A stretch of DNA of 64,000 nt from an uncultured Eubacteriales bacterium (GTDB taxonomy: Bacteria > Bacillota > Clostridia > Oscillospirales > CAG-272). Under the pieces are notes generated by a model. The model was not told the origin of the DNA, made no database searches, and saw only the letters and a program-made list of their open reading frames with translations. Made by a program: the position numbers and the translations under genes. Below are positions 1 to 64,000 of the stretch, piece after piece. The stretch is from the NCBI GenBank assembly GCA_949747515.1, contig CATKFO010000058.1, positions 1 through 64,000 on the forward strand. The letters are read 5' to 3'. Position 1 is the stretch's first letter. Each line of letters opens with the position of its first letter.

Positions 1-110
1 CGCCGCATGTAATCTGTCGATCACCTATTGCCTATCACCTATCGATTGTCCTACGATGTCAAATCTCCGGCTGTTTTTCTTTTTCAGTTTTTCGCGCGAG
101 TTTTTCTCAA

Positions 111-168
111 GCGACCGTTTCTACGGAGGCGCAAAACCCCCCCCCCCGAAACGGTCGTTTTTTGTTTT
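111..168 (+). terminator. Rho-independent terminator with C-rich loop
   Basis: The arms at 111-120 and 149-158 pair over about 10 bp, and a T-rich tail follows on the plus strand. It would end a plus-strand transcript entering from the left of the window. The loop contains a run of 11 C (137-147). Confidence 0.65.
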
Positions 169-231
169 GCATGACGTCAAAGCCCATTAAAACAGGCTTT
201 TTATTTTATACTCGGACTTATACTAATGCAA

Positions 232-696
232 TTAGTTTAGTTTTGTTCCGCATTGAGTGCAGAAAGACGTTCCCGCCTTTACTTCCGCTCCGCATCCGGG
301 ACAAAGTTTTTTCTCAGAAGCCTCAGTCGCGGGGGATTCCTGCTTTGGAACCGGTTTTCCGCACCCGGAGCAAAAAGCTACTCCAGCGGGAATTTCTTTA
401 CCGCATTCGGGGCACGTCTGCACTCCCTTAATATCGAGAATCTGACGGCGCATATCTGCGACGGCTTTTTCAGACGCTTTTACCGCCGCGATTTTGTCTG
501 CGAATACAGGTTCCGCGTCTTCTTCGTGCAGGGATGCGTACAGTCTTCCTATCTCGTTGTAAATACTATTTATTTTCTTTTCTTCTTCAGAAATGGAGGA
601 GTTGATTTTTACTACCTCCGTCATGTCCTTCGTCTTTTGAACGGCGTTCTGCCCCGCCTGTGATATCTTCTTGCCGATATCGTCGAAAAATGCCAT
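232..696 (-). CDS. Double zinc-ribbon protein with N-terminal helical region
   Basis: This is a 154-aa cytoplasmic protein of unknown function. Residues 1-90 look helical and charged, and coiled-coil is likely. The C-terminal part has two zinc ribbons, CPECGKEIPAGVAFCSGCG and CPGCGAEVKAGTSFCTQCG, each with two CxxC knuckles, giving eight Cys for two structural Zn ions. Such 'zinc-ribbon domain-containing' proteins are common in Clostridia and usually lack an assigned role. A GGCGAG ribosome-binding site lies just before the ATG at 696. It is the last gene of the leftward series starting at dnaA. No membrane segment or signal peptide is visible, so an adaptor or scaffold role is only a guess. 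Confidence 0.85.
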   Translation of the reverse strand: MAFFDDIGKKISQAGQNAVQKTKDMTEVVKINSSISEEEKKINSIYNEIGRLYASLHEEDAEPVFADKIAAVKASEKAVADMRRQILDIKGVQTCPECGKEIPAGVAFCSGCGKPVPKQESPATEASEKKLCPGCGAEVKAGTSFCTQCGTKLN

Positions 697-835
697 AGAG
701 CTCGCCTCCTCATATTTTAACGCGTCGTCGTTACGCGTGCGTTATCGTATATTTTTATTATACAGCATACGAGGCTCTAAAGTCAACCGTTTTTTTTATG
801 TTGGAATAAAATATTCCCGCGACGAGCCGAAAAAC

Positions 836-2419
836 TTATCTTCCCCAATATTTTTCAAGCGAACGCATCTGAATCGCTTCCATAACGTGCTTTTTTTCTA
901 TTGGCGCGGGTTCGTCGGGGCGTCCTCCCGACGCGGCGTGAGAAACGTCGGCCACGGTGCGGGCGACCTTCAATATTCTGTCGTAAGCGCGGGCCGACAA
1001 ATTCATTTGACTGAACGCGGTCTCGATCAGCTTAAAGCATCCGTCGTCAAGACGGCAGTCTCGGCGTATATCTTCCGCGCTCATGGCGGAGTTGCTTTTC
1101 GTCTTCCAATCCTTATATCCGGCCGCCTTAAAGCGCAGACGCGACGCTTCTCTCGCGGCCTCCACCCTCTCGCGGATAGCCGCCGAGCTTTCACCGGGAG
1201 CCGTATCCGAAAGCTCGGAAAAATCAAGCTCCGGCATTTCTATCTGAATATCTATGCGGTCGAGCATGGGGCCGCTTAGCCTAGACAAATATTGATTCAC
1301 GTCGGACCGTGTGCAGGAGCATTTGCCTCTTTTGCTTCCGTAATATCCGCATCGGCATGGATTCATGGCGCACGCCAGCATAAACTTCGACGGAAAAGTA
1401 GCTCGTCCGGCAGCTCTCGTGATAGTAACCTCTCCGTCCTCTAGTGGAGCGCGAAGAGCCTCCATAGCGTTTTTTGTAAACTCCGGAAATTCGTCTAGGA
1501 ACAAAACTCCCCCGTGAGCCAGCGATATTTCCCCTGGAATAGGAGTCCGGCCGCCGCCTACGAGAGCCGCTATGGACAACGAGTGATGAGGCGCGCGAAA
1601 AGGGCGGTTTTTGATTATGCCGTCGTCACAATTCAGTATTCCCGCCGCCGAATGGATTTTCGTAGTAGTTACGGCCTCGTCGAAGGTAAGCCGCGGCAAT
1701 ATGGTCGGTATCCTTTTAGCTATCATGGATTTACCAGAACCGGGCGGACCGATAAGCAGAATATTATGTCCTCCGGCGGCCGCTATTTCAACGGCTCTTT
1801 TCGCGCGGGACTGGCCTTTTATTTCCGAAAAATCGCCCGAAGCAAGGGTTGAATCTCCCGTTATTATATCCTCCGGTCGTTTCGTAACGGGCGATATCTC
1901 GGCTTTTCCTCTTAAATGAGCGACAAGCTCCGATACGCTGCGTACGCCGTATACCCGCGCGCCATCTCCGGCGGCGGCCGAAGCTTCTCTAAGGTTGGAG
2001 TAAGGCACGAAAATATCTCTTTTCCCATTCTCCGCGGCCGCGATAGCCATACTGAGAACTCCTTTTACCGGCCTAACCTCTCCGGTAAACGAAAGCTCTC
2101 CGATAAAGCACTTTTCAGCCAAAGCCGCGTCGGGGATCAGCGAAGCGCAGCGGCAAACGGCGGCGAAAATGCCGAGATCAAGCGCGGAACCTTCTTTTTT
2201 CCGGTCTGCCGGAGCAAGATTCACCGTGATGCTCATATCAGGAATTTCCGCCCCCAACGAGCGTAATGCAGTCGTAACCCTTTTTTCGGATTCCTTTACC
2301 GTAAGGTCGGGCAATCCGACGATTTTGAAGTCGGGTATGTCTCGATTGCCGTCGCATTCAATATCGATTATAAACGCGTCGATACCAAATAAAGCGGCGG
2401 AATAGGTCACGGCCAGCAT
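836..2419 (-). CDS. YifB/ComM family Mg-chelatase-like AAA+ ATPase
   Basis: This 527-aa protein has full family length (about 500-510 aa). The N-terminal third is the ChlI-like Lon-protease-fold domain (SMTVNLAPAD-type segment near residue 65-75). The central AAA+ domain carries Walker A GPPGSGKSMIAKR (about residue 224) and Walker B LFLDEFPEF (about 305). The CNPCRCGYYG...CSC cysteine cluster and the LSGPMLDRIDI sensor segment are typical of YifB/ComM. In naturally competent bacteria ComM is a hexameric helicase that promotes branch migration during integration of transforming DNA. In Clostridia the role is less clear. It follows the M42-like gene by about 115 bp on the same strand. Confidence 0.93.
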   Translation of the reverse strand: MLAVTYSAALFGIDAFIIDIECDGNRDIPDFKIVGLPDLTVKESEKRVTTALRSLGAEIPDMSITVNLAPADRKKEGSALDLGIFAAVCRCASLIPDAALAEKCFIGELSFTGEVRPVKGVLSMAIAAAENGKRDIFVPYSNLREASAAAGDGARVYGVRSVSELVAHLRGKAEISPVTKRPEDIITGDSTLASGDFSEIKGQSRAKRAVEIAAAGGHNILLIGPPGSGKSMIAKRIPTILPRLTFDEAVTTTKIHSAAGILNCDDGIIKNRPFRAPHHSLSIAALVGGGRTPIPGEISLAHGGVLFLDEFPEFTKNAMEALRAPLEDGEVTITRAAGRATFPSKFMLACAMNPCRCGYYGSKRGKCSCTRSDVNQYLSRLSGPMLDRIDIQIEMPELDFSELSDTAPGESSAAIRERVEAAREASRLRFKAAGYKDWKTKSNSAMSAEDIRRDCRLDDGCFKLIETAFSQMNLSARAYDRILKVARTVADVSHAASGGRPDEPAPIEKKHVMEAIQMRSLEKYWGR

Positions 2420-2533
2420 AATTTTACGACCCTGCCTTTACTTAAAATTTATTTTTCCGCGTATTTATAAAATCACCCGCGGCTGTATTCATGTATCAAA
2501 CAGAAGAATTTACTGATAGCTATCGTATATTTA

Positions 2534-3517
2534 TCATAATCTGCGGCAAAATAGCTCCGCCAGACGCGCGGCGGCGAGCATGTCGCTTTCAGCTATCGTT
2601 TCGCTTACCGTGCGGCGGCGTGAAACGGGGAGATCAAGCTCGGCCGTAGGCGTTCCTTCGCCCTCCGCCTGTATCAGTCTTCCCGGCGCGTCCCCCGATG
2701 CGGAAACGGATATATTATGCTTAATTTCTTCTTTTTCAGCCAGGTTTCTCAATTCTTCTGTGAGAACCTGATCGGCGACGAAATATTTTCTCTGTACGAC
2801 GACGGATACTCCGTCTCCCGGCTTCGCCTCTTCGTTGTAATCGATCGCCAGAGCCTCGTCCGGACGTATGTTTGCGGCCGCCGTTCCCGCCATGCGGTAG
2901 TTATTGTGTCCTTCAACTGATAGAACAATATAAACGTCGCTTTCCGGACGATTTTTCATGAGAGCTTCCGCGCATTTTATAAGAACCGCGGCTCCTGCTC
3001 TTCCGTCTAATGGATATCCGCAGAACAAACGCGAATTTTTTTCACCGTCTCCCAGCTCTGTCATATGTGGAACCGGCGATATAAAATCGCCCGCTTTAAC
3101 AAGGCGTTCCGCCGACTCTTTATCCGCCGCGCCTACGTCGAGAGCGTATGAGAGACAGTCGTCCGTCAAGTTCGCCGACGAGCCTCCGTCCGGAGTAATT
3201 ATTCCGCGAACTCCGTTCTCAGTCGTGGCCTCCGTATAAGCGGCGCTTTTCAAAGAAAAGTTTCCCGTAGGTCCAAAGCGAACTAATCCGTTTTCTTCTA
3301 TGCCCGTCGCTACGAATCCGGCTCCGTCCATGTGCGTCTGGAGCATTATCTTTTTCTTGTCTCCGCCCGCCCCGCGCACGAGACCCACGAAGTTGCCGGC
3401 GCGGTCTCGTTTTACTTCGTCGACTGCGGAAGAGAGCGCCGTGAGAAGGGCTCCGTCCCGGCTTTCGCGGCCGGTAACCCGGAAGTCGTATACAATAGAG
3501 CTGAGAATAGAATTCAT
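2534..3517 (-). CDS. M42 aminopeptidase-like protein, probably catalytically eroded
   Basis: This 327-aa protein belongs to the M42 glutamyl/deblocking aminopeptidase fold, slightly short for the family (about 340-360 aa). The first metal-ligand segment is present as QTHMDGAGF, and the second as GYPLDGRAGAAV. The usual catalytic Glu-Glu segment (QEEVGLRG-like) reads SVEGHNNYRMAG. The C-terminal His that normally ligates metal (in an MHS/IHT context) is replaced by LPVSRRRTVSE. I therefore infer loss or strong reduction of peptidase activity, leaving a structural or binding role. It lies between parE and the YifB gene, all on the minus strand. The window also has an intact double M42 protein at 51.8-53.9 kb. 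Confidence 0.75.
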   Translation of the reverse strand: MNSILSSIVYDFRVTGRESRDGALLTALSSAVDEVKRDRAGNFVGLVRGAGGDKKKIMLQTHMDGAGFVATGIEENGLVRFGPTGNFSLKSAAYTEATTENGVRGIITPDGGSSANLTDDCLSYALDVGAADKESAERLVKAGDFISPVPHMTELGDGEKNSRLFCGYPLDGRAGAAVLIKCAEALMKNRPESDVYIVLSVEGHNNYRMAGTAAANIRPDEALAIDYNEEAKPGDGVSVVVQRKYFVADQVLTEELRNLAEKEEIKHNISVSASGDAPGRLIQAEGEGTPTAELDLPVSRRRTVSETIAESDMLAAARLAELFCRRL

Positions 3518-3717
3518 GAAAGCTATTCCTTTCTTTTGGATTAGAATATATATCGCATCCGTCGCGGGTACTTTTTTACTCAGGCGGTCTTTGCTTTATT
3601 TACTGAGAACTTTAGCCATATTTTCGTCCTGTGTTCATCGTGTCATATCAGACTTTTTAGCCAAAAAGCTAAGCCTCCGTAGGAGTCGTACTCTTTCGCC
3701 AGAGTACGCGTCCGTTC

Positions 3718-5790
3718 TCAGTATGCGTCTATGTCGGACATATATTCCATGCCGTGAAGAGCTATAAACGCCTTGCGCTCCGGAAGGTCGTCGCCGAGAA
3801 GCGTTTCGAATATATAAGCCGTCTTCTCCGCGTCCGCTTTCGTTACGCGTATAAGTCTGCGGGTCTCCGGATTCATCGTGGTGCGCCACATCATATCCGG
3901 CTCGTTTTCGCCAAGTCCCTTCGATCTTTGAAGAGTATATTTTTTCTTCTTTGCTTCAAGCTCCCCAATAATCGAAGCCTTCTCCGGTTCGTTATATGCG
4001 AAAAGAGTTTCTTCCTTCGTCGTTATCTCGTACAGAGGAGATTCGGCGATATACACCTTTCCCTCGTCTATAAGCGTAGGAAGGAGCCTGTAAAACATAG
4101 TCAGTATCAGCGCCCGTATCTGAAAACCGTCCTCGTCCGCGTCTGTGCATATAATTATTTTCGCCCATTTAAGCGCGGACATATCGAAGGGAACTATATT
4201 TCCTTTAACTTTACCTTTTATCTCTACTCCGCAGCCTAAAAGTTTTATAAGGTCTACGATTATATCGTTTTTGAATATCTTGTCGTACGTCGCCTTCAGA
4301 CAGTTCAGTGTTTTTCCTCTTACGGGTATGATCGCCTGAAATTCGGCGTTCCTTCCCAGCTTACACGACGTAAGCGCAGAGTCTCCCTCGACGATATAAA
4401 GCTCTCTTCTCTCCGTATCCTTAGACCGGCATGAAACGAATTTATCTATCCGGTTGGTCATATCAGTCCCTGTTCCGGACAGCTTTTTTTTCAGATCGAG
4501 CCGGGCGGATTCCGCGCTCTCCCGGGATCGTTTGTTTATCAGAACCTGGGTCGCTATTCTGTCCGCGTCCGCGGGATTTTCAAGAAAGAATATTTCAAGC
4601 TGTTCTTTCATAAAAGCGGACATGGCGTCGGCGATAAATTTATTCGTTATGGATTTTTTTGTCTGGTTTTCATACGAGGTTTGAGTCGAAAACGAATTTG
4701 TTACTAAAATTATGCAGTCCTCGATATCGGCAAAAGTGATTTTTGATTCGTTTTTATTATATTTTACTTTAGACTGCGATCCAGAGGCCGCGGATTTTAT
4801 ATATCTGTCTATAGCGTAAACGAAAGCCGTTTTTACCGCTCTCTCGGGAGAACCGCCGTGTTCGAGATAGCTGGAGTTATGATAATATTCGAGGGCCTGC
4901 ACCTTTTTGGACATGCAGAATGCGATATCGCATTTAAGCTTGTATTCCGGCTTGTCTTCTCTGTCTCGTCCCTTGGTTTCGAGCTTCCAAAGAGCGATTT
5001 TAGTTTCCGCGGTGTCTCCGGCTATTTCTGAAATATAGTCTACTATGCCCTGTTCGTAATAATATTCGTGCTCTTCGAATTTTCCGCTTCCCGAGACTCC
5101 GTTTTCGTCTTCGCTTCTTTCTTCCCACCGGAATTTAAACCGTATTCCCGTATTGACGACGGCCTGCCGTCTGAGCATATCCGTATAATACTCCTTAGGA
5201 ATATTTACGTCGGTGAATACTTCTATATCGGGTTTCCAGGTCTGAACGGTCCCATGACGGCGTTCCTTTTTATCAAGATCGCGCACTCTCAGCTCGCCGA
5301 CCGGCTCGCCTTTACGGAAATCCATCTCCGACAAACGCTCTCCGTCGTAAGAACGCACTGAAAAATATTCGCTGGAATACTGTGTGGCGCAGGCTCCGAG
5401 TCCGTTAAGTCCCAAAGAATACTCGTACGCTGCTCCGTCGGAGTTATTGTCGTATTTTCCCCCGGCGTATAGCTCGCAGTATACGAGATCCCAGTTATAC
5501 CGCCCTTCGGATTCGTTCCATCCAAGGGGGATGCCTCTTCCGCCGTCCTCTACCCGAATTGAACCGTTTGCAAAAGCCGTGACGGTTATTTCGGAGCCGT
5601 ATCCTTCCCTCGCCTCGTCGACGGAGTTTGACAAAATTTCAAATACGGAATGCTCGCATCCCTCGAGACCGTCGGAACCAAATATAACTCCGGGGCGTTT
5701 ACGGACTCTGTCGGCTCCCTTGAGGGAAGATATGGACTGATCGCCGTATTTCGCCGGCGCGGTTATAGACTTAGCCTGTTTTCTCGCCAT
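3718..5790 (-). CDS. parE: Type IIA topoisomerase ATPase/TOPRIM subunit (ParE-like, Clostridia second GyrB type)
   Basis: This 690-aa protein has the GHKL ATPase domain (VDEAREGYG, VEDGGRGIPLG, YSLGLNGLGA), the transducer domain and a TOPRIM domain (LYIVEGDSAL near residue 450; ICTDADEDGFQIR near 545). The Mg-binding Glu and DxD residues are intact. The QNLCLK-like position reads VRGKTLNCLKA, as in the second GyrB/ParE family of Clostridia and unlike the gyrB product here ([10 protein letters not shown]). It would hydrolyse ATP to drive strand passage with a ParC partner, decatenating sister chromosomes. Normally parC follows directly, but here the next gene is an M42-like protein and no parC is in the window. 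It starts 120 bp after gyrA on the same strand. Confidence 0.88.
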   Translation of the reverse strand: MARKQAKSITAPAKYGDQSISSLKGADRVRKRPGVIFGSDGLEGCEHSVFEILSNSVDEAREGYGSEITVTAFANGSIRVEDGGRGIPLGWNESEGRYNWDLVYCELYAGGKYDNNSDGAAYEYSLGLNGLGACATQYSSEYFSVRSYDGERLSEMDFRKGEPVGELRVRDLDKKERRHGTVQTWKPDIEVFTDVNIPKEYYTDMLRRQAVVNTGIRFKFRWEERSEDENGVSGSGKFEEHEYYYEQGIVDYISEIAGDTAETKIALWKLETKGRDREDKPEYKLKCDIAFCMSKKVQALEYYHNSSYLEHGGSPERAVKTAFVYAIDRYIKSAASGSQSKVKYNKNESKITFADIEDCIILVTNSFSTQTSYENQTKKSITNKFIADAMSAFMKEQLEIFFLENPADADRIATQVLINKRSRESAESARLDLKKKLSGTGTDMTNRIDKFVSCRSKDTERRELYIVEGDSALTSCKLGRNAEFQAIIPVRGKTLNCLKATYDKIFKNDIIVDLIKLLGCGVEIKGKVKGNIVPFDMSALKWAKIIICTDADEDGFQIRALILTMFYRLLPTLIDEGKVYIAESPLYEITTKEETLFAYNEPEKASIIGELEAKKKKYTLQRSKGLGENEPDMMWRTTMNPETRRLIRVTKADAEKTAYIFETLLGDDLPERKAFIALHGMEYMSDIDAY

Positions 5791-5909
5791 ATATAAAATT
5801 CCTTTATTTCTTTTATTAAGCGGTTTTTCTACGACGGGAACGTCTTTTTGAGCGTTTTTTTCACTTCATGCCTACGGAATGGAGTTATTCGCCTGTATTT
5901 ATGCCGAAT

Positions 5910-8498
5910 TTATTTACCGCCGTCGGCGTCCTCGCTGTTTTCAGCCTTTTCCGCGTCGCTCTCCACCGTTACGGTATCGGTATCGGGAGAATTTGTTTCT
6001 TCGACATTCTCTTCGTCGTCTTCCTCGTTTTCCCTCGTAGTAGTAGTGAAATTCATAATTTTTTCGTCCTCGTCGGTACGCATAACGATAACTCCGGATG
6101 CGGTGCGTCCGTATTCCGGTATTCCTTCCGCAGACGTGCGGATTATGGTTCCTCCCGACGTTATGAGGAGAATATCGTCCTCCGAGGTAACGGACGATAT
6201 TCCGATCAGCTTACCGGTCTTTTCGCTGATCTTATAGCAGCACATTCCCTTAATACCGCGTCCCTTGTTCTCAAAAAGTCTCTCGTCTACTCTCTTGCCG
6301 TATCCGCGCTCCGTTATCATAATAAGACGGTGGCTGTCTCTCCATTCTTCGTCGCGGCGTATAGTCACGGCTCCCGCTACTCTGTCTCCCGCTGTCAGCG
6401 AAATGCCCTTGACTCCCCGAGCTACTCTTCCTACCACGGTAACTCTTTCCTCGGCGAATCTCGCCGCAATACCGCTCTCCGTAGCTATCATAACGTCGGT
6501 TTTTCCGTCGGTATGTTCCACGAAAAGAAGCTCGTCGTTATCGTCGAGATTTATAGCGATTTTCCCGCCCTTTCTCTGATAGGAATATTCAGCCAGCTTT
6601 GTTCTCTTAACGACGCCGTTTCTCGTCACCATTATGAGATAGTCCTCGCTCAAATTTTCCGGATTTAGGTCGGCCACGGATACTATGGACGTAATGCTTT
6701 CGCCATCCATCAGCTCCAAAAGATTAACGATATTGGTACCCTTCGCGTTGTAGCTTGCCTCGGGCACCTTATACGCTTTCATAGTATAAACTCGGCCGAG
6801 ATTGGTGAAAAGAATGAGATTGGAGTGCGAATTTGCGGAAATAACGTTCTCTACGTAATCCTCGTCCTTTGTCGCCATACCTCGTCTTCCTCGTCCGCCT
6901 CGTCCCTGCGCGGAATATGAGCTTGCGGGCTGTCTCTTTATATATCCGGAATGAGTAAGCGTTATGACGCACTCGTGACGCTCTATAAGGTCTTCGAGCA
7001 TGATATCGTCGTGATATTCGACTATCTCCGTCCGTCTTTCGTCGCCGTATTTTTCCTTTACTTCGATCAGCTCGTCCCGGATAATGGTCTTGATCCTCTC
7101 CGGATCGGCAAGTATGGCTCTGTATTCGTCGATAGCGGCGTAAAGCTCTTCAAGCTTGTTTACTACCTTCTGCCGCTCCATGCCGGAAAGTCTTCCAAGA
7201 GTCATCGACACGATCGCCTGAGCCTGTTCTTCGGAAAGAGCGAATCTTTCGCTCAGCCTGATTTTAGCCGCCGGGGTGTCCGGCGAAGAGCGGATAATAT
7301 TTATCACTTCGTCGATATTGTCGGCCGCGATCTTGTATCCCTCGTTTATGTGAGCCTCGTGAAGAGCCCTGTCGAGCTCGTGCTGTATACGTCTGCGGGT
7401 TACGTCCTTACGGAAAGAAATATAGTTTCCAAGAACCTGACGGAGAGAAAGCACCTTCGGTTCTCCGTTTACGAGCGCCAGCATATTGATAGCGAAAGTA
7501 TCCTGTAAAGCAGTATATTTATAGAACTGATTCAGTATTACCTGACCGTTGGCGTCCCGGCGGTATTCTACGACTATTCTCATACCCGCTCTGCCGGATT
7601 CGTCTCTTACGTCTGTAACTCCCTCGATTCTCTTTTCTCTTACCTGATCCGCCATGGACTTTATAAGCTCGCTTTTATTTACGGCGTAAGGAATTTCGGT
7701 AATGATAATGCGGCGGTGTTCTTCGTCCACCTCTGCTTTGGCTCTGACCATTACTTTTCCGCGTCCAGTAGAATAAGCTTCGTAAATTCCCCGGGTTCCG
7801 AATACCGTCGCCTTTGTCGGAAAGTCGGGACCCTTGATATATCTCATAAGATCGGTAACTCCCGCTTCGGGATTGTCCATAAGATATATAGCGCCGTCGA
7901 TAACCTCTCCGAGATTGTGCGGAGGAATGTTAGTCGCCATACCCACCGCTATGCCGACGGCTCCGTTAACAAGCAGATTAGGAAACTTAGACGGAAGCAC
8001 GGTGGGCTCCTTACGGCTGTTGTCGAAGTTAGGAATCCAGTCCACAACGTCTTTTTCGATGTCCGCCATGATCTCGTTTGAAATTTTAGACAGTCTGGCC
8101 TCGGTATAACGATACGCCGCCGCTCCGTCTCCGTCGACGGAACCAAAGTTACCGTGACCTTGAACCAGAGGATAACGATATGAAAAATCCTGAGCCATGC
8201 GAACCATAGTTCCGTAAACGGCCGAGTCACCGTGAGGATGATAACGTCCTAGCACGTTACCGACCGTAGTCGCCGATTTTCGGAACGGCTTGTCGGAGGG
8301 AAGATTATCCTCGTACATAGCGTACATAATACGCCGCTGTCCCGGTTTCATTCCGTCTCTTACGTCCGGCAGCGCTCTGGCCACGATAACAGACATGGAG
8401 TATTCAAGAAACGCTTTCTGCACGCGCTTCTCCATATTTATTGGTACTATAGTTTGGTCTGGAAATTCTATGTTATCGTTTTTATGTGATACTGCCAT
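5910..8498 (-). CDS. gyrA: DNA gyrase subunit A
   Basis: This is the 862-aa breakage-reunion subunit of gyrase. Catalytic Tyr131 lies in AYRYTEARL. The quinolone-resistance region is [17 protein letters not shown], where the residue equivalent to E. coli Asp87 is Gly96 while the Ser83 equivalent (Ser92) is kept. The C-terminal half has the six-bladed pinwheel with a GyrA-box-like [10 protein letters not shown] (about residue 540), supporting gyrase rather than Topo IV. The tail is acidic ([11 protein letters not shown]) and probably disordered. gyrB lies upstream, but the two are separated by 348 bp holding a decayed copy of the dispersed repeat, so co-transcription is less certain than usual. 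Confidence 0.97.
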
Positions 8499-8617
8499 TC
8501 TATCACCATGCCTTTACTTAGTATTGTTTAAAAATATTTTTTCTTCCGGCGGTTTGTATACGTTATACTTTGATATATCCTTTATCAGAAATCGCCTATA
8601 TATTTTGTTTGTCAAAC

Positions 8618-8775
8618 AGTCTTTATAAAGCTTTTTCATGAAAAAACCCGGCCAAAAACTTTCTCGGAGGCGTCAAAGATTTCTCGCGAGATAGATTTGA
8701 ACGCTGAAATTCTATATGCGCGTTGTCTGGCTTCTAAAGCTGCTGAAACGCGGCGATCCTCAAGGGAAAATTGTG
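8618..8775 (+). repeat. Decayed copy of the dispersed repeat (gyrB-gyrA spacer)
   Basis: This stretch fills most of the 348-bp gap between gyrB and gyrA. It begins with an AAGCTTTTTC/GAAAAAA hairpin and has the segment GGCGTCAAAGATTTCTCGCG, nearly identical to the copy at 41.9 kb. It then has a weak match to the repeat core (CTGAAACGCGGCGATCCT). No open frame of note. The remaining spacer (8499-8617) shows nothing recognisable. Confidence 0.45.
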
Positions 8776-8846
8776 TTTTTTTTAATACAGAACTCTCGCC
8801 GCCCTCATTCGTACGCTCTCGCTTCTCGCCGGAGACATAACGCGTC

Positions 8847-11039
<2,193 letters not shown>

Positions 11040-11128
11040 TCAAGATTTATTGAGGTTCCCGGCAAAGCCGCTTTTTTTCGGATTCTCCTCGCAGCCCGCC
11101 CGGATAATTTTTTATTTAGCCTGCAAAT

Positions 11129-11518
11129 TCAGTCGGTCTTTTTAAGAGACGAGCCGTCGTTTGTCAAGTCGTCGCCGCTTATTCGTTTATTCGCTCGTCC
11201 CGCCAGCGAGACGGATGAAATATGAGTCAAAATAACCTCGTCGCCCCGACTTTCGTCCTTGAATCTTCCAGCCGCCGATAAATCATCGCTCTTACGTTTT
11301 TTTCCCCCTACGAACATTCCCGCGGAAATACCGTCGGCCTTTGACTTAAGAACGAAGCTTCGCGGCAAATCGAGCGCTGCTGAATCGCATCTGCCGTCCT
11401 TCTCCGCTTTCTTCAAAAATTCCGCCGTGTCCGCCGGAGTTACGGAACCGTCCAAATCGAAAAATCCGATTACGTCCCAGTCCCTTACCAAACGTCCGTT
11501 TCCTATGTGCACAAGCAT
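11129..11518 (-). CDS. remB: RemB/YaaB-like DUF370 protein with extended C-terminus
   Basis: The first about 85 residues match the DUF370 (RemA/RemB) family: MLVHIGNGRLVRDWDVIGFF, the TAEFLKK helix and the SFVLK strand, like B. subtilis YaaB (RemB). RemA relatives are DNA-binding regulators of matrix genes and RemB is a related small protein of less clear role. At 129 aa this copy is longer than the usual 80-90, with a charged, probably disordered tail after about residue 90. It begins one base after the dnaN stop, so translational coupling to dnaN is likely. recF and the S4-domain yaaA gene, usually between dnaN and remB, are missing. Confidence 0.85.
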   Translation of the reverse strand: MLVHIGNGRLVRDWDVIGFFDLDGSVTPADTAEFLKKAEKDGRCDSAALDLPRSFVLKSKADGISAGMFVGGKKRKSDDLSAAGRFKDESRGDEVILTHISSVSLAGRANKRISGDDLTNDGSSLKKTD

Positions 11519-11519
11519 A

Positions 11520-12770
11520 TTACTTATTCATCCGCCGAGGCATAACGAAATGTAGAAAATCAAATCCGTCTCCGCCTTCTTTTTCATCTTCGCTTTCTTT
11601 CGAATCTGAATCGTATGAATCGGGAATAGGCGCGCTCTCTATATCTATGAATCTCGATCCTTTACATCCCTCTATGCATATTCCTTTATCCGCACCGTTC
11701 AGACCCACGCGAACAGTACGGGCTTCTTCCGGAACGGCGCGCAGCGCGTCGAGCAGCAGCCGGCATGTGAAGCCTATCGTCATTTCGTCTCCAGTCATAG
11801 CGGCCGGAACGGTCTCGTATATGCTTCCGCTGGACGACACGGCTGAAATATTTATGTCTCCGCTTTCGAATATCATTTTTACGATGGCCTTGCTGTTGCC
11901 TCCGAGTTTATCCTCGCTGATAATTGAAGCTCTCTCGAGGGCGCCCCTAAGCTCCGACGCGGAAACGTAAACCTGACTTTCAAAAGAACCGGGAAGCACC
12001 TTTTCATAATCCATATATTTGCTCTCTATCATGCGGCAGAAGAAGTATATGGAATCTATTTTAAAGATAATATGCTTAAGACCTATTATCATGGTGGTTT
12101 CTTCCTCTGTGTCTTTGAGCATTCGAACAAGCTCAGAGAGGAATTTAGCGGGAATGATTATCTCGCATCCGGCCGTTTCAGTTTCGTATGGAGCGGAAGC
12201 GCAGGATAGTCTGTTTCCGTCGCAACCGACCATAGTTATACGACCGTCTCCTATTTTAAGCAGCTCTCCATTGAAAGCCGGTCTCTGATCGTTTTGAGCC
12301 GCCGCAAACATAGTCTCGTTAATAAGTCTGCGTATCATATGCTGCGGAATATCGTATCTTCTTTCGCCTCTCATCTGAGGCATCATAGGAAAATCTTCTC
12401 CCGGGGACACGGATATTTCAAAGGAACTGCTTCCTCCTGTAAGAACCGCGCGATAATTGTCGTCCACCTCTATAGTTATCTCTCCGTCGGGAAGGGCGCG
12501 CACTATCTGAAGTATTTTGGACGCGTTGATTACATATTTTCCTTCTCCAAATATTTTGCATTCCACCGTGTTCCTTAGTCCCTTTTCAAGGTCGAACGCG
12601 GAAATACGGCATATGTCCGTCCCGTCTCCGTCGAAGGCTCCCATTGAAGGATCAGGAGGACACTCGAAGAGCAGACCTTCTATTACCTGAAGAGTATTTT
12701 TTATTTGAGAGATGCCGGCGGCCGGAGTGAGAGCTCCGATTAGTTTCGCTTTATCAAATACAGCTTTCAT
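11520..12770 (-). CDS. dnaN: DNA polymerase III sliding clamp (beta subunit)
   Basis: This 416-aa protein is the ring-shaped beta clamp that tethers polymerase III to DNA. It is somewhat longer than the usual 365-380. Recognisable features are the N-terminal MKAVFDKAKLIGALTPAAG, the central segment FNGELLKIGDGRITMVGCDG with RLSCA, and the C-terminal DALRAVPEEARTVRVGL. The last residues, normally LPMR at the C-terminus, read HFVMPRRMNK, so the hydrophobic pocket end MPRR is present with four extra residues. An acidic insert (DSDSKESEDEKEGGDG) precedes it. It lies downstream of dnaA but separated by an unusually long 1.2-kb spacer. Confidence 0.96.
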   Translation of the reverse strand: MKAVFDKAKLIGALTPAAGISQIKNTLQVIEGLLFECPPDPSMGAFDGDGTDICRISAFDLEKGLRNTVECKIFGEGKYVINASKILQIVRALPDGEITIEVDDNYRAVLTGGSSSFEISVSPGEDFPMMPQMRGERRYDIPQHMIRRLINETMFAAAQNDQRPAFNGELLKIGDGRITMVGCDGNRLSCASAPYETETAGCEIIIPAKFLSELVRMLKDTEEETTMIIGLKHIIFKIDSIYFFCRMIESKYMDYEKVLPGSFESQVYVSASELRGALERASIISEDKLGGNSKAIVKMIFESGDINISAVSSSGSIYETVPAAMTGDEMTIGFTCRLLLDALRAVPEEARTVRVGLNGADKGICIEGCKGSRFIDIESAPIPDSYDSDSKESEDEKEGGDGFDFLHFVMPRRMNK

Positions 12771-13546
12771 ATTTTCTTCTTTCTGAAAATTAATCTTTTA
12801 TTTTTCGTCGTTAGGTTCGCGTTATATTTCGCGTCGTCGGTTGTATACCGGTTTACGGATTTCCTCGCGCGATAAAGAATAGAGTAGATACTCTTAATTA
12901 AATATAAGAAATAGTAGTATGTAGTAGGGGAGGATCAAACATTTCAAAAGTCTAAATTTCCCTTATTTAAAGGGAAACTCAGCCTAATGTTTTCCAAAGT
13001 TTCTAATTGAGTTTAAATTGGAAAACTTTTTATTGCGTACATAAAAATCGAAAAAACGTAAAAAATAAATAGAAAAATCAAGTATTATCCAATATATGGA
13101 ATGTTTTTATGTTTTTCAACATGCGTAAGTTTAAAAGATTTTTATGCGCGATGTTGAAAAAGAAATTTAAATATTATGTTTCTTTGAAATTTAATGCGCG
13201 GATTAAACACGACTGTTTAAAACTATGAAAACGGTTTTCAACAGCATTTAAACCCTTTAAAATAAAGTCGAGACAAAGTTTTCAAAAGTTTATCATACGG
13301 GTTTTAAGGCGTTTTAAACGGCTTATATAAACCGAACGTTGAAAACCTAAAGTTTTGCGATATTATTAGATAAGTTTTAGGATTTTATTCCAATAGCTCG
13401 AAATAATGTTGTTGAATATAAATGTGACGCGAGTTTTTTTTAATTAAGCTAAAAACATAATTATTGGTTTCTTTCAAATACATAAGCGTATATATGATTT
13501 ATTTTATGATTGAAATAAATATAAAAAATTGTAAACATCTATTATT
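12771..13546. other. Putative origin region: AT-rich spacer with DnaA-box-like 9-mers
   Basis: This non-coding, AT-rich spacer lies between dnaN and dnaA. TTTTCAACA or its complement occurs at 13113-13121, 13152-13160 and 13235-13243, with an 8/9 match at 13337-13345. These differ from the DnaA box TTATCCACA at two positions. Two inverted repeats lie nearby: TTTCCCTT/AAGGGAAA (12957-12977) and GTTTTCCAA/TTGGAAAAC (12989-13026). A very AT-rich stretch (13430-13545) could be the unwinding element. Location next to dnaA fits oriC, but no perfect DnaA box is in this spacer, so the assignment is inferred. Confidence 0.5.
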
Positions 13547-13862
13547 TTATCGCTTTTTGCAAATAAAAAAACCGTAATCAGCCAAACCTGCGCACGACTC
13601 ATAAGACGTCGTTTTATCATACAACGATCGCATCAGCTCGAACTGCTCGTCGCATGCCGTCTGCAATGCTCATGGTAAACATAAAATTTGTTCCGAGATT
13701 TTTTATCTTTTCAAGCCCTCGTTCCTTCACCAACAATTCCATTTCTTCCGGCATTGTAAAGAAAAAACATCGGGCATTCGGTCGTCTGTCGATCTTTCAG
13801 GAACATACTCGTTTGCAAGTTTATTTGGATAGAAGCTCCTTAGATTGTTATCGGCGCACGCT
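13547..13862 (-). pseudogene. Frameshifted C-terminal remnant of a class I SAM-methyltransferase-like gene
   Basis: Conceptual translation of the minus strand gives three consecutive pieces in three frames: FYPNKLANEYVPERSTDD, then FTMPEEMELLVKERGLEKI ending ADGM, then RDEQFELMRSLYDKTTSYES ending GFFICKKR-stop at 13547. Joined, they resemble the C-terminal part of class I SAM-dependent methyltransferases in Clostridia, in which a PEEME segment and a final strand LLICKK are usual (recognised from memory, not a search). The N-terminal catalytic part is absent; the dnaA stop lies at 13963. It is a dead fragment lodged beside the origin region, probably left by an insertion or rearrangement. Confidence 0.6.
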
Positions 13863-13962
13863 TCTATGGAAAAATCGTAAAATTATTTGTAGTAAAACTT
13901 AGCTTCAAGAGCCGGCTAAACAAATTTTTATGAAAAAGAAGAAGCATATTTCTAAGGTTTTA

Positions 13963-15576
13963 TTATCTCTTCTTTACTTCCTTTTCAATATCTCGTATTT
14001 CAGCGTCGAGAACGGCGTCGCAGCATACCTGTTTTTCAAAATACGAAAGGTTAGAATGAACCGTGCTGTAGTCTCGGTTAAATATATTTCCTATTTTAGG
14101 CAGAGATAATCCGGTCATAGATCGGACGATATACATGGCTATGTTTCTTGCGTTTTTTATTTCCTTGTTTCTTTTAGGACCGAGTATGTCTTCCGGAGTG
14201 GTTTTATACCTTTCGGACACGCATAGAATTATCTTATCTACGAAATCATTCAGCGATTCGCTTTCTCTTATGAATTCCGGAACCGACGAGCGGACCATAT
14301 CCATAGTAACGGGAACTCCCGAGAGAAAATGATTTGCGCCCAGCTTTTTAATAACTCCCTCGATCTGACGTATATTAGATTGAAGCTTTTCAGCAAGAAA
14401 AGAGAGAACGTCCTGAGGTATTTCAAGATTATTGCTTCTCGCTTTTTCCTTGAGTATGGCGAGACGAAGCTCATAGTCCGGCGGTTTGATGTCGGCGATA
14501 AGTCCGAATTCGAATCGGCTTCTTATTCGGTCGTCAAGATTTTCTATCTCTCTCGGAGGCTTATCTGAGGTTATGATAATCTGCTTGTGATCTTCGTAAA
14601 GAGCGTCGAACGTGTGGAAAAACTCGGTCTGAGTAGATTCCTTACCGGCGATAAATTGTATGTCGTCGATAAGCAGCATGTCCGCTTTTCTGTACTTTTC
14701 CCGGAATTCATAATTTTTCTTAACGCGCAGAGCGTCTATAAGCTGATTCATGAACTCCTCGCCCTTTACGTAAATAACTTTCATGTAAGGATTTTTCTCA
14801 AGGGCGCGGTTGGCTATAGCGTACATCAGATGAGTTTTACCGAGTCCGCTGTTTCCGTAGAGGAAAAGGGGATTATACTGTCCTCCGGGAGAGTTGGCGA
14901 CGGAAAGCGATGCGGCGTGCGCGAAGCTGTTGGATGAACCTACTATAAAGTTTTCGAAGGTATAGTCCGTGTTTAGAGTGATTCTTCTCTCTCCGGTCCC
15001 TCTGAGAACCTCTTCGGGATCGACTTCTTCGGCGGCGGCTCTTATCTGAGATTCTTTTTTTATTTGCTTATCTTCAATTTCCATAGCGCGGCTTTCAAAG
15101 AAAAGGTTTTCTTCCTCGTATTCCTCGTCAGAAGCCGTTTCTTCTCTCATTACGCCGTATATACCTTCTTTATTTGGTATAGATTTTAAATCCGCCTTTT
15201 TATTTTGATCTTCAGCCTTTGCGGCTTCGGCCTGCTTTCGAGCCATGTTTTCTTTGGCCATACGCAGAGGAGATATGATTCCCTCGCCTACCGGAGGAGC
15301 GCCTCTGAGAGATTCGTCCACGTATATTTCAATGTTAGGAGGAGCGAAGCCAATAACTCTATCGAGATGTTCTTTTAAATAGTCGGTATATCTTTTTTTT
15401 ATGATGTCGACTTTTGCAGTCTGGTCGACTGCAAACACTGCTTTTTCATCCGTGATCTCTCTGAGATCAAAATTACCGAACCACAGATCTATCGCCGTGA
15501 CGGTGATAGCGTGATCTTCTATCATATTGTCGTACATGAATTTCCAGATGGCGGACAGATCGTCGTTTTTTTGCAT
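13963..15576 (-). CDS. dnaA: Chromosomal replication initiator protein DnaA
   Basis: This 537-aa initiator is longer than the usual 440-460 because of an extended linker (domain II, about residues 100-195, rich in K, E and A). Domain I is at residues 1-90. Domain III is AAA+: Walker A GNSGLGKTHLMYAIAN (about 242) and Walker B MLLIDDIQF (about 300). Domain IV has the DNA-binding signature, with AMYIVRSMTGLSLPKIG and FNRDYSTVHSN. It binds DnaA boxes and opens the origin. A good sigma-A promoter lies about 115 bp upstream. It reads toward dnaN, separated by the putative origin and a methyltransferase remnant. rpmH and rnpA, its usual upstream neighbours, are not here. Confidence 0.97.
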   Translation of the reverse strand: MQKNDDLSAIWKFMYDNMIEDHAITVTAIDLWFGNFDLREITDEKAVFAVDQTAKVDIIKKRYTDYLKEHLDRVIGFAPPNIEIYVDESLRGAPPVGEGIISPLRMAKENMARKQAEAAKAEDQNKKADLKSIPNKEGIYGVMREETASDEEYEEENLFFESRAMEIEDKQIKKESQIRAAAEEVDPEEVLRGTGERRITLNTDYTFENFIVGSSNSFAHAASLSVANSPGGQYNPLFLYGNSGLGKTHLMYAIANRALEKNPYMKVIYVKGEEFMNQLIDALRVKKNYEFREKYRKADMLLIDDIQFIAGKESTQTEFFHTFDALYEDHKQIIITSDKPPREIENLDDRIRSRFEFGLIADIKPPDYELRLAILKEKARSNNLEIPQDVLSFLAEKLQSNIRQIEGVIKKLGANHFLSGVPVTMDMVRSSVPEFIRESESLNDFVDKIILCVSERYKTTPEDILGPKRNKEIKNARNIAMYIVRSMTGLSLPKIGNIFNRDYSTVHSNLSYFEKQVCCDAVLDAEIRDIEKEVKKR

Positions 15577-15689
15577 ACGGTATCCTTTCCATGAAGTTAT
15601 CGCAAGTTTATTGTCGCCGCCTTCTCAGCGGCCGACGAGCAATTCAAGCCCGGTAAAAATCTTCATATATATATAACTATACAAAATAA

Positions 15690-15718
15690 AGTATATCACA
15701 AATCTTCTGAAAAGTCAA
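15690..15718 (-). promoter_or_regulatory. Probable sigma-A promoter of dnaA
   Basis: On the minus strand TTGACT (15713-15718) is followed by a 17-bp spacer and TATACT (15690-15695), about 115 bp before the dnaA start. The intervening AT-rich leader has no obvious terminator. No perfect DnaA box was seen in this 378-bp upstream region (15577-15954), which does hold several GATAA-containing repeats (15730-15770, 15820-15835). Confidence 0.6.
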
Positions 15719-15883
15719 GAATTTAAGGCAAGATGAGATAAATTAGACAAAAAGATAAGAAGATAAATATGTAAAAAACTTTCCTATGCGACAGCATAGT
15801 TGCGACGATATTTTATTTATAGATAAGATAAGTAAAAAAGGTCCATCCGATAACGAATAAAAACTTAATTTATAGAAAAGTAG

Positions 15884-15912
15884 CTGACAAAAGAAATAAA
15901 CCGCAGAATAAT
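15884..15912 (+). promoter_or_regulatory. Possible promoter of the 171-aa unknown gene
   Basis: CTGACA (15884-15889), a 17-bp spacer and AATAAT (15907-15912) precede a strong AAAGGAGG ribosome-binding site. This would be divergent from the dnaA promoter. Confidence 0.4.
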
Positions 15913-15954
15913 ATATGTAGCACGTGCAATGTATACTTAAAGGAGGATAATATT

Positions 15955-16470
15955 ATGGATATTATACGGGAGCTTTACCGACTTAGAGAAGAACTCATTC
16001 GTGAAATCGACGAAAAGATAGATAAGATAACGAGTGAAATAGAAAAAGAGCTTCCAAACGAAAAGAGAAACGACTCGACTACGGAAAAAAACTATGAAAG
16101 TATTTATCCGCTGGACGTAGGCGTTGGAATTTTTAAAGGTAAGCGTCCTACTGGAATAGTATTCAAAGACGGAGCGCGTAAAGAAACTCCTACATGGAAG
16201 CGAGTAGTAGAAGAAATTCTTAAAGATTGTTGTAAAGACAGATTTAAGCGTCAGCGTCTTATGGATCTGCGCGGTAAGATTCTGGGCAGAAACCGCGTGC
16301 TTCTTGGAAGTGAAACGGGAAAAATGCGGAGCCCGTTGAAAATAGACGACGCTCTATATGTGGAAACACATTACGACGCCGAGACATTAATGCGAATTCT
16401 TACTACACGCATATTGGACGAAGTAGACTATGATTACAGAAGTATTAGAATCGCGGTAAAAACAGAATAA
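15955..16470 (+). CDS. Unknown 171-aa protein with coiled-coil N-terminus
   Basis: I do not recognise a named family. Residues 1-40 are a strongly charged helix (IRELYRLREELIREIDEKID) likely to form a coiled coil. Residues 50-171 form a compact basic domain with TWKRVVEEIL, GRNRVLLG and the C-terminal ETHYDAETLMRILTTRIL. The pattern of short strands and helices resembles nucleic-acid-associated accessory domains, but that is a guess. The start is well supported by AAAGGAGGATAATATT before the ATG. It is one of few plus-strand genes in the left half, divergent from dnaA and convergent with the next gene. The surrounding DNA is AT-rich, which fits an accessory gene. Confidence 0.75.
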   Translation: MDIIRELYRLREELIREIDEKIDKITSEIEKELPNEKRNDSTTEKNYESIYPLDVGVGIFKGKRPTGIVFKDGARKETPTWKRVVEEILKDCCKDRFKRQRLMDLRGKILGRNRVLLGSETGKMRSPLKIDDALYVETHYDAETLMRILTTRILDEVDYDYRSIRIAVKTE

Positions 16471-16478
16471 ATCGTAAT

Positions 16479-16561
16479 GAGAATCCGCGCGGCTTAAGTT
16501 ACAATAGCAGCAAATGATAAATTACATATAATTGTAAAATTGAAGCCGCGCCGGAATTCTC
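16479..16561. repeat. 83-bp imperfect palindrome after the 171-aa gene
   Basis: The outer arms GAGAATCCGCGCGGCTT and AAGCCGCGCCGGAATTCTC pair almost completely, and an inner TTACAAT/ATTGTAA stem continues the pairing. There is no T-tract after it, so it is not a standard terminator. It could be a miniature inverted-repeat element or a structured 3' UTR. The rest of the spacer up to 16961 is AT-rich with no gene seen. Confidence 0.6.
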
Positions 16562-16775
16562 AAATATAAATTGTATTTCAGATCTTTATAATAAAATAGA
16601 TTTTAGAACATTACGATAAAGAATTTATTATTACTATATAAGGCATATATTTAATTCTTGGTAAGAGAGAATTTTAAATTAAATTCTTATTTATTATTTA
16701 AATCTCTTCACTAATATAGTAATAAAATTTGAGTGTGAAAGCATGTTGGCGCTATAAGCTAATATTATATCATAC

Positions 16776-16784
16776 TTATCCACA
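16776..16784 (+). promoter_or_regulatory. Perfect DnaA box
   Basis: TTATCCACA matches the DnaA-box consensus exactly. It lies 1.2 kb upstream of dnaA, alone as far as I can see, in the AT-rich spacer between two convergent genes. A single 9-mer can occur by chance, so origin function is only possible. Confidence 0.4.
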
Positions 16785-16961
16785 TATCCTTTGGAAGGAT
16801 TCTGATCGGGTTTCAAAATAATATAACCTGATAAAAAGATTTTTCGTCTACGACTTTTGAATTTATTTCGCTGATTTTTATTTCCTTCAATTTAAGATAT
16901 GAAAATAAACCGCGCAAGTAATAATTAAAAAAGTTTTTTATTTCTTCTAAAGTCGTTTTTT

Positions 16962-16999
16962 AAAAAAGCCCGCCTCCATTTTAGAAAGCGGGCTTTTTT
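16962..16999. terminator. Bidirectional Rho-independent terminator
   Basis: A 12-bp perfect stem (AAAAAAGCCCGC/GCGGGCTTTTTT) with a 14-nt loop gives a U-tract on both strands. It ends the leftward gene at 17008 and rightward transcription from 15955. Confidence 0.85.
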
Positions 17000-17007
17000 A
17001 AGCGAAA

Positions 17008-17925
17008 TCAGTTTTCGAGATCGTAAACGTAGCGGTAAGCAAAGGTAGGTTGTTCGCCGTATGCTATGGTAACGTCATATTTTTCTATTTCTTCTTCGGT
17101 CGGATACGTTTCGGCTGTAATAACTACGGTAGCTATAAGAACAGATCTACCGTCGATAACTTTTGCGTTTATATTTCCTTTAACGTCGTTTGTAACAATA
17201 TTGCAATGTCCGAATATTTCGTCCGTATTTTCCTTTGCACGAGCGACGACCTCGTATTCTGTAACGTTTTCGCAGAGAGACGCGTTGAAACTATCGTATT
17301 CTTCTCCATCGTAAATGTTACTGTACATTATGCTGCCGTCAGAATTGAAAACTACCTGACATGTAGCTCCGCTTGCAAAACCGTCTTTTCCGTAAACACG
17401 AGCAAAGCTTATAGAATAATAATCGCTTTCATTACTATAGTCTCTAAATATCATGCCGTTGAAGCGATCGCCGTAAGTTTCTTTGAAATGATCTTCCGCT
17501 TTGGACGCCATAATTTTTTCTTTTGAATTCACATATGGATTAATTTCATTCTCTTCATTAAAGCCTTTTTGCAGGTTGTCGGAGTATCCTGCTAAATTAC
17601 CATTTGTATCGTATTTATATTCGTTTTTATCAGAATCAAGATAAACATCCCAATATTTATTATTCGGAAGTTCTAACGTGTACGAATACTTAAGTTCTTT
17701 GATTTCTCCGTTGTCATTAACGTATTGTTTTTCTTCTTCCGCTCCCTCGCGCGCGGGGAAAGAATTTCTGTCGAGAGTTTCATCCTGAATGATAGGAGTC
17801 GGGAGATTCTCTTCCGGTATCGTGTTATCTGAAATTGAATTGAACGCGGCGTAAATTGAAGCCGTAGCAACCGCTGTGAATACTATTGCAGCGGACGTTA
17901 TAACAATCGCTTTTTTGTTTTTCAT
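17008..17925 (-). CDS. Unknown exported or membrane-anchored protein
   Basis: This 305-aa protein has an N-terminal signal or anchor: KNKK followed by a hydrophobic stretch at about residues 7-27 (IVITSAAIVFTAVATASIYA). No lipobox Cys is present. The rest is acidic, rich in Tyr, Asn and Glu, with no repeats, which suggests an extracytoplasmic domain. I see no known motif, although paired short strand-helix blocks (residues 110-160 and 170-260) could be PepSY-like; that is weak. A strong TAGGAGG ribosome-binding site precedes the ATG, and a TTGATT-17-TATAAT promoter lies about 220 bp upstream. It is monocistronic, ended by the terminator at 16962-16999. Confidence 0.75.
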   Translation of the reverse strand: MKNKKAIVITSAAIVFTAVATASIYAAFNSISDNTIPEENLPTPIIQDETLDRNSFPAREGAEEEKQYVNDNGEIKELKYSYTLELPNNKYWDVYLDSDKNEYKYDTNGNLAGYSDNLQKGFNEENEINPYVNSKEKIMASKAEDHFKETYGDRFNGMIFRDYSNESDYYSISFARVYGKDGFASGATCQVVFNSDGSIMYSNIYDGEEYDSFNASLCENVTEYEVVARAKENTDEIFGHCNIVTNDVKGNINAKVIDGRSVLIATVVITAETYPTEEEIEKYDVTIAYGEQPTFAYRYVYDLEN

Positions 17926-18147
17926 GATAAATCCTCCTAATTCAAAATAAATAATTTTCAGCCCATTTTTTTTAATTTATCTTTTTAAGCAAGTTTAGTA
18001 CGGAGAGAAAGAGATTTCATATATGTATATATGAGCTCAAGCGTCGGCAAAAAATAACATAAGTATTTAAGAATTAAATGTTCTTTTACATCGAATGAAA
18101 TACAAATTATATATCACAGACTAAAATTATATCAGTTGTATAATTTA

Positions 18148-18176
18148 ATTATACACAATGTACCAATTAAAATCAA
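18148..18176 (-). promoter_or_regulatory. Probable promoter of the exported unknown protein
   Basis: On the minus strand TTGATT (18171-18176), 17 bp, then TATAAT (18148-18153). The roughly 215-nt leader to 17925 is AT-rich and holds a short palindrome (CATATATG repeats near 18020). No riboswitch was recognised. Confidence 0.5.
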
Positions 18177-18276
18177 TATACTATAGAGACATACATAAAT
18201 TTTATACTTGTTGCATAAAAATTAAGTCTATATATTGTGCATTAAGAACATTTGAAAGCCTTTTAAAGAAGATAAA

Positions 18277-18313
18277 GACTCGGAAAACGCTTAAAATTCA
18301 GCGCGTCCGAGTC
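18277..18313 (-). terminator. Terminator of the DUF1836-SPFH operon
   Basis: GACTCGGA/TCCGAGTC arms with an inner CGCT/AGCG stem are followed on the minus strand by TTTATCTTCTTT. It lies 75 bp after the SPFH stop. Confidence 0.6.
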
Positions 18314-18388
18314 CTTTAAATTAATTTATAAAATTACTTTTTTATCAGCCTTAAATAACAATCTAATCGCAGATATTTAATGGCCGTT

Positions 18389-19351
18389 TTAATCGCCGGA
18401 TTCTGAAGCTTCTGGAGTTGAAGGAGTTCCAACGTCTCCGAGAACGGGAAGAACTGCTTCAGAGCCTACGATATTCGGAAGCTCTCCGTTCCATTTACCG
18501 GAATAATAGTAGCGTATAACTTCGTCCGTAAGTGATTTAGACAACTCGGCGTTCTTTTGAGCTTCTTTTTCACCTGCGTAATAGTCGGCGTCGGCCTGTT
18601 TCTTTTTTACCTCGGCCGCTGCGTCGGCTTCGATTATCTGACGATTCGCCGATTCTTTAGCCTCGATATTTTTCTGCTCCTGTTCGATCGCGGCCTTAAG
18701 CTTATCCTGTTCCGCTACCTGCTTCGCCTCGACGGCGTCGGTAAAGGCGTCGGAGAAATCCATATTTTCAATAGCCGTATTCAACACGATAATGTTGTAT
18801 TCCTGTAAATTCTCTTTAAGTATTTCGAGAATTTGCGTCGATAGTTCCGATCTTTTTTCGATAAGAGTATCCGCCGTATATCCGGCCGTCACGCTTTTTA
18901 CGGCTTCCTGTATGCGCGGCTCCATAATAACGGTATAGTAATCGGCTCCGATCGTCTTGTAAATATTTTGCGCGTTTTCCTTATTTATCTGATAGTTTAT
19001 GGAGTATTTAATATTGACTTCCTGAATATCGCTGGAGAAGCACATCATATCGATGCTTGCCTTTTGCGCCCTGTTGTCCATTATGACTACTTCCTGATAC
19101 GGAGCTTTAAAGTGAACTCCGGCTTCAAGAGTAGTATCTTCAACCTTACCGAAGGTGGTAAGTATTCCCGTGTGTCCCGTGGGGACTGAAGCTACGCTTC
19201 CCGTTAGAATCAGAAGAAGTCCGAATAATGAAAACCACTGCTTTTTACATATACTCCATTGCGGAGCTCCGGATGAAGATTTCCCTTTCTTAAATCCGAG
19301 AAGAACAAATAGAATAGCGACCGCTGCTCCGCTTAATATTACTGACGACAT
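18389..19351 (-). CDS. SPFH/Band 7 (prohibitin-like) membrane protein
   Basis: This 320-aa protein has two hydrophobic segments near the N-terminus (about residues 5-20 and 40-56). The SPFH core follows: VPTGHTGILTTFGKVEDTTL, then EAGVHFKAPYQEVVIMDNR. A long Ala/Glu/Lys coiled coil (about residues 215-275, EQDKLKAAIEQEQKNIEAKE) comes next. The C-terminus is VLPVLGDVGTP with an acidic Ser-rich end. Prohibitin-type SPFH proteins oligomerise on the membrane and organise microdomains or protease complexes. It follows the DUF1836 gene by 29 bp and is probably co-transcribed from the consensus promoter at 19987-20015, so the partner may control it. No protease gene is adjacent. Confidence 0.92.
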   Translation of the reverse strand: MSSVILSGAAVAILFVLLGFKKGKSSSGAPQWSICKKQWFSLFGLLLILTGSVASVPTGHTGILTTFGKVEDTTLEAGVHFKAPYQEVVIMDNRAQKASIDMMCFSSDIQEVNIKYSINYQINKENAQNIYKTIGADYYTVIMEPRIQEAVKSVTAGYTADTLIEKRSELSTQILEILKENLQEYNIIVLNTAIENMDFSDAFTDAVEAKQVAEQDKLKAAIEQEQKNIEAKESANRQIIEADAAAEVKKKQADADYYAGEKEAQKNAELSKSLTDEVIRYYYSGKWNGELPNIVGSEAVLPVLGDVGTPSTPEASESGD

Positions 19352-19380
19352 AATTATAATCCTTTCTGAATATAAAAATT

Positions 19381-19947
19381 TTATAAAGTACTTGTTTCAC
19401 TCATAGCGAGAAGCAGAGCTTCCGCTTTTTCTTTCTGCTGCGCGGCCATATACCACAACGCGAGAGTTAATATGCCTTTTTCAAGCTTTTTTCTGAATTC
19501 ACCGTTTCCTTGATAATCGGATGTAAAATCAAAAACTAACTCTTCAATGCTTTTTCCCGGTCCTGTAGAGTGAGTAATATCAATTCTGTCAAAAAGGTTG
19601 CAAAGCATTACGTATAGCTCCGCTTCTTCAATAATATCGTCGCTTGGATCGTTGACTACGCCGTTTATGTAACCGAGAACTTTGGCGATATCTTCAAGTT
19701 TAGCCGCTGATCGAAGCATATTTATAAGAAGAATTCGTGAAAATCTGTCCTTACCGTATCTTTTTCCTTCCGGCCGTCCTACCCATCCTCTGCTGACCCA
19801 GTTCTGTATTATGAAACTGTCGAGACCGGTTATTTCTTTAACCTGAGCCATAGTAAGTCCTACGTCTGTAAAAAACACGCCGTCGATAAATTCCTTGGCG
19901 GTTCGTCCGTTTCGTTTTACGACTGTTCCGGGATAATATTCCGTCAT
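19381..19947 (-). CDS. DUF1836 domain-containing putative regulator
   Basis: This 188-aa cytoplasmic protein matches the DUF1836 family of Firmicutes. An N-terminal MerR-like winged helix-turn-helix is suggested by LTMAQVKEITGLDSFIIQNW followed by the wing VSRGWVGRPEGKRYGKDRFSR. A helical region follows (RILLINMLRSAAKLEDIAKV). The function of the family is unknown, but the HTH order suggests a transcriptional regulator. Residues 150-188 are helical (KKLEKGILTLALWYMAAQQK). It is the first gene of a two-gene operon with the SPFH protein. The promoter is only about 35 bp upstream of the ATG. Confidence 0.88.
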   Translation of the reverse strand: MTEYYPGTVVKRNGRTAKEFIDGVFFTDVGLTMAQVKEITGLDSFIIQNWVSRGWVGRPEGKRYGKDRFSRILLINMLRSAAKLEDIAKVLGYINGVVNDPSDDIIEEAELYVMLCNLFDRIDITHSTGPGKSIEELVFDFTSDYQGNGEFRKKLEKGILTLALWYMAAQQKEKAEALLLAMSETSTL

Positions 19948-19986
19948 TTATTTCGCCCTTTCATAGTAGTTTTATTCTGTGTGATG

Positions 19987-20015
19987 ATTATATCATATAA
20001 TCAAATGATTGTCAA
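19987..20015 (-). promoter_or_regulatory. Consensus sigma-A promoter of the DUF1836-SPFH operon
   Basis: On the minus strand TTGACA (20010-20015), a 17-bp spacer and TATAAT (19987-19992) are an exact consensus. The spacer holds the inverted repeat ATTATAT/ATATAAT overlapping the -10, a possible operator. Confidence 0.8.
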
Positions 20016-20269
20016 TAGTAATTATAAAATATTTTATATAATCTTAAGATTGAAAATTTTTATGATGGAAAGATCAAAGCATAATATTTTTACTTTTATA
20101 AAAAAATAATTTATATTTCAAAATAGCTCTGACTGCATTAAAAGTATGTTGTCCTCAAAATTCTATAGTATTGTGAGATTTAAAGAATAATAACAAGAGC
20201 TTTTTTATTATTTTTATGTACAATCGTATGAATAATAGTGTAAAATAGAGTTATGTTTATATTATTTTA

Positions 20270-20299
20270 TTGAAGTATAAGTCTCAATTGTGATATAAT
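20270..20299 (+). promoter_or_regulatory. Promoter of solute-binding lipoprotein gene 1
   Basis: TTGAAG (20270-20275), 18 bp, then TGTGATATAAT with -10 at 20294-20299. The same architecture (TTGAAA-18-TATAAT, TGTGA before the -10) precedes the paralogue cluster at 28172-28201. Confidence 0.6.
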
Positions 20300-20375
20300 T
20301 CGTATTAAGGAAAAGTGTTTCCATCTTATCTGATTTGGGTCGTATAATCTATTTGACCAAAGAAAGGAAAATATC

Positions 20376-21899
20376 ATGGCAAAAAAATTATTTTGTCTGT
20401 TTTTGTGTTGCATAATGCTCGGTTCCGCGCTGATATCATGCGGCGACAAAACAGAAAACACAAAGGCTCCTTCGAAAAATCCGTCTACAAGCGGCGGCAG
20501 CGGGGAACCTTCAAGCTCAAATTCAACTCAGCTTACTGATGAAGAACTTGCGCTTGTAAACAACACGGTATCGTCTATACAGAAAGAACATCCGAACGGA
20601 TTTGAAGGAAAAGACTTCAACTTTGTCGGTAAGAGCGGGTCGTCTTTCCCCACTGAGGATAATATCACGGGTCAGGCTGAGAGCGACTCTGTATACAAAA
20701 GAAATATGGCTGTTCAGGACGCGCTCGATATTAAAATCGTTAACGTTGAAACAGAGAAGGGACCCGACGCAGCCCAAATGATTATGACGGACGTTCAAGC
20801 CGGACTTAACACATATCATTGCGTTTTCGGAAACATTTGGAGCACCGGTATACAGATGTTTAACGAGGGTTATTTGGAACCTATGAGCGAGTTTTCACAG
20901 ATAAATATTGAAAATCCTTGGTGGCTTTCAACTATGGAAGACTGTTACGCTATAGGAGATAAACTATTCCTTCTTTCAGGAGATATACTCCCCGATTTCT
21001 TTAATAATTCTTCCTGCGTGCTTTTCTCTAAAAAGTTAATGGAGGACTACGGCATTACCGACGATCTTTACTCTATTGTAAAGGATGGAGACTGGACTTT
21101 AGACAAACTTTTTGAAGTAGCTTCAAATATACCGGCCGGCGGCGGTTCTATGAGATACGGAAACTCGGACTATGGAGCGGGTCAAGCTATTTATTTTGGC
21201 GCGGGATTAACGATTACTAAATTTGACGCGGACCATATGCCTAGCGTAGATACCACGTTGTCAAAAGAATTAGTAGATCTTGCTGCGAAAGTATCTTCAC
21301 AAACGGGAGATGAATCAATCTCGTATAACACAGGATATGAAAAAGAAGAACTTCAGGCAAAGGAGATATTGGATCAGTTTGCGGACGATAAGGTGCTCTT
21401 CCTCTTTGCAACGGCGGCCGATATCGCAGAGCTCAGAAATGAAGACGTAAACGGATTCGGTATTCTTCCTATTCCGAAGGGAAGCGAAAGCCAGGAAACC
21501 TATGTTTCTCTTACCAACAGCGGGGACGCAGGGTCAATTTACATTCCCAGAAACGTAGAGGATAAGGATATGGTGGGCTCTATAATCGAGACGATGGGAG
21601 CGTACTCTTATCAATATATTCGTCCCGCGTTTTATGATCAGAGACTGAAATCAAAGAGCGTTTACGACCTTGAATCAAAGGATATGCTTGACATTATATA
21701 CGCTACTCAGGTGTATGATTTGTACGATCTTTACGGCGGCGGTTCATATGAAACAGGAAACGGCGAGCTTGCAAAACTTATCAATCAGTCGGTATACTTG
21801 AACGACGAAAATCTTTCAAGTAAGTATTCGTCTCTTACGCGCGTAACGCAGAATAAGATAAAAGCTATGATTCGGATTGCGAATAGCTTTGACAAGTAA
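20376..21899 (+). CDS. Extracellular solute-binding lipoprotein (paralogue 1)
   Basis: This 507-aa protein has a lipoprotein signal with Cys near residue 22 (LGSALISCGD), then a low-complexity Ser/Thr linker and a family 1-like solute-binding fold. The C-terminal signature, shared by many Clostridia solute-binding proteins, is RPAFYDQRLKSKSVYDLES, then DMLDIIYATQVYDLYDLYG. Its expected role is ligand capture for an ABC importer, probably carbohydrate, but no permease or ATPase gene is nearby. It is clearly homologous to the three minus-strand genes at 23.4-28.1 kb and similar in length. It is monocistronic with its own promoter and terminator. The start at 20376 has an AGAAAGGA ribosome-binding site. 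Confidence 0.88.
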   Translation: MAKKLFCLFLCCIMLGSALISCGDKTENTKAPSKNPSTSGGSGEPSSSNSTQLTDEELALVNNTVSSIQKEHPNGFEGKDFNFVGKSGSSFPTEDNITGQAESDSVYKRNMAVQDALDIKIVNVETEKGPDAAQMIMTDVQAGLNTYHCVFGNIWSTGIQMFNEGYLEPMSEFSQINIENPWWLSTMEDCYAIGDKLFLLSGDILPDFFNNSSCVLFSKKLMEDYGITDDLYSIVKDGDWTLDKLFEVASNIPAGGGSMRYGNSDYGAGQAIYFGAGLTITKFDADHMPSVDTTLSKELVDLAAKVSSQTGDESISYNTGYEKEELQAKEILDQFADDKVLFLFATAADIAELRNEDVNGFGILPIPKGSESQETYVSLTNSGDAGSIYIPRNVEDKDMVGSIIETMGAYSYQYIRPAFYDQRLKSKSVYDLESKDMLDIIYATQVYDLYDLYGGGSYETGNGELAKLINQSVYLNDENLSSKYSSLTRVTQNKIKAMIRIANSFDK

Positions 21900-21905
21900 A
21901 ATAAA

Positions 21906-21950
21906 ACGGCCTAAGGTTCATTAAATGAATCTTAGGCTATTTTATTTTTT
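21906..21950 (+). terminator. Terminator of solute-binding gene 1
   Basis: GCCTAAG...CTTAGGC with inner TTCATT/AATGAA pairing is followed by TATTTTATTTTTT, directly after the stop at 21899. Confidence 0.85.
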
Positions 21951-22004
21951 GCGGCGTGCGGCTCTGTAGAAACAAAAATTGTTTTATAATCCGAACCTTT
22001 TATA

Positions 22005-22640
22005 TGAGCTTTTTTCGAGAAAAAAGCTTAGCAAAAAAGCTATAGCGGCGGCAAAAGTTTCCGCGGGATTTCGTTGCCTTAGATTAAAAAAAAGCAATAC
22101 AAATCCCGCTTTGTTGGCTTCTTGAAACGAAGCTATCCTACAGATGTGCTTACGCTTCTCAAATTGAAGCGCTTGCGCCGCGCTATGTCGGATTCTTTTT
22201 GCTCCTGCCATGTGAAACAGGCGCGAGGTGTTATGCGGCGCATATGTTGAAACCCTTAGAGATGCGTCAATATATCGACGTTAAACTTATTCTCCACATC
22301 TAAAAAAGCGCGTTTTAAACGCCAGCATGCGCGGTTGCTTATTTAAACTAACTCCTCGCCCTTGGAATCCCGCGCGGCTCCCGCTAAACTCCCCACAGCT
22401 GAGCAAACTCTTCATTTTGACAGCTTCTCATACACCTGTTGAACTAAACTTCATTTCAATAAGAAAACGAAAGCGGTTTGTCTGCATATTTGCAGTCAAG
22501 CCGCGACGCTCCCTTGCGAAGAAAGCAATACTAGGATTTTCTTTGCCCTTTCAGGCCAACGGCATGAAAGGGTTAGTTCTTTTAAAAAAGAAAGTAAATC
22601 GTCTTTTCCGAAAGAAAGTATAAATTCCCCACAAGCTTTT
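22005..22640 (+). repeat. Dispersed repeat, copy A1 with spacer
   Basis: It starts with the AGCTTTTTT/AAAAAAGCT hairpin (22018-22028 arm), then CTATAGCGGCGGC. The core follows at 22121-22160 (GAAACGAAGCTATCCTACAG, then GTGCTTACGCTTCTC), with AAGCGCTTGCGCCGCGCTATG after it. A spacer of about 380 bp contains CCCTTTCAGGCC/GGCATGAAAGGG, which folds as a hairpin. The copy begins 55 bp after the gene terminator. Short open frames in it are not conserved in a single frame among copies. Confidence 0.75.
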
Positions 22641-23190
22641 TTTTGGAAAAAAGCTTATTACTTCATGCCGAAGACAAGAAGTGTGAAAAGCTATAGCGGC
22701 GGCATAAGTCCCGCGGAATTTTTGTTTCCTTTAGCTTCATTTGAAGTATCCTTAAATCCCGCTTCTTTGGCTTTTTGAAACGAAGCTTTCCTACAGATAT
22801 GCTTACGCTTCTCAAATTGAAGCGCTTGCGCCGCGCTATGTCGGCTTCTTTTTGCTCTCGCTGTGTGAAACAGGCGAGAGATGTTATGCAGGCGCACATA
22901 GTAAAATAATTGAGTTATCGCAAAAGATTTATCGAAACTCAACCGTAAACATATAATACAAATGCATTGCTCATGAAACCTAATTCGGCTGTAGCTTACT
23001 CCACTATGCTGATTTGATCGCCGTACATGTAGCTGGTGAAACATACTTCATTTCAATAAGCTGACGAAAGCGATTTTTTACAAATTGCAGAAAATCTTTG
23101 GCAAGAGAATTTTCCTAAGCTTTGTTTGATATTTAAGGCAAAGGCATGAAAGGGTTTGTTCTTTTACAAAAGAAAATGTGGAATAAATTC
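22636..23190 (+). repeat. Dispersed repeat, copy A2 with partial spacer
   Basis: This is a tandem second copy in the same orientation, its core 653 bp after that of A1. It has the hairpin AAGCTTTTTTTTGGAAAAAAGCTT (arms around 22638-22660). A second hairpin, ACTTC-TGCC/GGC-GAAGT type, lies at 22663-22685. The core is at 22773-22813 and the GTGTGAAACAGGCGAGAG end near 22860-22877. The following spacer is divergent but retains GGCATGAAAGGGTTTGTTC (23143-23161). Confidence 0.75.
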
Positions 23191-23304
23191 AAACCGCTTA
23201 CTAAAAATGAAAAGCTGATCTGAACCATACTCTCTCACGCCGTTTTAATGAAACGCGAATAGATACGGGACGGTATATAATATGCAAAGTAAAAGAGACA
23301 GATA

Positions 23305-23360
23305 AAGGATATGCTTAATCATAGGGTATAATATAAGATTAAGCATATCCTTCGATTTTT
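23305..23360. terminator. Bidirectional terminator with 16-bp perfect stem
   Basis: AAGGATATGCTTAATC (23305-23320) pairs exactly with GATTAAGCATATCCTT (23337-23352), with a T-tract on the plus strand and a weaker one on the minus strand. It ends the leftward solute-binding gene cluster. Confidence 0.85.
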
Positions 23361-23402
23361 TGATATATCTTGAAGTTTAAAACGTAAATCCAATAATTAT
23401 TT

Positions 23403-24926
23403 TTATTCGTCGTAAGCTTCGGCCGTCTTAATCATCGATTTAATTTTATTCTGAGTGACTTTAACAGTCGACGCGTATTTACTTGAAAGACCTTCCGTAG
23501 TAAGGAAAACAGCTTTGTTTATCATTTTATAAAGCTCTCCGTTTCCGGTTTCCCACGATCCGTCTCCGTATAGATCGTAAAGATCGTATGCCTGAGACGA
23601 ATAAATAATATCAAGCATTTCCTTTGATTCCATATCGTATACGCTTTTTGATCTTAGTCTCTGGTCATAAAACGCGGGGCGCACGTACATATAGGAGTAT
23701 GCCGCCATGGCTTCCGTAACAGTTCCAACCATATCTTTATCAGATACGCTTCTAGGAATATATATACAGTCGCTGAAGCAGTAAGAAATATAATTTTTTT
23801 GGTTTCTATCATTTTTTGGGGTGGGAAGTATACCAAATCCGTTTACGTCTGATTCTCTGAGAGATGAAACTCCATATGTACTGTCGAAGGAAAACAAAAA
23901 TCGATCCTCGCTGAACATATCCCTTAATTCCAGCTCTCCGATATCTCCTCCGTCATGATAAGTCCACATTGCGCAAAAGCTTTCGTTTCCAGTTTGCGCA
24001 GAAATTTTTACCGCTAAGTCTTCAATTTCTTTAGGAAGGGACTTTTCAATATACGGTATGTGATCGTTATCAAATTTCGTAATGGTTTGAGCTGATCCGA
24101 AAAGGAGAGATATTCCCGCGTTGTAATTTGGGTTTCCGTATCTTTTAATATCTCCTCCTGGAATAGCGGACGCAATTTCAAACATTTTGTCCGTCGTCCA
24201 TTCTCCGTTTTTTACTAAATCGTATAGATTCTCGGTAATACCGTAATCCTCCATAATTTTTTTAGAAAAAAGCACGCAGGAAGCCGTATCGAAAAATCCG
24301 GGGAGGATATCGCCGGATAGGAAGAATAGTTTATTTCCTATAGCATAATATTCTTCCATAGTGGATAGCCACCAAGAATTATCGGTATTTATTTGTGAAA
24401 AGTCGCTTATCGGAGCAAGATATGATTCTTTAAAAAGCGGCGCGCCGACGGTCACGTTTTCACCGAACGCAAGATGGTAGACGTTTAGTCCGGAATCCGC
24501 GTCCTGCTTAACCATCTGAGCGGTTACAGGACCCTTTTCGGTCAGGGTGTTGATTATTTTTACATCAAACGTATCTTCTACGGCGACGTTTCTCTTATAT
24601 ACCGCGTCGCTTTCCTCATTTCCGGTAATGGTTTCATCGGTTGGAAAAGCAGAGCTTCCGCTTCCGATAAATCCAAAATTTTTTCCGGAGTAACCGCCCG
24701 CCGAGTCTTTTTTTAGACTCTCTATACATTGATCGATAGAAGACAACTCTTCAGAAGATAATATGGTTTTATTGTTTTTATCTGAGTTATTATTATCTTC
24801 GTATAAAGAAGAGTCGCCTTGTTTATCGCTTATTTTATTTGAAGACGAACATGAGGAAAGCGTTGCTGATAAAGTAAAACCGGATAAAATTATGCAAATA
24901 ACCTTTATAAACAAATTATTTGTCAT
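23403..24926 (-). CDS. Extracellular solute-binding lipoprotein (paralogue 2)
   Basis: This 507-aa lipoprotein has a lipobox near residue 27 (LSATLSSCSSS), an Asn/Asp/Ser-rich linker and the same solute-binding fold as its neighbours, with DIIYSSQAYDLYDLYGDGSW near the C-terminus. It is the most divergent of the three minus-strand paralogues: its signal peptide differs entirely (MTNNLFIKVICIILSG against MAKRIFCLVLCCLTL). It is last in the run, starting 59 bp after the previous stop, and probably shares a transcript from the promoter at 28172-28201. The ligand is not known. ABC permeases are absent, so it presumably feeds a transporter encoded elsewhere or acts as a sensor. Confidence 0.86.
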   Translation of the reverse strand: MTNNLFIKVICIILSGFTLSATLSSCSSSNKISDKQGDSSLYEDNNNSDKNNKTILSSEELSSIDQCIESLKKDSAGGYSGKNFGFIGSGSSAFPTDETITGNEESDAVYKRNVAVEDTFDVKIINTLTEKGPVTAQMVKQDADSGLNVYHLAFGENVTVGAPLFKESYLAPISDFSQINTDNSWWLSTMEEYYAIGNKLFFLSGDILPGFFDTASCVLFSKKIMEDYGITENLYDLVKNGEWTTDKMFEIASAIPGGDIKRYGNPNYNAGISLLFGSAQTITKFDNDHIPYIEKSLPKEIEDLAVKISAQTGNESFCAMWTYHDGGDIGELELRDMFSEDRFLFSFDSTYGVSSLRESDVNGFGILPTPKNDRNQKNYISYCFSDCIYIPRSVSDKDMVGTVTEAMAAYSYMYVRPAFYDQRLRSKSVYDMESKEMLDIIYSSQAYDLYDLYGDGSWETGNGELYKMINKAVFLTTEGLSSKYASTVKVTQNKIKSMIKTAEAYDE

Positions 24927-24985
24927 ACGATTCCGTCCTTATGAATGGCATGTCAAAGACCGCAAGACTTTAAGTCGCGTCAAAA

Positions 24986-26497
24986 TTATTTGTCGTAAGC
25001 TTCGGCTATCTTAATCATCGACTTGATTTTATTTTGCGTCACTCTCGCCATGGAGGCGTATCCGCTTGATAATCCGTCGGTGGTCAGCAATACCGCTTTA
25101 TTCAGCATTTTATGCAAAGGACCGTTTCCGGCTTCCCACGACCCCTCGCCGTAAAGGTCGTACAGATCGTACACCTGAGTAGCGTATATAATGTCGAGCA
25201 TTTCTTTGGATTCCATATCGTAAACGCTCTTAGATTTTAGTCTAAGGTCGTAGAACGCGGGTCGTATATGCAAATACGAGTACGCTCCCATAGCTTCGAT
25301 AATAGTTCCGGCCATGTCTTTATCAGCGAGGTTTCTCGGAATGTACACGGAGCCGCAGCTGCCCGTAGTAGTTAAAGAAACATAGTTCTTTTGCTCCGAG
25401 CTGCCCTTTGGTATTGGGAGAATGCCGAAACTGTTAACGTCCAATTCGCGAAGGTCTGAAATTCCTCCGGTGCTGTCAAATGAGAATAGGATTTTATCGT
25501 CGGCAAACATCTGGCTGATTTCTTTTCCTCCTATTCCTTCAATATCAAATCCTATATTCTGGCAAAAGGTCCTGTCGCCTAACTGCGCTGAAACCTTAGT
25601 AGCCAAATCCATTACTTCACTGGACAAGGCTTTTTCAAGATAAGGTATGTGATCGGCGTCAAACTTTGTAATTGACTGTCCCGCCCCAAATAGAATGGCT
25701 ATTCCCGAATCTCCGTCGGGATTTCCGTATCTTTTTATTTCTCCGCCGGGAATCTTTGACGCGGACTCGAACATTTTGTCTATCGTCCAGTCTCCGTTTT
25801 TTACAATAGAGTAGAAATCGTCCTCAATTCCGTAATCCTCGGCAAGCTTCTTTGAGAATAGCACGCAGGATGAGTTGTCGAAGAAATTGGGCAGAATATC
25901 TCCTGAAAGGAAGAACAGTTTATCTCCTATAGCGTAGAATTCTTCCATAGAAGAGAGCCACCATGGGCTTTCGATATCGATTTTATCAACGTCGCTTATA
26001 GTTGAAAGATAAGATCCGCTGAATAGGGGAGCTCCTACTGTAAATATATTTCCGAATGCAAGATGATATGTGTTGAGTCCGGCGTCCGCGTCCGTCATGA
26101 CGGTTTGAGCCGTTATCGGGCCTTTTTCCGTTATATGATTCACAATTTTTACGTTGAACGCTTCTTCAACGGCCATATTTCTTTTGTATACCGCGTCGCT
26201 TTCATCGTTTCCCGTAAGGTTTTCTTCAGTGGGAAATGAATTGCTTTCTATTCCTATAAAATTAAATTCAGCGCCGTCGTAACCGTTTGGAACGTCTTTT
26301 TTTAGAAAGTCTATTTTTTCGTTAATAGTTCTGATTTCTTCATCTGTCAGAGTCGTTTTATCCGGCTTATTCACTTCGGTTTTTGGAGCGGATGTTGTCG
26401 GACTGTTTTTTGTGCTTTGATTCTTGCCTCCGCATGAAGCTAAAGAGGTCGCGAGAGTCAGGCAGCATAGAACAAGACAAAATATTCTTTTTGCCAT
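24986..26497 (-). CDS. Extracellular solute-binding lipoprotein (paralogue 3)
   Basis: This 503-aa lipoprotein has signal MAKRIFCLVLCCLTLATSLA, with lipobox LASC at about residue 21, followed by an unstructured linker (residues 25-55). It is very close to the upstream paralogue over the whole length, for example GDILPNFFDNSSCVLFSKKL and KSKSVYDMESKEMLDIIYAT. The ribosome-binding region (CGGAGAAAGGACCCGCGCC before ATG) is also nearly the same as for the gene at 28100, evidence of recent tandem duplication including the leader. It probably binds a carbohydrate-type ligand outside the cell. No permease is in the cluster. Confidence 0.87.
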   Translation of the reverse strand: MAKRIFCLVLCCLTLATSLASCGGKNQSTKNSPTTSAPKTEVNKPDKTTLTDEEIRTINEKIDFLKKDVPNGYDGAEFNFIGIESNSFPTEENLTGNDESDAVYKRNMAVEEAFNVKIVNHITEKGPITAQTVMTDADAGLNTYHLAFGNIFTVGAPLFSGSYLSTISDVDKIDIESPWWLSSMEEFYAIGDKLFFLSGDILPNFFDNSSCVLFSKKLAEDYGIEDDFYSIVKNGDWTIDKMFESASKIPGGEIKRYGNPDGDSGIAILFGAGQSITKFDADHIPYLEKALSSEVMDLATKVSAQLGDRTFCQNIGFDIEGIGGKEISQMFADDKILFSFDSTGGISDLRELDVNSFGILPIPKGSSEQKNYVSLTTTGSCGSVYIPRNLADKDMAGTIIEAMGAYSYLHIRPAFYDLRLKSKSVYDMESKEMLDIIYATQVYDLYDLYGEGSWEAGNGPLHKMLNKAVLLTTDGLSSGYASMARVTQNKIKSMIKIAEAYDK

Positions 26498-26582
26498 GGC
26501 GCGGGTCCTTTCTCCGTATATAACGGCGCGAAAATAATTTTATATAATAAAATTTGTAAGAAAATAAAGTTATTATAGTTCT

Positions 26583-28100
26583 TTATCTGTTTTCGTAAGC
26601 TTCGGCTTTTTTCAGCATAAATTTGACCTTATTTTGCGTTACCTTCGCCATAGAAGCATATCCGCTTGCCAGTCCGTCGGTTTTCAGGAAAACAGCCTCG
26701 TTCAGCATTTTAAACATAGGGCCGTTTCCACTTTCCCATGAGCCTTCTCCGTACAAATCGTAAAGATCGTATACCTGCGTGGAATAAATAATGTCGAGCA
26801 TTTCTTTAGATTCCATATCGTAAACGCTCTTTGATTTCAGTCTGAGATCGTAGAATGTAGGACGTATATATAAGTAAGAATACGCGCCCATAGCCTCCGT
26901 AATCGTTCCAACCATATCCTTATCGGGAATATTTCTCGTAATATATATTGATCCGCCGCCTCCGGTGCCGGTGTAGGAAATATAATTTTTCTGCTCGGCG
27001 CTTCCCTTCGGGATAGGAAGAATACCGAATCCATTAACGTCTAATTCGCGAAGCTCCGAAATTCCTTCCGCAGTATCGAAAGAAAACAGAATTTTGTCGT
27101 CCGCAAACATTTGTCTTATTTCTTTGCTTCCAATTTCCTCAATTTCAAAATTGGCGTTTTGGCAGAATTCTTCTCTTCCTGTCTGAGCGGAAACCTTAGT
27201 AGCCAAATCCATAATTTCGCTGGACAGAGCTTTTTCAAGATAAGGAATATGATCGGCGTCAAATTTTGTTATTGACTGACCTGATCCAAATAAAAGAGCT
27301 ATTCCTGCTTCGTCGGCGTCGGGATTTCCGTATCTTTTTATTTCTCCGCCGGGAACCTTGGACGCCGCTTCAAACATTTTGTCTATCGTCCAGTCTCCGC
27401 TTTTTACAATGGAGTAAAAATCGTCTGTTATTCCGTAGTCTTCCGCAATCTTTTTTGAGTAAAGAACGCAGGTTGAATTGCTAAAAAAGCTGGGCAAAAT
27501 ATCTCCGGATAGGAAAAACAGCTTATCTCCGATAGCGTAGAATTCTTCCATAGAAGAGAGCCACCAGGGACTTTCAATATCGATTTTGTCAACGTCGCCT
27601 ATGGTTGAAAGATAGGAACCGTTAAACAGAGGCGCGCCTACCGTAAAAATATTGCCGAATGCAAGATGATATGTGTTAAGTCCGGCGTCCGCGTCCGTCA
27701 TAACGGTTTGAGCTACAACCGGTCCTTTTTCCATTGAGTGATTGACGATTTTTACGTTGAACGCTTCTTCAACGGCCATATTTCTTTTATATACCGCGTC
27801 GCTTTCTTCGTTTCCGGTGATGTTCTCTTCAATTGGAAAAGAGTCGCTTTCTCTTCCAATGAAGTTAAAATCAACGCCGTCGTATCCGTTAGGAGCGTCC
27901 TTTTTCAAATAATCAATTTTTTCATTGATCGTTTTGATTTCATCGTCTGAAAGAGTCGTTTTGTCGTCCTTCTTTACCTGAGTTTGGGTCGACGAGGTCG
28001 ACGAGGTGTTCTTTTGTTTCTGATCGTTGCCGCCGCATGAAGCAAAAGATGTCGCAAGGGTAAGGCAGCATAGAACTAGGCAGAATATTCTTTTTGCCAT
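26583..28100 (-). CDS. Extracellular solute-binding lipoprotein (paralogue 4, first of cluster)
   Basis: This 505-aa lipoprotein has signal MAKRIFCLVLCCLTLATSFA with lipobox FASC (about residue 21), a Ser/Thr/Gln/Lys linker (SSTSSTQTQVKKDDK) and a family 1-like solute-binding fold. Near-identical segments with paralogue 3 include WWLSSMEEFYAIGDKLFFLS. It is first in the leftward run of three and has the promoter (28172-28201). Beyond the promoter lie inverted copies of the dispersed repeat matching those on the other side of the run. This suggests that the three-gene block could have been duplicated or inverted as a unit relative to the plus-strand paralogue at 20376. Confidence 0.87.
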   Translation of the reverse strand: MAKRIFCLVLCCLTLATSFASCGGNDQKQKNTSSTSSTQTQVKKDDKTTLSDDEIKTINEKIDYLKKDAPNGYDGVDFNFIGRESDSFPIEENITGNEESDAVYKRNMAVEEAFNVKIVNHSMEKGPVVAQTVMTDADAGLNTYHLAFGNIFTVGAPLFNGSYLSTIGDVDKIDIESPWWLSSMEEFYAIGDKLFFLSGDILPSFFSNSTCVLYSKKIAEDYGITDDFYSIVKSGDWTIDKMFEAASKVPGGEIKRYGNPDADEAGIALLFGSGQSITKFDADHIPYLEKALSSEIMDLATKVSAQTGREEFCQNANFEIEEIGSKEIRQMFADDKILFSFDTAEGISELRELDVNGFGILPIPKGSAEQKNYISYTGTGGGGSIYITRNIPDKDMVGTITEAMGAYSYLYIRPTFYDLRLKSKSVYDMESKEMLDIIYSTQVYDLYDLYGEGSWESGNGPMFKMLNEAVFLKTDGLASGYASMAKVTQNKVKFMLKKAEAYENR

Positions 28101-28171
28101 AACGTTGTCCCTTTCTCCGTATATTACGGTGCGGAAATATTTTGTTTATAATATGGATTTAACTATATTGG

Positions 28172-28201
28172 ATTATATCACAACACATATACGAATTTCA
28201 A
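28172..28201 (-). promoter_or_regulatory. Promoter of the three-gene solute-binding cluster
   Basis: On the minus strand TTGAAA (28196-28201), 18 bp, then TATAAT (28172-28177). It shares the TGTGA extension before the -10 with the promoter at 20270-20299. Confidence 0.6.
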
Positions 28202-28364
28202 CAAAAATGCAAAAATAATTTTTATTTTTTAGCGTTTATTTTTATTGAAGAATAATTTATGGAATTTGAATTTAATATTTTATGATTAGAACAACTTTTT
28301 ATGCTTTAATAGATTTAGCCACGGCATATTGGGAATATTCCAACAACGCGCATAAATCAATAAC

Positions 28365-28905
28365 TGGCTCCTGTTTCACACGGCGAGAGCAAAAAGAAGC
28401 CGACATAGCGCGGCGCAAGCTCTTCAATTTGAGAAGCGTAAGCATATCTGTAGGAAAGCTTCGTTTCAAGGGATGCCAAAGCGGGATTTGATACGCTTCA
28501 AATGAAGCTAAAGGCAACAAAAACCCACGGAGATTTTTGCCGCCGCTATAGGCTTTTCACACTTCTTGCCTTCGGCATGAAGTAGTAAACTTTTTTCCAG
28601 AAAAAAGCTTGTGGGGAATTTATGTTCTTTCTTTCGGGAAAGAAACGAATTACTTTTTTTAAAAGAACGAACCCTTTCATGCCGTTGGTCTGAAAGGGCA
28701 AAGAAAATCCTAGTATTGCTCGCTTCGCAAAAAATTACCGCAGCTTGCAGTCAAAATGGGGAGTTCGCTCAGCTTGTGAAGTTTAGCGGGGGACGTGCGG
28801 GGGTCCAAAAGCGGCGAGTTAGTTTTAACAGCAACCGTGCATGTTTGCGTTTAAAATGCGGCGTTGTTAAATGTGGGTCATAAGTTCAACGTCGATGCTT
28901 GCGTG
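28365..28905 (-). repeat. Dispersed repeat, copy B1 with spacer (inverted relative to A)
   Basis: This is the reverse complement of the unit at 22.6 kb. GTTTCACACGGCGAGAGC (28373-28390) leads to the core at 28431-28470 (GAGAAGCGTAAGCATATCTG, then TAGGAAAGCTTCG), GCCGCCGCTATAGG, the ACTTC-TGCC/GGCATGAAGT hairpin and TTTTTTCCAGAAAAAAGC. The CCCTTTCATGCC/TGAAAGGG hairpin lies at 28671-28700. The spacer to 28905 holds no gene. Confidence 0.75.
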
Positions 28906-29165
28906 TCGCTAAAGCTTTCAACTATGCGCCGCATAACACCTCTCGCCTGCTTTGCACGGGGGAGAGAAAAAGAATCCGGCATAGAGCGGCGCAAGCTCTT
29001 CAGTTTGAGAATCGTAAGCATATCTGTAGGAAAGCTTCGCTTCAAGGGATGCCGAAGCGGGGTTGAACGACGCTTCAAATGAAGCTAAAGGAAACAAAAA
29101 CCCGCGGGATATTTTGCCGCCGCTATAGGCTTTTTTGCTCAGCTTTTTTCTCGAAAAAAGCTTGC
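28906..29165 (-). repeat. Dispersed repeat, copy B2 (inverted relative to A)
   Basis: The core is at 29008-29047, 577 bp from that of B1 in the same orientation. It ends with the hairpin AGCTTTTTTCTCGAAAAAAGCT at about 29139-29161. This copy abuts the terminator of the ispH-S1 gene. Confidence 0.75.
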
Positions 29166-29210
29166 GAGAATACATACTTTCTTTCATGAAAGAAAAAACT
29201 TTCAGAAAAG

Positions 29211-29240
29211 AAAAAACCGCGCTAATTCACAGCGCGGCTT
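29211..29240 (-). terminator. Terminator of ispH-S1
   Basis: CCGCGCT/AGCGCGG arms (29217-29223 and 29231-29237) are followed on the minus strand by TTTTTTCTTTTC, just beyond the stop at 29250. Confidence 0.85.
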
Positions 29241-29249
29241 TAGAAAAAT

Positions 29250-31271
29250 TTACTCAGCGTCGTCCGTAGAGTATACGGTGTCGCCGTCGTCGTATCCGTA
29301 ATCTTCTTCTTCCTCTTCGTTCATAATAGCGCGAATCGAAAGGCTTACTTTGTGATTGTCATAGTCAATAGCCGTAATCTTTACGTTTACTGCTTGGCCT
29401 AATTCAAGTACGTCGGCCGGCTTTGCAATCTTGTGATCGGTTATCTGGCTTATGTGAATAAGTCCGTCTACTCCTGGAACAAGCTCTGCAAACGCTCCAA
29501 AGGGCATAAGACTTACGATTTTTACTTCAGCTACGTCTCCCTCGGCGTATTTGTTTGTAAATATGTTCCAAGGATTCATTTCGTCAGTCTTGTAACCGAG
29601 AGAAATTCTCTTTCTTTCGCGATCGAGAGCTTTGATATATACGTGAATTTTATCTCCTACGGAAACAGCCTCGGAGGCGTGCTTCAGTCTTCTCCAAGAA
29701 AGCTCTGTAATATGCACCATGCCGTCTATTCCGCCTAGATCTACGAAAGCGCCGTATGAAGTAAGACTTCTGACTTCTCCGTCGAATTCCTGTCCTTCTT
29801 CAGCCGTAGCCCAGAACGCGTCTTCCTTAGCCCGACGCTCCTCGCGAGCGACTGCTCTGATTGAACCGTAAGCTCTCTTTCTTTCGCTTTTGACCTCTAT
29901 AATCTTAATTCTCTGAGTGGTGCCGACTATCGTCTGGAGATCCACGTCTTTCGGAACTCCGGTCAGAGAAGCGGGGATGAACACGCGAACGGAATTAACC
30001 GATATTATAACGCCGCCTTTTACAGCGTCTACGATTTTACCTTCAAGGATTTCGCCGGATTCCGCCGCTTCGCATATTTTACCCCAGTTTTTATCTGAAT
30101 CGGCTCTGGTCTTGTCGAGAGTAGCGATGCCGTCGATGTCGCTTACTTTGATGACCTTTGCTTTAACAGTATCGCCCACGTGGAAGAGCTCCTCGAGTTT
30201 CGCCTGAGGATCGTTCGTAGCTTTGTCGTAAGGAATAATTCCGGTAGTTTTCGTACCGAGATCTACGTGAACTTCGGCGGATGAAACCGCTGAAACCGTA
30301 CCTTCAACCACGTCCCCTGTATTTAATGTTTTCATTGAAGCCTCGAGCAGCTCCGCAAAATTTTCTGTCTTTTCCTCGTTCATTATCTTACATACCTCCT
30401 GTATTACACTATACGGCGTTGAAGCGCCGGCAGTTATAGATACTTTTGAACCGTCGGGCGCCGGGACGGCGGACAGGTCGTCCGCTCTTTCTATAAAATA
30501 GACCCTCGGGCAATTTTCGGAACATATTTCGTACAATTTCCGTGAATTAGAACTGTCCGCGCTTCCAATGACGACGGTAATATCGGATTCTTTGGACAGT
30601 ATTGACGCTTCAGTTTGTCTCGTATCAGTGATACTACATATTGTATCAAAAATCAGGGCGTTTGTATATACTTTTTTCAAAATTTTCAAACATTTTTTCC
30701 AAATGGACAGTTTTTGAGTAGTTTGAGCCGCTAAAGCTACCGTTTTATTGTCAAGTTCTTTCTTTTTTGGTCCGTTCAGAAATTCGGAAAGTTCTTTGTC
30801 GTCGGCAAAAACGTAACCGTCTCCGTTTACGCAACTCATAATTCCGCGTACTTCAGGATGCTCCGCGGCTCCTATTAAAACGAACGCTTTTCCCTCTCCG
30901 GAATTTTCTCTGGCGAGTCGGCGAACCTTTTCCACATACGGGCAGGTTCCGTCTCGAAGCGTAAAGTTTTCATTTTCCAAAGCGAGTCGTTCCAGCTTTT
31001 CCACTATAGGCTTGAGCTCTCCGTGCGCCCGGATAATAAGCGTAATACGCTCTCCGCGACAAATTCTTTCTTCAATTTCTTCGATATCCTCGACGGACAC
31101 CGCGCGAACGCCGTTTTTTCTTATCTCTTCAAGATAAACGTCGTTATGTATTATGTTTCCAAGTGTAAATACGGTTTCTCCGCCTTTATTCATAGCCTCG
31201 CTGAGAAAACCTGTCGCGCGGCGCACTCCCGGGCAGAAACCCGCGTTTTTTGCCACTTTAATTTGAATCAT
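29250..31271 (-). CDS. ispH: IspH-ribosomal protein S1 fusion
   Basis: This is a 673-aa fusion. Residues 1-285 are IspH (4-hydroxy-3-methylbut-2-enyl diphosphate reductase, last step of the MEP isoprenoid pathway), with the three 4Fe-4S cysteines in GFCPGVRRA (about 13), RDGTCPYVEK (about 110) and FDTICSITDTRQ (about 208). After a linker, four S1 RNA-binding domains cover about residues 315-655 (GDVVEGTVSAV, GEILEGKIVDA, GQEFDGEVRSL, GDVAEVKIVSL). The C-terminal tail is acidic (EEEEEDYGYDDGD). The same fusion is known in many Clostridia, so this is not an assembly artefact. The S1 half may act in translation or RNA binding. Its own terminator follows. Confidence 0.95.
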   Translation of the reverse strand: MIQIKVAKNAGFCPGVRRATGFLSEAMNKGGETVFTLGNIIHNDVYLEEIRKNGVRAVSVEDIEEIEERICRGERITLIIRAHGELKPIVEKLERLALENENFTLRDGTCPYVEKVRRLARENSGEGKAFVLIGAAEHPEVRGIMSCVNGDGYVFADDKELSEFLNGPKKKELDNKTVALAAQTTQKLSIWKKCLKILKKVYTNALIFDTICSITDTRQTEASILSKESDITVVIGSADSSNSRKLYEICSENCPRVYFIERADDLSAVPAPDGSKVSITAGASTPYSVIQEVCKIMNEEKTENFAELLEASMKTLNTGDVVEGTVSAVSSAEVHVDLGTKTTGIIPYDKATNDPQAKLEELFHVGDTVKAKVIKVSDIDGIATLDKTRADSDKNWGKICEAAESGEILEGKIVDAVKGGVIISVNSVRVFIPASLTGVPKDVDLQTIVGTTQRIKIIEVKSERKRAYGSIRAVAREERRAKEDAFWATAEEGQEFDGEVRSLTSYGAFVDLGGIDGMVHITELSWRRLKHASEAVSVGDKIHVYIKALDRERKRISLGYKTDEMNPWNIFTNKYAEGDVAEVKIVSLMPFGAFAELVPGVDGLIHISQITDHKIAKPADVLELGQAVNVKITAIDYDNHKVSLSIRAIMNEEEEEDYGYDDGDTVYSTDDAE

Positions 31272-31385
31272 GGTAAAATTATGCCTTTCTTAACATTTGC
31301 GCCGTCAAGAGTTAAACTCTAAAAAGGTAAGTTCGAGTATTTTTCCGCCGTTTTGAACTTTGCCGCGTCGTAGAAAATTTTATAA

Positions 31386-32054
31386 TTAGATATACTCAAT
31401 AGGAGATAATTCTCTGATAACGTCTTTGGAAAATTGTTTTAATTCTTTTTCAGAGATTACGTCGTTTAATGAATGTATATAGCTTTGAATTCGTTTTTCA
31501 ATATCATAATATATTAAAAGTTGATTGTATTCATCGATAAACGGCTTATATAATTCGTATGCTTTCTCAAAAAATAATTTCTGATATTTTGCGGGCCATT
31601 CGCCTTTTGCTTCGTGCCCGGTAAAAGGATCTGTTATTTTAGGCGTATAACATATATTCCACGGCGCTTCAAACATAAATATATTTTTAGTACGGCCCCA
31701 TATATGAGAAGTTTGAAAGTTATATATATTATTGTTGCGTTTATATCCAGTCAATTTATATATAAGTTTCTGAGGTCTGTCGTTGTTTGTCGGATCTTTC
31801 TTTACATGATAATTATTAAAAAGCTCTTTATATAAATTCTTATATAATTTTGTACCGTGAGCGTCTCTGCCGTATCCTCGAATATATACGGTCTGGTTAT
31901 TTGATATTCGTCGTATCAATGACGACCATTCTTCTTTTACCTTAGAAACAGGCGGGAATATAGTCGTAGATATTCCCCATCTGAAAAAGTCGTTTTCGTC
32001 AATTTTAAAATTGTCTAAAAAGTTTTGATATGAATCCATTTTTATTCGATACAA
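31386..32054 (-). CDS. Unknown protein with HNH-like nuclease pattern
   Basis: I do not recognise a named family for this 222-aa protein. A central segment has an H-N-H arrangement: SHIWGRTKNIF (about residue 116), PWNICYTP (about 132) and FTGHEAKGEW (about 145). These spacings fit ββα-metal HNH endonucleases, some of which are Type II restriction enzymes. The N-terminal half has aromatic and basic patches; the C-terminal half is helical. The base composition is clearly more AT-rich than its neighbours, pointing to acquisition. No methyltransferase, integrase or toxin partner is adjacent. The track start uses TTG; ATG at 32039 is an alternative. Other explanations are a cryptic phage or defence gene. 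Confidence 0.6.
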   Translation of the reverse strand: MYRIKMDSYQNFLDNFKIDENDFFRWGISTTIFPPVSKVKEEWSSLIRRISNNQTVYIRGYGRDAHGTKLYKNLYKELFNNYHVKKDPTNNDRPQKLIYKLTGYKRNNNIYNFQTSHIWGRTKNIFMFEAPWNICYTPKITDPFTGHEAKGEWPAKYQKLFFEKAYELYKPFIDEYNQLLIYYDIEKRIQSYIHSLNDVISEKELKQFSKDVIRELSPIEYI

Positions 32055-32173
32055 CGCCTTTCCGGAGATATTTTTATAAAGTCACGCGCCCGTCGTTAGT
32101 ATTGTTTTTTGTAATCGTAACTTATTATTTAATTTAAAATATGACCGAAGACTACAGAGTAAAAAGAAAAAAT

Positions 32174-33457
32174 CTATTCGGCAGCCGCGTCCGCGGCGGA
32201 AAAAGCGGTTGAAAAAGCGATCTGTAAATTATATCCTCCGGTATATGCGTCGACGTCTATTACCTCTCCCGCAAAATAAAGGCCGGAAATTCTTTTCGAT
32301 TCCATCGTCTTTGGATTAAGCTCCCGAACGTCTACTCCGCCGGAGGTTATTATCGCTTCATCAATCGGTCTGAAGGCGCGGGGGGTCAGCGGAAAGGCTT
32401 TGAGAATCTGGACGTATTTCCGTCTTGCCTCGCGGGAGATTTCTCCGGCTTTTATTCTCTCGGGAACTCCTGCGGCTTCCGCGGCAGCTTTTATTAACTT
32501 AATTGGAAGAAGCCGAGCTGTGGCGTTGATAAAATCCTTCGCCGCTTCCTCCCTGAATAAACCGGTCAGACGAGCGTCCAGTTCCTCTTCGCTTACTGCG
32601 GGCTTAAGATCTATCGTTATGGCGTAGTTCGCTATGTCTCCATCTCTCATATGAGCGGAGGCGGAAAGCGCTAAGGGCCCTGAGATACCGGAGTGAGTAA
32701 ACAGCGCCTCTCCCATTTCTGAAAAAACCGCTTTTTTACCCTTTTTTCCGCTTTTTTTATTCCATACGCTTAGAGTAACGTTTTTAAGCGTGAGACCCGC
32801 CAAGTCTTCCGTATTCTCCTCTGTGTCTATGGGAATTAGGGAAGGCATTCTTTCAGTAACGGATATTCCAAGGGCTTCGGCGAAAGCGTAGCCGTCTCCG
32901 TCCGATCCTGTTTTAGGATACGACAGCCCCCCTGTGCATACTATAACCGAGTCGTAATAAACGGGAGTTTCTTTGCCGCAGAAATGAAGAACAAATTTTT
33001 CAGCGCCGCATTTGCCTTCTTTTTCAGCGCCGTCGCCGCAATATTCGATTTTTTTAACGCGTCGCGGATATACTGTGTTAACGCCGATATCTTTCATTGA
33101 AAAACGAAGGGCGTTGACAATTTCAGCGGCTTTGTCCGAGCATGGGAAAACTCTCCCTCCGCGCTCGACCTTTAATTTAACGCCGAGAGAAGAGAAAAAA
33201 TCCATTATTTCCGACGGAGGATGGGAATAAGCCGCGCTGTACATGAACTTGGAATTCTTTGTGATAGACGCGAGGAATTCCGCGGGAGAACAGGCGTTAG
33301 TCAGATTGCACCTACCTTTTCCCGTGATACCAAGCTTTCTTCCCAATTTGTCGTTTCTTTCGTATAGGGTTACGCAGGCTCCGCGTCGAGCCGCGCGAAT
33401 AGCCGCCGCCATCCCCGCCGCTCCACCGCCTATAACGGCTATTTTTTTTTCAGACAT
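32174..33457 (-). CDS. HI0933-like NAD(P)/FAD-dependent oxidoreductase
   Basis: This 427-aa flavoprotein matches the HI0933/YhiN family in length (about 400-420). The N-terminal Rossmann motif is VIGGGAAGMAAAIRAARRG (about residue 7). The family signature NDKLGRKLGITGKGRCNLTN follows, partly with KLG..TG.GRCN. The C-terminal FAD-contacting part includes LYFAGEVIDVDAYTGGYN. The substrate is not established, although YhiN-type proteins are proposed to act in tRNA or quinone-related reductions, and none is certain. It is a single gene on the minus strand, separated from its neighbours by short non-coding gaps. Confidence 0.93.
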   Translation of the reverse strand: MSEKKIAVIGGGAAGMAAAIRAARRGACVTLYERNDKLGRKLGITGKGRCNLTNACSPAEFLASITKNSKFMYSAAYSHPPSEIMDFFSSLGVKLKVERGGRVFPCSDKAAEIVNALRFSMKDIGVNTVYPRRVKKIEYCGDGAEKEGKCGAEKFVLHFCGKETPVYYDSVIVCTGGLSYPKTGSDGDGYAFAEALGISVTERMPSLIPIDTEENTEDLAGLTLKNVTLSVWNKKSGKKGKKAVFSEMGEALFTHSGISGPLALSASAHMRDGDIANYAITIDLKPAVSEEELDARLTGLFREEAAKDFINATARLLPIKLIKAAAEAAGVPERIKAGEISREARRKYVQILKAFPLTPRAFRPIDEAIITSGGVDVRELNPKTMESKRISGLYFAGEVIDVDAYTGGYNLQIAFSTAFSAADAAAE

Positions 33458-33780
33458 AAATTCCTTCTTTTGCAGTTATTATATAGTTTTCTTCACAGAT
33501 AAAAGAAACTAATTATTATAATGATTCCAGAGTTTCTATATTATTAGGTTTCATGATCAACTATTTCGATAATATTTTTTAATCGCCGGTCAAAGGGGTT
33601 ACTTACAATCCAAATAGATATTCATTGGCTTCGTAAAGTAATCATGCTTTTTCTAGAATTTTTTAAGGTTATACTTATTTACTTCCGCTGGCGGTGGTAA
33701 AAAACAGTAGCTATGTTTTGCAAAAGGTAAACGAGTATTATCTCCAATGGCGCTCCACTGTAATTTTTTGCAGATTATAT
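33458..33780. other. Non-coding gap with possible gene debris
   Basis: No intact gene. On the minus strand 33685-33755 two overlapping frames give LPFAKHSYCFLPPPAEVN and EIILVYLLQNIATVFYHRQR, which look like decayed coding sequence, but I cannot name the source. The rest is AT-rich and featureless. Confidence 0.3.
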
Positions 33781-34319
33781 TTATCGGCTCAATTCTATCG
33801 TAAAAATTTCTTCTACCGGAAATGTAATTTTAACTAATCCTATTGATACGAATTCACCGCTCGTCTTTTTAAATTCACGCAAAATCAACTCGCTCGCTTT
33901 AAAAAAGCCTCGTTGTTATCTTCATGAGTAAGAGCTATCGTACAATGCGGAGTCCACCTATCCGGACAATACCACTCGTAACCGTTTGTATCAAAGTCTT
34001 TCAATTCTTCATGCAGCTCTCGCTGGAATTTATACATACTGTAGTTCATTACAGGCGATACAAAAATCGTTTTCGTATCGTTAAACATTCCAACTGAACC
34101 AATATATGCGGGCATGACTTTATGATCTTCCGAAAAAACTTTTAAATGTTCTGTGCATTTAGACTCATCCACATCATTAAAACAAGCTAATGTAAGATGC
34201 GGTCTTGCTTTCCACTCCAAAAATTTAGTACTAATTTTTTCATCAGCTATTCTTTTGGATAAGTCAAAAAGTTTCTTTTCCGTCTCTTCGTCATAATATA
34301 ATTCTATAGCATACTTCAT
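33781..34319 (-). CDS. 2H phosphoesterase (2'-5' RNA ligase-like), frame broken at a UUUUUUA tract
   Basis: This gene is in the 2H phosphoesterase superfamily, cyclic-phosphodiester enzymes of about 180 aa. Both catalytic HxT motifs are visible, HLTLACF and HCTIALT. The zero frame ends at 33885 with FLKRAS-stop. One base lower the frame continues with ASELILREFKKTSGEF to a stop at 33781, restoring the normal C-terminus. The break falls at T-TTT-TTA-AAG, so it is either a one-base deletion in a T tract or a -1 slippery site. The best start is ATG at 34319 (AGAAGG ribosome-binding site), not 34406. The gene lies alone between gaps holding repeat copy C and possible debris. Confidence 0.7.
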
Positions 34320-34439
34320 ATTTATTGCCTTCTTTAAATTATCTTTTTCCATGATTATGCCCCTCGCACTCTCTGCCCTATATAAATAAAAACCATGGTA
34401 CGACAACCGTCGCGATACATAAAAATATGCCTTGTATGC

Positions 34440-34830
34440 CTCCCTCGCGTCTGCTTAAGTTGGCGATAGCGGAGTACGCCATAAAGCGGCGCAAGAGCTT
34501 CATTTTGAGAAGCGCAAGCATATCTGTAGGAAAGCTTCGCTTCAAGAAGCTGACGAAGAGCGGGATTGATCGACCCTTAAAATGAAGCTAAAGGAAACAA
34601 AATCCCGCGATAGGCATATACCGCCGCTATAGCTTTTCACACTTCTTGCCTTCGGCATGAAGTTGTAAGCTTTTTTCCGAAAAAAAGCTTGTGAAATCAT
34701 ATTCTTTTAGAAAAGAACGAACCCTTTCCTGCCATTGGCCTGAAAGGTGAAATAAAACATGAGAAGTTCGCTTCGCAAGGAATTTCGACAGCTTGCGGAC
34801 AAGCGGCTTTTATCAGCTTTATTAAAGGGC
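34440..34830 (-). repeat. Dispersed repeat, copy C
   Basis: The core is at 34507-34547 (GAGAAGCGCAAGCATATCTG, then TAGGAAAGCTTCG). CCGCCGCTATAGC follows, then the ACTTCTTGCC/GGCATGAAGT hairpin (34637-34662) and the AAGCTTTTTT/AAAAAAGCTT hairpin (34668-34692). A partial spacer contains CCCTTTCCTGCC/CCTGAAAGG. It abuts the yhaN stop at 34843. Confidence 0.75.
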
Positions 34831-34842
34831 GCGGCTAGCCTG

Positions 34843-37158
34843 TTACATCTTTGAAACGGTAACTCCGGGCATATCCGCCGCCAACTCTCCCTCCAAAGAG
34901 CGGCATGTAAACAGAATGACCTGCGCGTCTTCGGACGAGAGCGTTAAAAGCGCGTTCTTTACCCTGCCGGAATCTAATCTGCACAGACTTTCGTCGAATA
35001 TAAGCGGAGGACGTTTCTCATTATCAAACGAAGCGCGGAGCAAAGCCATGCGAAGAGCAAGATACGCAGTGTCTCTCGTTCCGGCGGACAGATAATCGAT
35101 TTCCATAGATCCGAATTCCTCGTCCGTAAAGCCCATGTCGAAGGATGGAGTGACGGAAAGAGATCCGTATTTGCCGGCCGTTACTTTTTTCATTATTTCG
35201 GACGCTTCGGCCGTTATTCTGGGAACAATTCCGGAGCGCACCTTCTCTCCCGCGGTACGCAACGAGCTGATTGCGAGCATGTACGCGGAGTATTCTCGGT
35301 TTAGTTTATCGAGTCTCGCGTCTATGCAGCGAAGTTTTTCCTCCGCTTCAGCCGGACGAACCGCTACCGCTCTAAGCCCGGCCAACTCCTTTTCAAGCTC
35401 GCTTTCTCTCCTTCTAAGTTCTTCAAGTCTTACGTCCGTAAATTTTTTCTCTCTGGCGATTTTCGACGCCTCTTCCCCAGTGAGAGCCGCGGCTTCTCTG
35501 CCAAGATCGGTTTCCATGCCTTGCTCTGAAAGGGTGAGAACTTCGTTTTTGCAGTCTGCGTAAGTTAGGCCTTTACGAGCCGCCTCGCGAATTGCGTCGG
35601 AATCCGAAATTTGACGTTCAAGCTCTTCAAGTCGTCCTTTTAGCGAGGCCGCCGTCGTTTCGGAAGAACGTATTTTTTCTCTTTGGCGAGATAAGAACGC
35701 TTCGATTATGTTTATAAGCTCTGCGGAGGATGCGTTCGCGGCTTTTTCGCTTCCGAAGCTTCGCGCCGCCGAGCGCAAATATTCCACCGCTTCCGAAGCT
35801 TCTCTTTCAGACCCGTCCAGCGCGAAGCTGAGCCGGTCCAGTTCGTCCGACATAGCGCCGAGTCTAGCCGTTTCGCTGTTCCCCGCCGCGGATATTTCCT
35901 CAAGCTCGTCGGCGGAATCCGCGTTCCATCGGTCGAGTATATCGTTAAGAGAGTTTTTTGCAAGCTTGCTAACTATAAACAGAGCTATTCCCGCGGCCGC
36001 GAGTGTAGCCGCCGCCCCTATAAAGATGGCGAACGGAACGTCGAAGAATGAAATTACGGCCATAATGAGAGCCGCGCCTAAAGCGCCTAAAGCAGATATA
36101 AAGGTTTTGGCCGTACGCGATTCGGCTTTTCGCGCCGCCGCAACGTCTAATTCCGGATCGCCGTCGTTATCGCCGAGGCCCGCGCGGTTCTTTGCGTCGT
36201 TATACGCGGCGTCTTTGTCGGAGTATTCTTTCTTTAGCCGGCAGTATTTTTCAAGCTCTTTGCGCGCTATCGCCGCGGACGAAGAAAGCTCTTCAATATA
36301 CTCTGAGTTTATTCCGCTTTTTAATGATTCTTCAGCATCCGAAAGATCTTTTCGCACCGTTTCTGCTTCTCTTATCTTTTCCGCAGTTTCAAATATGCCG
36401 AGAATTTCCGAGATTCCGTCGAGACGTTCTTTTCTTTCCGAAGCGAGAGATATATTTCTTCTGGCGTCGTCAAGAGCGATCTCGCCGCGTATGATTCTTT
36501 GAGCGTCGTCTTTTGATCTTTCAGCTTCTTCAGCCAATTTGCGTCTTCTGTCTTCGAGCTCGCATATTTCTCCACCGCGTCCCCTTTTGTGGCGCAGCCT
36601 GATCCTAGATTTTTCAAGGATGTCGGCAGCCTTTTTCACGCTGACGTTTTCATCTGCGGCGCAGACTATATTTTCAATCGACTCTTTTACCGCGTTGGAA
36701 TCCGGACGCACGTCTCCGGATTGGGCGGAAAACGCCGTGCTCATAAACACGCGTTCGGGAATGCCGAGAAGTATCTCTCCAGGAGCGGTATTTTTGGATA
36801 CTATTACGTTTTTTTCAACGTTTATGACGGAGCAGGTCTCTCTGTAAGTCGCTTTTCCGTCCTCCCCGTCTATACGCGCTCCAAGCCGCCGTTCTATACG
36901 AATTTCTTCGTCGTTTTCTATATTGCAAAGCATCCATCCTGCGGCGACTCCTCGGTCCCAGTTTACGTATTGCTGACGCTCGGAAACGCCGTCGGAGCTT
37001 CTTCCAGCCAGACCGTACAGCATGAATTTTATAAACATGGCTACAGCGCTCTTTCCGGATTCGTTATCTCCCTCGATAATGTTAAGTCCTTGCGAGAAGC
37101 TTAGCTCGGTATCGGTAATGGGTCCGAACGCGGATATGTATATTTTTTTTATACGCAT
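34843..37158 (-). CDS. yhaN: YhaN-like SbcC-type AAA ATPase
   Basis: This 771-aa SMC/Rad50-like ATPase has Walker A EGDNESGKSAVAMFIKF near residue 33. Long Ala/Glu/Arg coiled coils flank a central pair of hydrophobic helices (about residues 340-390, FISALGALGAALIMAVISFF, then FAIFIGAAATLAAAGIALF), typical of the YhaN subfamily. The C-terminal part has the signature-like SAGTRDTAYLALRMALLRAS and Walker B PLIFDESLCRLD. With the adjacent metallophosphoesterase it would form a Rad50-Mre11-like complex for DNA-end processing, possibly membrane-associated. The pair is separated by 2 bp, so it is an operon. It is shorter than the about 950 aa of B. subtilis YhaN. Confidence 0.88.
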   Translation of the reverse strand: MRIKKIYISAFGPITDTELSFSQGLNIIEGDNESGKSAVAMFIKFMLYGLAGRSSDGVSERQQYVNWDRGVAAGWMLCNIENDEEIRIERRLGARIDGEDGKATYRETCSVINVEKNVIVSKNTAPGEILLGIPERVFMSTAFSAQSGDVRPDSNAVKESIENIVCAADENVSVKKAADILEKSRIRLRHKRGRGGEICELEDRRRKLAEEAERSKDDAQRIIRGEIALDDARRNISLASERKERLDGISEILGIFETAEKIREAETVRKDLSDAEESLKSGINSEYIEELSSSAAIARKELEKYCRLKKEYSDKDAAYNDAKNRAGLGDNDGDPELDVAAARKAESRTAKTFISALGALGAALIMAVISFFDVPFAIFIGAAATLAAAGIALFIVSKLAKNSLNDILDRWNADSADELEEISAAGNSETARLGAMSDELDRLSFALDGSEREASEAVEYLRSAARSFGSEKAANASSAELINIIEAFLSRQREKIRSSETTAASLKGRLEELERQISDSDAIREAARKGLTYADCKNEVLTLSEQGMETDLGREAAALTGEEASKIAREKKFTDVRLEELRRRESELEKELAGLRAVAVRPAEAEEKLRCIDARLDKLNREYSAYMLAISSLRTAGEKVRSGIVPRITAEASEIMKKVTAGKYGSLSVTPSFDMGFTDEEFGSMEIDYLSAGTRDTAYLALRMALLRASFDNEKRPPLIFDESLCRLDSGRVKNALLTLSSEDAQVILFTCRSLEGELAADMPGVTVSKM

Positions 37159-37160
37159 GG

Positions 37161-38435
37161 CTATTCCGCCTCCCTTTCAGAAGCAAAGTCTCCGAAAACG
37201 CCGTTTTCGAAAATTTCGTCGTAAACAACGTCGTCTTCCGGCTCATTTCCGAAGTACAAGCTTTCTCCGGCCAAGGCGGACAGACCGTATCTAAGCGCCG
37301 CGGCCGCTACGTCTCTTTCTTCCGGATTTGTTGAAGTAAGCATTGGTTCGAGAGTGCGATAAAATTCTCCCCTGAGGGCGGGATCTAACCGCAGTTCATC
37401 CGCGTCGAGAATAGGTAATGTTTTATCTATCAGCTTAAGAGTAAACAGACGTTTTCCACATTCCTCTTCCAGAGCGGGCAGATTAGGCGCGAAAGAAGAC
37501 GAAACTCCGCCGGTAAGCGTAATTCTGAGCAGCGTTTTATCGTCGAAACCGCTTTTGGAAATATAATCGTTTATTTTTTCCCTTAAGTCTGCGATATTTT
37601 CCGCTCCGCTTGCGTCGAGGTTTTTGGTCTCGTATCGTCTTCGTGAAAAACGCAGTTTTCGCGCCGTTACTTTGGGTCTGTTCTCCATCTCGTCTATTCC
37701 AAAATCAGAGGTATAGGCGCTCTCGTTCGACGGTTCGATAATTACTTCAACCGCGCCTTTGATTCCTGTTTCGTCAAACGATCGTCCTTCGAGACATCCG
37801 CAGTACATAATTCCCTCTCCTATTGAATCCCATGCGGGCGACGGATTGTGAATATGTCCAAGAGCGGTATAGTCCGCTCCAAATCTCCGTATTTCGTCGG
37901 TCGTTATGGGACAGGAGCGCGAGGAGGCGGACGTAACGTCTCCGTGACCGCACAAAATGTTAATTCGGCTTGGGTTCATGCTTTTCGCCGCTTCCACCGC
38001 GGCCGCGCCCTTTAAAGGAGAAGATTCCATAAAACGCGAAGTAAAAGCCCATCCGTAGACGGTTACTCCAATTTCTGGAAAATCAAAAAAATCTATGCTC
38101 TCGTTAGTGAAAACGTAAGCGTTCTGCGGAAGAAAGTTCTTAGTCCAGACGCTTCCTTCGGTAACCGGGTCGTGATTACCCGGCGCGATGATTACGGGGC
38201 ACGACAGCTTTTGTATTTCCGAGGAAATAAGAGCGAGAGTTTCTCTAGTAACGAATCCTACGTCGAAAAGATCCCCAGCGATAAGTACGATATCCGCTTT
38301 TTCCGTTCTTGCGTACGTCATAAGAGAGGTAAATGCGGCGCGAAGCTCTTGTCTGCGTACTTCTGATTTTCTTGGGTCGAGACCGCGAAACGGACTGTCC
38401 AGGTGAACGTCGCCGGTGTGGATAATACGGATCAT
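37161..38435 (-). CDS. yhaO: YhaO-like DNA repair metallophosphoesterase (SbcD-type)
   Basis: This 424-aa protein has the calcineurin-like phosphoesterase motifs of SbcD/Mre11: HTGDVHLDSPF (motif I, about residue 6), IAGDLFD (motif II), APGNHDP (motif III), CGHGDV and LGHIHNP (C-terminal His motifs). It is expected to be a Mn-dependent nuclease acting on DNA ends with the YhaN ATPase encoded directly downstream. Residues 240-424 form the capping and ATPase-binding region. It is the first gene of the pair; a pyrimidine-rich gap of about 140 bp separates it from mrnC. Ligand residues are intact. Confidence 0.93.
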   Translation of the reverse strand: MIRIIHTGDVHLDSPFRGLDPRKSEVRRQELRAAFTSLMTYARTEKADIVLIAGDLFDVGFVTRETLALISSEIQKLSCPVIIAPGNHDPVTEGSVWTKNFLPQNAYVFTNESIDFFDFPEIGVTVYGWAFTSRFMESSPLKGAAAVEAAKSMNPSRINILCGHGDVTSASSRSCPITTDEIRRFGADYTALGHIHNPSPAWDSIGEGIMYCGCLEGRSFDETGIKGAVEVIIEPSNESAYTSDFGIDEMENRPKVTARKLRFSRRRYETKNLDASGAENIADLREKINDYISKSGFDDKTLLRITLTGGVSSSFAPNLPALEEECGKRLFTLKLIDKTLPILDADELRLDPALRGEFYRTLEPMLTSTNPEERDVAAAALRYGLSALAGESLYFGNEPEDDVVYDEIFENGVFGDFASEREAE

Positions 38436-38576
38436 AGATACCTCCGAAAGGATTCGTAACGGCGGAAGCCTTACGTTTTATATTAAATATTTGAAATTAT
38501 TGCAGGCGCTTTTTTCAAAGTCGCTCTTCGGCGTCCGACCGATTTGATAGAGTCGTCTTGACGCAAATATCGTCTA

Positions 38577-38960
38577 TTATTCAAAAGCGGCGTTAAATAA
38601 AGCGCGCGCCCGGTCTTCGTTTCCGGTAAGATATAAATAGCCGAACAAAGCCTCGAGTCCCGTGGCCTTTTTGTATTCCGAGGGAGAAGCATGTTTTGGA
38701 AAACCGCTTTTTACGCTGTTTCGTCCGCGTCTGTATACGCCTTCCTCTTCTTCAGTTAGAATAGGGAGGATTTTTTCCACCGCTTGGCTTTGAGCGGGAG
38801 CCGGCACGTATTTAAGCGCGTCGACGCTTGGAGACCTGGAGCCCTCGAGAACCATTCGTTCTCGGACGAGCAGTTCGTACATCGCGTCTCCCAAATATGC
38901 GAGAGAAGGCGACGGAATAAGTATTGCTTCCGCGCGGCTTAGTGGCGAGTTATTTATCAT
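38577..38960 (-). CDS. mrnC: Mini-ribonuclease III
   Basis: This 127-aa protein is the minimal RNase III catalytic domain without a dsRNA-binding domain, as in MrnC, which trims 23S rRNA precursors in Firmicutes. The catalytic signature LAYLGDAMYELLVRERM (about residue 20) gives the acidic D and E residues, and the second acid is in LEALFGYLYLTG (about 103). Length and order fit the family (about 130-140 aa). In many Clostridia it lies near cysS and rlmB; here those are absent and it stands beside yhaO. Confidence 0.92.
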   Translation of the reverse strand: MINNSPLSRAEAILIPSPSLAYLGDAMYELLVRERMVLEGSRSPSVDALKYVPAPAQSQAVEKILPILTEEEEGVYRRGRNSVKSGFPKHASPSEYKKATGLEALFGYLYLTGNEDRARALFNAAFE

Positions 38961-39145
38961 TATCGGCCGGTCTCCTCCATTTTTTTATATCGGTCGGGGT
39001 TTGTCAGTATAACGCGAGTAAAAGCCCGTATTAACGCCGTATGTAATCTTTGTTCTTAATCGTCAAAGATTTTTATTTTTCGGCGGCCTCGCGCCTTTAT
39101 TAATCAGTTGGGTTTTATTGGTTTTATAGATAGGCGACCGCTTTT

Positions 39146-39994
39146 TCACTGATCGTTCGCATCGTCGTCTTCCTCCGTACGCACGATTACTCCGTTTTCA
39201 AAATATCCTTCGTATACGCGTCCGCCTGGGCTTGTATACTTTCCACGACCGTGCATGACGTTATTTTTAAAGTCTCCTTCGTAGGATTCTCCGTTCGACC
39301 AGGTGTAAATTCCTTTTCCGGAGCGAACGTCGTCCGCGAAATCTCCTTCGTATTTATCGCCGTTCGGCCATGTCATAACGCCTTTTCCATGTTTTGCGTC
39401 GTCGCGGAACTCGCCTTCGTATGTCTTTCCGTCCGCGTATACGAGAGTTCCACGTCCGTTTTTCTTTCCATCTTTAAATTGTCCGGTATACGACGAAGTA
39501 TCCGCGTAGGTATATACTCCCTCTCCGTCGTATTTTCCGTTTTTGAAACCGCCCTCGTATCTGTCTCCAGAGGCGCTTGTGAAGATTCCTTTTCCGTTGG
39601 GCAAGTCGAGGCTGTATTCTCCCGTATAAACGTCTCCAGACGCGCATTTAAGCTCTCCGGAGCCGCTTTTCATCATGTTTTCAAGTCCGCCAACGTATGT
39701 GTCTCCCGAACTGTACGTAAGCGCTCCGGTTTCTGTGTTGATAGACGCGCTTTTTCCGTCCGAATACCTTATAGTTCCCTTTTTTGGGCTTCCGTCGTCG
39801 TTTACCACGCCGAAAAATTTAATATTAAGTCCGTCCGCCGTGGTTTTTGATATATATCGTACGCCGCATAGGTACATTACCAATACGGAGATAAGCAGAA
39901 GCGCGACTGCCGACGCAAATATTATCCCCATAACTTTGCCGAAGCTCATTCGCGGTCGCATACCGTATCTTGAATTATTCATAAAGTATCTCAC
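39146..39994 (-). CDS. Membrane-anchored MORN-repeat protein
   Basis: This 282-aa protein has one N-terminal membrane helix (about residues 20-44, VMGIIFASAVALLLISVLVM). An extracytoplasmic region follows with about eight MORN repeats (G-GxY-GxF-G style; for example YEGDFADDVRSGKGIYTW) across residues 90-270. MORN repeats are β-hairpins that often scaffold membranes or proteins. No enzymatic domain is fused. The acidic C-terminus is TEEDDDANDQ. Its function is unknown. It is the downstream neighbour of a two-helix membrane protein, 45 bp away, and may share its transcript. Confidence 0.9.
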   Translation of the reverse strand: MRYFMNNSRYGMRPRMSFGKVMGIIFASAVALLLISVLVMYLCGVRYISKTTADGLNIKFFGVVNDDGSPKKGTIRYSDGKSASINTETGALTYSSGDTYVGGLENMMKSGSGELKCASGDVYTGEYSLDLPNGKGIFTSASGDRYEGGFKNGKYDGEGVYTYADTSSYTGQFKDGKKNGRGTLVYADGKTYEGEFRDDAKHGKGVMTWPNGDKYEGDFADDVRSGKGIYTWSNGESYEGDFKNNVMHGRGKYTSPGGRVYEGYFENGVIVRTEEDDDANDQ

Positions 39995-40039
39995 TCCTAT
40001 TCGCCGCCGGCTTTATGTTTTCTGCCTAAAGGCGATATT

Positions 40040-40690
40040 TTATCCTCGATTTTTAATTAACATTATTACAAAAGATACGATATCGACGTAATATCGCAGG
40101 AAAAGCTCTCCTAACGCGGCGACTAAAACGCATCCGATAACAAGAGCTGCTGGAGATCCTTTGCGGTCGAATCGTTTGTCGCAATATCTGATTTGAGCGG
40201 AATTCGCCTTATCCTCAGGAATATAGAATCTTGCTTTTTCAAATGGAATTTCCGGACGAAGCGCCGCGGACTTTTTCAGAGCGTGCGTTTCTTCTTCGTT
40301 CAGTTCTTTTTTATTGTTTTGATCGTCTGAGTCGATTCCAGATTTTAATTCAAGTTCCGGCTCTTCATTCGCCGTATGCACGAGCTTTCTGAGAGTGGAT
40401 TTATCTCTCAGCCAAAACTTGGCGAATTTTGAGTCGAGCTTTAATTCCGTCGCGCTTTTCGCTTTATCTCGGGATACGGATCCGGCTGAAAGAATTTTTT
40501 CAACAATTCGTCCATAGTAAACGGTACGCAGGTAATTATAAACTGAAAGAACAATCAGCAAAAATACCCCTATTCTTACAAGCAGCGGAAGATACTCGGG
40601 CATGGATAATGCGGACGATTGTTCCGTTTGGCTTGACGCTGCCACGGCGGAAATTATCGCCGACGGCGCGGTCGCGAAAATATTCGTCAT
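40040..40690 (-). CDS. Unknown two-helix membrane protein
   Basis: This 216-aa protein is not recognised. A membrane helix at about residues 30-53 (LPLLVRIGVFLLIVLSVYNY) and another at about 183-212 (LVIGCVLVAALGELFLRYYV) flank a hydrophilic region rich in Glu, Lys and Asp. The N-terminus has an Ala/Ser stretch before the first helix. It lies between parB and the MORN protein on the minus strand. Co-occurrence with parB is common for uncharacterised membrane proteins in Clostridia (for example DUF4446), but this sequence does not obviously match that family. Confidence 0.75.
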   Translation of the reverse strand: MTNIFATAPSAIISAVAASSQTEQSSALSMPEYLPLLVRIGVFLLIVLSVYNYLRTVYYGRIVEKILSAGSVSRDKAKSATELKLDSKFAKFWLRDKSTLRKLVHTANEEPELELKSGIDSDDQNNKKELNEEETHALKKSAALRPEIPFEKARFYIPEDKANSAQIRYCDKRFDRKGSPAALVIGCVLVAALGELFLRYYVDIVSFVIMLIKNRG

Positions 40691-40803
40691 ATGACTTATT
40701 ACCTCGTTATTTTATTGATTAGGCGGTTAAAAAATTTCGCTTATCGCGGGTATTACGGTTGGGCCTTTAGCCGCAAGTTTTCTACGTATTTGTTGCTTAT
40801 TAA

Positions 40804-41685
40804 TCAGTCTTCAATCGGAGAGTGACCGCACAAAGAGGTCAGTAAAGCCTCAAGATCGTCGTTATCGGTAAATTCAAGAGTTACGGCTCGTTTTTTCGCC
40901 GTCGCGGTAATTTTACATCTTCGTCCGAGCGCGGTTGTAACCTTTTCTTCAAGATCGGCGATATAGTCGACTTTGGTCGAAGTCGGAGATTCGTTTTCTT
41001 CGGTTTCCGGTTTGGCCCTATTCGCCGATTTTACCGCCGCTTCAAGCTCGCGTACGGAAAGCGACCGGACGACGGTCTTTTCCGCAAGCGGAATAATAGC
41101 TTCTTTATTTTTCAGCCCTAAAAGCGCTCTTCCATGACCCGCCGAAAGAGTTCCGTCGGCGAGCATATCGAGAACTTCGTCGGGGAGATCGAGCAGTCTC
41201 AGGGAGTTTGCTATTGCGCTGCGGCTTTTGCCTATATGAGACGCTATTTCTTCCTGAGTGAGAGAATAGTTCTTCATCAATTCGGCGTAACCGAGCGCCT
41301 CTTCGCAAGGATTCAGGTCTTCGCGCTGGAGATTTTCAACCATTGCTATTTTTGCGGCCGTAAATTCGTCCGCGTTCATGATTATAGCCGGAATCTCAAT
41401 AAGGCCGGCTAACTTAGACGCCCTCCAGCGACGTTCTCCAGCGATAATAGTATACGAGCCTTCCATTCCTTCTCTTACAAGTATTGGTTGAAGCACGCCG
41501 CTTTGCGCTATGGAATCCGCGAGGCTTGCGAGAGCTTCGTTATCGAATTTTTTTCTCGGTTGATCCTTTTTTGGCTCTATGGAGGAAATTCGGATCATAG
41601 TTGCTCCTCCTGCTTTGCTTTCGTCTATGGAATTGTCGTCGAAAATCGCGTCGAGGCCTCGACCGAGTCCTTTATTCTTTGCCAT
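40804..41685 (-). CDS. parB: Chromosome-partitioning protein ParB (Spo0J)
   Basis: This roughly 293-aa parS-binding CTPase opens with the standard AKNKGLGRGLDAIFDD. The CTP-binding GERRWRASKLAG and ENLQREDLNPCEEALGYAEL follow, then the HTH TQEEIASHIGKSRSAIANSL. The C-terminal dimerisation region is KKRAVTLEFTDNDDLEALL. I prefer ATG at 41685 over the TTG at 41697 because the family begins there. With ParA it segregates origins. It is downstream of parA, but a 538-bp gap with a copy of the dispersed repeat separates them, although in most relatives the two are adjacent or coupled. Two perfect parS sites lie at 43.3-43.4 kb. Confidence 0.95.
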   Translation of the reverse strand: MAKNKGLGRGLDAIFDDNSIDESKAGGATMIRISSIEPKKDQPRKKFDNEALASLADSIAQSGVLQPILVREGMEGSYTIIAGERRWRASKLAGLIEIPAIIMNADEFTAAKIAMVENLQREDLNPCEEALGYAELMKNYSLTQEEIASHIGKSRSAIANSLRLLDLPDEVLDMLADGTLSAGHGRALLGLKNKEAIIPLAEKTVVRSLSVRELEAAVKSANRAKPETEENESPTSTKVDYIADLEEKVTTALGRRCKITATAKKRAVTLEFTDNDDLEALLTSLCGHSPIED

Positions 41686-41837
41686 TCTTTTATCCAAACC
41701 TTTATATTATTTTTAGATCAACTTATATATCTTGCTTGTCCCCATAGCAAATTATTATATTTAGGGGATGTAATTTTATTTTCTTATGGCGTCGTTTCTA
41801 CTTTTTTATTAAAAGATTATTATAATTTGTTTTTTTG

Positions 41838-42135
41838 AAAAAAGGCGTATCTCTTATTTAAGTTTTTTTGTAAAAAAGCTTTGCCAAAAAACAATAAGAC
41901 GGCGTCAAAAATTTCTCGCGGATTATGTTTTTATGCTGCAAATGAAGCCGCTCGTTTATCCCGTTCCGTACTCTCTTGAGCTGAAGCTTCCTACAGATAA
42001 GCTCGCGCTTATCAAAATGAAGAGTTTGCGCCGCCCTGATCCGGCACATTTTTCTTTCACGCGATATAAAGCAGACGGGAGATGCTATACTGTAATTATT
42101 ATTTGCAAGCTGCGTAAAATTACGCATTGACCGCC
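41838..42135 (+). repeat. Dispersed repeat, copy D (between parA and parB)
   Basis: This is a diverged copy in the orientation of A. It opens with the AAGTTTTTTTGTAAAAAAGCTT hairpin region (41858-41880). GGCGTCAAAAATTTCTCGCGG follows, then the core at 41975-42014 (GAAGCTTCCTACAGATAAGC) and AGTTTGCGCCGCCCTGATCC. It is most like the decayed copy between gyrB and gyrA. Confidence 0.65.
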
Positions 42136-42235
42136 GCTTGCAATAAACCTTACAAACTAAAAGATATAATAATATTTTGTGACGCAGGTTTGAGCATGAA
42201 TTTATTCTTTCTCAAAAAATTGTTTTTCTGAAAAA

Positions 42236-43012
42236 CTATCCGATAGTTCTGCGTATAAGTTCTTTAGCTACCGTGCGGTATGCAAGACACCCTTTTGAAT
42301 ATCTGTCGTGATAATTAATTGGTTCGCCGAAGCCAGGAGCTTCCGAAAGAGTTACATTTCTCGGTATAACAGTCGGAAATAGCTTGTCTGCGTAATATCT
42401 TTTTATCTCGGCAAGCACTTGCGAGGATAAATTAAGCCTTCCGTTGTGCATGGTTACAAGAATACCGGTTATTCTTAAATCGGGATTGTAGCGTTCCTTC
42501 ACCTTTTTTATTGAAATCATGAGCTGAGATAATCCCTCAAGGGCATAATATTCGCATTGCATAGGAATTATTACCCCGTCGGCAGATGTGAGCGCGTTCA
42601 CAGTAAGCATACCGAGAGACGGCGGACAATCTATCATTACATAGTCGAAGTCGTCGCCTAATTTTTTCACAAAATTAGAAATTCGTTTTTCTCTTTTTTC
42701 TTCGCCGATCAAATCAAATTCGGAACCTGCGAGATTTATAGTAGCCGGAACGATAGATAAGTTTTTGAATTTTGTCGAGATAATGGCTTCGTCCGGACGA
42801 ATTTCCTCAATGAGCACGTCGTACATGGTCCGTGTAAGCTTTTTTTTGTTAATGCCGAATCCGCTCGTTGTATTTCCCTGCGGATCACAGTCTAACATAA
42901 GTACCTTATAGCCTTCTTCAGCAACAATAGAAGCTATATTAACGGCGGACGTCGTCTTTCCAACTCCGCCTTTTTGGTTGGCGAAAGCAATAACATATGG
43001 TTTGTTTGGCAT
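42236..43012 (-). CDS. parA: Chromosome-partitioning ATPase ParA (Soj)
   Basis: This 258-aa deviant-Walker ATPase has FANQKGGVGKTTSAVNIA (Walker A with the signature Lys, about residue 9), LDCDPQGNTTSGFG and VMIDCPPSLGMLTVNAL (Walker B region). Length and motifs fit Soj, which dimerises on DNA with ATP and works with ParB to separate origins. The C-terminus is YRTVAKELIRRT. It lies about 445 bp from noc, which is further upstream on the same strand. This gap carries both parS sites. The start at 43012 is ATG. Confidence 0.96.
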   Translation of the reverse strand: MPNKPYVIAFANQKGGVGKTTSAVNIASIVAEEGYKVLMLDCDPQGNTTSGFGINKKKLTRTMYDVLIEEIRPDEAIISTKFKNLSIVPATINLAGSEFDLIGEEKREKRISNFVKKLGDDFDYVMIDCPPSLGMLTVNALTSADGVIIPMQCEYYALEGLSQLMISIKKVKERYNPDLRITGILVTMHNGRLNLSSQVLAEIKRYYADKLFPTVIPRNVTLSEAPGFGEPINYHDRYSKGCLAYRTVAKELIRRTIG

Positions 43013-43294
43013 ATTTATGACGCCTTTACTTAAAATTTGTTTTTTTGTTTATTCTGCTTTTTAACACTTTGCCCTTTTTCGCAAGTCGTCAAAGCATACG
43101 CATTTAGATTTATTTGTATTTATACCATGAAGCAAAAATGTTTGCTTGCAAGGACGTTTTTGCGAAGCCGTCAATTATGCGGCCGCGCTCGGCGCGGGTG
43201 CGGCGAAGCCGCAAAAACTTACGAAGTAATGTTTCCGCGTTTATTATACCACATTACGGAACAGGCTTCAATAATATAATAAAAATAAATCGAA

Positions 43295-43310
43295 TGTTTC
43301 ACGTGAAACA
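43295..43310. promoter_or_regulatory. parS site 1
   Basis: TGTTTCACGTGAAACA is a perfect 16-bp parS palindrome, the ParB (Spo0J) binding consensus. Confidence 0.95.
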
Positions 43311-43407
43311 TATGCGTTATATTGCCGCGTTTAATTTGACTAAAAGAAAATTATAAATAATCGTTATGTTTTTGCAGAAAAACTTACTAAGTTATATGCA
43401 AATTAAA

Positions 43408-43443
43408 GACGCGTAATTGTTTCACGTGAAACAATTACGCGTC
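43408..43443. promoter_or_regulatory. parS site 2 inside a 36-bp perfect palindrome (probable noc terminator)
   Basis: The central 16 bp (43418-43433) are TGTTTCACGTGAAACA. The flanks extend the perfect symmetry to 36 bp (outer arms GACGCGTAAT/ATTACGCGTC). It lies 15 bp after the noc stop and the minus strand continues with TTTAATTTGC, so the transcript could form a terminator-like hairpin. Confidence 0.9.
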
Positions 43444-43457
43444 CTGAGAAAGAATTA

Positions 43458-44294
43458 TTAAGCTTCATGAATTAAAATGCATATTTCCGTTCCCCTGTCA
43501 GTTGAGCGTCGGTCGCTTTCTACGTTAAATCCAAGGTCTTTAACTGAACGGACGGCACGGTCTATTGAATTATAAAATAAACGCATATCGCGGGAGAGCA
43601 TTTTTCGTTTTGCCTCTCTTCCAAACTTCTCAGCCCTTTCTTCTGTTTTTTGGCGGGCTTTGTCGCAAAGCAGCTTTTCTATAAATTCTTCGGTTGAGGC
43701 GACGTTTAAACCTCGGCGAATAATTGTAGCTAATGCTTCCGCGCGTTCATTGTCGTCTGAAATGCGAAGAAGAGTACGCGCATGACGTTCAGTTAACCCG
43801 GCTGCAAGTATCGCCTCTCTTTGCTCCGTCGGCAGTTTTAACAAACGAAGCTTGTTGGCTACATAGGATTGACTGCAAGATAAACGAGCGGCGGCGGCTT
43901 CCTGAGTCATAGAACAGGTTGAAATAAGAGAGCGTATCGCCTCTGCTTCTTCAAAAACATTAAGGTCTTCCCGTTGCAGATTTTCAATTATTGCAAGTTC
44001 TGCGGAGCTTTTGGGATCGTCGTCGCGAATTATGCAAGGTACTGTTTCAAGACCCGCTGCTGAAGACGCCCGTAGTCTTCTCTCTCCTGCGATAAGTTCG
44101 TATCCTCCCTCAATTTTTCGAACAAGCAAAGGCTCTATTACGCCGTGGCGGCGAATGCTGTCCGACAGAGATGCAAGAGCGCTGTCGGCAAATATTCGTC
44201 TTGGCTGCGCTGGATTAGGCACGATCTGCGACGTAGGAATCTGAACGATAGCCTGTCCTAAAACAGGAAATATTGAGAGCTCTGCGTGATTCAT
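43458..44294 (-). CDS. noc: Noc-type ParB paralogue (nucleoid occlusion protein)
   Basis: This 278-aa ParB-family CTPase begins with a divergent N-terminus (MNHAELSIFPVLGQAIVQ), which in Noc includes a short membrane-binding helix. IVPNPAQPRRIF, GERRLRASSAAGLETV and ENLQREDLNVFEEAEAI follow. The HTH is TQEAAAARLSCSQSYVANKL, and the Noc-like HARTLLRISDDNER comes after it. Synteny upstream of parA and parB is that of noc in Firmicutes, where Noc blocks division over the chromosome. The usual rsmG-mnmG-mnmE set upstream is missing. I searched by eye and found no ATTTCCCGGGAAAT site in the window. Confidence 0.85.
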   Translation of the reverse strand: MNHAELSIFPVLGQAIVQIPTSQIVPNPAQPRRIFADSALASLSDSIRRHGVIEPLLVRKIEGGYELIAGERRLRASSAAGLETVPCIIRDDDPKSSAELAIIENLQREDLNVFEEAEAIRSLISTCSMTQEAAAARLSCSQSYVANKLRLLKLPTEQREAILAAGLTERHARTLLRISDDNERAEALATIIRRGLNVASTEEFIEKLLCDKARQKTEERAEKFGREAKRKMLSRDMRLFYNSIDRAVRSVKDLGFNVESDRRSTDRGTEICILIHEA

Positions 44295-44656
44295 AATAAA
44301 ATCTCCTTCTGCCGTTATAAATTTATAGTCGGCGCGATATCTTTGTTATTGTCTATAATATATAATAGCATTTCCCGACTGCAAAAAAGGCTGAAAGGAG
44401 ACGTGGAATAGTGGAATGTTCAGACGAAAAATGAAAGAGAAAGACGCCTTGTGAATCGTGCGGATGAATTTCGGATGTTAAAGTCGATAAAAATTGATTT
44501 TTTAAATGAAATCAATGCATTGGGAAATAGCAGAAAGTTTCATAGCTTAAATCAATTATTAGCCTTGCGTTGCGGTTGCTTTTTTATTCAAACAGCGTAA
44601 TATACGAATACTATGACGGACCAAGCGTATGAAATTGCATACGCTACCCTTATAAT
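44295..44656. other. noc upstream gap
   Basis: AT-rich; the noc promoter is expected here but no convincing -35/-10 pair or hairpin was found. Nothing else recognised. Confidence 0.4.
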
Positions 44657-45103
44657 TTACCGTTCCGCTATATACTTTGTTATCTCATCATCTGTCAATT
44701 TTTTTACTTGCGTCTTTTCGTATTCTTTGTATTCCCCAAATGTAAAAACTGGAGCCATACGCTCGCACGTTTTACCACTATTTTTCTGTAAAAACAAGTA
44801 GAAATCCTCAGAGTTTGCAAAAATTTTGTATGAAATCCTTCCAGTTTCATTTTTTATCTCATAAACGCCGCACGATTTTTTCATTGTGTAATCAGTTGTA
44901 CGCAAGTATAACTTTGCAATTTCCAATAATTTGAACGGAAAATTCCATCGTTGCAACCCACGTTTTGGGTCACGCTCAATACAAATACAGCGTCCGCAAG
45001 TTCCGCATATATATTGTGTGTGATTTTTTAAACAATCGGTTGGATTTAGCAATGGGGTTGCCCGGCTTTGATTTGTATAACATTCCAAACACATTTCTAT
45101 CAC
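44657..45103 (-). CDS. Small Cys-rich protein of unknown function
   Basis: This 148-aa protein is not assigned to a named family. The N-terminal half has two clusters of Cys, CLECYTNQSRATPLLNPTDC and CGTCGRCICIERDPKRG, suited to zinc binding. The C-terminal half (residues 70-148) has alternating strands and helices (SYKIFANSEDFYLFLQKNSG; TDDEITKYIAER). Similar proteins of this length occur as scattered accessory genes in Clostridia. The AT-rich composition and isolation, with large non-coding gaps on both sides, support recent acquisition. A role in binding nucleic acid is possible from the zinc clusters, but it is a guess. Confidence 0.6.
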   Translation of the reverse strand: MIEMCLECYTNQSRATPLLNPTDCLKNHTQYICGTCGRCICIERDPKRGLQRWNFPFKLLEIAKLYLRTTDYTMKKSCGVYEIKNETGRISYKIFANSEDFYLFLQKNSGKTCERMAPVFTFGEYKEYEKTQVKKLTDDEITKYIAER

Positions 45104-45537
45104 GGCTCCTTTTTAGTTAGGCTCAGTAATTATAATAATATAACATTTTCTAGTCTATTTCAAGGTATAAAACAAAATAGAACGATAGTCCTTACGATTG
45201 CAAAAGTTCACCACGCATTGTAGGGTTAATACAATAAATCTGCTTATTATTCGCTTTTTGATCGGCAGCTCTCAAACGGATAAGGGGTGGTTTAAAAACT
45301 TAAAAATCATGAATAAAGTCGCGCTACAGTCGCCCTATTTATATTAAAAAGAGCTAAAATAAAATTTTGTATCAAAGGCATATAAGCATAACCAAATAAA
45401 TAAACTACTTATTTGCTCTTAACAGCAGGAATATAAATTTTAAAATCAATACGTTGAGTTATATGTATGCCTATGTTTATATAATCATAATAAACTATAG
45501 TCTACTCTAAACGTCATCAATGTCAACTTCCCAACAT
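45104..45537. other. Non-coding AT-rich gap
   Basis: No gene, promoter or hairpin could be supported in this stretch. Confidence 0.4.
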
Positions 45538-45715
45538 ATAAGCGGCGTAAAATCTTTATTTTAAAGAAACGAAAGCCTACCTGTAGAAAAATTCATTTCA
45601 AGAGACGTCGGACGGGGTTCGCTTATATTTATTGGCAGCTTACAAACATAAATCCCGCGCGGGCCTTTTGCCGCCGCAAAGCTTTTTTGATTAATTTTTT
45701 TCACAAAAAAAGATT
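45538..45715 (-). repeat. Dispersed repeat, decayed copy E
   Basis: It is in the orientation of B. It has AAGCGGCGTAAAATCTTTAT, a core remnant at 45563-45602 (CGAAAGCCTACCTGTAGAAA), ATCCCGCGCGGG and TTGCCGCCGCAAAGCTTTTT with an A/T hairpin (45690-45713). Confidence 0.55.
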
Positions 45716-45811
45716 ACGCCGTTTTGCTTTAATCTTGCGTCAATAAAGATTAAAGATATTTAGTTTATTCTTTACACAAAAGCCAGTCTCAATGTAAATC
45801 AAATCGCAAAT

Positions 45812-45871
45812 AAAAAATGCGTATACATCTCATTTTTAACTAAATGGTTTAGAGATGTATACGTATTTTTT
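45812..45871 (-). terminator. Terminator abutting the mreB stop codon
   Basis: Arms of about 19 bp (AAAAATGCGTATACATCTC and GAGATGTATACGTATTTTT, one mismatch) with a 20-nt loop and T-tracts on both strands. The outermost arm overlaps the mreB stop codon (45870-45872). Confidence 0.85.
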
Positions 45872-46874
45872 ATCTTGCCCGAAAATTGACGACTCCTCCC
45901 AGATCGCCTACGCTTTCAATTACACGTCCAATTCCGTAGACGACGCAATCTAGCGGATTCTTAGCGACATACGTGCGTATGCCTGTGGCGCGCGCAACCA
46001 TCATGTCGATTCCCGGAAGGAGCGCGCCGCCGCCGGATAGTACGATACCGGAATCATAAATATCCGACGACAACTCCGGCGGAGTGTTTTCAAGAGTAGT
46101 CTTGATTCCGTCGAGAATAGCCCGAATTTCGTCCGACATCGCCTCGGATATTTCTCTCGAAGACACGTTTATAATAGCCGGCAGACCGTTGAGCATATTT
46201 CGTCCCCGCACTTCCATAAATCCTCTGTCAATGGAAGGATGAACGGCTCCAATGCTTTTTTTCAGGTTTTCAGCCGTAACCTCGCCGATCAGTACGTTGT
46301 ACTTTTTCTTTATATAAGCGGAAATCGCCGCGTCAAGTTCGTCCCCGGCAGTCCGTATAGACGTTGAAAGAACTATGCCTCCCAGAGAGAGTACGGCGAC
46401 CTCGGTAGTTCCTCCGCCAATATCTACTATCATTGATCCTCGCGCGTCTTCTACCCGAAGTCCGCTGCCGATGGCCGCTGCAAACGGCTCTTCAATTAGA
46501 GCGACCGATTGAGCCCCAGCTTCAAGCGTTACGTCTTCCACGGCGCGCTTTTCTACTTCCGTAACTCCGTACGGAATGCATATAATTACCTTTGGGCGAC
46601 TCATAATAGTGTTCCCGGCAACCCTTTTGAAAAAATGGCGCAGCATTTCAGCCGTAGCGTCAAATTCTGCGATAACTCCGTCCTTCAACGGGCGCATAGC
46701 CGTTATAGATCCTGGCGTTTTACCAAGCATCATTTTAGCTTCGTTGCCTACGGCTACCACGTGCCGGCCTCTCTTATCTATAGCGACTACGGACGGCTCG
46801 CGCATTACGATTCCCTTGCCTTTCAGGTATACGAGCGTGTTCGCCGTTCCCAAATCTATTCCTATATTTTTCAT
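45870..46874 (-). CDS. mreB: Rod-shape-determining protein MreB
   Basis: This 334-aa bacterial actin begins with GIDLGTANTLVYLKGKGIVM (phosphate-1 loop). It has IVDIGGGTTEVAVLSLGGIV (phosphate-2) and IVLSGGGALLPGIDMMV (adenosine motif). All key nucleotide-binding residues are present and length is typical (about 335-345). MreB filaments direct lateral cell-wall synthesis. It could be Mbl or MreB; I cannot decide without an alignment. The usual mreC and mreD genes do not follow, which fits a stand-alone paralogue in Clostridia. A terminator overlaps the stop codon, so it is the last gene of its transcript. Confidence 0.95.
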   Translation of the reverse strand: MKNIGIDLGTANTLVYLKGKGIVMREPSVVAIDKRGRHVVAVGNEAKMMLGKTPGSITAMRPLKDGVIAEFDATAEMLRHFFKRVAGNTIMSRPKVIICIPYGVTEVEKRAVEDVTLEAGAQSVALIEEPFAAAIGSGLRVEDARGSMIVDIGGGTTEVAVLSLGGIVLSTSIRTAGDELDAAISAYIKKKYNVLIGEVTAENLKKSIGAVHPSIDRGFMEVRGRNMLNGLPAIINVSSREISEAMSDEIRAILDGIKTTLENTPPELSSDIYDSGIVLSGGGALLPGIDMMVARATGIRTYVAKNPLDCVVYGIGRVIESVGDLGGVVNFRAR

Positions 46875-47018
46875 TCAATACCTTGCCTTTTTATATTATC
46901 GCTTTAATTTATATCTTTCAAATTTATAGATCTGATTTATCTTTATCGAAACCATTTCCGACGGCGTCAAAATTATGTGACTCCGCCTGTTTTCCAAAAA
47001 ATTTCAATATCGTCTATT

Positions 47019-47678
47019 TTACAACATTTTCACCGAAAAGTCAAATTTAAGTATGTCCCGAAGAACAGATACTGAGAGCCCAACTACGTTAGCATAATCT
47101 CCTTTTATCGATTCAACGAAGAGCGAGCCTATTCCCTGAACGGCGTAGGCTCCGGCTTTTCCAAACGGCTCTTTAGTATCTATATAGGAGTAAATATCCT
47201 CTAAGGTTAATTTTTTCATGCGGACTAAAGTGCTTACGCATTTTGAAATTCTGCGTATACCGTTCGAGACTGTAATACCTCCTATGACGACGTGTTCTGT
47301 TCCGGACAGTTCCGAAAGCATTTGGACGGCGTCGTCGGCTCCGCATGGCTTGCCAAATGCACGGCTTCCGTCCAGAGAAGGCGAGACCACAGTATCGGCG
47401 GCTATGATTATTGTTTCAGCGTCTCTTTTTTTTGAGTTCGTATCGCCTGCGAAAACAGCTTTTTCCGCCGCTTCGGCTTTGGCTTGAGAGGCTGACAGCG
47501 CGCGCCATTCCGCCGGGGAATAGTTTGCTCCCGCAGGCGGATTAAAGATTGACTCTTCGTCCGCGCCGGTTACGAGAATTTCATGGCTAAGCCCGATAAT
47601 ATTAAGCAGCTCGTCCCGTCTCGGAGAGGCGGAAGCGAGAATTATTCTTGGTTTGTTCATTTGATGTAAAATACGCAT
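47019..47678 (-). CDS. maf: Maf nucleoside-triphosphate pyrophosphatase
   Basis: This 219-aa protein (about 213 from the internal ATG at 47660) has the Maf motifs: SASPRRDELLNIIGL, the conserved IIAADTVVS, and FGKPCGADDAVQML. DIYSYIDTKEPFGKAGAYAVQ and the final YANVVGLSV also fit. Maf enzymes hydrolyse dTTP/UTP or modified nucleotides to limit incorporation and are linked to septum formation. Two starts are possible: 47678 has GGAAGGA almost touching it, 47660 is the family-like NKPRIILAS start. It lies next to the DUF4321 gene (46 bp). Confidence 0.95.
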   Translation of the reverse strand: MRILHQMNKPRIILASASPRRDELLNIIGLSHEILVTGADEESIFNPPAGANYSPAEWRALSASQAKAEAAEKAVFAGDTNSKKRDAETIIIAADTVVSPSLDGSRAFGKPCGADDAVQMLSELSGTEHVVIGGITVSNGIRRISKCVSTLVRMKKLTLEDIYSYIDTKEPFGKAGAYAVQGIGSLFVESIKGDYANVVGLSVSVLRDILKFDFSVKML

Positions 47679-47724
47679 TCCTTCCCGAGCGTCGTAATTA
47701 AGCGAATGATAGTAAACGGATTAG

Positions 47725-47985
47725 TTATCTTCTGTAAATGATGAACTTGCCTATGAGGAGCGAAAGGGCCGTCAGTATTATAACGGCGACGGATAGATCT
47801 ACGGACGCTCCAAATGTAAAAGACACGACTCCTAAATCTACTGAGACGGGAGACGTCGTGCCAAATTTTAGTCCAAATGCGAGCCATGAAAAATAAGGAG
47901 AACCGCCGGCGAAATGCGCGACCATAGTGCCGAGAACTACGCCTATAAGAATAAGAAAAAGATTTGTCCAAAAACCGGTTTTCAT
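47725..47985 (-). CDS. DUF4321 small membrane protein
   Basis: This 86-aa protein matches the DUF4321 family, short Firmicutes proteins next to maf and mreB. Two hydrophobic segments are visible: about residues 6-28 (WTNLFLILIGVVLGTMVAHF) and about 62-82 (VAVIILTALSLLIGKFIIY). Between them are Gly, Ser and Phe residues typical of a short extracytoplasmic loop. The function is unknown; the context suggests shape or division. It is likely co-transcribed with maf on the minus strand. Confidence 0.88.
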   Translation of the reverse strand: MKTGFWTNLFLILIGVVLGTMVAHFAGGSPYFSWLAFGLKFGTTSPVSVDLGVVSFTFGASVDLSVAVIILTALSLLIGKFIIYRR

Positions 47986-48151
47986 ATTATGACCATGCCT
48001 TTGCTTAGTTTGTTTAATTTTATATAGTTTTAATCTTTAATTAAAGGTAAAACAAAGAGAATCGCCGTCGTAATCGTTTAGCGAAATAAAATAGTAGAAA
48101 TATAAATATAGCCTTTTAAGCAGTAGGAGATATTCCAGCAAAAGCTAAGAA

Positions 48152-48622
48152 TTATGCTTTCCCTGTGCTGCCGAAGCCTCCGGCGCCTCGATCTGTGCCG
48201 TCGAGATTATCCGCTTCCTCAAAAACGGCGCGAATAACCGGGGTTACTACAAGCTGTGCTATACGCTCTCCCGGAGAGACTGCGTATTCTTTGTCGGAAA
48301 GATTAACCAAAGACACAAGAATTTCACCTCTGTAATCTGAGTCGACCACTCCTACCCCGTTGGCGAGAGCAATTCCGTACTTTGAGGCGAGACCGCTGCG
48401 CGCGTATATCATGAGCGCGGCTCCGCAATCTGCTCCACATGACGGGTCCTGACAAGACGCCTCCGCGGCGATTCCCGTTGGAATCAGCGCGCGTCCCCCC
48501 GCGGGAATTACGATCGGTTCGTCGGCTGCGGAGGCCAGATCCGCTCCGGCGGAACCTTCGGTAGCGTAGGAGGGAATTTTGGCGTTTTCTCTAAGCCGCT
48601 TAATTTTTATAATTGTTTTCAT
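48152..48622 (-). CDS. dut: dUTP diphosphatase
   Basis: This 156-aa trimeric dUTPase has all five motifs: GSAGADLASA (I), RSGLASKYGI (II), GVVDSDYRGEILV (III), ERIAQLVVTP (IV) and RGAGGFGSTGKA (V). It converts dUTP to dUMP and diphosphate, preventing uracil misincorporation. An insert with Cys residues (CQDPSCGADCGA, about residues 57-70) before motif II is unusual; typical dUTPases are 140-150 aa. It may bind metal. The gene follows zapA and the U32 peptidase. Confidence 0.95.
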   Translation of the reverse strand: MKTIIKIKRLRENAKIPSYATEGSAGADLASAADEPIVIPAGGRALIPTGIAAEASCQDPSCGADCGAALMIYARSGLASKYGIALANGVGVVDSDYRGEILVSLVNLSDKEYAVSPGERIAQLVVTPVIRAVFEEADNLDGTDRGAGGFGSTGKA

Positions 48623-48682
48623 TTGAAATTCTTTCTAATTTATAAACTTGAGATTTGAAAATTGCATGGAGAAAGTTAAAGA

Positions 48683-51103
48683 CTACATTCGTCTGACTTT
48701 TCTTCCGGATCCGTTTACAGTGGGAGCGGGTGGAAGTTTTTCTATGTAGGAGGTTACCACGTTTTTAACTTCGTTTTTGTATTCGTCCGTAAATATAAAG
48801 AATCCTGCGTCCAAACCATCGACGAAGACGCTGTCCGCGCTCCATATAGGACAGGAGTTCACCACTTCGTTCATGCATTTTCCTATTGGAATTACGGGAA
48901 ATTTTGTTCCCTTTCTGTCGATTAGCTCGCCTACGGGACAGTTTTCGGCTCCTCCCGGTCTGCCGCATCGTCCGTTCTCTCCGGCAAAGTCGTCGCGTTT
49001 TAGATCAAATTTTGCGCGTCTGCATTCAAGATTTAAATACATTTTAGATGCAAACCGATCGTTCGTCGATCCAAGCACGCATCTTCTCAGGAGCATAAGA
49101 GGAAGTTTTCCATATACTACCGCTGAAAGCGCCGCGGTAAGGTTAGGAAAAATTTCTTTGATACTCAAAGCTATTCCGCTCATTGCAGCGGTAGGCAGCT
49201 CCGGAGAAAGCGTAATAGCGTCCGCTCCTAGAGAAGCCGCTGCCGCTGCCGAAACCGTGTTTGTCAAGTTAAACCGAAAAGACGCGACGGCGGATATTCC
49301 AATACGGCGTGCGGCGGCAAGCTGAGCCATGGTTGAAACAAGCGCTATGGTTCCCCCTCCCGACGCGTAATCTGACAGAGTTTTTTCCGTTTCAGCGTCG
49401 TCTGCCGAAAACGGATCCATAGCCAGAGCAAGCCTGTCCTTTGGGTTTAAACTTTTCGGGAGTTCTGAATAGGGTAAGAACATAACGTCGAAATAATCGG
49501 TCGCCGCGTCGGGTATCTGATCGTGCCGCCGAAAAAGAGCGTAGCGGGTATATCCCTGTATTCCGGTATTGTTTTCAGAGGATTCATTTTCTCCGATGCT
49601 GATTGAGCCCGCGTCCGTGTCCGTATCCTTGAAGGATATGAAATCAAGTCCTTTAAAGTTTGAGTCGACGTATGCTCTCTTCCTGACGCCTGTACCGTCT
49701 AATTCAGATATCGCGCGCCGGCGAAGCTCGTTAATCTGCGCCGCGGTCATCCATGGGCCGTCTTCAATGACCGCCGCCAGATCCGCCCTGTCAAGCGCGT
49801 ACGGAGTGGAACCCAGTTTTGATAATCCCCGGTACAACAAATCTTCCGTAAGCGGAATAGTTTTCGCTTTTTCCGGAACGTCTCCCTCTGCGTGAATCGT
49901 CGTTTGTCTTTCCTTTGACTTTGATATATATCCTGTTTCATACTTTTTAGTAACGGCGAGGGAGGCGGGTTCGCCCGTTTTTATATGCGCCGACATAGTC
50001 AACGGTATTTTTTTACTCAGAGACGTAAATTTTACCGGAGCAGGAGGAGCGTTTTCGTCTCTGGTTCCGCACATAAGGCTATAATCGGCGGTAAAATATC
50101 CGTCCGTAAAACCGCCTCGGGAGAAAATAGCTTCGAGCTCCTGAAGCTCGTCCATATTGGCGGCGCGCCTTTCGTCAAGAAGTCTTCGATATATTTTCGT
50201 AACGCCGTATACATAGTCGGGACTTTTAAGTCGTCCTTCAATTTTCAGGGAGGCGACGCCCGTTTCGATGAGCTCCGGTATATGGGAAGCGAGACACATA
50301 TCTTTTAGGCTAAGAGGATAGGTCGTTTTTTTATCGGATAAAGACCTTTTTCCAAACGAGCCGCGTTTGTTTGTTGAAACTACGTGTCCAGCCATCCCGG
50401 CTTCGATTGGTTTTGGCTTACCGTCGCGCATAAGAAATTTTTCCCGACAAGGATAGGCTCGATTTTTTCCAATTTCAAACGGCAGTCTGCACGGTTGAGC
50501 GCATTCGCCTCGGTTTCCGCTTCTTCCGCCCATCGCCCAGCTCATAAGACACTGCCCCGATACGGACGCGCAGTGAGCTCCGTGAACAAAAGCCTCTATG
50601 CTTATGAAAGAGGAACGCGCGAGGCGGCGTAATTCATCAAATGAGAGCTCTCTGGGACAAACCATACGCTCGAATCCAAATGACTTTAGAATCTCGGCGT
50701 CGCCCGGAGTCGTTCCGGTAAGCTGCGTGCTGGCGTGAAGCGATACGTCGGGCAGTTCTCTTTTAATAAGGGCCGCAAGACCGAGATCCGCCACTATAAA
50801 GGCGTCCGCTCCGGCCTCGTATAATTCTGCGGCGAATTCCAGGGCGCGCGGAAGTTCGCGGTCTCTCAGCCGAGTGTTTATGGCGACGTGCGACGCTATG
50901 GAATAGGCACTGCACAGGCGTATTGCGTCTTTAATCCCGGTTTCGTCAAAGTTTTTCGCCCTCATTCGATTTGAAAACTCCGTTCCGCCGAAATAAATCG
51001 CGTCCGCGCCCGCTTCTATAGCTGCGGACAGCGCTTCATGAGAGCCGGCGGGAGCGAGAAGCTCCGGCAGCGGCGGGAGGAAAAATTTTTGATCGCTTTT
51101 CAT
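48683..51103 (-). CDS. U32 family peptidase with DUF3656 domain
   Basis: This 806-aa protein starts with the U32 domain (PELLAPAGSHEALSAAIEAG), including EAFVHGAHCASVSGQCLMSW and the cysteine-containing GRSGNRGECAQPCRLPFE. These Cys residues fit the Fe-S type seen in RlhA/TrhP, which hydroxylate 23S rRNA C2501 or tRNA U34 with prephenate. YegQ-like DUF3656 follows (about residues 380-700), ending with a Cys-rich segment CRRAKFDLKRDDFAGENGRC. Family length fits (about 750-830). The start codon overlaps the zapA stop by one base (TAATG), so they are translationally coupled. 'Peptidase' is a historical name; RNA modification is the likelier role. Confidence 0.9.
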   Translation of the reverse strand: MKSDQKFFLPPLPELLAPAGSHEALSAAIEAGADAIYFGGTEFSNRMRAKNFDETGIKDAIRLCSAYSIASHVAINTRLRDRELPRALEFAAELYEAGADAFIVADLGLAALIKRELPDVSLHASTQLTGTTPGDAEILKSFGFERMVCPRELSFDELRRLARSSFISIEAFVHGAHCASVSGQCLMSWAMGGRSGNRGECAQPCRLPFEIGKNRAYPCREKFLMRDGKPKPIEAGMAGHVVSTNKRGSFGKRSLSDKKTTYPLSLKDMCLASHIPELIETGVASLKIEGRLKSPDYVYGVTKIYRRLLDERRAANMDELQELEAIFSRGGFTDGYFTADYSLMCGTRDENAPPAPVKFTSLSKKIPLTMSAHIKTGEPASLAVTKKYETGYISKSKERQTTIHAEGDVPEKAKTIPLTEDLLYRGLSKLGSTPYALDRADLAAVIEDGPWMTAAQINELRRRAISELDGTGVRKRAYVDSNFKGLDFISFKDTDTDAGSISIGENESSENNTGIQGYTRYALFRRHDQIPDAATDYFDVMFLPYSELPKSLNPKDRLALAMDPFSADDAETEKTLSDYASGGGTIALVSTMAQLAAARRIGISAVASFRFNLTNTVSAAAAASLGADAITLSPELPTAAMSGIALSIKEIFPNLTAALSAVVYGKLPLMLLRRCVLGSTNDRFASKMYLNLECRRAKFDLKRDDFAGENGRCGRPGGAENCPVGELIDRKGTKFPVIPIGKCMNEVVNSCPIWSADSVFVDGLDAGFFIFTDEYKNEVKNVVTSYIEKLPPAPTVNGSGRKVRRM

Positions 51104-51618
51104 TATTTTTTGAGTATGTCTTCAATCATTTTAATTTTATCTTCGCGGGAAGCCCCTGATTTTTCCATAGAAGACGGCTGTTTTGAACTTTCTGCCGCTT
51201 GATTAGCTTTGTCGTTTTCTTCGGCTCCTATGGAGATTTGTTCTCCTTCGGCGACTTTGTTTATTGGGTTCGCCGTCTTTTCCGGCAAAGACGGGGCGTC
51301 GTCGTATTCTTCGAGTCGTTTTCTCAGGGCGTGATTCTCGTCTCTGAGTCGGCGCATATTTACGTCGTATAAGGATATTTGCGCTTCAAGATTACGCACC
51401 TTTTTTTCAGCCGATATTTTATCTCCGCAGAAATCGATGGCGCAGAGCATAGCGGCGTCGAGCTGAGAGCGTTTTACGCTTCGGTTCAGAAGAGCCGACA
51501 TAGACTCGTCCATTCGCTTCACCACAGTATTGACGAACGAATCGCTTTCGTCCGTAACGAGAGACATCGTTATTCCTGCGATGACTACTTCGATTTTTCT
51601 TTTGTTTTTTTCTTCCAT
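51103..51618 (-). CDS. zapA: Cell division protein ZapA
   Basis: This 171-aa protein has the ZapA FtsZ-bundling domain: KRKIEVVIAGITMSLVTDES, FVNTVVKRMDESM and LDAAMLCAIDFCGDKI. The coiled coil VRNLEAQISLYDVNMRRLRD follows. ZapA homologues are often 85-140 aa; this one has a 60-residue acidic tail (ISIGAEENDKANQAAESSKQ). It crosslinks FtsZ protofilaments. It is the first gene of a zapA-U32 pair, and its stop overlaps the U32 start. The GGAGGAATTCATC ribosome-binding region is good. Confidence 0.9.
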   Translation of the reverse strand: MEEKNKRKIEVVIAGITMSLVTDESDSFVNTVVKRMDESMSALLNRSVKRSQLDAAMLCAIDFCGDKISAEKKVRNLEAQISLYDVNMRRLRDENHALRKRLEEYDDAPSLPEKTANPINKVAEGEQISIGAEENDKANQAAESSKQPSSMEKSGASREDKIKMIEDILKK

Positions 51619-51809
51619 GATGAATTCCTCCGAGTGAAATACAAATTTTATCTGTAATGCATGGCGGGAGCATTGCGCTAAGCATTGAACGACTAAGTTA
51701 AATTTTGTTTTTGGAGCGCCGACGGCGTTTATTAAACTCAGCCTTATGAGAGAGCGATTAAATATTTTCTTTGTCCTATTTCCTTTCAGGACGAGAGCGT
51801 GAACGTTTT

Positions 51810-53933
51810 TTATAAGGATTTAATAAATTCCCACGCAAGCTCCTCTATGGCGAGAAAATCCGATTCGCGGATTACGTTGGACGCCGTATGAATGTACCTA
51901 GACGGAGCGGATAGCGCGGCGCAGCGAGTTCCGCCGCAGGCTCGGCGTATATGCCCCGCGTCGTTTCCGCCGGATACGAATTTTTTAATTTGGCATGGAA
52001 TCCCATTTATTTTCGCCAGCTCAAAGAGCGTTGCAGTTAAATCGGCGTCGTATACGGAGGAACGGTCTAATATCGATAAAACGCCGCCTTCGCCCTGCGC
52101 CGCGACCTTAGACGTTTCCGGAGAAGAGAGTACGTCCGCTACCGCGGTAGATTCGAATATCAAAGCTAAATCCGGACGTATTCTTCGAGCTGCGGTAACG
52201 GCTCCCGACAGTCCTAATTCTTCTCTGCAAGTAAAGGCGAAATATACGTCTCCGGAGGAGCGAATATTTTCATCTTTCATTCTGCGCGCAATATCGCACA
52301 TTACGGCGCATCCAAGGCGGTCGTCGATAGCTCTTCCCTTCAGCGATCGTCCGGACTCTCCGAAACGTATAAAGTCGGAATCGAAGGTTCCATATGAACC
52401 CGGCGGGCAGACGGCCTGGGCTTCTTCTTTCGAAGACGCGCCTATATCGATATATAAATCGTCGTATGAAGGAAGCTCTTTGCCTTTAGTCATATGAACC
52501 GGCGCGAATCCTACGTATCCGTTTATAATTCCTCCGATACCGTCTATAACTACCCTTCTTCCTGCGAGTACTTTCGGATCTGATACGGATATTTTCGCCA
52601 TTTTTAAAAGTCCGCTGTCTTCGACGGATTTCACCATGAATCCTACTTCGTCCATGTGCGCCGACAGCATAAGCGCGGTTCCTCCTTTTTCACGACCTTT
52701 GATACGCGCGATTACGCTGCCGTCGGGATGAATATTTATTTCGTCCGCATACGGGGAGACTATTTCCGCGATTCTGCGGGCGACGGTTCCTTCGCGGCCC
52801 GAGGGAGCGACGTATCCGCACAGTTCCTTTAACAGCTCGACCCCTCGCGCCGCCGTAGGATCCGGAACTATTTCTCCTATATTTTCCGGGGAGTTGGATA
52901 TCGACGAAAGTACGGTCGAATCTGATATTATCTCGCTTATAAGAGCGACAAAGTTTTTAACGTCCGACAGACTTATAGTTTCCGTCGCGCCGTGCATTCC
53001 GGCGAGAGGCAGACTGATTACCGCGCACGGGGTTCCTTCGCCGGCGATATAAACTCCGGTTGCGTTCGTACCTGTGCTCGACGATTCTACTACCGGGGAA
53101 ACGGATATGCCGAGGCTCTTTGCTATTGAAATTACTTTATCCGTCAGACCTCCGTCCGTTACCGCCGAAACAGAGATCATGGGTCCTTCGCCTATGGGCG
53201 CGCTTTCGTTTTCAGGAACTCCGGGCGCTCGAGCGAAATTTACGTCGGTAACGATTGCAAAATCCGGTTTTAGCCGCGCGGCGGCGCACGCCGCTCCGCC
53301 TCCTCCCACTTCTTCACGGGAAGACAGCGTGATCGCGACGTTGTACGCAAGCTTATCTCTCGGAACTTCCAAGACGGCGCATACGATGGCGGTGGCGCAC
53401 GCCTTATCGTCGAAAGCTCTGCCGGATATACGGTTTTTCTGCAGCTCTCGTATTTCTCCTCTGTAAGTAACCGGGTCTCCTATTGATACCAGCCGTTCAA
53501 GGGTTTCTTTTTCATATCCCGTGTCTATGAAGAGAGAATCTATGCTCGGGAGCTTGTCCGCGTCCCCTGGTTTTGCTAAATGAGGCGGAGTTACGCCAAA
53601 AACGCCGAACAGGTCTTCTTTACCGTGGATCGTAACCTCAGACGCGGGCAAAAGAAGCGCGTCTATTCCTCCTACCGGCGCTAACGACAAAAATCCTCCG
53701 TCGAAAATTTTTTTTACTCTAAACCCTACCTCGTCTATATGAGCGTCCAGCATAACTGTCGGCAATCTACGGTTTGTCGCGTATTTTCTTAAAATTATAT
53801 TTCCTACGGGATCTACATAGGCTTCGTCGAAGAGTTTCTCAAAGAGCGGAATCAAAATTTTTGCGGCGGACTTTTCGCACCCGGATACGGATACGACGGA
53901 TATCATCCGACGCAGAAGAGATACGTAATTCAT
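51810..53933 (-). CDS. Double M42 aminopeptidase (tandem domain fusion)
   Basis: This 707-aa protein is two complete M42 peptidases in one chain. Domain 1 (about 1-345) has DAHIDEVGF, GRAFDDKACATAI, SSREEVGGGGA, VTDVNFA and MHGATETI. Domain 2 (about 360-707) has SAHMDEVGF, GRAIDDRLGCAV, TCREELGLSGA, FESTAVAD and YIHTASNVI. All metal ligands and the catalytic Glu are present in both. M42 enzymes normally assemble as 12-mer tetrahedral shells from one-domain subunits. A fusion could set a fixed pairing. It is unlikely to be an assembly error because the linker (SNSPENIGEIVPDP) is open and in frame. It follows murD on the same strand. Confidence 0.9.
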   Translation of the reverse strand: MNYVSLLRRMISVVSVSGCEKSAAKILIPLFEKLFDEAYVDPVGNIILRKYATNRRLPTVMLDAHIDEVGFRVKKIFDGGFLSLAPVGGIDALLLPASEVTIHGKEDLFGVFGVTPPHLAKPGDADKLPSIDSLFIDTGYEKETLERLVSIGDPVTYRGEIRELQKNRISGRAFDDKACATAIVCAVLEVPRDKLAYNVAITLSSREEVGGGGAACAAARLKPDFAIVTDVNFARAPGVPENESAPIGEGPMISVSAVTDGGLTDKVISIAKSLGISVSPVVESSSTGTNATGVYIAGEGTPCAVISLPLAGMHGATETISLSDVKNFVALISEIISDSTVLSSISNSPENIGEIVPDPTAARGVELLKELCGYVAPSGREGTVARRIAEIVSPYADEINIHPDGSVIARIKGREKGGTALMLSAHMDEVGFMVKSVEDSGLLKMAKISVSDPKVLAGRRVVIDGIGGIINGYVGFAPVHMTKGKELPSYDDLYIDIGASSKEEAQAVCPPGSYGTFDSDFIRFGESGRSLKGRAIDDRLGCAVMCDIARRMKDENIRSSGDVYFAFTCREELGLSGAVTAARRIRPDLALIFESTAVADVLSSPETSKVAAQGEGGVLSILDRSSVYDADLTATLFELAKINGIPCQIKKFVSGGNDAGHIRRACGGTRCAALSAPSRYIHTASNVIRESDFLAIEELAWEFIKSL

Positions 53934-53993
53934 ATTGCTCCTCCCTGCGTCGGATATTCCGGCGCATAATCAATAAGTTTAGAAAGTTAAGGG

Positions 53994-55412
53994 CTATCGA
54001 GTAACGAGATCCGTAAATCGATCGCCGCGAACCTCAAAGTTTGGGAAAGCGTCGAAGGAGGCGCAGGCGGGAGAAAGAAGGACGCTGTCTCCGCTTTGGG
54101 CCTCCGAAAGAGCGGTAGAAACGGCGAGATCGAAATCTGGTTCGGATATAATTTTAATATCGTTTCGCTCAGCTCTTTGCGGGCAGGAATTTAGAGCTTC
54201 TCGTATTTTGGGCTCGGTCGCGCCCGTAAGGACGACGGTTTTTACGCATGCGCATGAGTATACGGCTTCCGCAAGCGGCTCGAACGGAATGTTTTTGTCG
54301 TATCCTCCGCAAATAATAACGATTTTCCGTTCCGGAGACGTGTCGCTGAGCGCTGAAAGAGCCGCCGCCGTTCGGGTAGGCGACGAGTCTATCGAGCTAT
54401 TATAGCAGCGTATTCCGTTCTTTTCCGCTACGAGCTGAAGACGGTGCTTTACTCCTCCGAAGGAGGAAGCGACGCGGCGTATCCGTTCGGGCGACGTAAG
54501 ATCCCAAGCCGCTCCCGAGGCCGCCATGTAGTTGGCTATATTGTGTAGGCCTGGCAGCCGTACGTCGGATATTTTGAGCAGCTCGCGCTCTCCATCTTTG
54601 TCGCGCACAATTACGTTTTTGCCGTTGTCGGAGCGGAAAAAAGCTCGCTCTTCGCCCATATAAGAAAACGGTGAAAGAGAGAAAAGGGAAACTTTTTTTC
54701 CTTCGGAGATAAGCTCTTCGGCCATGGCCCGAGTCTCCGCGTTGTCAAGGTTAAGCGTCGCGCGCTCCGCTTTGCGGAGAATGTTTTTCTTCGCCGCAAT
54801 ATATTCCTCCATGCCGGCGTGCCAGTTAAGATGATTGGGGGTTACGTTTGTGATTACGGCCGCTTTAACCGTGGAATCAGCTTCCATGAGCTGGAATGAG
54901 GATAGCTCTACCGCCGCGGCGTCTGATTTCGTCATTATGGAAATTTTGTGAAGCAGAGGTTCGCCGATATTGCCTCCAAGATAAGACTTGCCTTCCGGAG
55001 CAAGCAGCATGGAGAGAATCGTCGTAGTCGTTGATTTCCCGTCGCTGCCGGTTACGGCGTAAACAGGACACGGCGCATTTTCAAGAAAAAGCTCCATTTC
55101 GGATGTAATAAGACTGCCGCGAGCTCTCGCTTCGCAAAATTCCGGTATATCGGGGCGTATGCCGGGCGAACGAATTATTACGTCTTCGCAGAGGTCTTTG
55201 AGATAGTCTTCTCCGGTAATCAGGCGCGCGCCTGCATCGCGAATTTCATCCGCGCGCGCTCCAAGCTCGGATTCGGTTTTTCTCTCTCTGACCGTAACGA
55301 CTCCGCCGAGAGAAATTATGAATGGAACGAGGGGAATATTTGACACTCCGGCTCCGATAAGAGCTACGGCGGCGCCGGAAAATAATGTATCGGCGGGTTT
55401 ATTTGATCTCAT
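53994..55412 (-). CDS. murD: UDP-N-acetylmuramoylalanine-D-glutamate ligase
   Basis: This 472-aa Mur ligase adds D-Glu to UDP-MurNAc-Ala in peptidoglycan synthesis. The ATP site is VTGSDGKSTTTTILS (about residue 110), SSFQLME and TPNHLNWH are seen, and the C-terminal YNSSIDSSPTRTAAAL leads to IICGGYDKNIPFE. All domains are present and length is typical (about 450). It lies 60 bp before the double M42 gene on the same strand. The other mur genes and ftsW are not in the window, so it is outside the dcw cluster, as in many Oscillospirales. Confidence 0.95.
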   Translation of the reverse strand: MRSNKPADTLFSGAAVALIGAGVSNIPLVPFIISLGGVVTVRERKTESELGARADEIRDAGARLITGEDYLKDLCEDVIIRSPGIRPDIPEFCEARARGSLITSEMELFLENAPCPVYAVTGSDGKSTTTTILSMLLAPEGKSYLGGNIGEPLLHKISIMTKSDAAAVELSSFQLMEADSTVKAAVITNVTPNHLNWHAGMEEYIAAKKNILRKAERATLNLDNAETRAMAEELISEGKKVSLFSLSPFSYMGEERAFFRSDNGKNVIVRDKDGERELLKISDVRLPGLHNIANYMAASGAAWDLTSPERIRRVASSFGGVKHRLQLVAEKNGIRCYNSSIDSSPTRTAAALSALSDTSPERKIVIICGGYDKNIPFEPLAEAVYSCACVKTVVLTGATEPKIREALNSCPQRAERNDIKIISEPDFDLAVSTALSEAQSGDSVLLSPACASFDAFPNFEVRGDRFTDLVTR

Positions 55413-55644
55413 ACGATACGCCTTTCGGAAAAATCTATTTATAACTATATATATTATATATAATCACGCGGCGGTATGCAACAATATTTTGAAAATAAAG
55501 AAAAAAGCGAGAGGTTGCGACGTTATTCATTTCGGCGCCGCTCGGCTTTTTCAAGAAAAAGCTTGGAGTAAACGCCGCTCTCGGCATACAAAGTTCAAAA
55601 ATATAAAAATATACTTCAAAAGCAAGCTTTTAGCGGACGCGCTA

Positions 55645-55676
55645 TAATACAAAGGCCGCCGCTTAAAGCGACGGCC
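55645..55676 (-). terminator. Terminator of the ROK glucokinase
   Basis: GGCCGCCGCT/AGCGACGGCC (one mismatch) is followed on the minus strand by TTTGTATT, 23 bp past the stop. The gap 55413-55644 to murD has an AGCTTTTT-like hairpin (GGCTTTTTCAAGAAAAAGCT at 55545-55566) but no gene. Confidence 0.75.
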
Positions 55677-55698
55677 TCCCCTGGGACCTGAATATAGC

Positions 55699-56661
55699 TT
55701 ATCTTCCGAGAACAGCCGCGCCGATAATGCCCGCGTCGTTGCCGAGGCTGGCGATTTTAATTTCAGTGCGAGGAGTTCCTTCTCTCGAGTATGTTTCGTC
55801 AAATACTTTTTTAATAAGAGGCTTAGTCAAATATTCGCCCTCGCCGCAAATACCGCCGCCTATGGACAGCACGTTGGGCTGGAATATGTTAATTACGTTT
55901 ACTATGCCGCATGCGAGATAGCTGATGTACTCGTCGACAATCTCGGCTCCCAGCGCGTCCCCTTCTTTCATAGCGGAAAAAGCGGTGCGAGCCCCGCAGT
56001 TCGATACGTCCCCGTCGATCTTTTCATAGATTGAGGATTTTCTTCCGGCTGCCATAGCTTCGGCTACTCTGTCCTTGGTGATGTTTACAAGTCCGGTCGC
56101 CGAACTGTAAGCCTCCCAGCACCCGCGTCTGCCGCAGGAGCATTGACGGCCGTCCTTCTCTATTACGATGTGACCGAGCTCAGCGCCGGCGTAGTTGAAA
56201 CCGGAATATACTTTCCCGTTTATTACGATACCGCCGCCGAGGCCTGTGCCCAGAGTAATCATAACGGAATAAGGCGCTCCTTTAGCCACTCCTGCGAACG
56301 CCTCCGCTTTAGCCGCCGCGTTAGCGTCGTTTTCAATATACGCGGGGATTCCTCCGAGAAGAGACGAAAGCTTGCTTGCGAGCGGATAGTCTGAAAACGG
56401 AATATTGTTCGCGTATACGACGACGCCGCGGTCAGTATCGGCCGTACCTGGAGTCGCGACGCCCACGGAAGCTACGTCCTTTATGTCGACGCCGACTTCG
56501 GCAAGGAGTTTTTTAGCCAGAGAAGCCATGTCCGCGACGATAGCGTCCGCTCCTCTTTCAGGTTTTGTAGGGACGCTGCCTTTTTTTACTATTTTGCAGT
56601 CCTCGTCAACGATTCCGACGGCGATATTCGTACCGCCAAGATCTACGCCTATGTAATACAT
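55699..56661 (-). CDS. ROK family glucokinase
   Basis: This 320-aa protein has the ROK ATP loop GVDLGGTNIAVGIVDE (about residue 5), the sugar-binding ENDANAAAKAEA, the phosphate loop LGTGLGGGIVING and the zinc motif CSCGRRGCWEAYSS (about 178). These are diagnostic of ROK glucokinases (Glk), which phosphorylate glucose to glucose 6-phosphate. The absence of an N-terminal HTH excludes NagC/XylR regulators. It lies next to the plus-strand ABC operon beyond the 755-bp gap, so a metabolic link (uptake then phosphorylation) is likely but not proven. It has its own terminator. Confidence 0.94.
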   Translation of the reverse strand: MYYIGVDLGGTNIAVGIVDEDCKIVKKGSVPTKPERGADAIVADMASLAKKLLAEVGVDIKDVASVGVATPGTADTDRGVVVYANNIPFSDYPLASKLSSLLGGIPAYIENDANAAAKAEAFAGVAKGAPYSVMITLGTGLGGGIVINGKVYSGFNYAGAELGHIVIEKDGRQCSCGRRGCWEAYSSATGLVNITKDRVAEAMAAGRKSSIYEKIDGDVSNCGARTAFSAMKEGDALGAEIVDEYISYLACGIVNVINIFQPNVLSIGGGICGEGEYLTKPLIKKVFDETYSREGTPRTEIKIASLGNDAGIIGAAVLGR

Positions 56662-57213
56662 AAAATCTTACCTTTCAAGTAAAAATATACGGATACTATT
56701 ATTATAAATACGGGGTCAAAATTTGTCAAGCGGAGGCGGGAAAATTAGGGTTTGAAATTTGATGTTCATTTATTCTGCGGATACTCTTTGTCCGCCGTCT
56801 ATTGGCGCCTTTGGACCAGTCGGAGACTAATATTGCCTGAGCCTTTGGATGAATTGTGAGGGTGTAGAAATTTCGCTTGAAATTTTGGGCGCTTTGCACA
56901 AATATTTGCGGAGAACTTTTGTGCGGAATTTGAAGTCCGAAAAATACGCAATTTTAGGATAAAAAAATAAAATATGTCCCGACGCCGCGGCGCAAGTTGC
57001 TTTTTTCGCAATATATTGGGATAAAAAAACGCTTTTGACAATAAATATAGATATAGTTTTTTTAGCAATTTATAATTCGTTCATAAGATCGAAAAAAAGC
57101 GAAAATTTGTTTTCCTTTTCCGCCTCGGCAAGTCGCGATTCTCCGATGGTTAAAACAGGCGGTTTTGATCTTTTTTGGTTGAGCATACGCTTGTCGAATA
57201 ATATCGGCGGCGC
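56662..57213. other. Divergent intergenic region (strand switch)
   Basis: This lies between leftward glk and the rightward ABC operon. It has runs of A/T and short inverted patches but no open gene. No DnaA box was seen. It marks where gene orientation switches from minus to plus. Confidence 0.45.
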
Positions 57214-57242
57214 TTGACTTTTCGAATCTCTTATGCTATTAT
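57214..57242 (+). promoter_or_regulatory. Promoter of the carbohydrate ABC operon
   Basis: TTGACT (57214-57219), 17 bp, then TATTAT (57237-57242). A second TATAAT lies at 57246-57251. The leader of about 165 nt to the ATG at 57417 contains a GCCGG/CCGGC hairpin near 57303-57325 and may be regulatory. Confidence 0.6.
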
Positions 57243-57416
57243 TACTATAATAAATATATAAGATGCGCTCTCCTGCCAAGCGCAGGACGCGGCTTCCTCC
57301 TTGACGCCGGTTATTAAACGCCGGCGCTTTGAGTGGGCGCACTCTTAAACTATTAAATTTCAGCGTCGAAAAAGACCTCGTCGGACAGGGGCGTCGGCGC
57401 GGAACGGAGAAGTTCT

Positions 57417-60400
57417 ATGAGCAAAAAGAAGAGTCGGAAGATCCTATCCTTGCTCCTTGCTATGCTTACGCTTAGCAGCGGATTTACTATGGCTGCAAGC
57501 GGCGCGGAAACCGCCGGCGGCGGAACGGCGGGACAGGGCTCTGCCGGATCAACCTCGCTGCAGAACGTTAAGGAGATCCTGGCGACGAGAAAATACGGCG
57601 AGTATATGCGTCTTTACGGCAATACCCCGGAGGCGACCGACGTAGTAAAGGTTGACATGACCGACTTTGACGAAGGCGAGACGACGGAGAATTATGCGGA
57701 GATTCTCTCGGAATATAACGGTAAGAGCGGAGCGCTGCTAAAGACCGGAGCTTCAGGAAAAGTTACATTAAATATAAACGTGCCCAAAACGGCGCTGTAC
57801 GCTATCAGACTTAACTATTGCGCTACGAGCGACAGAGCGATGTCGGTGGAGAGAACTTTCTACATAAACGGTAAGGTTCCCTTTGCCGAGGCGAGATACC
57901 TCCGTCTGAAAAAGACGTGGTATAACGAATACGAAGACGTAGCCGAAGGCGAGCGACCTTTCCGCAAGGATCTCGCCGGCAACGAGGTTCGCCCCGATAT
58001 AAACGCGATCGACACTTGGCAGCAATATGTGTTTGCCGATCCCGACGGACTTTATACCGAGCCCTTCCTCTTCTACTTTGAAGAGGGCGAGAATACGGTG
58101 ACCATAGAGTCGGTGCGCGAGGAAGTTGTTCTGGCGGATATGGAATTGTATCCTTACGAGGCTCCGAAGACCTACGAAGAGGTAAAGAAGGAGTATGAAC
58201 AGAAGGGATACGCGCCTACCGACGAGGTAATTCATATCGACGCGGAAACCCCGAGCGCTACGTCCGACTATCAGATATATCCTACTACCGATAAAATCTC
58301 CGTGAAGACGGAACCTCAGAACGCGACGTATACGGTGATGAACATTATCGGAAACGGATATTGGTCTGATCCCGGTATGTGGGTTGAATATCAATTTGAT
58401 GTGGAAAAGGCGGGACTTTATACGTTCATGTTCCGCTATAAACAGGATTATAAGGGCGGTATGTATACTTCCCGCGCGTTGTACATCGACGGCGAGCTTC
58501 CATACGCGGAGGCCGGGGCTCTTCAGTTTGATTACGGCGACGAGTGGCAGACGAAGAACGCTACCGACGGCGAGCAGGAGCTTCAGTTCTATCTTTCCGA
58601 AGGAAGCCACACTATTCGTCTTGAGATTACGATCGGCAAAATGGCGGAAGTGCTTCGCCGCCTCAGCGCGGTGCAGACGGCGATCAACGACGACTATCTT
58701 TCAATCGTACGTCTGACCGGCGCGGTTCCGGACGAATATCGGGACTACGGATTCTCAAGAGTAATGCCCGACGTAATCCGCGATCTGAAGGCTCAGTCCG
58801 ACGAGCTTTACGACGTGGTTAAATATATGGAAGAAGTCGGCGGAGGCCGTAGCGAGAATACTACGACTATCGAACAGATTGCGGAAATCCTAAACAGGAT
58901 GGGAACGGACGAGAGACAGGTTGCAAAGAATCTGGAACAGCTCAAGACCTATCTCGGAACGCTGTCTTCGTGGATATCGTCTATGCGGTCTCAGGGGCTT
59001 GACATCGACTATATAAACGTTCAATCCATAGATGGAGATATTCCCAAGGCCGAAGCGAATTTCTTTGCTAGGCTTTGGTATGAAATCAAAAAGTTCTTCG
59101 CAAGCTTCTTTGTTGATTATAACGCTCTTTCGGTAACGGAAAACGATACTGAAACAAACGGCGAACTCGAGGTTTGGACCAGCGCGGGACGAGATCAGTC
59201 GCAGATCATCAAAAACATTATAGACAACCGGTTCTCTGTAGACTATAAGACGGCGGTCACTATGAAGATCGTCGATAACAACACGTTGCTTCCCGCTATA
59301 CTTGCAAACATAGGTCCGGACGTGGCTCTCGACGGTATTACGACTACCAACGGAGCTATCTCCACCAATACGGCTACGACCAGCTCGGCCGGATCGATTA
59401 ACGACTACGCGATCAGAGGCGCGGTTCTTCCGGTAAGCCAGCGCGAGGGCTTCGACGAGCTTGTCGATCAGATAGTGCCCACCGCGTTTGAAGCCGTAAC
59501 TCTTTCAGCTCCGGATGAAAACGGAAAATATGTCGACAAGTCTTACGGCATTCCAGTCAAAGCTGAATGGCCTATGATGTTCTACCGCAAGGATATTCTG
59601 GCTCAGCTCGATATGGAAATTCCTCAGACTTGGGACGATCTGCTTTCCTTGGTGCCCGTCCTTCAGTTCAGCAACATGGAAATCTGTATGACGGCCGATA
59701 TGGCGACGTTCGGTTCTATTACGTATCAGAGAGGCGGAGACTTCTGGGCGGACGACGGAATGCGCGTAAACTTCGATTCAAACGTAGCTCTCGAATCTTT
59801 CGAGATTATGATGAATATGTTTACTCAGTATTCGCTGCCGCTTGTTGCGGACGCGTCCAACCGATTCAGAACGGGCGAAACTCCTATAGTTCTCGGTCAA
59901 TATATGACAAACTACAACCAGTTCCAAGTATTCTCAAGCGAGATCGCAGGTCTGTGGTCATTTGATTTGATCCCCGGCACTATGAAGGACGACGGCACGA
60001 TAGACCGTTCGATCATCGGCTCTGCCGACGCCGTATGCATGCTTCGCGGATGCAGGAACGAAGATATGGCGTGGGAATTCATGAAGTGGTACGCGGGCAA
60101 GGAATTCCAGATAGACTACTTCAACGAATACGCGGCTCTTATCGGCGAAGGCGCGAAGGGAAACCCCGCTAACGTCGAGGCCATTGAGGAGCTGACTTGG
60201 ACTAATGAAGAATATGAAAAGCTCATGGAGCAGGCGAAATGGGTAAAGGTCCTCAGACAGAACCCCGGTTCCTACTTCCTCACCCGTAACGTTAACTTCG
60301 CAATTAACAATACTTACAACAACCGTCAGGATCCTGCGGAGACCATGCTTGGATATATCAACGAAATAAACAAGGAGATCTCCCGTAAGAGAGAAGAGTT

Positions 60401-60671
60401 TGGACTTGAAACTCTTGAGATCGGTCAGACTCTTGCTGAAAAGAGACTAGGTCAGGCGTCGGAGAAACTTGACGAGCTTGCAGACGACGGCGATACGATT
60501 AAAGCTGTTCGCGAGGCGATGGATAAAGCCGATACCGACAGCATAACCTCGACGGAGATAGATAAGCTCCGCGAGGCTATAGAATCGCTGAGGCGCATGG
60601 ACGGCGATAAATTCAGAGAGGTAATACAATTCCTCGAAGACGCGGCCGACGCGCTTGAAACCTACATTTAA
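57417..60671 (+). CDS. Large extracellular solute-binding protein with two carbohydrate-binding-like modules
   Basis: This 1084-aa secreted protein begins with a signal peptide (SLLLAMLTLSSGFTMAASGA, about residues 11-30) and has no lipobox. Two β-rich modules of CBM6/35-like appearance follow, about residues 80-245 (TLNINVPKTALYAIRLNYCA) and 265-425 (WVEYQFDVEKAGLYTFMFRY). Helices join them to the family 1 solute-binding fold (about 610-1000; GELEVWTSAGRDQSQIIKNI, then WEFMKWYAGKEFQIDYFNEY). A coiled coil ends the chain. Its length is over twice the norm. It is first in an operon with two permeases. The modules probably hold glycan near the importer. No ATPase gene is present; an MsmX-type ATPase elsewhere is expected. 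Confidence 0.85.
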   Translation: MSKKKSRKILSLLLAMLTLSSGFTMAASGAETAGGGTAGQGSAGSTSLQNVKEILATRKYGEYMRLYGNTPEATDVVKVDMTDFDEGETTENYAEILSEYNGKSGALLKTGASGKVTLNINVPKTALYAIRLNYCATSDRAMSVERTFYINGKVPFAEARYLRLKKTWYNEYEDVAEGERPFRKDLAGNEVRPDINAIDTWQQYVFADPDGLYTEPFLFYFEEGENTVTIESVREEVVLADMELYPYEAPKTYEEVKKEYEQKGYAPTDEVIHIDAETPSATSDYQIYPTTDKISVKTEPQNATYTVMNIIGNGYWSDPGMWVEYQFDVEKAGLYTFMFRYKQDYKGGMYTSRALYIDGELPYAEAGALQFDYGDEWQTKNATDGEQELQFYLSEGSHTIRLEITIGKMAEVLRRLSAVQTAINDDYLSIVRLTGAVPDEYRDYGFSRVMPDVIRDLKAQSDELYDVVKYMEEVGGGRSENTTTIEQIAEILNRMGTDERQVAKNLEQLKTYLGTLSSWISSMRSQGLDIDYINVQSIDGDIPKAEANFFARLWYEIKKFFASFFVDYNALSVTENDTETNGELEVWTSAGRDQSQIIKNIIDNRFSVDYKTAVTMKIVDNNTLLPAILANIGPDVALDGITTTNGAISTNTATTSSAGSINDYAIRGAVLPVSQREGFDELVDQIVPTAFEAVTLSAPDENGKYVDKSYGIPVKAEWPMMFYRKDILAQLDMEIPQTWDDLLSLVPVLQFSNMEICMTADMATFGSITYQRGGDFWADDGMRVNFDSNVALESFEIMMNMFTQYSLPLVADASNRFRTGETPIVLGQYMTNYNQFQVFSSEIAGLWSFDLIPGTMKDDGTIDRSIIGSADAVCMLRGCRNEDMAWEFMKWYAGKEFQIDYFNEYAALIGEGAKGNPANVEAIEELTWTNEEYEKLMEQAKWVKVLRQNPGSYFLTRNVNFAINNTYNNRQDPAETMLGYINEINKEISRKREEFGLETLEIGQTLAEKRLGQASEKLDELADDGDTIKAVREAMDKADTDSITSTEIDKLREAIESLRRMDGDKFREVIQFLEDAADALETYI

Positions 60672-60684
60672 TTATATAAGGATT

Positions 60685-60727
60685 CTCTTCCGCCGCGGAT
60701 TCGTCTTCCGAAAACGCGGCGAGGAGA
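60685..60727 (+). other. Intercistronic hairpin after the solute-binding gene
   Basis: CGCCGCG (60691-60697) pairs with CGCGGCG (60715-60721), and CTCTTC pairs imperfectly with GGAGAG outside it. There is no T-tract. Such hairpins commonly stabilise the solute-binding mRNA relative to permease mRNA. Confidence 0.6.
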
Positions 60728-60760
60728 GGCTACCGATCAATTCTGACAAGGAGAGAGCAA

Positions 60761-61705
60761 ATGTCAAGTAAATCTGAAACAAAAGTTGTTTCCAGGAAGG
60801 AAATGACGAAGGCTCAGTGGACTCTCCATATGATGAACACACATAAGGTCGGCTACTTTATGCTGGCGCCCTTTATGATACTGTTCTTCCTGACCACTGT
60901 TATCCCCGTCTTTCTTTCTCTCTACTTCAGCTTTACCTCGTTTAACATGATTGAAACGCCTAAGTTTGTCTTTATGGATAACTACGTTAAGATGTTTCTT
61001 GAGGATGAGCTGTTCATCACGGCTTTGAAGAATACGCTTATATTCGCGGTCGTGGTCGGACCTATATCATACGTTCTTTCATTCCTCGTAGCATGGTTCA
61101 TAAACGAGCTTCCGCCTAAAGTCCGCGCGGTCGTCGTTATCGTATTCTATGCTCCGTCTCTCGGCGGAAACACATACCTTATCTGGTCGACGCTGTTTTC
61201 CGGAGACCGGTACGGTTGGCTTAACGCTTGGCTTCTTAAGCTCGGCTTTATAGATTCTCCCGTAAACTGGCTTAAAAATACCAGCTACATACTTCCTATA
61301 TGTATACTCGTCGCCTTGTGGATGTCCTTGGGTATTTCGTTCCTGTCGTTTATCGCGGGTCTTCAGGGTATCAACCGCAGCTTGTTTGAGGCCGGCGCCA
61401 TAGACGGTATCACAAACCGCTGGCAGGAGGTTTGGTATATTACCCTGCCTTCCATGAAGCCTCAGCTTATGTTCGGCGCGGTAATGTCCATAACGGGGGC
61501 CTTCGGTTTTGGAGACGTTGTTACAAACCTTGCCGGAAACCCGCCGCAGGACTACGTTGGATACACGGTGACTCACCATATAGGAGAATACGGAGGAGTC
61601 CGATGGGAGGTCGGATATTCGGCGGCCTTGTCCTTCTTAATGTTCCTTGTAATGATCGGAGCCAACCTGGCTGTGAATAAATTACTTTCAAAGGTAGGTC
61701 AGTGA
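60761..61705 (+). CDS. Carbohydrate ABC permease 1 (MalF-like)
   Basis: This 314-aa permease has about six membrane helices; the first is at about residues 30-55 (VGYFMLAPFMILFFLTTVIP). The EAA loop is EAGAIDGITNRWQEVWYITL (about residue 210), the site that docks the ATPase. Size and motif fit the MalF/UgpA group without the large periplasmic loop. It is separated from the solute-binding gene by 89 bp with a hairpin and has a GACAAGGAGAGAG ribosome-binding region. It forms a heterodimer with the following permease. Confidence 0.93.
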   Translation: MSSKSETKVVSRKEMTKAQWTLHMMNTHKVGYFMLAPFMILFFLTTVIPVFLSLYFSFTSFNMIETPKFVFMDNYVKMFLEDELFITALKNTLIFAVVVGPISYVLSFLVAWFINELPPKVRAVVVIVFYAPSLGGNTYLIWSTLFSGDRYGWLNAWLLKLGFIDSPVNWLKNTSYILPICILVALWMSLGISFLSFIAGLQGINRSLFEAGAIDGITNRWQEVWYITLPSMKPQLMFGAVMSITGAFGFGDVVTNLAGNPPQDYVGYTVTHHIGEYGGVRWEVGYSAALSFLMFLVMIGANLAVNKLLSKVGQ

Positions 61706-61707
61706 CG

Positions 61708-62583
61708 ATGAGTAAAAGATTAAGAACGAGAAATCATACGGTCGTACTGAACCGATCCTCGGGAGGCGACGCCGGAATCACAGTTTTCCTGGTTCTTTTA
61801 GGCGCGTTCATGTTCCTGCCGATGGTATACAGCTTTCTTCAGTCTCTGAAACCTCTGAACGAGCTGTTCTACTTTCCTCCCCGCTTCTTTGTTTCTAAGC
61901 CGACCCTTGGAAACTACGCGTCGCTTTTTAGCTTGATGGACTATTCTTGGGTTCCATTCTCCCGCTATATTTTCAACACGGTGTTTATATCCGTTGCGGG
62001 AACCTTCGGAAACCTGGTTCTGTCGTCTCTTGCGGCGTACTCCCTTGCGAAGATCGACTTCCCGGGAAATAAATTTTTCTTCCAAATCATTCAGAAATCT
62101 CTGATGTTTACTCCCGCTATCGTGGCTACCCTTCAGTTTATTATATATTCAAAGCTGCATTGGGTTGACACATATATCGCCGTTATCGTGCCGGCGTGGT
62201 CTACGTCGCTCGGCCTTTACCTCATGAAAAACTTTATGGATTCCAACGTAACCACCGAAATATTGGAATCTGCGAGACTTGACGGCGCCAGAGAGTTCAG
62301 AATATTCTGGTCTATCGCTATGCCTATGGTTAAACCGGCTTGGCTGACCCTGATTATTTACTGCTTTAAGGATTTGTGGCAGATGTCGAACACCACTCTT
62401 ATTCACAGCGAGCAGCTTAAAACGCTTAACTACGCTATCGGAAAGGTGTCCGAAGGTACGATCGCAAGAACGGGCGTGTCGGCGGCCGGCACTATGTTCA
62501 TAATGATCGTTCCTATCGCGGTATTTATTATTTCACAGAGCAACATCATTGAAACGATGGGCTCCAGCGGTATGAAGGATTAA
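61708..62583 (+). CDS. Carbohydrate ABC permease 2 (MalG-like)
   Basis: This roughly 291-aa permease has the MalG family pattern: about six helices starting near residue 24 (GITVFLVLLGAFMFLPMVYS), and the EAA loop ESARLDGAREFRIFWSIAMP (about residue 185). The C-terminus is MFIMIVPIAVFIISQSNIIE followed by TMGSSGMKD, as in MalG-type exits. The upstream stop is at 61703-61705. ATG at 61708 follows AAAGGTAGG with good spacing and is preferred over GTG at 61702. It completes the channel of the importer; translational coupling to permease 1 is likely. Confidence 0.93.
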   Translation: MSKRLRTRNHTVVLNRSSGGDAGITVFLVLLGAFMFLPMVYSFLQSLKPLNELFYFPPRFFVSKPTLGNYASLFSLMDYSWVPFSRYIFNTVFISVAGTFGNLVLSSLAAYSLAKIDFPGNKFFFQIIQKSLMFTPAIVATLQFIIYSKLHWVDTYIAVIVPAWSTSLGLYLMKNFMDSNVTTEILESARLDGAREFRIFWSIAMPMVKPAWLTLIIYCFKDLWQMSNTTLIHSEQLKTLNYAIGKVSEGTIARTGVSAAGTMFIMIVPIAVFIISQSNIIETMGSSGMKD

Positions 62584-62594
62584 GGAGGCGAAGT

Positions 62595-64000
62595 ATGAAA
62601 ACGTTAAAAAGAATATTCCTCCTCTCCTTGGTATTGCTGACGGTTCTTCCGGCTGCGGTAGGCGCCGCTCCGTACACTACGTACACGTACGATACTAAGG
62701 GCGAGAATATGCTAATCTCCCCGGACGTTTACGTGCCGGACGAGGTAGTCGATACCAAGTATGCCGGAATTAACGATCCTACCGGAGACAATGAAACCTA
62801 TGAGCCGGCGTTCGAAGATATATTCGTAGGCCCCGATCTTAAGGTATATCTCGTAGACTCAAAATATAACAGACTTATAATCATGGACCGCTACTATAAG
62901 GTAGAACAGGAAATCACCACCTTCCGCAACGACTACGGAGTGTGGGACACCTTCTCCGGACCATGCGGCGTGTTCGTGAATGAAGACAGCATTTACGTCT
63001 GCGATACTGAAAAAAGCCGAATCGTTATGTTTGATACGGACGGTAACTTTAAGAAAATCGTAGAGCAGCCGGAATCCAATCTTTTCGACGAAGGCTCCCT
63101 TTATAAGCCGGTGGCGTGCGCGGTCGACGATTACGGAAGAATTTTCGTAATATCGCGTTCCACCTATCAGGGCGTTATAGTTATTAACGACGACGCGGAC
63201 TTCTTCGGATTTATCGGCGCTCAGAGCAAAACTCTTTCCGCATGGGAGATTTTCCGCAGACGCTTTAAAACTGAGGAACAGCTTGCGGCGGAAGCCGACA
63301 ACGTCTCTCTCGAGCTTAAAAATATCTCTATTGACAGTCAGAATTTTATATACGTAACTACCACGGCCATCGCGGCCGCCGATCAGGAAGCGGCGGTCCT
63401 TACTCCAAAGGAGAACGTTAACCAGCCTGTAAAGAAACTCAACGCTGCCGGCGAAGACGTAATGAGGCGAAACGCAATTTACGCTCCTTCCGGAGAGGTT
63501 CGCTTTAATAAGGCTCCTACCGCTCCCGCCGAACAGGCGTCTCAGCTTGTGGACGTCGGCATCGGTCCCGTGGGGACTTGGACGGTTCTCGACCAGAGAA
63601 GAAGCCGTATGTATACATACGATGAAAACGGAAATCTTCTCTTCGCTTTCGGAGATAAAGGAATGTCTTCGAGCGCTGCCGCTGGAACATCCGAAAAGCA
63701 AAACGGTAACTTAAGCCGCGCGGTAGGCGTCGTGTATCAGGGTTCGAAACTTCTCGCGCTCGACGCGGAGAGCAGAAACTTCGTGGTTTACAGACGGACC
63801 GAATACGGAAATCTTCTCATAGGAGCTCTTGAAAACGACGCTGAGAGAAGATACGATATGGCTACCGACGACTGGACTGAAATCCTAAAGAGAAACGTCA
63901 ATTACGACATCGCGTATTTGCAGCTTGGTAAGGCCGCTCATAGAAACGGCGATTACGAAGCCGCCATGAAGAATTTTAAGGCTATTTACAATACGGCCGA
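62595..64000 (+). CDS. Secreted NHL-repeat/TPR-like protein of the ABC operon (partial)
   Basis: The frame is open from ATG 62595 to the window edge (at least 468 residues, not complete). A signal peptide is clear (LLSLVLLTVLPAAVGAA, about residues 8-24). The middle resembles NHL or SMP-type β-propeller blades: IFVGPDLKVYLVDSKYNRLI, CGVFVNEDSIYVCDTEKSRI and VACAVDDYGRIFVISR. The last about 50 residues look like a TPR pair (YDIAYLQLGKAAHRNGDYEA). The AAGGAGGCGAAGT ribosome-binding region lies 11 bp after the permease stop. Such proteins follow permeases in many Clostridia carbohydrate operons. A sensing or surface-binding role is likely, but not established. Confidence 0.8.
   Translation, partial: MKTLKRIFLLSLVLLTVLPAAVGAAPYTTYTYDTKGENMLISPDVYVPDEVVDTKYAGINDPTGDNETYEPAFEDIFVGPDLKVYLVDSKYNRLIIMDRYYKVEQEITTFRNDYGVWDTFSGPCGVFVNEDSIYVCDTEKSRIVMFDTDGNFKKIVEQPESNLFDEGSLYKPVACAVDDYGRIFVISRSTYQGVIVINDDADFFGFIGAQSKTLSAWEIFRRRFKTEEQLAAEADNVSLELKNISIDSQNFIYVTTTAIAAADQEAAVLTPKENVNQPVKKLNAAGEDVMRRNAIYAPSGEVRFNKAPTAPAEQASQLVDVGIGPVGTWTVLDQRRSRMYTYDENGNLLFAFGDKGMSSSAAAGTSEKQNGNLSRAVGVVYQGSKLLALDAESRNFVVYRRTEYGNLLIGALENDAERRYDMATDDWTEILKRNVNYDIAYLQLGKAAHRNGDYEAAMKNFKAIYNTA

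Follow-up and report, generated by a model that had tools for sequence, protein, structure and literature searches.

The window, by which we mean the whole 64,000-nucleotide stretch of DNA that was analysed, carries parB, parA, and noc on its minus strand, with two exact parS sites between noc and parA. The features of this region are as follows.

40804..41697, minus strand: parB (spo0J), the expected parS binder, with R and G at the two switching positions (KSRSAIANSLRL, LSAGHGRAL)
42236..43012, minus strand: parA (soj), recognized by ParA-family matches, with orthologues after noc in relatives
43243..43271, minus strand: predicted parA promoter TTGAAG-17-TATAAT with an extended -10 (10/12 consensus positions, TG before the -10)
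43295..43310, no strand assigned: parS-2, a perfect parS used as the comparison site, in a palindrome of only 18 bp
43398..43407, minus strand: candidate U-rich tail TTTAATTTGC after the stem, judged by its tail score
43408..43443, minus strand: perfect palindrome of 36 bp, proposed as the stem of a parS-terminator for noc, judged by its sequence, its fold z, and covariation in relatives
43418..43433, no strand assigned: parS-1, candidate 16-bp ParB loading site with an exact consensus match
43458..44294, minus strand: noc, encoding a ParB paralogue (nucleoid occlusion protein) with the NBS-type residues Q, K, K, R, judged by NCBIfam TIGR04285 and structure alignment

The sequence GACGCGTAATTGTTTCACGTGAAACAATTACGCGTC at 43408–43443 of the window is palindromic without mismatch over 36 bp and includes parS-1 (TGTTTCACGTGAAACA, 43418–43433), which matches the 16-bp consensus with 0 mismatches. 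This confirms the initial annotation, which described a parS inside a 36-bp perfect palindrome with 10 bp of symmetric flank per side. The annotation was also right in placing the site past the noc stop, the end of which lies at 43458 on the minus strand, although the gap to the palindrome was counted as 14 bp instead of the 15 bp that it gave; the T-rich run that it described after the palindrome in the noc direction was found as TTTAATTTGC. Exact or near parS sites are expected by chance 0.01 times in the window, and the chance of ten further symmetric pairs is ~0.26^10 (~1e-6) at the base composition of the flanks in the family sample. The ten added pairs at parS-1 are not due to chance. 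Only two exact parS sites were present in the 2.34-Mb assembly (94% complete), parS-1 and parS-2, the latter located between parS-1 and parA, upstream of the predicted parA promoter.

Folding of the noc-strand RNA yielded a hairpin of 16 pairs with an ACGU loop and a free energy of -28.8 kcal/mol (z = -7.3 versus shuffles; 0/200 shuffles). As in an intrinsic terminator, the hairpin is stabler than its shuffles and the stop codon lies 14 bp before it. The candidate tail TTTAATTT scored 3.14 on the noc strand versus 0.55 on the opposite strand. A simple terminator scan of the region omitted the parS-1 hairpin from its list, probably because two T's of the tail pair into the stem, leaving 4 T in 8. 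No Rfam match was found in the region.

The noc product is Noc-like: on the Noc model NCBIfam TIGR04285 it scored 276.6 bits, under the cut-off of 315 but above the 239.7 of the ParB in the window. Alignment of the noc product to the Noc structures 7ol9/7ng0 gave csQs, anKl, llKl, and teRh at the four positions that govern the choice between NBS and parS (PMC7383237). Noc was rejected as the reader of parS-1, because the Q-K-K-R residues select NBS over parS; the site should therefore be read by ParB, the translation of which has R and G at two switching positions and is of the parS-reading type by the same rule. An assignment of parS-1 itself as an NBS was likewise rejected, as its core is parS and not ATTTCCCGGGAAAT-like. 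NBS-like matches within the window were confined to 38215–38228 and 62057–62070. Across the assembly, 27 NBS-like places were found with at most two mismatches, versus 2 for a reversed control pattern, suggesting a genuine Noc–NBS system in this uncultured Clostridia genome.

To relate parS-1 to other sites, samples of exact parS were gathered at the class, family, and genus levels without regard to their flanks. At least seven extra perfect flank pairs were present in 6/43 sites of the class, 6/42 of the family, and 2/17 of the genus, compared with swapped-flank expectations of 0.02, 0.02, and 0.06, respectively. In the class and family samples, Clostridia parS with at least seven flank pairs were thus at least 100 times commoner than in the swapped-flank controls, and most of the sampled sites had no extension. 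The length distribution of loop-free palindromes in general was likewise long-tailed, with some of them probably being terminators; length by itself therefore does not mark out parS. Flank symmetry was greater at sites with the symmetric core variant TGTTCCACGTGGAACA than at those with the asymmetric TGTTCCACGTGAAACA (p 3e-4), a comparison confounded by the appearance of most asymmetric-core sites inside genes; the TGTTCCACGTGGAACA core occurs in long stems, and the asymmetric core is rare there. A covariance model, built from nine extended stems and containing no tail columns, matched in 155/291 class genomes and 104/249 phylum genomes, the weaker matches including near-plain parS; since the nine stems were chosen as palindromic, their pair counts describe covariation and do not prove it.

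The initial annotation named conservation of the flanks in relatives as a check. The flank sequence proved not to be conserved, while the pairing was kept where a long stem exists. Within the genus of the window genome, all 10 genomes whose fetched stretch includes the noc end have a parS no more than ~45 nt from it. Long stems behind noc were restricted to the window genome and G147 among these ten, most congeners having parS behind noc without one. The G147 stem has 11 flank pairs, and the flanks are unrelated, GACGCGTAAT in the window genome versus AGGAGTAAAA in G147. In a third congener (G151), a 12-pair stem lies between the convergent ends of apparent pyk and degV. Changes on both arms were seen in two further genera. 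Three orthologous sites before parA in genus g110 differ by ATAGGAA/TTCCTAT to AGAGGAA/TTCCTCT, with the surroundings otherwise conserved, and sites in genus g33 differ by AGAGGA/TCCTCT to AGGGGA/TCCCCT; both changes are compensatory and affect the same position, where G-C stands in place of T-A in g110 and in place of A-T in g33.

Several other arrangements were observed among the relatives. In the three g110 loci (L277–L279), the extended parS stem directly adjoins an apparent parA promoter (TTGAAA, then TATAAT), and judging from this layout, a few dozen bp may hold terminator, centromere, and promoter together. Locus L033 (genome G063) contains at 1501–1555 two extended parS palindromes with unrelated flanks, 39 bp apart, which follow one gene and precede parA, with a U tail on the first only. 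In L052 and L054, the last matched noc codon is followed after 6 nt by a parS-like site with one change, and the fetched stretch gave no parA match. The 4.2-Mb genome G041, which belongs to the family of the window genome, contains 313 parS-like sites (at most one mismatch), and two of its congeners contain 4 and 2. The 400 kb sampled from G041 (loci L281–L300) held 45 parS-like sites, nearly all in 4/20 contigs; the four rich contigs had 7–11 exact parS per 20 kb in mosaics that appear to be intergenic, flank symmetry was almost absent, and the base composition of G041 gave no sign of a foreign bin.

The positions of extended sites, defined as having at least six flank pairs, were compared with those of plain sites (87 distinct extended versus 130 plain sites). 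For the relatives, genes were picked simply as ORFs, and related genomes supplied a few of the sites. A stop codon lay within 60 nt of the 16-mer in 51/87 extended versus 44/130 plain sites (p 4.5e-4), and location inside genes was rarer for extended sites (7/87 versus 28/130, p 0.008). For extended sites flanked by a stop on a single side, a subgroup picked after a first test on all sites, the gene-strand tail was U-richer than that of the other strand by 30:12 (p 2e-4), or by 32:10 when the tail was scored strictly after the stem (p 4e-5). Because the search model contained no tail, this asymmetry does not depend on the way in which the sites were collected. Plain sites near a stop showed no U-tail asymmetry (p 0.3–0.7), and no significant asymmetry emerged when all co-directional extended sites were taken regardless of stop distance (p 0.22). 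The stop-proximal type is seen clearly at L086 (GCCACCCCAAAA-parS-TTTTGGGGTGGCTTTTTT), L085, L101, L120, L124, and L064, the last from Clostridium psychrophilum, where the site lies behind noc and has 22 flank pairs. The U tails were weak at some noc-end stems (G147, G033, and G137). G-U was not favoured on the gene strand at the first stem break (11 G-U versus 8 A-C), so selection at the RNA level is not shown by wobble pairs.

The non-chance pairing, the free flank sequence, the proximity to stops, and the near-stop U tails together point to a parS fused with the noc terminator, and parS-1 is probably a parS centromere element that has been turned into the upper stem of the intrinsic terminator of noc. 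As DNA, parS-1 would load ParB. As RNA, the self-complementary parS and its ten added pairs would form the 16-pair hairpin with the ACGU loop, which together with UUUAAUUU would halt RNA polymerase at the noc end, before parS-2 and the parA promoter. The palindrome, its position, its one-sided U tail, its recurrence, and its pair-level conservation in relatives can be read from the DNA itself; ParB loading at parS-1 and transcript ends there are what we infer from them. The proposal of the initial annotation that the same DNA serves as ParB site and terminator hairpin thus gains support, the flanks being paired with a sequence that varies, the extended sites clustering behind stops, and the gene strand carrying a U tail at those near stops. 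The occurrence of such sites with other flank sequences suggests that the double use recurs in many other Clostridia.

Termination does not explain every case, since ~40% of the extended sites (36/87) lie more than 60 nt from a stop, are AT-richer, and have little tail asymmetry. Such stems, together with the tandem pair in G063, would suit a role at the DNA level, in which the extended symmetry helps ParB clamps to load or a cruciform to extrude at the centromere. The flank sequence is free, most sampled parS are unextended, and the established target of ParB is the 16-bp parS, all of which argue against such a role and make it highly improbable. The sites away from stops, with their AT-rich flanks, are also what would be expected if parS seeded a single-stranded DNA hairpin during replication and template switching copied one flank onto the other, the stems having no selected function and gene ends merely tolerating them. 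Template switching can make and maintain a perfect stem in one event (PMC8794818). A purely mutational origin predicts neither the U tail on one side that sets extended sites near a stop apart from plain ones nor the GC-richer flanks of stems near stops (0.38 versus 0.21 in the others), and we consider it unlikely. Template switching could instead be a partner explanation for the origin of the stems and a rival for those far from stops: its 'palindrome correction' may help to build extended sites, of which selection retains those that terminate.

Control of termination by ParB would add to the parS-terminator reading instead of competing with it. In this hypothetical scheme, ParB acts as a roadblock or alters the use of the hairpin, so that noc output tracks ParB occupancy. 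The precedents diverge: in P. aeruginosa ParB represses genes beside parS3/parS4, whereas in B. subtilis loss of Spo0J left the genes beside its sites unchanged (both reviewed in PMC7022226, where the word stem 'terminat' is absent), and we regard such control at noc as very unlikely. A broader proposal, which we judge quite unlikely, is that centromere and terminator have fused repeatedly in Clostridia, and that ParB occupancy would couple segregation to transcript ending at noc or neighbouring genes, or that termination would keep polymerase traffic off the loading site and the parA promoter.

The parS-terminator reading suggests a second constraint on bacterial centromeres, in that a parS can top a terminator stem, which would help to explain why many sites lie between genes, just behind stops. 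The evolutionary route would be easy, a palindromic protein site requiring a few pairs and a U tail. A conflict between transcription and segregation at parS also becomes directly testable through the flank pairs, with the ParB core left intact. No report of parS-terminators was found in the open-access literature searched.

Like the parS of Bacillota (B. subtilis type), parS-1 has the exact 16-bp core and lies next to parAB. The asymmetric sites seen here are mostly apparently within coding sequence and lack flank symmetry, whereas parS-1 follows a stop and has ten symmetric pairs in addition to its core. With intrinsic (Rho-independent) terminators it shares a strong stem and a short loop soon past a stop, followed on the gene strand by what may be a U-rich tail; it differs from ordinary ones in that its upper stem is predicted to be a centromere sequence that binds a protein and is constrained in its own right. 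Of the systems known, the neisserial DNA uptake sequence (DUS) terminator comes closest by analogy: it, too, is an intrinsic terminator with a short protein-read DNA motif inside its inverted repeat (PMC2397512). A DUS-type assignment was rejected, as the motif is parS and the arms hold no uptake sequence, and the likeness is one of analogy only. DUS terminators use two inverted DUS as their arms and function in DNA uptake, whereas at parS-1 a single palindromic parS tops the stem and the lower stem is of unrelated sequence.
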